39,428 bases of DNA, taken from contig NZ_JACSWC010000401.1 in assembly GCF_016888165.1 (NCBI RefSeq), forward strand, positions 1 to 39,428, read 5' to 3'. Below the pieces are notes generated by a model. The model was not told the origin of the DNA. It did not search any database and saw only the letters and a program-made list of their open reading frames with translations. Of this stretch, positions 1-39,428 are shown one piece after another (position 1 is the first letter of the stretch; each line of letters begins with the position of its first letter). The translations under genes and the position numbers were made by a program. Origin of the DNA: Halomicronema sp. CCY15110 (GTDB taxonomy: Bacteria; Cyanobacteriota; Cyanobacteriia; Phormidesmidales; Phormidesmidaceae).

Positions 1-247
1 AGTTCTCGAAAGTGACGACTTTCTCACGATGAGACTACCGATACTTTGCTCCCAAAACTTTTCTGCACCAGTGAGGGCTCACCCAGTGGATCCCATATGG
101 ACTGCTGACAACTGTGAGCAACACCCAAGACAAAACTATTGATGAAACACTTGAGGTGACAGATGAAAAGCATCAAGCTCAGCCAGTAATTATGCAATTT
201 TACGATGTTGAAAATTGACCCAGCAACAAGTATTGTCATCTAAAGCT
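1..247. other. Upstream region of the first kinase gene, with a 34-codon ORF
   Basis: No recognisable gene lies here. On the + strand a GTG at 114 opens a 34-codon frame closing at TGA 216-218. That TGA overlaps a TTG at 215 which is in frame with the kinase (TTGA overlap). If the small frame is translated, the kinase could be coupled to it and start at 215. If not, the kinase starts at ATG 248. The small peptide is polar, has no motif I know and has no clear ribosome binding site, so I treat it as unproven. Confidence 0.2.
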
Positions 248-1426
248 ATGAAAGAAAACTGCATTTTAGTGGTCGATGATGACCCAATCAATTTTGACGT
301 AATCGAGGCTTTATTAGATCAATACAGTTATGAGCTGCACTATGTCAGCAGTGGCAACTCGGCTCTAGCAATTCTGGATGAAGTTGACCCTGACTTAATT
401 TTGTTGGATGTCATGATGCCTGGCATGAATGGCGTCGAAACCTGTCAGCAAATTCGGTCTAAGGCTCAGTGGGCGACTGTTCCCATCATCATGGTGACGG
501 CTTTAGATAACACCTTGATTATGTCCCATTGTCTGACCGCTGGGGCCAATGATTTTGTGACTAAACCCATTAACTCAATCGAGTTAAAAGCCCGCATTCA
601 ATCAATGTTGCGGATTAAACAGCAATATGATGACATTCAAAATCTCTCTGCGCTACAAGCCAATACGGTCTCATTTTTACAAGAAACCTTAGATGAACTG
701 CGAGGTAATTTGGCTCGCAGTCTATCCCATGAGTTGAATACTCCGATCAACGGCATTCTGGGGACTCTATCGCTCCTCAAGGATGATCTCGAAGAGATGG
801 CAGTGGATGAGATCAAGGAAATCTTAGCCTGGACTGAGACATCCACTCGCCGTTTAGAAAGCCTCACTCAGAAATTTTTGATTTATCTAGAACTGGAGTT
901 AAAGCGCTCATCTTCACAGCTAGAGTGCTCAGATGATTGGATATTTCCCGGTCAGGAGCTGCTCGAAGAACTGTCTGCCCGCGCGCAACAAGTGGGGCGC
1001 ACCTCAGACTTAATCTGTGATTTCAGTACTGGGCCGGTATCTATCCCTCAACGATATTTAGTCATTGCCCTGCGGGAGCTCGTTGATAATGCCTTGAAGT
1101 TTTCGCAACCAGAGACCCCGGTAAAAGTGACGGGAAAACTTGATCAGAGGCAATTAACGCTGACAGTACAAGATTTTGGTCGCGGCATGACGCCAGAGCA
1201 AACTGCCAAGATTGGCGCTTTCATGCAATTCGATCGGCAACTCTATGAACAACAAGGCGTTGGCATTGGCTTGCGGATTATGCATAAAATTGTGGAGCAG
1301 GCAAATGGTACTTTTGAAGTACATAGCCAAGTTTCATCAGGGACGAAGGCGATCATCAATTTGCCACTGAATCTGGCGATCGCTTCTGAATTCAAAACAG
1401 CATCTATCGATCATGGCGATGACTAA
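248..1426 (+). CDS. Hybrid REC-histidine kinase
   Basis: A soluble two-component kinase with an N-terminal receiver. From ATG 248 the protein has 392 residues. The receiver spans about 1-120, with the acidic pocket VVDDD and phosphoacceptor Asp54 in LILLDVMMPG. A linker leads to a HisKA dimerisation helix with H-box SHELNTP (His161), then an HATPase domain with N-box VDNALKF, G1 box DFGRG and G2 box GVGIGLRI, so the kinase looks intact. There is no membrane segment or sensor domain; input probably comes through the receiver. The frame is open back to TTG 215, which would add 11 residues; I prefer ATG because the receiver begins right after it. The 3' end overlaps the next gene by 14 bases, so the two are probably translated together and work in one pathway. 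The ligand or upstream kinase is unknown. Confidence 0.9.
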   Translation: MKENCILVVDDDPINFDVIEALLDQYSYELHYVSSGNSALAILDEVDPDLILLDVMMPGMNGVETCQQIRSKAQWATVPIIMVTALDNTLIMSHCLTAGANDFVTKPINSIELKARIQSMLRIKQQYDDIQNLSALQANTVSFLQETLDELRGNLARSLSHELNTPINGILGTLSLLKDDLEEMAVDEIKEILAWTETSTRRLESLTQKFLIYLELELKRSSSQLECSDDWIFPGQELLEELSARAQQVGRTSDLICDFSTGPVSIPQRYLVIALRELVDNALKFSQPETPVKVTGKLDQRQLTLTVQDFGRGMTPEQTAKIGAFMQFDRQLYEQQGVGIGLRIMHKIVEQANGTFEVHSQVSSGTKAIINLPLNLAIASEFKTASIDHGDD

Positions 1427-3170
1427 TCAAGACGGACAGAAAAACATTCTTGTAATTGATGATGTGCCGGATAATTTTGACGTCATCACGACCCTTTTAG
1501 CAGGATTGGATGGTTGCTTTCACTATGCTAGCGATGCCCTCACTGCGCTTAACAGAATAGATATTTATCAGCCTGATCTCATCCTGCTAGATGTCATGAT
1601 GGCAGGCATGGATGGTCTAGAATTTTGCCGCCGGATTCGGGCACTGCCAGAGTGGCAAATGGTGCCAATAATTATGGTGACCGCCCTTGCCACCAAAGCG
1701 GATTTAGCAGCTTGTTTAGCCGCTGGGGCGAATGACTTTATCAGTAAGCCTCTCGATCGCGTTGAGTTGATGGCTAGAGTCCAGTCCATGCTCAAAATCC
1801 GCGATCAATATCTCCAGCTAGCCTCTTTTAATCAGCGTTTAGAACAAGAGGTGGCGAAGCGCACTCAAGAGCTCCAGACAATCATTCGACAAGATTCATT
1901 GACCCGTTTGCCGAGCCGGACTGGGTTGCTGGAAACGATGCGCGATCGCTGGTTGGCGACGTCGCAGTCAATGACGTTAATTTATCTGGACTGCGATGAC
2001 TTTAAGCTGATTAACACTGCCTTTGGCCATGAAACCGGCAATCAATTGCTAATTGCGATCGCCCAACGTCTAGAGCCTCTGTTACGTCCTCAAGACATGC
2101 TCGCCCGCCTGGGCGCGGATGAGTTTTGTTGCTGGTTGCCTGACACCGATGCGGCGGGGGCAGAGGCCATGACTCAGACTCTATTGGCAGCTTTTGAACG
2201 TCCCTTTATGCTGCCAAACTGTGAGATTTTTATGACGGTTTGTGCGGGCATCGCTGTGAGCGACACCCTCACCACTAATGTCGAAACCCTATTGCAAAAT
2301 GCGGATACGGCGATGTATCAGGCAAAGCAAAAAGGTCGCAGTCACCATCGGCAGTTTGATCAAAATCTCCAACAGCAGATCGCCCAACGACTGACCTTAG
2401 AAAATGACATCAAACGAGCCTTAGAGCGGCAGGAGTTTGTCACCTATTACCAACCGATTATCAATTTAGACTCGCACCAAGTTGTCGGTTTGGAAGCACT
2501 CGTGCGGTGGCAGCATCCCACCAAAGGTATGATTTCACCAGGAGAATTTATTCCCTGTTTAGAACTGACTGGTTTGATTATTCCGGTGGGACTTATGGTG
2601 CTGCGGCAGGCTTGTGTGCAATTACGACAATGGCAAGCGATGGGGTATGCCGACCTGATGATGAGTGTTAATCTCTCTGGTCGTCAGTTTAATTCACCAA
2701 CGTTATTGACGGATATTGATCAGGTCATCGCCGATACGCAGATTGATCCGGCTTGCTTGAAGCTCGAAATTACGGAAAGTGCGATTATTGAAAATGCGGA
2801 TGCGGCGATCGCAATCACCGAAGCGTTGCGATCGCGCCATATTCAAATTAGCCTTGACGACTTTGGTACGGGTTATTCTTCTCTAGGCTATTTACATCGC
2901 CTGCCAATTAATACCCTCAAGATCGATCGATCATTCGTGAGCAGCGCCTCCAACTTGCAACGCGCGATTTCGATGGTGGAAACCATCATGGCGTTAAGTC
3001 ATAAGCTACAGCTATCGGTAATTGCTGAGGGCATTGAAACCCTGGAGCAAGTGCAATGGTTAAAGCAATGCCGTTGTCAATTTGGCCAGGGATACTACTT
3101 TTCTAAACCGCTTGCCGCAGACGCGATTACCCAAAAATTTTTCGCCTCAGCTGACACATTGGCAACATAG
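1413..3170 (+). CDS. REC-GGDEF-EAL cyclic-di-GMP protein with degenerate GGDEF
   Basis: A response regulator acting on the second messenger cyclic di-GMP (585 aa). Residues 10-130 are a receiver with Asp60 in LILLDVMM, a natural target of the overlapping upstream kinase. A short coiled coil follows (about 138-160), then a GGDEF domain (160-310) and an EAL domain (325-575). The cyclase signature reads GADEF at 234-238, with the second glycine replaced by alanine; this glycine lies in the catalytic loop, so synthesis may be weak or absent. The inhibitory-site RxxD (225-228) is kept at the normal five-residue distance. The EAL domain has its key residues: Glu361 of EALVRW, Asn420, Glu452, Asp482-Asp483 of LDDFGTGYSS, Lys503 and Glu539. 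I infer a phosphodiesterase, possibly with the GADEF domain as a GTP or c-di-GMP sensor. The start could also be Met3. Confidence 0.92.
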   Translation: MAMTNQDGQKNILVIDDVPDNFDVITTLLAGLDGCFHYASDALTALNRIDIYQPDLILLDVMMAGMDGLEFCRRIRALPEWQMVPIIMVTALATKADLAACLAAGANDFISKPLDRVELMARVQSMLKIRDQYLQLASFNQRLEQEVAKRTQELQTIIRQDSLTRLPSRTGLLETMRDRWLATSQSMTLIYLDCDDFKLINTAFGHETGNQLLIAIAQRLEPLLRPQDMLARLGADEFCCWLPDTDAAGAEAMTQTLLAAFERPFMLPNCEIFMTVCAGIAVSDTLTTNVETLLQNADTAMYQAKQKGRSHHRQFDQNLQQQIAQRLTLENDIKRALERQEFVTYYQPIINLDSHQVVGLEALVRWQHPTKGMISPGEFIPCLELTGLIIPVGLMVLRQACVQLRQWQAMGYADLMMSVNLSGRQFNSPTLLTDIDQVIADTQIDPACLKLEITESAIIENADAAIAITEALRSRHIQISLDDFGTGYSSLGYLHRLPINTLKIDRSFVSSASNLQRAISMVETIMALSHKLQLSVIAEGIETLEQVQWLKQCRCQFGQGYYFSKPLAADAITQKFFASADTLAT

Positions 3171-3375
3171 AGAATGTGCTGAAGACAATGGACAAAAGTC
3201 AGTTGGTGAGACAACCCTGATGTCGGGCAAAGGGGGCGAAATTGGGCTGATGAGCAATATCGCCAGTGTGTTGAAAGCCCCGATTGAGCAGGGAACAACG
3301 GCAGCGGGGAATCCACAATCTGTCAGGGATGGAGATTGGCGCGGCAATTCTCCTGGCGACTCGGCTGCTGGAGCG

Positions 3376-5250
<1,875 letters not shown>

Positions 5251-5380
5251 TTAATTCTGCCATAGTGATCCAGCGTCCGCCGATTTTTTCCCCGCCGTTG
5301 TAGTGGGCCGCCGCCGACATATTAAAATCACTGCCAGGAAGGCCAGCTAGACTCAACTCGGGAGCGACGGGGCAAAGCCT

Positions 5381-7159
5381 ATGATGATTTCTGATTTGCG
5401 GTGGATGGGCCTGGGGGCCTTGGGGAGTGTGGCGGTGATGGCTCCAGCGATCGCCGATACCGAGGCCGACCTGTTTGTGGCGTATCCGCCCGCGACCCAC
5501 CAAACGGTGAGCGATCGCATCTTTTTGATCGGCACCGCTGATCCCGAGCAGCCCGTCCTGGTCAACGGCGAGCCCATCGAATACCGTAGCGCCGCAGGCC
5601 ACTTTGCCCCCACCGTACCGCTGGAACCAGGAGAAAATACCCTCACCCTGACCCAAGGCGACGACACCCTCACCCTTACGATCACGCGAATCTCGGCCAC
5701 GCCCACGGTGCCCCCAGAGTCGTGGTTTGTCCCCGAGTCCCTCGTCCCGCAGGTGGATATCGCCCGCCCCGCTGGCGAACTGGTGTGCTTTGGCGTACAG
5801 GCCATCCCGGATGCGGACATTGCGGTGAACTGGGCCGATCAGGTGATTCCCCTCGCCCCGCCGCCCACTGCCGTCACCCTGCCCCCTAACTACGCGGTTC
5901 TCACCTCCCAAAATGAGCCGGTGCCCTTAGCAGCGACCCCCTATGAAGGTTGCACCACGATGCCAGCCGCAGGTGAACTCGGCCCGCCTACGTATTCCAT
6001 GGCGACTCGCGATCGCCCCGAAACGGTCACGGCTCCCGGCAATATCAGTCGCCTAGAAACCACCGACTTTTTTCCAGTGGCGGCAGTGACCGTCGCCTCG
6101 GGGATCGCCAGAACTGGCCCCAGCACCAGCTATTCGCGGATCACCCCCCTGCCCCAGGGCACCCGGGCCGCTATTACGGCGACGGAAGGCGACTGGTTAC
6201 GGCTCGACTACGGCGGTTGGATTCGCGCCTCAGAAACGGCGATCGCCCCAGCGACCGCGCCGCCCCGTTCCATCATTCGCAGTGTCACCTCCGAGCAAAT
6301 TCCCGGCTGGACGGAGGTGCGCTTTCCGTTACAAACCCCAGTGCCGATCGCGATCGATCAAACTGCCGACACCCTCACCCTCACCCTGCATAACACCACG
6401 CCCCAAACCGACACCATCTACTTTGATGTCGATCCCGTCGTGCAGCGGCTGGACTGGCAACCCGTACTACCCGATCGCGCCCAGTTCCGCTTTCAGTTCC
6501 GCACGGATCAGCAATGGGGCTACAAGGTGCGTTATGAGGGAACGACTCTGGTGTTAGCTCTCCGGCATCCCCCCGCATTGGCGACCGACTCCCTGGCGGG
6601 CGCGACGATCCTGCTCGATCCGGGGCACGGCAGCGAGAATGATCTCGGCGCGCGCGGCCCCAACGGCTATCCCGAAAAGGATGTGAATTTGGTGGTCTCG
6701 CAGCTGCTGCAAGCGGAGCTAGAGGCCCGGGGAGCCACCGTGGTGATGACCCGCGAGGGCGACGATGACCTGTTTCCAGGCGATCGCGTGGACATCATCA
6801 ACCAAGTTGAACCCACCCTCGCCCTCAGCCTCCATTACAATGCCCTGCCCGATGCGGGCGATGCCCTCAATACCGCTGGCATCGGCATGTTTTGGTACCA
6901 CGCCCAGGCCCACGACTTGTCCGAATTTCTGCACAATACCCTGGTGCAAGACCTCGATCGCCCCTCCTACGGTGTTTATTGGAACAACTTGGCACTGACC
7001 CGGCCCACCGTCGCCCCGTCAGTATTGTTGGAGCTGGGCTTCATGATTAACCCCGACGAGTTTGAATGGATTACCGATCCAAGCGCCCAAGCAACACTCG
7101 CGGCTGAGTTAGCCGAGGCGATCGCGCAATGGCTCAACACGAACGTTCCGCCGCAGTAA
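5381..7159 (+). CDS. Periplasmic N-acetylmuramoyl-L-alanine amidase with SH3-like domain
   Basis: A zinc amidase (Amidase_3/AmiC family) that cuts the bond between muramic acid and the peptide stem in peptidoglycan, used in daughter-cell separation and wall remodelling. The 592-residue product begins with a signal peptide (hydrophobic stretch to about residue 26, cleavage after AIA). The N-terminal half is beta-rich, with two regions that look like carbohydrate- or wall-binding folds. Around 235-285 there is a bacterial SH3-like segment (ASGIARTGPSTSYSRI to GGWI). The catalytic domain starts near 405: zinc ligands are His in LLDPGHG, Glu in YPEKD and His in LSLHYNA, and the catalytic Glu lies in LLELGFM near the C-terminus. 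All are present, so it should be active. ATG 5381 is followed by a second ATG; either could start. Confidence 0.93.
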   Translation: MMISDLRWMGLGALGSVAVMAPAIADTEADLFVAYPPATHQTVSDRIFLIGTADPEQPVLVNGEPIEYRSAAGHFAPTVPLEPGENTLTLTQGDDTLTLTITRISATPTVPPESWFVPESLVPQVDIARPAGELVCFGVQAIPDADIAVNWADQVIPLAPPPTAVTLPPNYAVLTSQNEPVPLAATPYEGCTTMPAAGELGPPTYSMATRDRPETVTAPGNISRLETTDFFPVAAVTVASGIARTGPSTSYSRITPLPQGTRAAITATEGDWLRLDYGGWIRASETAIAPATAPPRSIIRSVTSEQIPGWTEVRFPLQTPVPIAIDQTADTLTLTLHNTTPQTDTIYFDVDPVVQRLDWQPVLPDRAQFRFQFRTDQQWGYKVRYEGTTLVLALRHPPALATDSLAGATILLDPGHGSENDLGARGPNGYPEKDVNLVVSQLLQAELEARGATVVMTREGDDDLFPGDRVDIINQVEPTLALSLHYNALPDAGDALNTAGIGMFWYHAQAHDLSEFLHNTLVQDLDRPSYGVYWNNLALTRPTVAPSVLLELGFMINPDEFEWITDPSAQATLAAELAEAIAQWLNTNVPPQ

Positions 7160-7761
7160 GCCAGCAAAATATTGGTTTATGAGGAAAAGGGTTGTCACCT
7201 TTCTAAGGGTGGAAATATCCATTTAGGCGCGTTAATTTAGGTTGCAATCTGTAGAGAAATAACAACGATCGCCATTCTTTTTGGAAGGAAATAAAGATCT
7301 TCCCTAAAACATAAATAGGATCATGCAATTGTCTTGGAACGGTGACTTAAAAAAGGTGTCTGCGATCGATCTGCTCGCCATCATCAGGGATCTACAGGCC
7401 CACTATGTAATATCCCATGAAGTCTGCGACGTGACCTATGAGGTCGCTTTTGAGAGGAGCGAATCGACGCAAATTCGAGTCGTAAGCCTTTGACAACCAG
7501 GCTCGCCGTCAGGTGAACGGAAACGTCTCAGATTGGCCATTGCCCAATCAGTCCCCCACTCCCAAAATAGGCCACTCAGTACTCATATCTCGGTATCGGC
7601 ATTCAAATGCTACATTGCCCCCTTTCTCTTCTCAATCCTGAAGAAACCTGGAGTTGATTGTCCTTCAGAATTAGGAAATGAGGCGCATAGACACAACTGA
7701 GAAATACTCAGCCTGACTAACACCGCTCATGATGCTCACGACTGTTTAGGAGTGGATTAAG
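7160..7761. other. Long intergenic region before the ComFB-like gene
   Basis: Apart from the 56-codon ORF listed separately, I see no gene in these 600 bases. The A+T content is higher than in the flanking genes. An imperfect inverted repeat lies near 7636-7675 (CCTGAAG and CTTCAG), and the 90 bases before the ComFB-like start probably contain its promoter. Confidence 0.35.
7323..7493 (+). CDS. Small hypothetical protein, 56 aa
   Basis: An ATG frame of 56 codons ending in TGA. The peptide has a predicted amphipathic helix (SAIDLLAIIRDLQAHYVI) and then a strand-like, charged tail (VTYEVAFERS, TQIRVVSL), a composition more like a folded small protein than random DNA. I recognise no family. A weak AGGA lies a few bases upstream. 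It reads in the same direction as the ComFB-like gene 270 bases downstream, with no terminator visible between them. It could equally be a chance frame or the remnant of a longer gene. Confidence 0.33.
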   Translation: MQLSWNGDLKKVSAIDLLAIIRDLQAHYVISHEVCDVTYEVAFERSESTQIRVVSL

Positions 7762-8118
7762 ATGACGCAAACAATCATCAATTTAACGCTACCCGTTATT
7801 CAAAGAAAAGTTGAAGCAGCGTTGGAAAATGTCCCTGCTAAATCTATGCCGATGACGGAAATTACGAATCGACTGCAAGAAAAGCTGGTGGCTTACGTCG
7901 TGAGTCGCATGCCGACCTATTACGTCACTGCGGAACAGCATCAACCCTGTTCGCTCGAAAATCCCATTAGCTGCTTTTCTCAAGCTCAGCAAGCAGAAAT
8001 GGATCAACTCATTGATGCAGGCTTGCGGCATTTAAGCGCCCGTCGTAGTAGCTGGGAGACCCAGGCACAAGCCGTCACTGGCAGCTTTGAGTCATCCCCC
8101 TCCCACTGGTTTGGCTAG
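7762..8118 (+). CDS. ComFB-like protein (possible c-di-GMP receptor)
   Basis: A 118-residue soluble protein. The core VAYVVSRMPTYYVTAEQ (about residues 47-63) matches the ComFB family signature of an acidic or hydrophobic helix, then A-x-x-x-x-R-x-P-x-x-Y-V. The N-terminal helix with LPVIQRKVEAALENVP is also in the family style. ComFB was named from the competence operon of Bacillus. In cyanobacteria, members of the family have been shown to bind cyclic di-GMP and affect motility, transformation or cell size. The Shine-Dalgarno AGGAG at 7748-7752 sits nine bases before the ATG. The next gene, a histidine-kinase-like protein, starts 142 bases downstream on the same strand. Family assignment is by motif recognition; the function here is inferred. 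Confidence 0.65.
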   Translation: MTQTIINLTLPVIQRKVEAALENVPAKSMPMTEITNRLQEKLVAYVVSRMPTYYVTAEQHQPCSLENPISCFSQAQQAEMDQLIDAGLRHLSARRSSWETQAQAVTGSFESSPSHWFG

Positions 8119-8260
8119 AAACCCGTGCTCGCGGCGTTCGGTTCTACCCCTAACAGATTCCCTGGCTTTCCAGTAGGCTCTACGTATTAGAGCAATTTTT
8201 TCACTGGGGAGTGGATGACCGACCGACGGATCACCCCCAGTCTCAGACCGGGAGGCCAGG

Positions 8261-9805
8261 GTGGAGGCAGCGACTAACCAAACTCGCTTAAGCGATCTGT
8301 TAATGGATTTAGACGGGGGCTCAGAGCATACTCCTCTGAGTGGTGCCGTAGCCCGTGGGACTCAGGCCAGACTGATCGCTGAGGCGGAGTGGCGGGCGGC
8401 GATCGCGGCACTGACTCGCCTGTTGCCCACCTTGCCCCGCCCTACCCAAACAACATTCGATGAGTATCCCCTCGGTGGCCTGGCGCTGTCGGGGCCAGTG
8501 CCCGTGTTGAATGAAGCAGATTTCGGCCCCCGATTTGAATCGTGGGTAGTGACGCCGCAGCCATTGGCCCATGCGTTGCAGGGACAGCACGCTCTGTTGC
8601 CCAGCGAGGGGGCCGACTTGCCAATCGCGCCGCCGCAAAATCAGGTTTTGCCCTTAACGATGCATAATCCCCTGCTGGCCGAGCGGTTTTGTTTGGTGGC
8701 GAGTCCAGCTTTGAGCTTAGCGATGGTCTTGGGCGAGCCCACTGGCGAGAGTCCGTGTTTGCAATACTCATTTGATCCCGCTGCGCTGTTAGCGCTGTGG
8801 CAACAGATCCGTCAGCACATTGCCGAGCCCGCGATCGCCAGCCTGGACTATCTCGACGAGCGCTTTTCCCAAGCGATCAATCCCCCTGACTATCGCGTGA
8901 TTACGCGATTTACCCAGGTGATGATGGCCCAGTTGCCCCATCGTCAGAGCGCCACCCTGCAAGCCAATGACGAACGCGGACATCTCCGGTTTACGCAATG
9001 GTCAGCCCCCACGCCCCACCCGGGACAGGCCCCCGAGCTATCGTCCGTATTGCCCGCCATGTCGGTATCAGAGCCCCGCGCGGAGACCTTCAATCAGCAG
9101 GTCGAGTTGCTCCAGGCGATGGCCCATGAGATTCGGACGCCGCTGACGACGATTCGCACCCTGACGCGATCGCTCCTGCGCCGCAAAGATGTCACGACGG
9201 CGGCCAAACAGCGACTGCATCGCATTGATGCCGAATGTACCCAGCAAATTGATCGGTTTAACCTGATTTTTCGCGCCGTCGAGTTAGAGACGACGGAACG
9301 CGATCGCCCCCGGTCTTCCCTAACGCCCATCGCCCTCAACCAAATCTTTCAAGACGCCATTCCCAAGTGGCAGCAGCAGGCCGCACGCCGCAACCTCAAA
9401 CTCGATGTCCACTTGCCGCCCCACCTGCCGCGCGTGACCAGTGACCCCACATTGCTCCACGAAGTACTGAACGGCGTGGTGGAATGGTTTACCCAATGCC
9501 TGCCCCCCCGGAGCCATGTCCATATGGGCGTGACTTTAGCGGGTCATCAGCTCAAGCTCCAGTTTGAAGCCGAGCCGTTGAACGGTCATTGCGCGACGGA
9601 TGCGCGGGTAAACTTCCGCCGTCCGCCCCTCAAGTCAGTCGGGCAACTGCTCAGCATCGTCCCCGAAACCGGCGGCGTTAGCCTCAACCTGGACGTGACG
9701 AAAAACCTGTTTGAATTTCTCGGCGGCAAACTGATTTTGCGCCAGCGCCCCGAACAGGGCGACGTCCTGACGGCCTTTTTGCCCTTGGATACCCGAGAAA
9801 TCTAG
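8261..9805 (+). CDS. Histidine-kinase-like protein with degenerate ATP-binding domain
   Basis: A 514-residue soluble protein built like a sensor kinase. Residues 1-270 have no family I recognise; the region is rich in Leu, Pro and Ala and may be a GAF-like sensory part. Residues 275-345 are a HisKA dimerisation domain with the H-box AHEIRTPLTTI (phosphoacceptor His289). The C-terminal third has the HATPase outline, but the N-box reads GVVEWFTQ, with Trp409 where the metal-binding Asn should be. The G1 box DxGxG is replaced by EAEPLNG, and the G2 region lacks GxGxGL. It probably cannot bind ATP normally and may act as a scaffold or phosphotransfer partner. The start is GTG 8261, chosen because GGAGG lies at 8251-8255, five bases upstream. 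It follows the ComFB-like gene in the same direction. Confidence 0.85.
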   Translation: MEAATNQTRLSDLLMDLDGGSEHTPLSGAVARGTQARLIAEAEWRAAIAALTRLLPTLPRPTQTTFDEYPLGGLALSGPVPVLNEADFGPRFESWVVTPQPLAHALQGQHALLPSEGADLPIAPPQNQVLPLTMHNPLLAERFCLVASPALSLAMVLGEPTGESPCLQYSFDPAALLALWQQIRQHIAEPAIASLDYLDERFSQAINPPDYRVITRFTQVMMAQLPHRQSATLQANDERGHLRFTQWSAPTPHPGQAPELSSVLPAMSVSEPRAETFNQQVELLQAMAHEIRTPLTTIRTLTRSLLRRKDVTTAAKQRLHRIDAECTQQIDRFNLIFRAVELETTERDRPRSSLTPIALNQIFQDAIPKWQQQAARRNLKLDVHLPPHLPRVTSDPTLLHEVLNGVVEWFTQCLPPRSHVHMGVTLAGHQLKLQFEAEPLNGHCATDARVNFRRPPLKSVGQLLSIVPETGGVSLNLDVTKNLFEFLGGKLILRQRPEQGDVLTAFLPLDTREI

Positions 9806-9808
9806 CCG

Positions 9809-10492
9809 TCACAGCAGCGCGGGCGTCTGCAACAGCTGCTGTGAATCCAGCGCTTGCAACTGCGAGTAGGCATCCTTGATTATTGCCTGCCCCCGCAAGA
9901 ATCCAGTGTTCGCGGCGGGACAGGCATAGGCCAGGGTCGCGGCGGTGAAGCGGTCTTGCAGTTGTTGCACCTGGCGCAACTGCCGGGGCCAGTGAAAGGT
10001 TTTAGAAAATCGCAGGGGCTGGAGCTGACCGTCACGATTGGGGAGTAAATGCCGCCCGGTGAACAATATGCCCCCCTGCTGCGGCAGATAAACACAGGCC
10101 GAGCCGGGGGAAAAGCCAGGCGTCCAAAACACTTCTCCGCCCCCTGGTAGGGGGTAGCGATCGCGATAGGTCACCAAATTCGGCAAATCTGGCAGCAAGT
10201 AAGCTTCCTGTTCTTGCACCAGCACTGCCGGACAGTTCAGGGCGGCTTGTAGCGCTTTGGCCTCACCACTGGCCCCACGATGGGTGATCACCCAATATTG
10301 CACGCCCCCGCGATCGCGCAAAAAATCTACCACTGCGGGTTCATTCGCAGGCGCATCGATTAAAACATTTGCCGTGTTGCCCGCGTCATCCTGGCCCCCA
10401 CAAAAGTAAGCCGTACCCCCCAACGTGGCTCGATTAGGCGGAAACGCATACACGGTTTCAAATAATTGTTTGGGGGGTTTGACCGACACCAT
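9809..10492 (-). CDS. Metallo-beta-lactamase-fold protein lacking the metal-binding motif
   Basis: About 227 aa with the topology of the metallo-beta-lactamase superfamily. The N-terminal strands include NVLIDAP, the position after strand 4 reads ITHRGASGEAK where active members have THxHxDH, and a later loop reads TPGFSPGSACVYLP in place of GHTxGS. A further loop, LFTGRHLL, replaces the usual FTGD. Most metal ligands are therefore gone, so hydrolase activity is doubtful; a binding or structural role is possible. The start at 10492 (MVSVKPPKQ) is preferred over the upstream Met at 10507. The 3' end lies three bases from the stop of the convergent kinase-like gene, with no terminator between them. 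Confidence 0.72.
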   Translation of the reverse strand: MVSVKPPKQLFETVYAFPPNRATLGGTAYFCGGQDDAGNTANVLIDAPANEPAVVDFLRDRGGVQYWVITHRGASGEAKALQAALNCPAVLVQEQEAYLLPDLPNLVTYRDRYPLPGGGEVFWTPGFSPGSACVYLPQQGGILFTGRHLLPNRDGQLQPLRFSKTFHWPRQLRQVQQLQDRFTAATLAYACPAANTGFLRGQAIIKDAYSQLQALDSQQLLQTPALL

Positions 10493-10879
10493 AAATAGCC
10501 CCTGCACGCGGCAACCAGAATCACGAGCGCGGCAGCGTCTAATCCGTTAACCCTACTACTCTCGCTTTCTTGAACAGTTGTTTACCCTAACATGGGAATT
10601 GGCAACGTTTGCTAGGGTATTGACAGCGCCGGATCCCCCGGCGGAGGTGGTCAAGCAGTCGCTGTGCCGGATGGCAGTCTCAGCTGCTTATTGGCAACAA
10701 CAATGCGCGCGCTGGGTCGGCTCTGGTCTAGACCCGGCAATATTTTGAGACTTCGGCAGATTCATCGTCGCGGTAGGATAAGGGAACAAATCATTGGTCG
10801 AGTCATTTCCGCAAGCTGCCGTGGCGTTAATATTTGGTAACGGCTTGCCTGACGTGAGACAAGCAGGAACCCCAGTCAA
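10493..10879. other. Intergenic region between divergent genes
   Basis: About 390 bases upstream of both the MBL-fold gene and the site-2 protease gene, so it should hold both promoters. The stretch around 10620-10760 is G+C rich and could fold, but I do not recognise it as tRNA, 6S RNA or signal-recognition-particle RNA. No convincing ORF was found. Confidence 0.3.
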
Positions 10880-12355
10880 ATGCTGATTTTATTGCTGTTA
10901 CTCAGCATCTTTACGTACTACGTGGTGAAAAAGAGTGTCGCTGACCTGACTCGCACGCCCACGTGGATGCTTTGGCTGGTCATGATGATTCCAGCATTTG
11001 TCTTGGCGTTCTGGAGTCTCAGCGATCGCGCCGACGAGCCCTTTCCCATTGCCGTTTTGCTCGGCCTGTTTATCGTCTGTCCGGTTTTATACTGGTTTTT
11101 GATTCAGTGGGGACGCACTCCCCAAAAGGCGGGTCAACAAACCCCATCAGCGCAGCAGACCGCCACTGAGGCAGTCCGCGCCGCCGCCGAAAAAGCCGCC
11201 ATTCCACCGCTAGAGAAAGAAGAAGAAGCGACGATTCAGCACTGCTTTCCCTGGTCGGTCTACTATTTGCAAAACATTGAATATCGTCCCCAAGCCCTGA
11301 TTTGCAAAGGCCAACTGCGATCTTCGCCCACCGTGGCCTACAACACCGTGCGCGCAAATATTGAAACTCACTTTGGCAAGCGCTTTTTAGTCGTTTTTCA
11401 AGAAGGGTTGAACGGCAAGCCATTTTTTGCCTTAGTGCCTAATCCCGAACGGCAAAAAGCGAATCAACCCGCGCGACCGGAGAAACTAGCGCGTCCGGGT
11501 TTGGCTTTGGGGCTGCTTGTGGCTACGTTATTTACGACCACCATGGTAGGGGCCTTCATTGCTGGGGTTACAGAAGAGTCTTGGCAGGCGGATCCCAACT
11601 TGTTTTGGCTGGGACTACCTTATGCTCTGTCGCTGTTGCTGATTTTAGGCACTCATGAATTTGGCCATTACATGGCCGCGCAACGCTACAAGATGAAGGC
11701 GACGTTGCCTTATTTCATCCCGATTCCGTTTTTCCTGGGTACGTTTGGGGCGTTCATTCAGCTGCGATCGCCCGTGCCCAATCGGCGCGCCCTGTTTGAC
11801 GTGGGCATTGCGGGGCCCTTGGCGGGTCTAGTGATGGCTCTACCGCTACTCATCTGGGGGCTGGCCCATTCAGAAATCGTCCCAATGCCAGAAACCGCTA
11901 GCCTGTTGAACTTTGAAGCGCTTGATCCCGGCGCATCCATTGCTTTAGCCCTGTTGAGCAAGCTCGCCCTTGGCAGCCAACTCGGCATGGATCAGGCCAT
12001 TCATCTCCACCCAGTTGCCGTATCCGGCTGTTTAGGACTGGTCGTTACCGCGCTGAATCTGATGCCCGTCGGCCAACTGGACGGCGGCCACATTGTTCAT
12101 GCCATGTACGGCCAACGCAACGGGGCCATTATTGGTCAAGTTTGCCGCTTTTTGGTGCTGGGGCTCACCTTTGTCCACAGCGAGTTATTTATCTGGGCGA
12201 TTTTGCTATTCTTTATTCCTGCCATCGATGAGCCCGCCCTCAATGATGTGAGTGAGCTAGATGACAAGCGCGATCTTTTAGGACTCATCACATTAACCCT
12301 CTTGGTGCTGATTGTATTGCCCACGCCAGGCCCATTGAAAGCGCTACTCTTTTAG
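10880..12355 (+). CDS. Site-2 protease family membrane metalloprotease (M50, EGY type)
   Basis: A 491-residue polytopic intramembrane zinc protease. Two membrane helices form the N-terminus (about 1-20 and 30-75). A soluble stretch with Ala- and Glu-rich sequence (90-205) follows, and then the protease core. HEFGH near residues 259-263 supplies two zinc-binding histidines and the catalytic glutamate; the third ligand lies in NLMPVGQLDGGH near 393-404. Both are complete. The architecture matches the cyanobacterial/plant EGY group, whose plastid members affect chloroplast development, rather than RseP with its PDZ domains. I infer a role in membrane protein quality control or release of a membrane-bound regulator; the substrate is unknown. 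A coiled-coil gene follows closely on the same strand. Confidence 0.93.
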   Translation: MLILLLLLSIFTYYVVKKSVADLTRTPTWMLWLVMMIPAFVLAFWSLSDRADEPFPIAVLLGLFIVCPVLYWFLIQWGRTPQKAGQQTPSAQQTATEAVRAAAEKAAIPPLEKEEEATIQHCFPWSVYYLQNIEYRPQALICKGQLRSSPTVAYNTVRANIETHFGKRFLVVFQEGLNGKPFFALVPNPERQKANQPARPEKLARPGLALGLLVATLFTTTMVGAFIAGVTEESWQADPNLFWLGLPYALSLLLILGTHEFGHYMAAQRYKMKATLPYFIPIPFFLGTFGAFIQLRSPVPNRRALFDVGIAGPLAGLVMALPLLIWGLAHSEIVPMPETASLLNFEALDPGASIALALLSKLALGSQLGMDQAIHLHPVAVSGCLGLVVTALNLMPVGQLDGGHIVHAMYGQRNGAIIGQVCRFLVLGLTFVHSELFIWAILLFFIPAIDEPALNDVSELDDKRDLLGLITLTLLVLIVLPTPGPLKALLF

Positions 12356-12406
12356 TGCAAGTTGCATGATTGGGCTGCGGCGAGTCGTTATTGCCCCCTG
12401 TGTTCC

Positions 12407-12862
12407 ATGACTCAAGACATCACCCGCTGGCTGACGGAAATTCGTACCCTACAGCAACAGCTAGAAACGGTGCGCCAAGAGCGTGATCAGGCTTACCAGA
12501 GCGCTGCCAACTGGCGGCAACTTTATGATGCCGAAGCGAAGCAACGTCGTGAAGAAGTGGAGACGTCAAAAGCGACTGAGGCGACACTGCGCACTGAGCT
12601 GTCCACCTTACGATCGCACCACACTGACGCGATCGCCGCTGAACTGGAAAATCATCTCGACAGCACCAATCTCGACTCCATCGAAGGCTTGCGGGCGGAA
12701 CTCATCAAAGCCTTGCAGACCTGCGATCAGCTCCAAAATGCGCTGAATGCGGAAAAATATGACCATGCCGAAACCCGCAAAACCCTCACGTCGGCCCTGG
12801 GAGAAGCGATCGATGCCTTCCATCCTTCCTCTAGCTTGGTGAAGCAAGATCCTGCCGAATAG
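12407..12862 (+). CDS. Conserved coiled-coil protein of unknown function
   Basis: About 151 aa from ATG 12407 (MTQDITRWLTEIRTLQQQL). The frame is open to an ATG at 12362, but the added residues are not helix-like and carry an isolated Cys pair. Residues 1-75 form heptads of Leu, Gln and Arg/Glu typical of a coiled coil, followed by a second helical segment rich in Leu (100-140). There is no signal peptide, membrane helix or catalytic motif. Proteins beginning in this way are widespread in cyanobacteria as hypothetical proteins. It follows the site-2 protease gene by about 50 bases and may be co-transcribed with it, but no functional link is known to me. Confidence 0.7.
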   Translation: MTQDITRWLTEIRTLQQQLETVRQERDQAYQSAANWRQLYDAEAKQRREEVETSKATEATLRTELSTLRSHHTDAIAAELENHLDSTNLDSIEGLRAELIKALQTCDQLQNALNAEKYDHAETRKTLTSALGEAIDAFHPSSSLVKQDPAE

Positions 12863-13326
12863 GCGCGATCGCTCATCACTCACTCATTGGCCAGCATCCA
12901 AAGCGCATGAGCGAGCTCACCATCGCACCTTTGCCAATTATGGAAGAAAAATTGATCTGTTGATCTGTCAGATCTTTGAGCCCTCAGGGGCAATACAGGG
13001 GCAGTGCCAGCATGGTCACGCTAGTGTCAAGCAACGTGAAAATTCGCTTTCATCGATTGGTCATCATGCTTTGCAAGCATATTATGGCAAGTGAAAGTTT
13101 TAACGCCTACGGCCCCTCTTGTTGCCAAGAATAAGGTTGAGACGATATCTGGTTTTTCTCCTGGCTAAGAAGAGGTGAGATCAGGTTTTCCTTTAGCAGG
13201 CATCACTCGAGTTCTCAACTTAGACGGAGGAGAGTGCCAACGGGTCGCGTCAACTCGGCACCACGCTACTCACGTACCGACTCTCACATTTCACTCTCCA
13301 CCACCACGACTGAATGACTAAAGCCC
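12863..13326. other. Intergenic region with degenerate palindromic repeat copies
   Basis: No gene is evident. There are short direct repeats of GATCTGT around 12953-12976. Two copies of a degenerate palindromic unit related to CCTCTCCTTGGCAAGAAGAGG lie at about 13113-13137 and 13157-13176; a third is at 14053-14073. The last 100 bases before 13327 should contain the promoter of the interrupted lipoprotein gene. Confidence 0.4.
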
Positions 13327-13749
13327 ATGAATAATCGACTTTTTAGCACCCTGGGGGCGATCGCCCTGCTTAGCACCACGACTGCCTGTATGACACCACC
13401 TGCTCCCGAAGCGCCGACGGAGCAATCGGCCTATGGCGAAATCTCGTTGCCACCGGAAAGCCAGCGGTTTGGGGCCTATCCTGAACAAATCGCCCTCGAT
13501 GCCTTTGGGATGGAGGAGCCGATGGAAGGCAACTTCAGCCAGGAGACTCAACTGGTGGAGCAGACTTCGGAGAGGGCGATCGTCACACTGACGCAGACAG
13601 GATTGCTCGACGACTCGGTGGAGGGCATGCGCTACTGGCTGGAGTTTGACGCCGGGGAGGCGGCTTAGGAAATGGTCTGGGCCGGTCGCCAAGTGCGCGG
13701 CTATCCCGGTCGCGGCTCCCAAGACTGGACCACAGAACTGTGTAATTAA
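13327..13749 (+). pseudogene. Putative lipoprotein gene interrupted by an in-frame TAG
   Basis: The frame begins with a lipoprotein-type signal peptide (MNNRLFSTLGAIALLSTTTA then Cys21) and runs 113 codons to TAG at 13666-13668. The same frame continues without a shift for another 26 codons to TAA at 13747-13749. The extension (EMVWAGRQVRGYPGRGSQDW, then a tail ending in Cys-Asn) looks like real protein and resembles the C-terminal motif of small secreted cyanobacterial proteins, VWAGxQ-x-R-C-x-x-GRG-x-x-DW-x-TE-x-C. The first cysteine of that motif is Gly here. I infer a single nonsense change in a 140-residue gene, recent enough that the frame is kept. A sequencing error or readthrough are alternatives. 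Function unknown. Confidence 0.65.
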
Positions 13750-14402
13750 AGACGCGGTTGCAGCACACATCCCTGTTGGGACGCCCAGCGTGGCTTTCAA
13801 GCGTCCATAAGCTCCGCCGCCGTCACGACTCCTTGGATAACTACCCAGTAGGTACAAGTCGCTCCAAGCTATATCAAACAAGGCTTCCAAGGGATCGGCA
13901 ACTAAATAAAGTACTCGTTCAATTCGGTTTCGACTTCGCTCAACCTACCAGTATCGAGAGTTGAGCGGAGTCGAAACTCAGTCCATGGGGATCTTTTTTG
14001 CGCGCCAGTCCCTAAGCTCTACGTGATGACTAAAACCTGACCACCTGCGGCACCTCTCCTTGGCAAGAAGAGGTTGATTCACGTCGTGATGAGCATTTGC
14101 AGCAAGTCCATCACGACACCCGCAGACCAATGGGTCGGGAGTGAGCCCCATCGTGCCCAAGCCCGTCATGCCGAGGTAAGCGCAGGCGACCCCGGTGACC
14201 TGGAGCTGCTGTTTCATGAGGATTAGCAACAACGACTGGCCCATGTGCCGTGAGCTGAAGACATAGTCAAACTCGCAGGCTTGAAGAGCCGCCTGGAGGT
14301 CGCGATCGGTCTGGCACACAACATCGTTGGGGGCATCGGCTTGCAGGCCACCGCCGCCGTCATAGCGAAAGGACGACTCATATAACTCGCAGGGGGGCAG
14401 TC
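13750..14402. other. Gene-poor stretch with an inverted repeat and a doubtful ORF
   Basis: It contains the 18-bp inverted repeat at 13927-13977, one palindromic repeat copy and most of a 142-codon minus-strand frame described separately. Nothing else is convincingly coding. Confidence 0.35.
13927..13977. repeat. 18-bp inverted repeat (hairpin)
   Basis: GTTTCGACTTCGCTCAAC at 13927-13944 pairs with GTTGAGCGGAGTCGAAAC at 13960-13977, with one G-T position and a 15-base loop. Repeats with the core TTTCGACTxCGCTCAAC are scattered in many cyanobacterial genomes. There is no T-run, so it is more likely a repeat element than a classical terminator. Confidence 0.7.
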
Positions 14403-14406
14403 TCAT
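13978..14406 (-). pseudogene. Doubtful ORF, possible remnant of a solute-binding protein
   Basis: A 142-codon frame starting at ATG 14406. The first 60 residues look protein-like (FRYDGGGGLQADAPNDVV, DRDLQAALQACEFDYVFSSR). The DL-x-x-AL-x-x-x-EFDYxF pattern recalls the C-terminal segment of tungstate/molybdate-type periplasmic binding proteins, which is a tentative comparison from memory. The rest (from about residue 65) is Cys- and His-rich and not like that family, and a palindromic repeat copy lies inside it near the C-terminus. The ATG overlaps the stop of a preceding 53-codon ORF (ATGA). I think this is a decayed or rearranged gene, but it could be a real orphan protein or a chance frame. 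Confidence 0.3.
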
Positions 14407-14564
14407 TCATCCAGCGGCAACAGAGCATTTTGCAGATAGTCGTAATACAGTGCCAAACTTATTATCCAGCCTTCGGGGGTAGACTTAAGCACGGCCACTT
14501 GCGACCATCCTGCACACGCACCAACATCGCTTTCAAATAATTCCCGTACTGAGGAACGGCTCAT
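14403..14564 (-). CDS. Small hypothetical protein, 53 aa
   Basis: The minus-strand frame from ATG 14564 starts MSRSSVRELFESDVGACAGW and ends LQNALLPLDE. It has a helical N-terminus and a hydrophobic strand or helix in the middle (EGWIISLALYYDYL). It is not long enough for a membrane protein, and I recognise no family. Its TGA overlaps the ATG of the next minus-strand frame by four bases, as in translationally coupled genes, which is the main reason to list it. No good ribosome binding site is visible. The surrounding region shows gene decay, so it may be a fragment. Confidence 0.33.
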   Translation of the reverse strand: MSRSSVRELFESDVGACAGWSQVAVLKSTPEGWIISLALYYDYLQNALLPLDE

Positions 14565-14692
14565 GGAAACTTATTAGAGGTCAAGTATGTCTAATCAACT
14601 TTCCCATTGCCGCTAGCCTATCGGGATTAAGCATCCATCTCTGCAGTTTTGTAGAGATGGATAGCAACCTTTCAAAGCATTGAAATAAAACC

Positions 14693-15307
14693 GTGCAAAA
14701 GCTCCTTTTTTCCCTTGCCACCACTGGACTCCTGATCTTCTCTGGCACCGCCTGCACCATGCCAGGGACAGGCACCGAGTCCACGGAAACGGACTCCGAG
14801 TCCACGACCCCGTCGGGACTTCTGACCTACGACGGCCCCGCCGAAAATATTCCCGTCACCGCCCAATACCCCAACACCATGGAGGTCATGGCAACGGGCA
14901 GCAGCGAAGGCGTTGGCGTCTTCTTTACCTTCCAGCCCCAGGGCAACGCTCTTGATGATGCGGAAGTGCATGTGTTTCTCCCCGCCAACTCTTCAGATAC
15001 GGGCGACCTGATAGCGTTTATTACTGGCTCCAACGGCCTGATCGAAAACAATGGCTGGACGCTGGATGGCTCTCGCGCTGACACCGCGCCTGAGTTTCCT
15101 TACCCCTGGTTTGAGATGGTGTTCGACATCAGCACCGATCAGGAACAAGCCGGACATATCTTGATTGGCCAATCTGCAGGGCAACCGATTCAGGTCATCG
15201 TGCTCTACCCCGCCGAGATGGCAGATGAGTTTTGGCCTGCGGCGAATACCGTGCTCGATAGTCTGGCCTTTGATGCCGATCGCTTACCAGTGACGACCTC
15301 TGAGTAA
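14693..15307 (+). CDS. Putative lipoprotein of unknown function
   Basis: A 204-residue product starting at GTG 14693. The signal peptide is MQKLLFSLATTGLLIFSGTA followed by Cys21, which fits lipidation by Lgt/LspA. A Thr/Ser/Glu-rich low-complexity linker follows (25-40), and then a beta-rich domain with no cysteines (45-200), resembling secreted domains of unknown function in cyanobacteria. Only the signal peptide and linker are clear. It probably sits at the outer face of the inner membrane or in the outer membrane. Its N-terminus resembles that of the interrupted lipoprotein upstream (Cys at the same position), but the mature parts do not look alike. A 9-bp hairpin at 15345-15363 follows the gene. 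Confidence 0.68.
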   Translation: MQKLLFSLATTGLLIFSGTACTMPGTGTESTETDSESTTPSGLLTYDGPAENIPVTAQYPNTMEVMATGSSEGVGVFFTFQPQGNALDDAEVHVFLPANSSDTGDLIAFITGSNGLIENNGWTLDGSRADTAPEFPYPWFEMVFDISTDQEQAGHILIGQSAGQPIQVIVLYPAEMADEFWPAANTVLDSLAFDADRLPVTTSE

Positions 15308-15344
15308 GTCGCACGTTAGTTACCAGAGAGTATTTTTATCGGGA

Positions 15345-15363
15345 CTGGCTGGCGGCCAGCCAG
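15345..15363. terminator. GC-rich hairpin downstream of the lipoprotein gene
   Basis: CTGGCTGGC (15345-15353) and GCCAGCCAG (15355-15363) are exact reverse complements around one base, so the practical loop is three bases. There is no T-run after it, so a termination role is only suggested by position, about 40 bases after the stop codon. Confidence 0.4.
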
Positions 15364-15422
15364 CTAATCACTGGGCTCTGATAAAGGTCAGACATGGAAA
15401 TTGCGATCGCTCAGGAGAAGCC

Positions 15423-15794
15423 ATGAACTGGCTCAGGTTATTCTTCGCCCCCCTCCAACCGTTTATTGCTCATCCCGAGCGCATCATTGCTGTGGCCACG
15501 ACCCTACTCGTCCTGTTTGGGGTGCTGGGCAGAACTCGGGGTCGCTGACCTCGCCCCCTGCTGTGGGCCACCGGACTGTGGGCCGCCTTTGCCGCCTGGG
15601 AGTGGCTCATCCTGGTGCAAACCCCCAAAGCTAATATTCGGATCGACCGCTTGGTGATCTATCCGGTTCTGCTGTTCACGCCCCTTTGGGCGGTATGGGC
15701 TGGGGTGCGATCGCTCCGGGGTGCCGTAGGCAGGGCGCTCTCTGTCATCATTAGCCGCTGCATTTTGAGCGGTTTCAGCCATTCTCTAACGTAG
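15423..15794 (+). pseudogene. Small membrane protein gene interrupted by an in-frame TGA
   Basis: From ATG 15423 the frame encodes a hydrophobic N-terminus (MNWLRLFFAPLQPFIAHPER and a helix IIAVATTLLVLFGVLG). It meets TGA at 15546-15548 after 41 codons, then stays open in the same frame for 81 codons to TAG at 15792-15794. The downstream part encodes two more membrane helices (LLWATGLWAAFAAWEWLILV and YPVLLFTPLWAVWAGV) and a conserved-looking polar link (QTPKANIRIDRL). The full 123-residue product would be a three-helix membrane protein. TGA could derive from CGA or TGG by one base change. I infer a recent nonsense mutation; a sequencing error or readthrough are alternatives. The end overlaps the convergent gene by 20 bases. 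Function unknown. Confidence 0.7.
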
Positions 15795-16125
15795 CAGTAT
15801 TGGCCCAAATTTTCTCCACTGCTGTCGCCATGCGGCTCAGGTCTTCGTCTAACAGAGGGGGCCAGTCAACTTGCTGAGCTTTGCCACGCAGGTACAGCAG
15901 CCGACTTTCGTAAGACAGGATAAAGAACGCATGGCCGAGCGATCGCTCAATCATGGGCTCGTTTTTCAGCCCCTGGGACAACGTTTTCAGCGCTAACAGC
16001 AGAGACGTGACCTGACCCGGCAACGGCGCGGTGCCGCGTCGTAAACAGTCAATAAAAGTGCTTTGTCCGGGGACTGGGGACAGCGTCTGAGCCAGCACAA
16101 ACCGACGTGCAGTATCAAAGTCCAT
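15775..16125 (-). CDS. Conserved hypothetical protein
   Basis: About 116 aa from ATG 16125 (MDFDTARRFVLAQ). The frame extends 14 residues upstream, but the MDFDTARRF beginning is the one I associate with this family. It is all-helical and soluble, with the recognisable stretch PPLLDEDLSRMATAVEKIW at the C-terminus and GQVTSLLLALKTL in the middle. Similar short cyanobacterial proteins are annotated as hypothetical, sometimes misleadingly as dethiobiotin synthetase; there is no P-loop here, so that name should not be used. It overlaps the 3' end of the interrupted membrane protein gene on the other strand by 20 bases. Confidence 0.7.
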   Translation of the reverse strand: MDFDTARRFVLAQTLSPVPGQSTFIDCLRRGTAPLPGQVTSLLLALKTLSQGLKNEPMIERSLGHAFFILSYESRLLYLRGKAQQVDWPPLLDEDLSRMATAVEKIWANTATLENG

Positions 16126-16275
16126 GGTGGCAAAATTCTCCGAGAAAACACGCTGAACTTGTTGCAATCAAGACAACTACGGGCACCCTAAACCCAACTT
16201 GCTGATGAGAGATAATCCTCAACATTCATGGAGACTTTATCAAGAAACCGACTGATTCTGTAAGAAAACTGCGAA

Positions 16276-16464
16276 CTACGAGAGCGATCGCCCATAAGCA
16301 CTGATCGCGATGACTAACATCAAAAACACAGCTAATGAGTGACCGAGCAGCAACAGCATTGCCAAAACGCCGTATTCACTCCCTGAGCCATGAGACTGCG
16401 AGTGCTTCGCGTCGCCTGTGAGTTGATCGCACAGCGCAGTCTGAGAATGATCCGCTGCCACCAT
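16276..16464 (-). CDS. Possible small single-helix membrane protein
   Basis: A 62-codon frame. The N-terminal half is polar (His, Ser, Gln), and the C-terminal half has one long hydrophobic helix (YGVLAMLLLLGHSLAVFLML and on into VIAISAYG) ending with Arg-Ser-Leu-Ser. That topology suits a small inner-membrane or thylakoid peptide. No family is recognised and no clear ribosome binding site is visible. It diverges from the aminotransferase gene with 62 bases between the start codons. Confidence 0.38.
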   Translation of the reverse strand: MVAADHSQTALCDQLTGDAKHSQSHGSGSEYGVLAMLLLLGHSLAVFLMLVIAISAYGRSLS

Positions 16465-16526
16465 GCTATCCCTGCCGATTTTAAGTCAGACCGTCGATTG
16501 CCAGCCCTTGAACCCTAACTATTGTT

Positions 16527-17714
16527 ATGACTAACCCTCAAGAACTCATTCCGTTTGTTGATCTGTCCTGGCAGCATAACCAGATTCAAGAGGAGATGCA
16601 GGCAGCCCTGACCGCCGTTTTGAGTCGCGGTGACTTTGTCTTAGGGCAAGCGGTCAAAGACTTAGAAACCGCCTTTGCTGACGCCTCAGGCGCACAGCAT
16701 GGCGTGGGCGTTGGCTGCGGCACGGATGCGATCGCTTTGGGGCTCGCAGCCTGCGGCATTGGCGAAGGGGATGAGGTCTTACTACCCGCCAACACCTTTG
16801 TGGCAACGCTCATTGGCATTTTGCGCAGTGGGGCCACCCCTGTCTTTGTGGACTGCGATCGCGAGACCGCTTTAATCGATTTAGCCGCTGCTGAGGCTGC
16901 CATCACGTCCAAAACGCGGGCCATTGTCCCCGTCCACTTGTATGGACAGATGGTTTCCCCCAGCGGGCTTCAGGCCCTCGCCGAACGCCATAACCTCCTG
17001 ATTTTTGAAGATGCAGCGCAAGCGCATTTAGCCCAGCGCGAGGGCGTGACCGCGGGCAGCATCGGCATGGCAGCAGCCTTTAGCTTTTATCCCAGCAAGA
17101 ATTTGGGGGCCATTGGCGATGGTGGCATGTTGCTTACCCAAGAAGCCTTAGTCGCCCAAACCACGCGATCGCTGCGCAACTACGGTGCCGCTCGCAAATA
17201 TTTCCACACCGAGCCCCACGGCACCAACAGTCGCTTAGACACCCTCCAAGCCGCCATCTTGGGATTAAAGCTGCCCTATCTGCACAATTGGAACCAAGCG
17301 CGCAATCGAATTGCCCAACACTACGACGAGTGCTTAGCCAATCTGCGAGAGTTCGGCATTATTCCCATGCGCAACGATAGCGGCACCGGTCACGTGTACC
17401 ACTTGTATGTAGTGCGGGTCACCATCGACTGTCCCCTCGACCGCACTGCCCTACAACTGGCACTCGAAGCCCAGCAGATTCAAAGCGGCATTCACTACCC
17501 GGTGCCTTGCCATTTACAACCCGCCTTTCAGTCTCTGGGATATCACGCCAGCGATTTCCCGATGTCAGAAGCGTTATCGCAAGAAATCCTCTCGCTCCCC
17601 ATGTTTCCCGGCATGACGTTGGCGCAAGCTGACCGGGTGATTGACGCGATCGCCCAAGCTGTGAATCAAGGTGCCAGTATCACTGAATCGCCCACTGTGT
17701 TATCCGCCAAATAA
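16527..17714 (+). CDS. DegT/DnrJ/EryC1/StrS family sugar aminotransferase
   Basis: A PLP-dependent enzyme (395 aa) that transfers an amino group to a keto-sugar nucleotide, making amino sugars for surface polysaccharides. The family fold is complete: substrate and PLP phosphate-binding GCGTDAIALGL, LPANTFVAT, VDCD, PVHLYGQ, and FEDAAQAHLA with the ring-stacking Asp. The Schiff-base Lys191 lies in FSFYPSKNLGAIGDGGM, and the C-terminal domain has the usual GIHYPVPCHLQPAF. It resembles the 3-oxo-glucose/4-keto-sugar aminotransferases (QdtB/WecE-like); the exact substrate cannot be told. It opens a + strand set with cyanoexosortase B nine bases downstream and polysaccharide export genes after that, which supports a role in exopolysaccharide or glycan synthesis. 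Confidence 0.94.
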   Translation: MTNPQELIPFVDLSWQHNQIQEEMQAALTAVLSRGDFVLGQAVKDLETAFADASGAQHGVGVGCGTDAIALGLAACGIGEGDEVLLPANTFVATLIGILRSGATPVFVDCDRETALIDLAAAEAAITSKTRAIVPVHLYGQMVSPSGLQALAERHNLLIFEDAAQAHLAQREGVTAGSIGMAAAFSFYPSKNLGAIGDGGMLLTQEALVAQTTRSLRNYGAARKYFHTEPHGTNSRLDTLQAAILGLKLPYLHNWNQARNRIAQHYDECLANLREFGIIPMRNDSGTGHVYHLYVVRVTIDCPLDRTALQLALEAQQIQSGIHYPVPCHLQPAFQSLGYHASDFPMSEALSQEILSLPMFPGMTLAQADRVIDAIAQAVNQGASITESPTVLSAK

Positions 17715-17723
17715 ATCAACCCC

Positions 17724-18626
17724 ATGACTTCGAAGACTTCTATCCTCAAGCCTCGTTGGTCACTAGCACCCTTATCGATCGCGCTCCTAGCGCTACTGAC
17801 CGTGATGTATGGCCCCCTGCTCTGGCATTGGGTCGATGGGTGGCTGAATAAATCCATCAGCATCCAGCACGAATACTTTAGCCATGGGCTGATTGGCTTA
17901 CCGTTTGCGGCTTACCTGGCGTGGAGCCTGCGCCCTCAGTGGCGCGAACTGCCCGACCGTTTGCATCCCGCAGGCATTGGCTTATTGGCCATGGCCAGTG
18001 CCCTCTACCTCAGCCAACTGCCTGACTGGATGAACATTTCGTTCCCACTCATGCTCGCCGGTCTTTGCATCACCCTCAAAGGGTTGCCGGGCCTCAAATT
18101 GATGGGTTTTCCCCTCGCTTTAGTGGCCTTAGCGACGCCGAGCCAACTGCCATACTTGATTGAGCCCTATATTTTGCCCTTGCAGAGCTTTATTGCCAGC
18201 GTGGCGGGCTTTTTGCTGATGCAAGCCGGGATCGATGTCACCGTGGATCAGATTTATTTACGGGTCAATGACCAAATGGTCGAAGTGGCCCCCCACTGCG
18301 CGGGGCTCAAAATGCTCTTTACCAGCCTATATGTGGCGTTGATGCTGATTTACTGGAATGACGTTTGGCGATCGCGCTTGCGCACTGGCCTGTTCTTAAT
18401 CGCTACCGTTGGCGTCAGTGTCTTCGGCAACATCATTCGCAATACCTTGTTGAGCTACTTTCATGGAGTGGGCAATAAAGCCGCGTTTGCCTGGCTACAC
18501 GACAGTTGGGGAGGAGACCTTTACTCTGCCCTGCTGCTGCTGTCATTAATCTTCATTCTGCGACTCATCCAGACCCATGTGCCGTCGCAATTATCGCTAG
18601 AAGTCAACTCGGAAACAGCGGTCTAG
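17724..18626 (+). CDS. Cyanoexosortase B
   Basis: A polytopic membrane cysteine transpeptidase of the exosortase family (300 aa, about eight helices). Exosortases process proteins with a C-terminal PEP-CTERM-like signal (membrane helix plus basic tail) during export. The catalytic residues are present: Cys192 in APHCAGLKM, Arg239 in GNIIRNTLL and His259 in WLHDSWGGD. The N-terminal helices and the HEYFSHGL motif on the first loop fit the cyanobacterial B type. It starts nine bases after the aminotransferase stop and is followed 33 bases later by its partner gene. The neighbouring polysaccharide export genes match the usual association of exosortases with exopolysaccharide loci. No obvious PEP-CTERM substrate is encoded in this window, so the substrate should be elsewhere in the genome. 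Confidence 0.9.
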   Translation: MTSKTSILKPRWSLAPLSIALLALLTVMYGPLLWHWVDGWLNKSISIQHEYFSHGLIGLPFAAYLAWSLRPQWRELPDRLHPAGIGLLAMASALYLSQLPDWMNISFPLMLAGLCITLKGLPGLKLMGFPLALVALATPSQLPYLIEPYILPLQSFIASVAGFLLMQAGIDVTVDQIYLRVNDQMVEVAPHCAGLKMLFTSLYVALMLIYWNDVWRSRLRTGLFLIATVGVSVFGNIIRNTLLSYFHGVGNKAAFAWLHDSWGGDLYSALLLLSLIFILRLIQTHVPSQLSLEVNSETAV

Positions 18627-18659
18627 TCCGCATCTTTAGCCGATAGGAGGCCCTCATTT

Positions 18660-19388
18660 ATGGCTGACGCTGCCCAAACCAGACCCAAACCGCGCTCCCT
18701 AGTTCAGTGGGGCCTCATTGCGGTGCTCGCTGCCCTCGTGGCGATCGCCGCCTTGCCCAGTTATTTCAGCGGTCAGTGGCCGTGGAGTAATGAACTCCCC
18801 GTCCCCCATATTGAAGAACTCAGGACGCTCCTTGAGGAGCCTCTCGCGGTTCCCGGTTGGGAAAGCACGTTTCATGATGAGGTGTCGATTGGGCGCGAAC
18901 GCTGGACGCTGGCCGAGTATCGCCGGGTGGGGGGCACCGACGAACTCGGCGATACCTTTGGGCTTTTGCTCCGGCCCCAGCGATCGGCTGACCAGCAGCC
19001 CGAAGTCGAATGGGTCGATTTACAGGGGGCACAAAGTTGGCAAGTGGATCATCGCCACAAGGTTCGCTGGCAGGTAGAGCCAGCCGCTGGAGCTGATGCC
19101 CGGTCAGTCACCACCCAATATTTACGGGGGATCGATGCCCGGAATACCTTTGCCGTGATGCAGTGGTATGCCTGGCCCAGCGGCGGCCACTTTGCTCCTG
19201 GTAAGTGGTTTTGGGCCGATCAAGCCCAGCAGTGGCAACAGCGGCAGCGGCTACCCTGGGTCGCCGTCAGCATTTTGCTCCCCATCGAACCGGTGGGCGA
19301 CATCCGCACCCATACAGCAGCGGTCACCGAGATTGCCCAGGCGGTGCAACAAGGGCTATTAACCACTACCTTTTCCAGCAACGGCTAA
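18660..19388 (+). CDS. Cyanoexosortase B system-associated protein (EpsI-like)
   Basis: A 242-residue protein with one N-terminal membrane anchor (GLIAVLAALVAIAALPSYF) and a beta-rich extracytoplasmic domain. Motifs such as PGWES, LAEYRR, AVMQWYAWPSGGHFAPGKWFWADQ and ILLPIE fit the EpsI-like partner found next to cyanoexosortase B. In exosortase systems the EpsI-like domain often sits fused to or beside the exosortase and is thought to assist it or the linked glycan export. A strong AGGAGG at 18645-18650 precedes the ATG by nine bases. It is very likely co-transcribed with the exosortase gene. Confidence 0.85.
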   Translation: MADAAQTRPKPRSLVQWGLIAVLAALVAIAALPSYFSGQWPWSNELPVPHIEELRTLLEEPLAVPGWESTFHDEVSIGRERWTLAEYRRVGGTDELGDTFGLLLRPQRSADQQPEVEWVDLQGAQSWQVDHRHKVRWQVEPAAGADARSVTTQYLRGIDARNTFAVMQWYAWPSGGHFAPGKWFWADQAQQWQQRQRLPWVAVSILLPIEPVGDIRTHTAAVTEIAQAVQQGLLTTTFSSNG

Positions 19389-19597
19389 GACCGCAGTCGG
19401 CTTGCGACGATCGCCCCTTAGCTGGGCGACGATGTGCCAGAATCAGCCTACCCGGTGCAAGCACCATGCCACGGGCTCACCGATAACTGCGGCAGAACTT
19501 TCCCGAATCCTAGCCCCAGTGCCGAAAAATACATAAAGACAATGTCCTGAAACGCGCAAAAACGTCTAGCATTTTTAGAACTGATTGGAAGAAATTA

Positions 19598-20977
19598 TTG
19601 AGCAGGTCGAATGTCATGGGTATGGCTGTCAACCATTGTCACCAACAGCAACCAAGGCAGCGGGTCTGCCGTTGGCTAACTGCTAGCACCCTATCGACAG
19701 TGCTCCTCTTGGGTGGAAGCATCGAGGCGATCGCGGCTAATGGTCGTGACCCCGTGCCCCCTCGGGCAACACCGGCGGGCTGGCACATTGCCAATACCGA
19801 CTATGGGCAAGAGCATCACGGCACCACCGGGCGATCGCTAACTCATCCGACCGACGACGAGGCGATCCCCACCACCAGCCAGGTACCAGCAGACCCCTCA
19901 GACGACACCACACCAACCTTTGACATCATCCCCGACCCCAGCGTCACAGCACCACTCCCCCCCCAGCAGCCCCTGCCCAGGCCGGGCGTCGATCCGGTAG
20001 TCGATAGCCTGCTCGGCCGCCCCCAAGAACCTGACTTCGATACATATCGTCTAGGGCCAGGTGATGCCTTCTTTGTGAATGTGCGTCAGTTTCCCGAATT
20101 GAGCTTTCAGGCTACCCTCGACATTCAAGGCAACGTCGTCGTTCCCCTCCAGGGAGTGGTCTCATTTAACGGCCTCACCTTAAACCAATCAGAGGCGTTA
20201 ATTACTGAGATCCTTAATCGCTACGTCATTGACCCCGATGTCAGTCTGACCTTGGTCGCTCAACGCGGGGTTGAAGTCACTATCTTGGGAGAAGTCGTGC
20301 GTCCCGGCTACTATCCCCTAGGCGCACCCCAAATTGCCTCCGCACTCCTGACCGCCGGGGGGACAACCAACAAGGCTGATTTACGTTCTGTCATCGTTCA
20401 ACGACGGCTACCCGATGGTCAATTGCTAGAACGCAATATTGATCTCTTTACACCGCTTAAAGATGGCGACGCCTTACCGGATATTGCTTTGCAAGATGGT
20501 GATGTCATCTTCGTCGAACGCCTTGATCCCGCCGCTTTAGATGAATACGACCAAGCCTTAGTGTCGCGCTCAACACTGGCCACCCCAACCATCACCGTTC
20601 GTCTCTTAAACTATGGGCCAACCGGCGGCATCCTCTCTGCTGTTGATCTGCCCAATGGCAGCCGTTTTGCAGATGCACTGGTGCGCACTGGGGTGAACGC
20701 CGATTCGTCTAACCTGGGTGAAATCGCGCTAGTCCGGTTTGACGAAACTGCGGGCCAAGCAATGACGACGCTGATTGATGGCCATGATGCGTTCCGAGGC
20801 ATCCCAGCCGAAAATCCACCGTTACAACAAAATGACGTTATTATCGTCAACCGCTCATTACTCGCGAGGGTAACGTATGCTCTAAATACCTTTACGCAAC
20901 CCTTTCGAGACGTCCTTGGGTTTTTACTCTTCTTTGATTCCTTATCAGAGTCAGCCACTAATCTCTTCGAGCCTTAG
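19598..20977 (+). CDS. Polysaccharide export outer-membrane protein (Wza/SLBB type)
   Basis: A secreted protein (459 aa from TTG 19598; in-frame ATGs at 19616 and 19622 give 453 and 451 aa). A signal peptide ends near IAA-NG, followed by a disordered Pro/Thr/Asp-rich linker (about 40-145). A polysaccharide-export domain begins at YRLGPGDAFFVNV, followed by SLBB-type beta-grasp repeats: EVTILGEVVRPGYYPL, a second with RSVIVQRRLPDG, and a third near TITVRLLNYGPTGG. A C-terminal amphipathic stretch (LNTFTQPFRDVLGFLLFF) could be the outer-membrane helix. It is the channel through which exopolysaccharide leaves the cell. The TTG has GGAAG seven bases upstream, so I keep it as the frame start, but ATG 19616 is also plausible. 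It precedes the Wzc-type gene, its usual partner. Confidence 0.92.
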   Translation: MSRSNVMGMAVNHCHQQQPRQRVCRWLTASTLSTVLLLGGSIEAIAANGRDPVPPRATPAGWHIANTDYGQEHHGTTGRSLTHPTDDEAIPTTSQVPADPSDDTTPTFDIIPDPSVTAPLPPQQPLPRPGVDPVVDSLLGRPQEPDFDTYRLGPGDAFFVNVRQFPELSFQATLDIQGNVVVPLQGVVSFNGLTLNQSEALITEILNRYVIDPDVSLTLVAQRGVEVTILGEVVRPGYYPLGAPQIASALLTAGGTTNKADLRSVIVQRRLPDGQLLERNIDLFTPLKDGDALPDIALQDGDVIFVERLDPAALDEYDQALVSRSTLATPTITVRLLNYGPTGGILSAVDLPNGSRFADALVRTGVNADSSNLGEIALVRFDETAGQAMTTLIDGHDAFRGIPAENPPLQQNDVIIVNRSLLARVTYALNTFTQPFRDVLGFLLFFDSLSESATNLFEP

Positions 20978-21069
20978 GTTTTTATCCAAAAACCAACACC
21001 CTTTAGCCACTGAATTGCCGACGAATAACGACTCTCTGAACTGTTTATTGATTGCCTGCTGCCATGGTC

Positions 21070-23304
21070 ATGCCCCTGCTCAAAAAATATGGCTTAGCCC
21101 TCAAGCGCTATAAATGGGTACCGATCGCCACATTTCTCGGCGGCTTGGGCTTATCCACAATTTTGGCCATGCAGCCTCCCCCAGAAGAGGAATACCAGAC
21201 AACCGGCGTACTTGTACAAAATTCTCCCGTCGTTTCGTTTACCGCCACTGGGGTGGAACTCCAGCAACAAGGCCAGGGCATTATTACGGAAGACTTTTTG
21301 CTGGCAGATATCTTACTAGCTCGGGTCGCCGAACAGCTCAACAATGGCGGCTTAGAGATTACGCCTCGACAAATTCGCAATCGTACGAATATAAAAATCA
21401 ATACTGGCGGTGGCGATGAAGGCGGCGGCAACATTTTACAAAGCGTGAATGTTACCTACCAGTCAACCAATCCCGAAGAAGCAGAAGCGGTTTTATCCGT
21501 GCTTTTTCAAGGCATGGTGGAACTCAGCCGCGTCACCAACCGCGCCCGGTTGGGAACGATTGTTTCTGCATTGGATGAACGCCTACCGGCCATTGAGGCA
21601 GAACTGCGCGAAGCCGAGCAAACCTTGGAAGCGTACGATCGCATAGAGGGGCCAGCCATTCAAGCCTCGTTAGACGGTAGTTTGCTGTCCGAAATTTCCC
21701 GCAGCCAACAACAGCGGCGACAAAACCTGATTACGATTGCGGGGCTAGAGGCTCAGATGCAGAGCTTGCAGGCGCAACTAGGGCTGTCGCCCGAAGCCGC
21801 TTATGCGTCATCAGCGCTGAGTGCCGACCCTATTTTGCAAAACCTACGGGCCCAGATTTATCAAACTGAGTCACAGATCAGAACCTTGTCGCGCGAGTTG
21901 CGCGAGGCCCATCCCACGATGATGGAGCTGCGCAACGACCTCAACGGCTATAACCAACTTTTGCAAGAACGGGCCGCTGAGGTCATTGGCGGCGGTGGTG
22001 GGCTGGCAGCCCTTCCCAGCGCTGACGTGGTGCGACAAAATAGCAATCTTGACCCCGCCAGAGCCGCCCTCGCCAATCAACTGGTTAGCCTCAAGACCCA
22101 ACGCGACTCCTTAATTACCCAGCAGCAGGTACTGGCCCAGTCGGAGCAACAACTGCGAGAAGCCTACACCCGCTTACCCAACAAGCAGCTAGAACGCGAT
22201 CGCCTCGCTCAGCAAGTCGCCCTCAAAAAGGCCCTGTATGACCAAGTGCAGGCCAAACGCATTGATGCCCAAGCGGCCGAGGCGGAAACGGTCAGCAGCC
22301 TGTCAGTGGCGAGCCCACCCTCAACAGAAGCGATTCCCATAGAAACGATGTCACCGATTTTGGTGCTGATCTTGGGTGGCGCTGTGGGGCTCGGGCTCGG
22401 CGGTGGTTTAGTCTTTTTACTGGATATGCTCGATCCCAAAATCCGCATTTTCGAAGACCTCGACAAACTCTTCAAAGATCAAGAGATCCCGTTGCTGGGG
22501 GTGGTGCCCGAGTTAAAGCCTGAGCTCGGTGAGTCGCTCCTCATCATCGACATAAACCATCCCTGCTCTGAAATTTACGAACGAATGCGCAGCAACCTGC
22601 AACTTTCGGGCGCTGAGATCAATGACGGTCGCGTCCCCAAAACCGTGTTGGTCACCAGTCCTGTTTTCCATGAAGGTAAGACTACAACCGCTTACAACTT
22701 GGGGATTGCCGCCGCTCGCACGGGTCGTCGTACCTTAATTATTGAAATGGATTTTAGAAATCCGTCGCAGTCCATGCGATTTGGCATCCAGCCCGACGAC
22801 CAGGCCTTGACCGAACCGTTGCAGTATTACAGTGGTCGCTTTTCTGATCCGATCAGGATGGTGCCCCAAGTAGCAAACCTCTCCATTGCTCCGGGGGTTG
22901 GCCCACAGCGTAGCCCAGCCACGATTTTGGACTCCGGCGAAATGCGACGGTTCTTGCAGGATGCCCAAGCTCGTTTTGATTTTGTCATTTTAGATGCTCC
23001 TCACTTTACTAGCAGCAATGATGTGGTCATCCTGGAGCCCAAAACCGACGGTCTGATTTTAGTGACCCGTCCAGGGGTGACGAAGAAGCCCATCATCAAA
23101 GAGCTATTGGAGCAGCTGGAAGAGAAAGAAGATATTCGTGTCCTGGGTGGCGTAATTAATGCAGCTGACATTCCGATGAAAGCGGCACAAATGCGCGACG
23201 ATACCCTCGTCACTGAGAATGAAGACGATATCGATATGAACGGTGTCGCCCCGCCACCAGCGGAGAAATCTCCTCCACGCCGTCGTACTCCCATCGAGTT
23301 TTAA
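21070..23304 (+). CDS. Wzc/GumC-type polysaccharide co-polymerase with BY-kinase ATPase domain
   Basis: A 744-residue inner-membrane protein controlling exopolysaccharide chain length. It has an N-terminal helix (WVPIATFLGGLGLSTILAM), a long periplasmic coiled-coil region (about 60-430, with Gln/Glu/Arg-rich heptads and an LREAHPTMMEL motif), a second membrane helix (PILVLILGGAVGLGLGGGLV) and a cytosolic ATPase domain. Walker A is FHEGKTTT (Lys537), Walker A' is IIEMDFRNPS and Walker B is FVILDAPH, as in bacterial tyrosine kinases. The C-terminal tail (after MRDDTLV) is acidic then proline- and arginine-rich and has no tyrosine, whereas active autokinases end in a tyrosine cluster. It may bind ATP without self-phosphorylation on the tail. 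ATGs at 21064 and 21070 and a TTG at 21052 are in frame; I use 21070. It lies about 90 bases after the export-channel gene. Confidence 0.92.
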   Translation: MPLLKKYGLALKRYKWVPIATFLGGLGLSTILAMQPPPEEEYQTTGVLVQNSPVVSFTATGVELQQQGQGIITEDFLLADILLARVAEQLNNGGLEITPRQIRNRTNIKINTGGGDEGGGNILQSVNVTYQSTNPEEAEAVLSVLFQGMVELSRVTNRARLGTIVSALDERLPAIEAELREAEQTLEAYDRIEGPAIQASLDGSLLSEISRSQQQRRQNLITIAGLEAQMQSLQAQLGLSPEAAYASSALSADPILQNLRAQIYQTESQIRTLSRELREAHPTMMELRNDLNGYNQLLQERAAEVIGGGGGLAALPSADVVRQNSNLDPARAALANQLVSLKTQRDSLITQQQVLAQSEQQLREAYTRLPNKQLERDRLAQQVALKKALYDQVQAKRIDAQAAEAETVSSLSVASPPSTEAIPIETMSPILVLILGGAVGLGLGGGLVFLLDMLDPKIRIFEDLDKLFKDQEIPLLGVVPELKPELGESLLIIDINHPCSEIYERMRSNLQLSGAEINDGRVPKTVLVTSPVFHEGKTTTAYNLGIAAARTGRRTLIIEMDFRNPSQSMRFGIQPDDQALTEPLQYYSGRFSDPIRMVPQVANLSIAPGVGPQRSPATILDSGEMRRFLQDAQARFDFVILDAPHFTSSNDVVILEPKTDGLILVTRPGVTKKPIIKELLEQLEEKEDIRVLGGVINAADIPMKAAQMRDDTLVTENEDDIDMNGVAPPPAEKSPPRRRTPIEF

Positions 23305-23313
23305 CCATGGCTA

Positions 23314-23374
23314 GGGGACGGTTCCCTGTCGAGTTGCCCGATACAGTCAGACAAAGGTTGAGGGAACCGTCTCC
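23314..23374. terminator. Imperfect 14-bp inverted repeat after the export operon
   Basis: GGGGACGGTTCCCT (23314-23327) pairs with AGGGAACCGTCTCC (23361-23374) with one mismatch and a 33-base loop. It lies just downstream of the Wzc-type gene and may protect the 3' end of the mRNA or be a repeat element. Confidence 0.45.
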
Positions 23375-23402
23375 GTTGTAGTGTGCTGAAATTTTAAACG
23401 AC

Positions 23403-23433
23403 AAAAACCGGAAACTTGAAGCTTCCGGTTTTT
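23403..23433. terminator. Bidirectional rho-independent terminator
   Basis: AAAAACCGGAA (23403-23413) and TTCCGGTTTTT (23423-23433) form an 11-bp stem with a nine-base loop. The A-run and T-run make it work on both strands. It separates the + strand export genes from the - strand cytochrome oxidase operon. Confidence 0.8.
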
Positions 23434-23454
23434 GCTACTTAGCGACAATGGACG

Positions 23455-24066
23455 CTAAATGAGCGTCAGTAGGTAAATTAGGGAAAACAGGATGATCCAC
23501 ACGACGTCAACGAAGTGCCAGTAAATTTCGGCCATTTCGACGCCAGTGTGATGCTCGGTACCATAGTGGCCTTCGCGCCGCGATCGCCACAGCACCCCCA
23601 GCATGAGCAACAAGCCAATGAACACATGCAACCCGTGAAAGCCAGTCAGCAGATAAAAGCAGTTGCTAAACAGGTTCGTCGTGAGGCCATAGCCCAGCGT
23701 TAAGTACTCATAGACTTGGCCCACGAGAAAAGTCGCGCCCATGGCGACGGTCAAGATGTACCACTTGCGTAGCCCTTTAACATCGCCTTGCTTAACCGCT
23801 GTATCGCCAAGGTGGATGACAAAGCTGCTAGCAACCAGAATGACGGTGTTGATAGCAGGAAGCAGTAGCTCAACTTCGGTTTCTTCGGGGGGCCAAGCAG
23901 CAGCCTCGGCGCGAAACACAAGGAACAGGACAAAAAAGCCCGCGAACATTAGAAATTCGGAACAGAGGAAGGTAATCAGCCCCAATACCCGAAAATCGTG
24001 ATGTTCGGAAGGCTGAAATTCCTCAACAGCGATGGTATCTGGAGTGGAGTCAATTGCGCCTTGCAT
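23455..24066 (-). CDS. ctaE: Cytochrome c oxidase subunit III
   Basis: The third core subunit (203 aa, five membrane helices) of the aa3-type terminal oxidase. It stabilises subunit I and the proton-uptake side rather than carrying metals. Family segments include FRVLGLITFLCSEFLMFAGFF, WPPEETEVELLLPAINTVIL, FYLLTGFHGLHVFIG and EIYWHFVDVVWIILFSLIY, and the length is normal for the five-helix bacterial form. It is the last gene of a ctaC-ctaD-ctaE operon, 112 bases after ctaD, and is followed by the bidirectional terminator. In cyanobacteria this oxidase reduces oxygen with electrons from cytochrome c6 or plastocyanin, mainly in the dark. Confidence 0.96.
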   Translation of the reverse strand: MQGAIDSTPDTIAVEEFQPSEHHDFRVLGLITFLCSEFLMFAGFFVLFLVFRAEAAAWPPEETEVELLLPAINTVILVASSFVIHLGDTAVKQGDVKGLRKWYILTVAMGATFLVGQVYEYLTLGYGLTTNLFSNCFYLLTGFHGLHVFIGLLLMLGVLWRSRREGHYGTEHHTGVEMAEIYWHFVDVVWIILFSLIYLLTLI

Positions 24067-24178
24067 AGTTCAAAAACCGATAAGGAATTGCAGAGAAAGT
24101 GAGGGCGATCGCCGCCAAAAGTGACAGGAAAATGGGAGGGCTGAATCGAGTTATGGCCTGACTCAGCTCCCCTCAGGA

Positions 24179-25816
24179 TCACGAGGACGAAACTTCGGCT
24201 GGGTCGTGGCCATACTCGTACGGCCCTTCGGTCACAACGGGAAGCACATTCCAGTTCTCAATGATGGGAGGCGACGCCGTCGTCCATTCCAAAGTCTTCG
24301 CATTCCAAGGGTTACCTGAAGCTTTGGGGCCGTTGCGCCAGCTCCAAACGGCATTGATGATGAACGGCAGCACCGAAAGTCCTAGCAAGAATGCGCCGAT
24401 GGTACAAATGATATTGATGTATTGGAACTGTGGGTCGTACATTGCCACCCGACGCGGCATCCCCTTCAGCCCCAACTCGTGCATCGGCAAAAACGTCAGG
24501 TTAGTACCAATAAACGTCATCACAAAATGCAGCTTGCCCAGGGGCTCGTTCATCATGCGGCCCGTCATCTTGGGAAACCAGTGATAAAGCCCGGCATAAA
24601 GACCAAAGACCGAACCGCCAAACAGTACGTAGTGAAAGTGGGCGACGACGTAGTAAGTGTCGTGAACGTGAATATCGACGGGGGCGGTGCCCAAAGTCAC
24701 GCCGCTCAAACCACCCAGCACAAACATGGCTAGCAGCCCGATCGCAAACAGCATCGCACTGTTCAGACGGATCTTGCCGCCCCACAGCGTGGCGACCCAA
24801 CTGAAGATTTTGACCCCGGTCGGGACGGACACAATCAGCGTAGACACCGTGAAAAACATCCGCATCCACGGCGGGGTACCGCTGGTAAACATGTGGTGTA
24901 CCCAAACGAAGAGACCCACCAGGCAAATAGCCAGGGATGAGTAAGCGATCGCCTTATAGCCAAAAATCGGCTTCCGCGCGTGGACGGGAATCACCTCCGA
25001 CATGATGCCGAAAATCGGCAAAATCATGAGGTACACCGCTGGGTGCGAGTAAAACCAGAACAAATGCTGGTACATGACGACATCGCCCCCCTTGTCCGGG
25101 TCAAAAAAGGACGTGCCAAAATTGATGTCAAACAGCAGCAAAGTCAAACCAGCGGCGAGTACCGGCGTCGAGAACAGCGCCAGAATTGAGGTTGCTACCA
25201 TCGCCCAGCAAAACAGCGGCAGTTGATCCCACTTCAGACTGGGAACGCGCATCTTCCAAATGGTGACGAGGAAATTCACCGCCCCCATGATGGAAGAGGT
25301 GCCGACCAGGATAATCGCCAAAATCCACATAGATTGAGCGGTGTTAGCCGTGATGCGGCTCAACGGCGGATACGACGTCCACCCCGCTTGGGCTCCCCCA
25401 AAGAAGAGACTGCCAATGATCATGAGGCCCGCTGGCACCGTAATCCAAAAGGCCAGAGCGTTGAGCTTCGGGAAGGCCATGTCGCGTGCGCCAATCATCA
25501 GCGGCACTAGATAGTTGCCAAAGCCGCCGATCGCCGCTGGCACAATCCAGAAGAAGATCATGATCGTGCCATGGTTGGTCAACATGGCGTTGTAGAAGTT
25601 GGGATCGACCAAATCAGCACTGGGCGTTGCCAATTCTGAACGCATGACTAGCGCCATCACCCCACCGACTAGGTAGAAAAAGAAGGCCGTGACCAGGTAC
25701 TGAATACCAATGACCTTGTGGTCGATATTAAACGTGAAGTAGTGGTACCACTTCCACTCGTCTGGGTGGGGAAACGATTGCCCCACCATGTCGCTGGTAA
25801 TATTCGCTTGTGCCAT
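24179..25816 (-). CDS. ctaD: Cytochrome c oxidase subunit I
   Basis: The catalytic subunit (545 aa, twelve helices) holding heme a and the heme a3-CuB centre. Metal-binding histidines are visible: the low-spin heme ligand in LTNHGTIMIFF, CuB and cross-link residues in FYSHPAVYLMILPIFG, the His pair in WVHHMFTSG, and the heme a3/heme a ligands in HDTYYVVAHFHYV. The proton-channel motif is YSHPxVY rather than GHPEVY, so the enzyme belongs to the A2 type of heme-copper oxidases, as is usual in cyanobacteria. The length and helices are complete. It is preceded by ctaC (67 bases) and followed by ctaE. Confidence 0.98.
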   Translation of the reverse strand: MAQANITSDMVGQSFPHPDEWKWYHYFTFNIDHKVIGIQYLVTAFFFYLVGGVMALVMRSELATPSADLVDPNFYNAMLTNHGTIMIFFWIVPAAIGGFGNYLVPLMIGARDMAFPKLNALAFWITVPAGLMIIGSLFFGGAQAGWTSYPPLSRITANTAQSMWILAIILVGTSSIMGAVNFLVTIWKMRVPSLKWDQLPLFCWAMVATSILALFSTPVLAAGLTLLLFDINFGTSFFDPDKGGDVVMYQHLFWFYSHPAVYLMILPIFGIMSEVIPVHARKPIFGYKAIAYSSLAICLVGLFVWVHHMFTSGTPPWMRMFFTVSTLIVSVPTGVKIFSWVATLWGGKIRLNSAMLFAIGLLAMFVLGGLSGVTLGTAPVDIHVHDTYYVVAHFHYVLFGGSVFGLYAGLYHWFPKMTGRMMNEPLGKLHFVMTFIGTNLTFLPMHELGLKGMPRRVAMYDPQFQYINIICTIGAFLLGLSVLPFIINAVWSWRNGPKASGNPWNAKTLEWTTASPPIIENWNVLPVVTEGPYEYGHDPAEVSSS

Positions 25817-25883
25817 AGAGGAATTTGAGAGAGCAGAGAGATAAAAAACTTAAGAGAGCAGAAAGAGCCAAGACAAGCAAAGC

Positions 25884-26864
25884 TTAATGGGCCAAATGGG
25901 CCAGCAGCTGAGCATCGAAATCAATCTCAGCAGCATAGGGGGCGAGATATTCGGTATCCGTCAGGTCAGCAGGATTGGTTGCGATCGCCTCAGCGGTCGT
26001 TGGTTCGGCCTGAGCAATGCGCGATTGCACCCAATTTTGATACTCCGAAGGCGAATGGACGATCACCTGAGTCCGCATCGCGCCATGATAGCCACCACAG
26101 AGCTCCGCACAGACCACGGGGTAAGTGCCCGGCTTGATCGCGACAAACCGCAACTCAGTATCCTTACCGGGAATTGCATCCTGCTTGAGGCGAAATTGCG
26201 GTACCCAAAACGAATGGATCACGTCTTGGGCAGAAATATTGAGTTGAACATCGGCATTCACCGGCACATGCAGTTCGCCGTCCACAATGCCACTATCGGG
26301 GTAAGTGAAGATCCAGGCGTATTGCATACCGGAGACATTGACCTCCAGATCGGCGGCGATGCCTTCTTTTTCGAGGGGCGCGCCGAAGCCATACACTGAC
26401 TTCGCCAATAACTCCGGTTCCGCGCCTGCCGGCACTAGGCCTGACAATGAGGCATCGGGCGACTGGGCGATCATGGTGCCGTGGTCAGGCATCCGGTCAC
26501 CGGGCGTAAAGCCCCCCATATCCTGAAAAACCTGCACGCTGTAAATGCCCAAGCCAATCACGATAATGGCAGGAATCGCGGTCCAGAACGCTTCAAGGGG
26601 CAAATTACCTTCAATGGGCAGGCCGTCGGTGTCATCGCCTTCCCGCCGCCGAAAGGCGATCGTGCAATACACAATGGCCCCTTCGACCACCAGAAAGAGT
26701 GCCGTGCCGATCACGACCATGACATCAAAAAAGTCATCGACCAAGACGGACTGGGCCGAAGCTTGCTCTGGCAGTAAACCATGGTTAAAGCCCACCCAGA
26801 GGCTGACCAGGGTCACTGCCACCCCGATCGTCAGCGTTAACAAAGGAGCGGGAATTTGTTTCAT
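25884..26864 (-). CDS. ctaC: Cytochrome c oxidase subunit II
   Basis: The electron-entry subunit (326 aa from ATG 26864). A TTG frame extension of five residues exists upstream, but the ATG with GGGAG about 11 bases upstream and MKQIPAPLLTL is preferred. Two N-terminal anchors (about 1-30, where the first may be a cleaved signal, and DFFDVMVVIGTALFLVVEGA) and a third hydrophobic stretch (AIIVIGLGIYSVQV) lead into the periplasmic cupredoxin domain. The CuA site is complete: His in DVIHSFWVPQF and the CAELCGGYHGAM cluster with Cys-x-x-x-Cys, His and Met. The C-terminal tail is long and acidic. It is the first gene of the operon, and a palindrome-rich 400-base region upstream probably holds the promoter. 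Confidence 0.97.
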   Translation of the reverse strand: MKQIPAPLLTLTIGVAVTLVSLWVGFNHGLLPEQASAQSVLVDDFFDVMVVIGTALFLVVEGAIVYCTIAFRRREGDDTDGLPIEGNLPLEAFWTAIPAIIVIGLGIYSVQVFQDMGGFTPGDRMPDHGTMIAQSPDASLSGLVPAGAEPELLAKSVYGFGAPLEKEGIAADLEVNVSGMQYAWIFTYPDSGIVDGELHVPVNADVQLNISAQDVIHSFWVPQFRLKQDAIPGKDTELRFVAIKPGTYPVVCAELCGGYHGAMRTQVIVHSPSEYQNWVQSRIAQAEPTTAEAIATNPADLTDTEYLAPYAAEIDFDAQLLAHLAH

Positions 26865-27278
26865 AGCGATCGCTCCCAATGGGAGGTGTGTTCATAAATG
26901 CTGATCATTACCGTATTGCAATAACCACTGGCAATCATCCTAAGCAGCAAGGTCTGATCCCGGGGGTAAACTTTTGATTTGCTTTACGTAAGAGAAAACA
27001 AGCACAAAAAAGCGTTACATAACGCAATACACCCTGTCTCTAAAAGAATTCTCCATAACGCCCTCCTTTGCCGTGTAAATAATCTCGCCAGGGAACGGTT
27101 CTCTTTGACAGTAACCGCCGCGATCGCCCGCCCAATCCAGGCAGCATTCCCTCCACGCTGGCTCCGTTTGGGCCTGTCGCGTCCCCTATAACGCTCCACA
27201 AAACAGGGTGAGGGGGCTAACTTGGCGCAGACCGCCGCCATCAGTCACCATAGTGTGAAGGAAACGTTACACACATAG
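26865..27278. other. Divergent promoter region of the cytochrome oxidase operon and a dehydrogenase
   Basis: About 410 bases with no convincing ORF. It contains the palindrome TTACGTAA (26984-26991) and GCGTTA-CA-TAACGC (27012-27025), with a further TAACGC near 27055. These are candidate regulator sites for the oxidase operon or the dehydrogenase gene. No -10/-35 pair can be named with confidence. Confidence 0.4.
27012..27025. promoter_or_regulatory. Perfect dyad GCGTTA-N2-TAACGC, possible operator
   Basis: Six-base arms at 27012-27017 and 27020-27025 are exact reverse complements, and the half site TAACGC recurs about 30 bases downstream. It lies in the divergent intergenic region, the right place for a dimeric regulator. 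Assignment is speculative. Confidence 0.3.
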
Positions 27279-28046
27279 GTGAACGCATTGACACAAGCTT
27301 GGCAACAGGGAAATGCTCTAATCGTTGGCGCTAGCCAGGGCATTGGTTTAGGCTTCGTCCGGCATTTGCTGACCGACGATCGCTTTCAGCATGTGTTTGC
27401 CACCTATCGTCAGCCCGCCACGGCAGCCGATTTGCTGGCCTTGCAAGACCATCCCAAGCTGCACTGCCTAGCGTTAGAGGCGACCGAGGAAGGCGAAGTC
27501 GCCCAACTGGCGGCCCAGATCCAGGCTCAAGCGGCCGGCTTAGATCTGGTGGTGAACTGCGTCGGAGTCTTGCATCAAGGCGGATTGCAGCCCGAAAAGA
27601 GCCTACGGCAGATTGATGCCGACAAGCTCATGCAATATTTTCAAATCAATAGCGTGCCCGCCATTTTGTTAGCGAAGCATTTGCAATCGCTGTTGCGGCA
27701 GGAGGGCCGCACGGTGTTTGCCAACCTCTCCGCCAAAATCGGCAGCATTGAAGATAATCGCCTGGGCGGCTGGTATGGCTATCGGGCCTCCAAAGCCGCA
27801 CTAAATATGTTTCTAAAGACCGCAGCGATCGAATACAGTCGCAAAAATCCGCACACTGTAATCTTGGCTTTGCACCCTGGCACCACCGACACGCGATTGT
27901 CTGAGCCCTTTCAGCGCAACGTTCCACCAGGCAAATTGTTCTCCGTTGAGCGGACGGTCACCCAACTATTGAGCATCATCGACAATGTGACCGAAACCGA
28001 CAATGGCGCGTTCTTCTCGTGGGATGGCAGTCGGTTGCCCTGGTAA
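27279..28046 (+). CDS. Short-chain dehydrogenase/reductase
   Basis: A 255-residue NAD(P)-dependent oxidoreductase of the SDR family. The nucleotide-binding motif is VGASQGIGLGF near the N-terminus, NCVG follows strand 4, and the catalytic residues are Ser in ANLSAKIGS and Tyr-x-x-x-Lys in YGYRASKAALNMF. The C-terminus (LHPGTTDTRLSEPF and FFSWDGSRLPW) fits the C-factor (CsgA-like) subgroup. The substrate cannot be told. It starts at GTG 27279; TTG 27288 is an alternative. It is a monocistronic gene divergent from ctaC; a hairpin terminator lies about 310 bases after it. Confidence 0.9.
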   Translation: MNALTQAWQQGNALIVGASQGIGLGFVRHLLTDDRFQHVFATYRQPATAADLLALQDHPKLHCLALEATEEGEVAQLAAQIQAQAAGLDLVVNCVGVLHQGGLQPEKSLRQIDADKLMQYFQINSVPAILLAKHLQSLLRQEGRTVFANLSAKIGSIEDNRLGGWYGYRASKAALNMFLKTAAIEYSRKNPHTVILALHPGTTDTRLSEPFQRNVPPGKLFSVERTVTQLLSIIDNVTETDNGAFFSWDGSRLPW

Positions 28047-28418
28047 GGAAGCAGCGGGAAAATCATCTCCCGATTGAGGATAGTGGCTGGGTCGCAGGAT
28101 AGCAGGGTGGCCCTGTTCAGACGGTAGTCCCGTATTTTGGGAGGCGACAAATTGGCAATGAATTGGGTGCTGCCGCAGACCGGATGAATGTCATCAAACG
28201 CCAGCAATATGACGTTAGTCCTCAAAAGCAAGTGGGCAGCCTGAGATTATCTAATGCATTGAGAATCTTTATGGGGACAGTCGGCCCGGCGGCAGGGTAC
28301 TACGTCTAGTCAACGGTCAGACTTCCTGTCGTTTCTCTTAGCAAACAGACAGCACACCCAAAAGCCCAGCCACTAAGATGGCCGGGCTTTTTCTTTTTGG
28401 ATACCGCTTCTGACTGCA
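28047..28418. other. Intergenic region between convergent genes
   Basis: No gene is seen in these 370 bases; a weak minus-strand frame overlapping the dehydrogenase end is not protein-like. The hairpin at 28360-28391 ends the region. Confidence 0.35.
28360..28391. terminator. Bidirectional hairpin terminator
   Basis: AAAAGCCCAGCCA (28360-28372) pairs with TGGCCGGGCTTTT (28379-28391) with one mismatch and a six-base loop, followed by a further T-run (TTCTTTTT). It lies 27 bases from the stop of the minus-strand gene and downstream of the + strand dehydrogenase, so it can serve both. Confidence 0.8.
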
Positions 28419-28811
28419 CTAACGGGTCGGAGTTGGGAATAAGTGTGCCCTGGTGAGGCGACTCCGAGTGAGCTGCGGGCCGAGCAGATCGCTATGCTGC
28501 AAGCGTTGCGCGGTCTCCGTGTTGAATTCTAGATACGTGCCAGTGTAATCAACTGCTCGATCTGAGCGATCGCTGGCCGCCACTGGCGAGACTGCCTTGA
28601 GAGAGGAAGGATTGGTGGAGGCGATCGCGTCAACGACCATATCGGCGGCCACTGCCTGCTGCAAGGAGTCCACACCCACAGCGGCACAGAAAACCACAAT
28701 GCCCAATACCAGCAATAACGGCACCGAAAAGCGTTGCCAAATTCTCGGCCACCGCATTACGCCACCAGGCACAGAAGCGGACGAAGCCTCAACGCGGGTG
28801 TCATCAAGCAT
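28419..28811 (-). CDS. Hypothetical membrane-anchored protein
   Basis: A 130-residue product. After a polar start comes one membrane helix (VPLLLVLGIVVFCAAVGV) at about residues 30-47, and then an Ala/Ser/Asp-rich extracytoplasmic part with DYTGTYLEFNTETAQRLQ near 88-105. A shorter start at the Met of MRWPRIWQRF (28757) would put the helix close to the N-terminus, as in a signal anchor. No family is recognised. The frame is isolated, with a good terminator directly behind it, which supports it being a gene. Confidence 0.5.
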   Translation of the reverse strand: MLDDTRVEASSASVPGGVMRWPRIWQRFSVPLLLVLGIVVFCAAVGVDSLQQAVAADMVVDAIASTNPSSLKAVSPVAASDRSDRAVDYTGTYLEFNTETAQRLQHSDLLGPQLTRSRLTRAHLFPTPTR

Positions 28812-29113
28812 GAGTGACTACTCCATAACCGGGCGTGCCTTGCACAAACCTGAGACCAGACAAATCTCAATGCAAAGCCACCAACTTCTTAAATATTTAC
28901 ATAAATACAATATCAGACTCATATTCAATGCAGCGCATAAAAGATTATTAAGTTCAGAAAAGCTGACTTGGGGCAAAGGATGATCTGATGAGTGCCGCCA
29001 GTCCCTACAACTTCAGCCTCAAGGGGGCCTGCGACTAGCGACGATCGCGCCTCATCGTCACCTGGCGGACACTCGTGTGGTTTATGGGTCGGGTTGGCGA
29101 GGGCGGCGGCAAC
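28812..29113. other. Intergenic region upstream of the small membrane protein
   Basis: About 300 bases, A+T rich around 28880-28960. It probably carries the promoter of the minus-strand gene that starts at 28811. No ORF or terminator is recognised behind rsmG. Confidence 0.3.
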
Positions 29114-29869
29114 TTAGCCGACGAGCGGCGTTTTGGCGGGAATGCCTGCCGCCCGAGGAAACTCGTCTGGCGTTGGACGCTGTTTCTGCAAGTAAACGCA
29201 GTGGCGACTACCTTGCGTGATGGGGGTTTGCCACGGTTGAACGGCTACCAACTCCCCCCCCAGTTGGGCCGCCACCCGGTCTAATTGCTGCGCTTCGGCT
29301 TCGCTCCATTGGCCACGATACAAAATGGCAATACCGTTGAGCTTGAGCAGCGGCAGGGCGTATTCAGCGCAGGTGGCGGCTGAGCCCACGGCTCGCAGCA
29401 TCACCACATCGTAAAGCTCGCGGTGACTGAGCTGGTGGGCGAGAAATTCAGCGCGATCAGCGATCGCCCGCACCTGCGGCAGCGCCATAGTTGCCGCCAA
29501 CTCGACTAAAAACCGCACCTTTTTTTGGGTGGAGTCAAGGAGGGTGACCTGCCACTCCGGAAACGCGATCGCGGCGGGCAGTCCCGGTATCCCCGCGCCA
29601 GTGCCAATGTCGATCGCTCGTAGAGCCGTGTCCGCCGGGAGCCAAGCTGGCTGATCGGCAGTCGATAACCAAGGAGCTAAGCCACTCAGAGAATCCCAAA
29701 GATGCTTTTCCCAAAACTCAGTCGGTTCGGTAAGGCGGGTCAGATTCATCTGTTGGTTGCCCTGCAAAATGCCCTCAAATAGCTGCTGAAATAGTGCCTG
29801 TTGGGCAGGAGTCGGTTGCCAATGCAGCGTGGCTTGCCAGGATGGTGCAAAGTCGGGCAAAGAAGACAT
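29114..29869 (-). CDS. rsmG: 16S rRNA (guanine527-N7)-methyltransferase
   Basis: Methylates N7 of G527 in 16S rRNA using S-adenosylmethionine (251 aa). The family marks are clear: NLTRLTEPTEFWEKHLWDSL near residues 42-61, the SAM-binding DIGTGAGIPGLPAAI, LLDSTQKKVRFL for the ribose contact, and RAVGSAATCAEYALPLLK. The last 20 residues (PTPDEFPRAAGIPAKTPL) are a proline-rich tail longer than in E. coli RsmG but common in cyanobacteria. Loss of this gene gives low-level streptomycin resistance in other bacteria. It reads in the same direction as the ABC ATPase gene 170 bases upstream. Confidence 0.95.
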   Translation of the reverse strand: MSSLPDFAPSWQATLHWQPTPAQQALFQQLFEGILQGNQQMNLTRLTEPTEFWEKHLWDSLSGLAPWLSTADQPAWLPADTALRAIDIGTGAGIPGLPAAIAFPEWQVTLLDSTQKKVRFLVELAATMALPQVRAIADRAEFLAHQLSHRELYDVVMLRAVGSAATCAEYALPLLKLNGIAILYRGQWSEAEAQQLDRVAAQLGGELVAVQPWQTPITQGSRHCVYLQKQRPTPDEFPRAAGIPAKTPLVG

Positions 29870-30040
29870 GGGGCGGATGGCCTAAACAAAAGGGGCGAAG
29901 AAGCAGTATTGCAGCCCATGAGTGCGCTGTAAACTCGCTTGGGCAGCGCTCAGCTTCTACTTTGAGTTCACACGCAGATGCTGTCACCGGAACCGATTGC
30001 CGCATAGGCGACGGCAATCGGGCTTTGGCAAAATAATGGT

Positions 30041-30697
30041 TCAGGCGGTCAGCTCAGCGGCGGCAGGCAGCGCGTAGGGGGTCAATACGCCATGATCCAG
30101 CTTCCAGGCACAATCAGCGAGTTCAATGAGTTCCGCCGCATCATGGGTGACGATCAGGAGACTCCAATCTTTTTTGAGATTTTTCAGGAGCGTGATCAGT
30201 TGACGCCGCATCGACCAATCCAAGCCGGCGGTCGGTTCGTCTAATAGCAGCAAATAAGGCTGTCTGATTAACTGCACCGCCAAGGCCAAGCGACGCTGCT
30301 GCCCACCGCTGAGCGCATGGGGTTCGGCAGTGAAGGCAAGATGGCCCAGGCCAACCGATTCCAGGGTGGTCACCATGTGACTTTTCGACAATTCGGGATG
30401 CCCGAGGCGCAATTCTTCCAACACGTTGTGGCCACAAAAATGTCGCTCGGGAAATTGGAATACGAGTCCGGCTAGCTGCTGTAAGGCTTCTGGCGTCAAA
30501 ACTTGGTCGCGCCAACGGACTTCACCAGCAGTGGGATAAGCCAAGCCCGCCAAGATTTCTAGCAGGGTCGTTTTGCCCGAGCCGCTGGGGCCAATGACGA
30601 GGCCGAGCTGTTGCGGACCGAGCTGCAAATTGAGGCTTTGCAGAATGGGTTTTGGGGTCGAAGCAGGGTGATATGACAGATCACAAAGATTGAGCAT
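30041..30697 (-). CDS. CbiO/EcfA-like ABC transporter ATPase
   Basis: A single ATPase domain of 218 aa. Walker A is GPSGSGKTT, the Q-loop region reads VFQFPERHFCGHNVLEELRLG, the signature is LSGGQQRR, Walker B is LLLLDEPTAGLD and the switch His lies in IVTHD. The FQFPE-x-x-F-x-x-x-VLEE pattern is typical of energy-coupling-factor ATPases used in vitamin or metal uptake. Orphan members exist in cyanobacteria and plastids (ABCI10-like), and there are no membrane components next to it here. It is complete, with a short C-terminus lacking the extra EcfA extension. The transported substrate cannot be inferred. Confidence 0.9.
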   Translation of the reverse strand: MLNLCDLSYHPASTPKPILQSLNLQLGPQQLGLVIGPSGSGKTTLLEILAGLAYPTAGEVRWRDQVLTPEALQQLAGLVFQFPERHFCGHNVLEELRLGHPELSKSHMVTTLESVGLGHLAFTAEPHALSGGQQRRLALAVQLIRQPYLLLLDEPTAGLDWSMRRQLITLLKNLKKDWSLLIVTHDAAELIELADCAWKLDHGVLTPYALPAAAELTA

Positions 30698-31090
30698 GCC
30701 ATCTCGTCGGCAGGGTGGGCTGTTCCTAAGTTACCCGGATTTGACTCGATTGATGGGGCGATCGCCGATATTTCTTGCGGTGGGCGATCGCCACCTGCGG
30801 GCAGGAACTCTTCATCCGCAACGGCGTCAATTGAAGCATCGTATCCGTCAATACAATATGATTTCAGAGTTGGCTAGTTTCTCCTGTATTGATAAATGGA
30901 GAAAGCTATTGATGAATGGATGAGGCTCGGATACGGTCACAGATAATGACGCCTTGTCCCACACCGTGAATGCGATGATAGTCAGCGCCAACTGGCTAGT
31001 TCGTAGGCGATCGGTGAAAGTATCTCCCTAATTTTTGTCTGCATCTGTCGCACATCGTTCACCCTTTATCTCTTAAACTCCACACGACCT
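30698..31090. other. Intergenic region between divergent genes
   Basis: Nearly 400 bases between the ABC ATPase and TPR genes. Two HIP1-type cores lie at 30759-30791. The rest is A+T richer, and nothing codes convincingly. It should contain the promoters of both flanking genes. Confidence 0.3.
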
Positions 31091-32044
31091 ATGGCACATC
31101 TAGTCTCTGTTTTTGGACATCGTTGGGGCCGGGCCACCTTCCTACGGCGACTCTTCGGCGTGATTTTAGGCGTGGCGCTGGCGCTATTGCCATTGATGCA
31201 ACCGGGGTGGGCGGGCGATCCCTTTCGAACGCAGTCACCAGCGGCGAGCATCAGCGACACCAGCGAACAGATTTTTTACGCGATGTTCCGCGATGGAGAC
31301 TATGTGGTGGCCCGCGAGGCGCTAGCCAATGCTGACCCCGAGGCGACAAATGATCCGCTGTTTCACGCTTTGGGCGCAGCGTTCGCCTACCTCGATGCTG
31401 ACTGGGATGGCTTGTACGGTAAAGCCAAGCTGACGGAGCAAACTGCGATGCAATTGTCGAGCACGGATCCCTTGCGCAGTAATCTGTACGAGGCCGTAGG
31501 CACCTTTTTGGAAGGGGCGCATATTTTACAAACTGAGGGCATTGCCCAAGGCACCCCTAAGGCATTAGGCATGTTGCAGACGGTATTTGATCGCATGGAT
31601 GCCGCCGAAGCAGTTAACGCCACTGATCCGGAACTGAGCTTGATTAAGGGCTATATGGATCTGTTGCTCGCGGTGAATTTGCCCTTTGCGAACCCCGAGC
31701 GGGCGATCGCGCGGTTACAAGATTACGGCTATCCCACTTATGTGTCGTATCGCGGTATTGCCTTGGGCTATCGTGACCTCAGCCGCGATGCCGAAGCCCT
31801 GCAAGCCATTGACGTGGCCATTGAAGCAGCCCCTGAGAATCCTGACTTGCTTTACTTAAAGGCGCAAATTTTACGCCGCTTAGACCGCATTCCCGAAAGC
31901 ATTGAATACTTTGACCAGGCGCTTGCCTACGCCGAACAGTTGCCAGACCCTACCCTGCGACAACTGGCCTTTGAGCGTTGCCATATCACCGGCGTCGATC
32001 GCGACACTTGTCGGCAACAGGTGGAAACAGAATACGGCGTTTAA
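31091..32044 (+). CDS. Sll0314/Alr1548-type TPR protein
   Basis: A secreted tetratricopeptide-repeat protein (317 aa). The N-terminus is a signal peptide (basic start, hydrophobic LLFGVILGVALALLP-like core, AGD cleavage near residue 42). The mature part is alpha-helical, with Ala-rich helix pairs and clear TPR motifs toward the C-terminus (YRDLSRDAEALQAIDVAIEAAPENPDLLYLKAQI, given as two overlapping helices around 225-260, then RRLDRIPESIEYFDQALAYA). The mid-region with FPxxNPERAIARLQDYGYPTY-like sequence is the part I associate with this cyanobacterial family. Two cysteines near the C-terminus (FERCHITG, DTCRQQ) could form a disulfide. The function is unknown; it probably mediates protein interactions in the periplasm or thylakoid lumen. 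It converges on the pseudopilin gene with 25 bases between stops. Confidence 0.82.
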   Translation: MAHLVSVFGHRWGRATFLRRLFGVILGVALALLPLMQPGWAGDPFRTQSPAASISDTSEQIFYAMFRDGDYVVAREALANADPEATNDPLFHALGAAFAYLDADWDGLYGKAKLTEQTAMQLSSTDPLRSNLYEAVGTFLEGAHILQTEGIAQGTPKALGMLQTVFDRMDAAEAVNATDPELSLIKGYMDLLLAVNLPFANPERAIARLQDYGYPTYVSYRGIALGYRDLSRDAEALQAIDVAIEAAPENPDLLYLKAQILRRLDRIPESIEYFDQALAYAEQLPDPTLRQLAFERCHITGVDRDTCRQQVETEYGV

Positions 32045-32069
32045 GGTGCTGTGATTGCTGGGTTGGGGC

Positions 32070-32630
32070 TTAGTAGCAGTAGCGATCGCCATTGGGCACC
32101 GCGTGTTCTTCACCTTTGCGGGTGGCCCCAATCAAGGTCGAAATGATCACGCATCGGTTTTTAGCCGCCCCGTTTTTGCTGTCGAGGGTGACGGTGCTGA
32201 GGCAACACTCCACTTCCCCTTGAAAGCCAAAGCGAACGTAGTGAGTGCCTTCCCGCGATCGCAGGGTCGTATCCGCATCGTTAAGCGTGATATTGGAGCT
32301 GAGGGCCTCCCAGCCGCCAGCATCCTGCCAGTCAACGCTTTGGGGATGAATCGCCCACTCCAAGTGATCATCCACCTGACGCAGGCTAAATTGCCAGGAT
32401 TCGCGGTGGGCAATGGCATTGCTCTGGGCTTGCAGAATGGCCTGTCGTAGGTTGTCGCGGCTCGTTTTTACTTCTTGGTTGGCCTTGTATTGCAGCCATG
32501 AGGGGGTCGCGATCGCCGCCAAAATGCCAATAATCACAGTCACGACGAGCGCTTCAATGATGGTCAAGCCCGTGGGCGATCGCACCAGAAATTGCTGCTT
32601 GGCCCGGTTGAAGCAACGCTCAATTCTCAT
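32070..32630 (-). CDS. GspH/FimT-like type IV pseudopilin
   Basis: A 186-residue prepilin-like protein. The leader is long (21 residues, ending SPTG), and the processed part begins LTIIEALVVTVIIGILAAIA, with Glu at position +5, as required for PilD cleavage and N-methylation. A beta-rich C-terminal domain follows (60-170) with several cysteines (VECCLS, KNRCVI), and the Leu-Arg-Gln-Ala-Ile-Leu-Gln-Ala-Gln-Ser helix is typical of GspH/FimT minor pilins. It may initiate pili or take part in DNA uptake. It stands alone here rather than in a minor pilin cluster; the leader is unusually long, and a start at a later codon is not available. Confidence 0.85.
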   Translation of the reverse strand: MRIERCFNRAKQQFLVRSPTGLTIIEALVVTVIIGILAAIATPSWLQYKANQEVKTSRDNLRQAILQAQSNAIAHRESWQFSLRQVDDHLEWAIHPQSVDWQDAGGWEALSSNITLNDADTTLRSREGTHYVRFGFQGEVECCLSTVTLDSKNGAAKNRCVIISTLIGATRKGEEHAVPNGDRYCY

Positions 32631-32901
32631 TTTTCCTGCACCCTGATTGTCCTTTCAGAGTGCCCAAATCCGCCGATAGCTGATCGTCAATGGGAGCCCG
32701 TTAGAGTCACCAGATTAAGGTGGCGGCATTCACCATGAACTCCTTGACCGACCTCCCCCAACGCTAATCTTGCAAAGGGTTTCAGCGTTCTGGTTTGATC
32801 ACCATCCTGGCCGTCTGAGGCGGCTGGGCCGGACGATCCAGGTGTCGGCTAGGCACCGATAGGCGAGGGACGGATGCCGTTAACCAGCAGCGCGGCCCAA
32901 C

Positions 32902-34320
32902 TTAATCAGCGATCGCCCGATTTTTATAGGCCGCTGGAGCCACGATGCCCTGGGCTTCGAGCCACTGAGCGATCCGCAAAACTTTGGCTTCTTGGTAAGG
33001 GGCGGCAATAATTTGGACGCCCACCGGCAACGACCCCGCTTGCGCCACGGGCACCGATAACACCGGCAGGCCAATAAATGACAACGGCTGGGTATACAGT
33101 CCCAAATGGGGACGCACCAGCACCGATCGCCCTTCAATCATCATCGTTTCCTGAGTGATCAAGGGCGCGACGCAGGGCGTGGTGGGCGCAATCAAAATAT
33201 CCACCTGCTCAAACACCGCTCGCACCTGGTCACGAAACCAGCGGCGTAGACGTTGGGCCTGTAAATACCAGCTCTGGGGTATCAGGGCTCCAGCTACGAA
33301 GCGATCGCGGGTCGCCGGGTCAAACTCCATCAGTCGGGTTTGCAGTCGGGACAAATGCAGCTGACTCCCCTCACTCGCGGTAATCAGATACGCGGCGGCC
33401 CGTGCCCGCGCCGCTTCTGGTAACACCACCTTTTGCGAAATGCCTAATGCCGTTGCGACGCTATCCACCGCCGAGGCAATTTCCGGCTGCATCCCCCGTT
33501 CAAAGTGATCGCCCAACAGGGCAATTTTCAGGTCATCAATGCCTTGCGCTAACGTCGGCAAGGTCGGCGTAGGTGCTTTTTCCGTGCAGACGGGATCCCG
33601 CGGATCCGCGCCCTGCATCACATCAAAGCTGAGGGCAACATCGCGCACCGATCGCGCGAACGGGCCAATGTGATCCAAGCTGGCCGAAAACAGCGCCGCC
33701 CCCGCGCGGGAAAGTCTGCCATAGGTCGGCTTGAGGCCATAAACCCCGCATAGGCCCGCCGGGACGCGAATGGAACCATTGGTATCTGACCCCAGCGTGA
33801 GAGGCACTAACTGCGCGGCCACCGCAGCGGCTGATCCACCCGACGAGCCGCCCGCCACCCGCTGGGGCGCATGGGGATTGGGCGTGGCTCCGTAATGATG
33901 ATTGACGGTGACAAAGCCATAGGCGTACTCATCCATGTTCAGCGCCCCCACCAGAATCGCCCCGGCTTGTTCTAAACGGGCGATCGCGGTGGCATCCTGA
34001 GTGGCAGGGGGATTTTGGCGATTGATTTTGGCTCCCGCCAAAGTCACTTCCCCAGCCACGTCAAACAGATTTTTGACCGCAAAGGGCACCCCCGCCAATG
34101 GCCCAAGGGGCTGTCCGGCTTGCCTCGCCTGATCGATCGCTTGGGACCGTTTGATGGCGCGCTCAGCGACGGTTGAGGTGAAGCAGTTCAAGGCCCGATC
34201 GCGTTCATTAATATCATGCAAGGTGGCCTCAATCAGGGCCTGAACCTGGATGTCACCCTGGTGAACCGCCGCTGCGATCGCCGTTGCATCAGTTAAAGAA
34301 GCCATCGCCAAATCTGCCAT
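32902..34320 (-). CDS. atzE: AtzE-family amidohydrolase
   Basis: An amidase-signature enzyme (472 aa). The Ser-cisSer-Lys triad is visible: Lys83 in PFAVKNLFD, the GGSSGGSAAAVAA loop (Ser159/160) and Ser183 in GSDTNGSIRVPAG. The sequence pattern (AGAKIN, NMDEYAYGFVTVNHHYGATPNP) matches the AtzE group better than GatA or generic amidases. In Pseudomonas, AtzE hydrolyses 1-carboxybiuret in cyanuric acid breakdown and needs the small AtzG subunit; a matching small gene lies directly upstream here (50 bases), which supports the assignment. No atzD/atzH genes are near, so the actual substrate may be a different ureide or amide. Met6 is an alternative start. Confidence 0.88.
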   Translation of the reverse strand: MADLAMASLTDATAIAAAVHQGDIQVQALIEATLHDINERDRALNCFTSTVAERAIKRSQAIDQARQAGQPLGPLAGVPFAVKNLFDVAGEVTLAGAKINRQNPPATQDATAIARLEQAGAILVGALNMDEYAYGFVTVNHHYGATPNPHAPQRVAGGSSGGSAAAVAAQLVPLTLGSDTNGSIRVPAGLCGVYGLKPTYGRLSRAGAALFSASLDHIGPFARSVRDVALSFDVMQGADPRDPVCTEKAPTPTLPTLAQGIDDLKIALLGDHFERGMQPEIASAVDSVATALGISQKVVLPEAARARAAAYLITASEGSQLHLSRLQTRLMEFDPATRDRFVAGALIPQSWYLQAQRLRRWFRDQVRAVFEQVDILIAPTTPCVAPLITQETMMIEGRSVLVRPHLGLYTQPLSFIGLPVLSVPVAQAGSLPVGVQIIAAPYQEAKVLRIAQWLEAQGIVAPAAYKNRAIAD

Positions 34321-34370
34321 CCCTTGAGAGAAGAATTATCTGAGACCAGCCAGCGCCGCAACCAGTCCGG

Positions 34371-34583
34371 TCAAGGCTCGAACGTAGTGGCCGGTTCGAT
34401 GGTATCGGGCAACTCCAACTCCAGTACGGGCCGCGCGATCGCTATCAAACGGACAAAATTTTCCACCACCTGTGGCTCGACTTCGGCAGGTAACGAGAGA
34501 CCCAATAGCTTAGCAGTCTGCTCCACATAAGTCTGAACTTCCGCCCGACTGAGTTCACTAACAGTTTCATGGGGGGTAGTCAT
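34371..34583 (-). CDS. atzG: AtzG-like small subunit (DUF4089)
   Basis: A 70-residue helical protein, similar in role to GatC. The pattern VQTYVEQTAKLLGLSLP, VVENFVRL and the C-terminal LPDTIEPATTFEP matches AtzG/DUF4089 subunits, which wrap around the AtzE amidase and are needed for its solubility and activity. It is 50 bases upstream of the atzE gene on the same strand, so the two form a heteromer operon. The start at 34583 gives a normal length for the family. Confidence 0.85.
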   Translation of the reverse strand: MTTPHETVSELSRAEVQTYVEQTAKLLGLSLPAEVEPQVVENFVRLIAIARPVLELELPDTIEPATTFEP

Positions 34584-35427
34584 ACTCCGCCTCTGGCATC
34601 AATCACGGGTTAATTACTCACGAGTCGGACAATCGCCATGCTAATGAACTAGATAGCCTAGGCCACTCTCAAAATCAAGAAATTCATCACAGAGTTAAAG
34701 GCTAGCATCTCATCCATCAGCCCCGGACACCAGGTATCACTGAGATATTTCTCGATAGCAACAGCGATCGCGACAGAGCATTCATTCTATCGCCTTGCAA
34801 ACCAGATTAATCGCCATTCGTCAACCTTACACATAGAGGATTTCTCGTTTCAGCCACTGCCGAAATCTAGGTCAACTTAACGATGCTTTACATTTTTTGT
34901 GTCGGAGAAATTTAATTTTTCTCCTTCTGAAAGCCGTCTCCAGAATCAATCATTTGGATACATTTTCCCAATCTTCTCCACCACGCTACCCTCATCAAAA
35001 TTGAACGGGCAGTGCAGCATTTGGTTTGAATGCCCAGCCCAGGGTTGGCAGGAAAACGGGACGATATCGGATGACCAGAAACGTTGACCAGAGAGTACTG
35101 AAGATCCGCGATCGCATGAACTTGAATCCTTGAAAGCAATATCCAAGGGAACATTAAGGGCATCTTCAACTAATTTAACTAATCCCAGAAATTCTTTGAT
35201 CTCAACAGGATTAGAAAGGCCCAGTGAATGACTGAAACCTAGCGACTCCAACACGGAAGCGACTTTCAAATATTTGCGATCACGCGATCGCAGCTTCCTT
35301 GCGTGACCATAATTCGGTACCCTGTGTGTAGTTACAAACCCAGAGAACTTGGGGTTCTCAAGAGGAGGTAGGTTTTTCGCTCTGTTTGAGTGAACTAGCC
35401 GACTGCTCGACTTCATAGGAGTTAGCA
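34584..35427. other. Long unassigned region upstream of proV
   Basis: About 840 bases. The first 330 (34584-34911) show no ORF and are A+T rich. From 34912 to 35440 two overlapping minus-strand frames are open (85 and 164 codons), one running through the proV start. Their sequences are not family-like, though the middle of the longer (ESLGFSHSLGLSNPVEIKEF, then LGLVKLVEDALNV) has helical character. A short hairpin (GAGAAC/GTTCTC, 35343-35359) lies about 70 bases before proV. The proV promoter must lie here. Part may be the remnant of a lost gene. Confidence 0.35.
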
Positions 35428-36666
35428 ATGTCAAGTTCACAGCCTAAAATCCAGATAGAAAATCTGGTTAAAATTTACGGCAAAAATCCCGAGCATGCTC
35501 TGAAACTGTTTCGAGAGGGGGGCAATCGGGATGAAATTTTGCAGGCGACGGGCAACGTGCTCGGGGTTGCCGATGTGACGCTTTCCATCGGTGAAGGCGA
35601 ATTATTCGTCATCATGGGGCTCTCAGGCTCCGGTAAATCCACCCTCGTGCGCTGTCTTAATCGCCTGATTGAGCCCACCAGCGGTCATGTTTATATTGAC
35701 GATGAAGATGTCGCCAAAGTCGACCTGAAGCGGCTGCGAGAGGTGCGCCGAACCAAGCTTTCCATGGTGTTTCAGCGGTTTGGGCTGTTTCCCCATAAGT
35801 CAGTTTTAGAAAACACCGAATATGGTCTCAAGATGCGCGGCATCGATCCAGAAGAACGGCGTCAAAAAGCGCTGGAGACTTTGGCGATTGTGGGTTTGCA
35901 TCAATGGGCCAATTATGCCCCCAGTGCTCTCAGCGGCGGGATGCAGCAGCGAGTCGGATTAGCCCGTGCCCTCGCCACCGATGCGCCTATCTTGCTGATG
36001 GATGAAGCTTTTAGTGCGCTCGACCCCCTGATTCGTCGAGGGATGCAGGATGAACTCATGCGTTTGCAAACAGAATTGCATCGCACCATTGTGTTCATTA
36101 GCCACGACATTCAAGAAGCCCTGAAGATTGGCGATCGCGTCGCCATCATGAAGGACGGCTATCTCGTCCAGGTCGGCACTCCCGAAGAAATCATCACCAA
36201 CCCCGTAGATGATTACATTGCCGCCTTTACCCAAGACGTGAACCGCGCTCAGGTCTTAAAAACTGGCTCAATTGTGCGGCAAACGATGCCCTTTATTTTG
36301 GGACAGGGATCGGCCCGCGCTGCCCTGCAAGACATGCAGACTCACGATCACCGCCGGATGCACGTGGTTGATCGTCAAGGTCAGCCCGTCGGTGTGCTCA
36401 TGCGAAAAGATCTGGAAAGTGCCGTTGATAGCGGCGTCGAAGACGTGGAAGCGGTCATGCGCCGAGATTTCCCCACCGTCGAAGCCTCCACCAGCCTGGA
36501 AGAAATCTTCCACTTGGCGCAAACGGGTGCGCCCATCGCCGTCGTGAATCGCAAAGGCAAGTTTAAGGGCGTGGTCGAGCAATCAGACATCCTCGCTAGC
36601 ATTGGTCGCCTGAGCCGGAATGAAGAAGCCGACAGTGCTGCCCCGGTCGATCGCATCGCCGTTTAG
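35428..36666 (+). CDS. proV: Glycine betaine/proline betaine ABC transporter ATP-binding protein
   Basis: The ATPase of a compatible-solute importer (412 aa). Walker A is MGLSGSGKST, the Q-loop is MVFQRFGLFPHKSVLEN, the signature is LSGGMQQRVGLARAL, Walker B is ILLMDEAFSALDP and the switch His lies in FISHD. Residues 280-395 are a tandem CBS pair (MQTHDHRRMHVVDRQGQPVG; LAQTGAPIAVVNRKGKFKGV), which in OpuA/ProV senses ionic strength or nucleotide. The N-terminal extension with IYGKNPEHALKLFREG is typical of ProV. A Shine-Dalgarno AGGAG is at 35417-35421. It is the first gene of proV-proW-proX; uptake of betaines protects against salt stress. Confidence 0.96.
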   Translation: MSSSQPKIQIENLVKIYGKNPEHALKLFREGGNRDEILQATGNVLGVADVTLSIGEGELFVIMGLSGSGKSTLVRCLNRLIEPTSGHVYIDDEDVAKVDLKRLREVRRTKLSMVFQRFGLFPHKSVLENTEYGLKMRGIDPEERRQKALETLAIVGLHQWANYAPSALSGGMQQRVGLARALATDAPILLMDEAFSALDPLIRRGMQDELMRLQTELHRTIVFISHDIQEALKIGDRVAIMKDGYLVQVGTPEEIITNPVDDYIAAFTQDVNRAQVLKTGSIVRQTMPFILGQGSARAALQDMQTHDHRRMHVVDRQGQPVGVLMRKDLESAVDSGVEDVEAVMRRDFPTVEASTSLEEIFHLAQTGAPIAVVNRKGKFKGVVEQSDILASIGRLSRNEEADSAAPVDRIAV

Positions 36667-36684
36667 CGCACACCCTTTTGTGCT

Positions 36685-36700
36685 TAGGCGAATTCGCCTA
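36685..36700. promoter_or_regulatory. 16-bp perfect palindrome between proV and proW
   Basis: TAGGCGAATTCGCCTA is its own reverse complement. It lies in the 110-base gap between the proV stop and the proW ATG. As RNA it would be a short hairpin that could stabilise the upstream mRNA or reduce readthrough; as DNA it could bind a dimer. Which is true cannot be told. Confidence 0.4.
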
Positions 36701-36776
36701 GGTTGCCTGATTGCAGTTCTGCGCTCCGTTAGCGGTATGGCAGCTATCAGGTCTAAATTGTTTTTCTCTTGAACTC

Positions 36777-37739
36777 ATGGACACTGCAATTCCAGACTTT
36801 TTTAACTGGTTGTTTCTCAACCAATCGACCGAAATCATTCCCTTAGGCGACTGGATTTCCACCATCGTGGATTGGGTGGTGACCAATTTCCGCTGGTTCT
36901 TCCAGCTGGTTCGAGTGCCCATCAGCCAAGCCCTCAATGGGATTGAGGCATTTCTGCAAGCGGTGCCGCCCTTGGTTTTTCTGGGTGCCCTGGGGCTCTT
37001 TGCTTGGCAGTTTGCCAGTCGCGGCTTAGCGATCTTTAGCGTGCTGGCGATGATTTTCGTCGGGCTAATTGGGGCTTGGCCAGAGACCATGACCACCCTC
37101 TCGTTGGTCATCACTGCCGTCGTGCTTTGTGCCTTAGTGGGCTTACCGTTGGGGATTGCGGCCGCCCGTAGCGATCGCGTCGAGGCCAGCATTCGTCCCG
37201 TCCTCGACGCCATGCAAACGCTCCCAGCTTTTGTGTATCTGGTGCCCGTCGTCATGCTGTTTGGCACCGGCAAAGTGCCCGGGGTCATTGTGACCTTCAT
37301 TTTTGCCGTGCCGCCGCTGATTCGTCTGACGAATATCGGGATTCGCCAAGTCTCGGAAGAAACGATCGAAGCCGCTCAGTCTTTTGGCTCGACCCCGAGG
37401 CAAATGCTGTGGGAAATTCAAATGCCCTTGGCGATGCCGACCATTTTGGCCGGGGTCAACCAGTCCATTATGTTAGCCCTGTCGATGGTGGTGATCGCCT
37501 CGCTGATTGCAGTGGAAGGGCTGGGCCAAATGGTCAACCGAGGGATTGGTCGCTTAGACGTGGGCCTAGCCGCCGTGGGCGGATTAGGCATCGTTATCAT
37601 GGCGATCGTGCTTGATCGACTGACCCAGGCCATCGGCAAACCGCCCAAAGATGGCCTCTCTTGGCAAGACCGTGGCCCGGTGGGGGCCATTCGCACGACT
37701 CTCGGCAAGCGGCGTCGGGTACCCACCGCGACGCCATAA
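36777..37739 (+). CDS. proW: Glycine betaine/proline betaine ABC transporter permease
   Basis: The membrane subunit of the importer (320 aa from ATG 36777; the frame is open to a TTG at 36711, but MDTAIPDFFNWLF is the natural beginning). An N-terminal amphipathic region and about seven helices follow, with the binding-protein-dependent transport domain in the second half. The coupling-helix EAA motif reads EAAQSFGSTPRQMLWEIQMP, and the sequence around VYLVPVVMLFGTGKVPG and VNQSIMLALSMVVIASLI is characteristic of ProW/OpuAB. The C-terminus carries a short hydrophilic tail. It lies between proV and proX on the same strand, with a hairpin on each side. Confidence 0.95.
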   Translation: MDTAIPDFFNWLFLNQSTEIIPLGDWISTIVDWVVTNFRWFFQLVRVPISQALNGIEAFLQAVPPLVFLGALGLFAWQFASRGLAIFSVLAMIFVGLIGAWPETMTTLSLVITAVVLCALVGLPLGIAAARSDRVEASIRPVLDAMQTLPAFVYLVPVVMLFGTGKVPGVIVTFIFAVPPLIRLTNIGIRQVSEETIEAAQSFGSTPRQMLWEIQMPLAMPTILAGVNQSIMLALSMVVIASLIAVEGLGQMVNRGIGRLDVGLAAVGGLGIVIMAIVLDRLTQAIGKPPKDGLSWQDRGPVGAIRTTLGKRRRVPTATP

Positions 37740-37754
37740 GCGACCGCTAGCATC

Positions 37755-37791
37755 CACTCCAGTCTTCATCACTGAGTGACCGGCTGGAGTG
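37755..37791 (+). terminator. Hairpin with T-rich tail between proW and proX
   Basis: CACTCCAG (37755-37762) pairs with CTGGAGTG (37784-37791), followed by CTTTTACTT. It has the form of a weak intrinsic terminator in the 114-base gap between proW and proX, and might set the ratio of binding protein to transporter. Confidence 0.55.
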
Positions 37792-37806
37792 CTTTTACTT
37801 CATTGT

Positions 37807-37837
37807 CAATTGAATTTGTTGGCAATTGAATTTGTTG
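37807..37837 (+). repeat. Tandem 15/16-base repeat upstream of proX
   Basis: CAATTGAATTTGTTG occurs at 37807-37821 and again at 37823-37837, one base apart, so the period is 16 bases. Each copy holds the palindrome CAATTG and a TTGTTG. It ends 16 bases before the proX ATG, where it could act as a regulator site or part of a proX promoter, or arise from replication slippage. Confidence 0.65.
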
Positions 37838-37853
37838 AACTTTACTGGATACT

Positions 37854-38951
37854 ATGGTTTTTAATTTCCGCAATTCGTCTATTTCTGTCTCCGCTAAACG
37901 CATTGGTGTGACTACGGCCTGTGCGCTAGCGATCGCTGGCGTCACCGCTTGTGGCTCGGGCGATCAGGCTACCGATACCGGCACTGAAGGCGAAACCACC
38001 GAAGAAACCGCTGCCGCTGGTGACATGCCCGGCGAAGGGACGAGCGTTGTTCCCGGCTATGCCGTTTTAGAAGAACTATTTCAGACCGAGATTGTCAACA
38101 TCGGTCTAGAGCAGATGGGATATACCATCGACTCTCCCAAAGAGCTGGAATACGCCACCCTGCACGTCGATACAGCCAACGGCGGCATCACCTACACGGC
38201 GGCCCATTGGGAGACCTTGCACGAAGAGTTTTTCGTCAACAGTGGCGGTGACGATGCCCTCGAACGCACTGGCACCTACATTGCCAATGTGCTGCAAGGT
38301 TACAAAATTGATACGGCAACCGCCGAGGAATACGGCATTACCTCGCTAGAGCAACTGCAAGATCCCGAAATTGCCGCCCTCTTTGACACCGACGGCGACG
38401 GCAAAGCCAACCTCACCGGCTGCAATCCTGGCTGGGGCTGCGAACTGGTGATTGAACATCAGCTCGATGAATACGGTCTGCGGGATACGGTGCAGCACGA
38501 ACAGGGGCAGTACTTTGCCCTGATTGCCGACACCATTACCCGCTATGAGCAGGGCGAGCCCATCCTGTTCTACACCTGGACTCCCCTTTGGGTGAGTGGG
38601 GTGCTGACCGAGGGTGAAGATGTGACCTGGCTAGAGGTGCCGTACACCAGTCTGCCCGAGGCGCAGGCGCAGGTGACCGAAGAGGGCACCAGTGCCGAAG
38701 GCAAAAATTTGGGCTTCGCGGTTGACCAACAGGTCATCCTGGCAAACCAGGAATTTGTGGATGCGAATCCGGCGGCAGCCAAGTTCTTTGAACTGATTGA
38801 GGTGCCAATTGATGACGTGAGCGCCCAAAACCAGTTAATGCAGGACGGCGAAGATACGCCGGAACAAATTCGCGCCCACGCCGAAGCCTGGGTTGCTGAC
38901 AACCAGGAACAATTCGACGGTTGGATGGAAGAAGCGCTAGCTGCGCAGTAA
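37854..38951 (+). CDS. proX: Glycine betaine/proline betaine-binding lipoprotein
   Basis: The extracellular substrate-binding protein of the importer (365 aa). The lipobox VTAC puts the modified Cys at residue 33, followed by a Thr/Glu/Gly-rich flexible linker (36-63), then the OpuAC-type binding fold. Segments such as VVPGYAVLEELFQTEIVNIGLEQMGY, WETLHEEFF, NPGWGCEL and ILFYTWTPLWVSGVL supply Trp and Tyr residues expected to form the aromatic cage around the quaternary ammonium. Two extra cysteines near NLTGCNPGWGCE could form a disulfide. It is anchored in the inner membrane beside ProW. A strong hairpin follows 30 bases after the stop. Confidence 0.95.
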   Translation: MVFNFRNSSISVSAKRIGVTTACALAIAGVTACGSGDQATDTGTEGETTEETAAAGDMPGEGTSVVPGYAVLEELFQTEIVNIGLEQMGYTIDSPKELEYATLHVDTANGGITYTAAHWETLHEEFFVNSGGDDALERTGTYIANVLQGYKIDTATAEEYGITSLEQLQDPEIAALFDTDGDGKANLTGCNPGWGCELVIEHQLDEYGLRDTVQHEQGQYFALIADTITRYEQGEPILFYTWTPLWVSGVLTEGEDVTWLEVPYTSLPEAQAQVTEEGTSAEGKNLGFAVDQQVILANQEFVDANPAAAKFFELIEVPIDDVSAQNQLMQDGEDTPEQIRAHAEAWVADNQEQFDGWMEEALAAQ

Positions 38952-38980
38952 TTCTGCATCGCCTTAGCCAGCCAGTCTCG

Positions 38981-39015
38981 CAAGCCCGCCAGGATGATTG
39001 ATCCTGGCGGGCTTG
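38981..39015. terminator. Strong hairpin ending the proVWX operon
   Basis: CAAGCCCGCCAGGAT (38981-38995) and ATCCTGGCGGGCTTG (39001-39015) form a perfect 15-bp stem with a five-base loop. Only a weak U-tract follows (TGTCATTC), but stem strength and position 30 bases after the stop suggest transcription termination, possibly on both strands. Confidence 0.75.
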
Positions 39016-39161
39016 TGTCATTCAAAAGGCGATTCTGACCATTGACTGCAACATTTTGTGATCCAAATCAAAGGCCGGGGTCGTCACAAACACACAACTG
39101 CTGGCGCAATTCGGACGGTCACTGAGGTGGTTTTAACTAGCCCCATTGTTAAGCCCCCAAA

Positions 39162-39278
39162 ATGAACCGAATCTGTGTTGTATTACTGCTCATCGTCGCT
39201 AGCCTGGAGCCCCTGGCTAAACCCACTCATGCTTACCAACTGCTCCATACCGGACAAATGATCAGTGCTGCGGGCTAA
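39162..39278 (+). CDS. Short ORF with signal peptide, 38 aa
   Basis: The frame from ATG 39162 encodes a textbook secretion signal (MNRICVVLLLIVASLEPLAK, then PTHA and a likely cut before Tyr) and only 14 further residues before TAA. A cleaved signal with so short a mature part suggests either a secreted peptide or the 5' remnant of a truncated gene. No family is recognised, and I found no clear continuation of a protein in another frame within the remaining 150 bases. Confidence 0.35.
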   Translation: MNRICVVLLLIVASLEPLAKPTHAYQLLHTGQMISAAG

Positions 39279-39413
39279 ATGCCTGATCGGTTGACCACGG
39301 GCCATAACGGTCTACAAATGCATTGAGCACACGTTTGGTCATCAATGCCGACTAGTGCAGCGTCAAGACTAAGATTTAGGGCTTGCTCCTGGAGGGAGCC
39401 ACTGCGTGAACGA

Positions 39414-39426
39414 CAGGCTCAGCCTG
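39414..39426. repeat. Edge of a palindromic repeat
   Basis: CAGGCT-C-AGCCTG at 39414-39426 is a 6-bp dyad, preceded by CGTGAACGA. The sequence TTCAGGCTGAGCCTGTCG on the other strand is like short palindromic repeats scattered in cyanobacterial genomes. The element may continue beyond the window. Confidence 0.4.
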
Positions 39427-39428
39427 AA

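Follow-up and report, generated by a model that had tools for sequence, protein, structure and literature searches.

In the 39,428-nucleotide stretch of Halomicronema sp. CCY15110 that was analysed (hereafter, the window), a gene of ~100 codons for a predicted three-helix membrane protein is interrupted by an in-frame TGA, and is most likely a recently inactivated gene, a nonsense pseudogene undergoing ordinary decay. The gene lies between a lipoprotein-like gene and a convergent gene, and is whole in the congener (genome G001). The host assembly is a 6.15 Mb draft in 443 contigs.

The interrupted frame and its intact orthologue

The frame (15423–15794, + strand) translates as 41 residues, a TGA at codon 42 (15546–15548), 81 more residues, and a closing TAG. 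A Shine-Dalgarno-like AGGAG stands shortly 5′ of the ATG, and also in the G001 relative. The frame can be divided as follows.

15423..15545, + strand: 5′ part of the interrupted gene (41 codons), with the start, a short N-terminal helix, and the first long helix, as drawn from the translation, the G001 alignment, and a structure model
15546..15548, + strand: in-frame TGA (codon 42), located in the linker that joins the first two long helices; G001 has TGG (Trp) here
15549..15719, + strand: 3′ part homologous to the family, with helix 2, the conserved loop, and helix 3, as drawn from the alignment and the structure model
15720..15794, + strand: non-homologous read-out beyond the stop position of the G001 gene, up to the TAG

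The structure model, of modest confidence (mean pLDDT 71.6, pTM 0.37, single-sequence input), has long helices at residues 18–38, 44–66, and 74–98 and a short helix at residues 3–16, with the TGA codon between the first and second long helices. The translation and the model thus agree with a first-pass annotation of the window, which had described a frame open over 124 codons save for a TGA at codon 42, lying between the first and second predicted helices. That annotation had also taken the entire 124-codon frame as the gene, and on this point it is corrected here, as only about the first 99 codons belong. By alignment, the family ends near residue 99–102, so the last ~24 codons of the frame lie outside of it and the native stop has been lost; the end of the read-out overlaps the end of the convergent gene. 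Following the TGA, no ATG, GTG, or TTG occurs in frame before codon 65, where a GTG (GGGAG 12 bases upstream) falls as predicted helix 2 ends; translation restarting from this GTG would leave out almost the entire helix. Judged from the sequence itself, the TGA would therefore cut off the conserved part, and though the codon-65 GTG exists, no restart would recover the whole of it.

The G001 orthologue (C8:75874–76179, minus strand) is uninterrupted, encodes 102 aa, and is syntenic, with the same neighbours in the same order. Window and G001 copies share 72% identity (71.7%) over residues 1–99, with TGG (Trp) in G001 at codon 42; a partial copy at a contig edge in a further genome, G081, also has Trp at this codon. 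Differences between the window and G001 are distributed 24/9/40 over codon positions 1/2/3 (100 codons), and this excess at the third position, together with the uninterrupted G001 copy, indicates that the frame is more than a chance ORF. The dN/dS ratio between the two copies was 0.198 overall, 0.269 before the stop, and 0.157 after the stop, the last value giving no plain sign of lost constraint in the 3′ part. As the genomes are far apart (dS about 0.8), most of the low-dN/dS signal would predate a recent stop.

Compared to the other genes of the block (eight genes in total), the TGA gene had the lowest identity (71.7% versus 80.9–93.3%) and the highest dN/dS, though the bootstrap interval of its ratio (0.114–0.328) overlaps the intervals of both intact neighbours that were examined (0.085–0.217 and 0.047–0.175). 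When codon changes were polarised by the G081 copy (60 codons), the window branch held 7.5 synonymous and 6.5 non-synonymous changes versus 8.0 and 2.0 on the G001 branch. For amino-acid changes, 10 were assigned to the window branch versus 4 to the G001 branch, with 6 unresolved. Neither contrast was significant (codon changes, Fisher p = 0.39 on rounded counts; amino-acid changes, binomial p = 0.18). The constraint and decay data are all compatible with a stop that arose recently in an old gene.

A thinly spread family of small membrane proteins

Using the intact G001 sequence to search genome contigs, 38 further loci encoding relatives were identified; the window protein as query had found no relative in the first search of these contigs. 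At 31 of the 38 loci a single ORF spans both sides of the stop position, 30 of these ORFs being 90–123 aa in length (start chosen by rule) and that of L070 longer. The remaining seven are at contig edges or fragmentary (L041, L056, L063, and L064) or are short Flavobacterial forms (L073, L076, and L078). The first-pass view, that a nonsense codon interrupts a gene for a membrane protein, is upheld by the G001 gene and these 31 spanning ORFs, which also answer the possibility, raised at the same time, that no homologue of both parts would be found. A second possibility raised there, that homologues would correspond to the 3′ part only, with a start of its own, holds for the three short loci; in the window there is no start before codon 65. 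These three loci (Flavobacteriia/Flavobacteriaceae; 55–59 aa) match the 3′ part only and are without the first long helix, and the loop with helices 2–3 may be the minimal unit of the family.

Family loci include members from cyanobacteria, proteobacteria, Desulfobacterales, Acidobacteria, Flavobacteria, and one Chloroflexi bin. Besides the window, the gene occurs in two of 62 genomes of the same taxonomic family, and across the class in six of 388 genomes (own included), amongst which only the window copy has a stop inside the match (the G081 copy being partial). The family gene is an accessory gene. A search of 398 genomes of the phylum of G412 recovered the family in G412 alone, and the family is therefore sparse in that phylum. 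One match, in G023 (E = 0.004), contained four stops and was discarded as a chance match; it was absent from the search of same-family genomes. Stops in the family profile matches seem, judging from ORF lengths, to be native ends that were overrun or, in the short relatives, upstream sequence.

The window matches positions 8–94 of the 97 positions of the family profile (E = 8.3e-25). Alignment counts exclude five of the 39 extracted sequences: L007 (taken, from its identical sequence, to be the same genome as L041), L042 (identical to L043), and the fragments L056, L063, and L064. In the resulting 34 relatives, the codon-42 column holds Ser (n = 11), Arg (n = 6), His (n = 6), Gly (n = 3), Lys (n = 2), one each of Trp, Asn, Thr, and Leu, and two gaps, as for a variable linker position at which no special residue is to be expected. 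The first-pass expectation of CGA or TGG at this codon in relatives is borne out for TGG in G001, while the column is otherwise variable.

The loop between helices 2 and 3 reads TPEANIRVDLL in most relatives and TPKANIRIDRL in the window; over the segment used to test for the conserved loop (PEANIRVDL), the window has PKANIRIDR, with Lys for Glu, Ile for Val, and Arg for Leu. As EANIRVDL was itself used as a search pattern, the conservation of this motif is partly circular (ascertainment). The loop Glu and Val vary in a few other members, and with Glu-69 replaced by Gly in L077, L155, L156, and L157, the Lys-69 of the window counts for little. At codon 76, the window has Arg, compared to Leu in all 34 aligned relatives and in all five further stretches that were read, one of these being the source record of the excluded fragment L064. 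By descent and synteny, the window copy is filed as a putatively decayed copy of the family and not as a working member.

This family of small three-helix membrane proteins is uncatalogued, without a match above cut-off in Pfam, NCBIfam, PHROGs, or the PDB sequences searched. The window protein had no match in Pfam or NCBIfam; Pfam searches with the G001 copy and five relatives gave sub-threshold noise only, and NCBIfam searches with four relatives gave nothing above the cut-off (two sub-threshold matches, both for one relative). No match was found in PHROGs (two proteins), in PDB sequences (12-row profile), or in a plasmid search with one relative. A fold search with the low-confidence model returned 75 matches, none with E of 0.001 or better, and no fold is claimed.

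Proteins encoded beside the family gene were compared around 37 of the 38 loci (duplicate L042 left out). One single-linkage cluster has up to 20 members, an upper figure, since membership is loose and at least one member (L061) is probably an antisense ORF. Based on a mechanical call, a cluster member is encoded on the same strand immediately 5′ of the family ORF, at a distance of 8–30 bases, at L043, L048, L052, L058, L068, and L069. Eight neighbours, six from this cluster and two from other clusters, were tested against Pfam. A META domain was present in three (L043, L058, and L075), an SH3_3 domain in one (L043), and a PLD-like domain in the L048 neighbour, one of the two from other clusters; the other four had nothing above the Pfam cut-off. 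A literature search on small membrane proteins and META domains found nothing pertinent. The likeliest guess is that the family has a role in the cell envelope with a secreted partner.

A second broken gene and a remnant nearby

Four further features surround the interrupted frame.

13327..13749, + strand: second interrupted gene, lipoprotein-like, with a TAG at 13666–13668
14116..14376, − strand: remnant matching residues 3–89 of a 1312-aa AAA_35/PAS/WD40 protein of G001
14693..15307, + strand: intact lipoprotein-like gene immediately upstream of the interrupted gene, in the same order in G001 (81% identical)
15775..16167, − strand: intact convergent gene, adjacent in G001 (83% identical over 112 residues)

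The convergent gene was matched in 23 of the 29 genomes searched, own included. A distant copy of it (G040:C1:2758625–2758960) was reported with one TGA inside the match.

The TAG gene, noted in the first pass as a second nonsense-interrupted gene 1.9 kb away, is confirmed as a Trp-to-stop change relative to both G001 and a paralogue in the same genome. Its identity is 80% to an intact gene situated 75 kb away on the G001 contig and 59% to the intact paralogue (C364:25724–26077), each with TGG at the TAG codon. The overall dN/dS of the TAG gene was 0.138, with 0.014 for the 26 codons that follow the stop. Such a low ratio, here as in the TGA gene, is evidence of past constraint and not of current function. 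Between the TAG and TGA genes lies the AAA/WD40 remnant; no match to the rest of the 1312-aa protein was found in the window. AAA_35/PAS/WD40 proteins are multi-copy in cyanobacteria, and the G001 protein may thus be a paralogue of the remnant. Both interrupted genes and the remnant occur within one 2.5 kb patch. At the DNA level, synteny with G001 covers 14697–23609, save for a single short gap, and breaks off immediately upstream of this range.

For a count of broken genes, 34 ORF matches between the window and the G001 contig carrying the orthologue were considered, of which 22 at ≥75% identity were counted, giving 23 pairs with the addition of the TGA gene (71.7%); 12 weaker, paralogous, or wrong-frame rows, including one with a stop against a gap, were not counted. 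Only the TGA and TAG genes are nonsense-broken among these 23 pairs, which cover one G001 contig and leave outside the count those window genes without a counterpart there (e.g., most of 5.2–13.3 kb). The other stops listed in the 22 pairs lie upstream of the window ORF starts. Elsewhere in the window, a cyanoexosortase B (TIGR04156) occurs at 17724–18626, with a DegT/DnrJ aminotransferase gene just upstream.

Alternative explanations

The stop could be real but leaky, with the near-cognate tRNA-Trp(CCA) reading UGA at a low rate and inserting Trp, leaving a gene that is down-regulated and not dead. Trp inserted in this manner would be the residue of G001 at codon 42 (ancestral), the dN/dS after the stop is low, and the tRNA-Trp of the host has A at position 24 (our numbering) where E. 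coli has G. The available part of PMC13092985 lists G24A as a change that facilitates UGA readthrough, and in the available part of Belinky et al. 2021 (PMC7918605) readthrough is argued for bacterial genes with in-frame stops, which often keep dN/dS below 1. However, A24 was present in every one of the 19 genomes examined, the host's own among them, and is not special to this host, and the anticodon stem of the tRNA-Trp has the normal five pairs and not the 4-bp stem of the readthrough type described in that part of PMC13092985. Further, RF2 is present and uninterrupted, and Leu-76-Arg together with the lost native stop suggest decay. The neighbouring broken gene has a TAG, which a UGA-reading tRNA-Trp route is not expected to read. 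Some UGA leakiness may be possible in principle, but as an account of this gene leaky readthrough is unlikely. A broader version, in which the UGA is tolerated via Trp-inserting readthrough by an A24 tRNA-Trp that is normal-looking in cyanobacteria, with a little full-length protein made and with cyanobacteria bearing many ‘soft’ Trp-to-UGA alleles that are regulatory or nearly neutral and not null, is more doubtful still. Nonetheless, with an A24 tRNA-Trp(CCA) throughout the 19 genomes, basal cyanobacterial readthrough of UGA may merit measuring.

An assembly or sequencing error at 15546–15548, with the gene intact in the organism, also carries little weight. The genome is a draft in 443 contigs and the only one of the species examined, both of which leave room for an error, but the lesion is a plain substitution as opposed to an indel in a homopolymer, another nonsense lesion, independent of this one, is found 1.9 kb away, and the 3′ end of the gene has diverged as well.

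It is very improbable that the 3′ part constitutes a short gene in its own right, beginning at a start codon of its own. The short 3′-only relatives (L073, L076, and L078) and the GGGAG ahead of the codon-65 GTG would be in keeping with such a gene, but the stretch from the TGA to codon 65 lacks any in-frame start, and the restart would drop nearly all of helix 2.

Least credible, to the point of near exclusion, is that this host reads UGA as sense (Trp or selenocysteine), as the Trp of G001 at codon 42 might suggest: RF2 was matched above cut-off and SelB was not (best 181 versus 242 bits); the 42 of 43 tRNA matches called by ARAGORN, a list that is incomplete in that tRNA-Leu(UAA) is missing, include one tRNA-Trp(CCA) and none with UCA; anticodon loops other than UCA or CUA are seen in the 43rd match (contig C196) and in the two weaker tRNA-like stretches next to it; and at 36 Trp positions of G001 in seven intact neighbouring genes, the window has TGG at 34, TTG at two, and TGA at none. 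Reassignment is thus unsupported, with neither a tRNA-Trp(UCA), nor loss of RF2, nor TGA at conserved Trp codons observed. Three antisense TGA counts proved to be shadow frames of opposite-strand genes, and the per-gene count was used instead. A suppressor tRNA was sought beside the C196 match (12 kb), which yielded three tRNA-like stretches, none with UCA or CUA by their aligned loops. These stretches are adjacent (C196 3495–3845, − strand; Rfam 41, 28, and 25 bits), were not called by ARAGORN, and resemble a short array of tRNA genes that are degenerate or unusual.

Discussion

The preferred reading remains recent inactivation of the gene by a nonsense change. Under this reading, a TGG-to-TGA change at codon 42 would have occurred on the window lineage, and translation would end after the first long helix, leaving a peptide of 41 residues that lacks the conserved loop along with helices 2–3. 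Function would presumably be lost or nearly so, and further erosion may have followed, with the native stop gone and Leu-76-Arg in the loop. With a second Trp-to-stop gene and the AAA/WD40 remnant nearby, the patch reads as a set of decaying accessory genes beside intact syntenic genes.

Nonsense-broken accessory genes are common in bacteria and the locus matters little in itself. For annotation, the appropriate entry is a pseudogene, in place of a 41-aa protein followed by a second short protein. The family is of wider relevance: thinly spread, with a strongly conserved loop, and found in several loci directly next to proteins with a META domain or other secreted proteins, it merits naming and testing.

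Three comparisons place the window copy. Residues 1–99 of the frame belong to the TPEANIRVDLL family, and the window copy differs in being interrupted and in its diverged loop (TPKANIRIDRL). Compared to the G001 orthologue, it shares synteny with the same neighbours and 72% identity across 99 residues, while the G001 gene is without the stop, ends at residue 102, and keeps TPEANIRVDLL. According to the available part of Belinky et al. 2021 (PMC7918605), in-frame stop codons are widespread in bacterial genes, many are argued not to mark pseudogenes, and such stops tend to last for a short evolutionary time. The study, in that part, centred on stops common to orthologues of at least two species, whereas here one genome is known with the stop; the likeness to the nonsense pseudogenes and in-frame stops treated there lies in the single in-frame stop, the intact orthologue in a close relative, and a dN/dS below 1.
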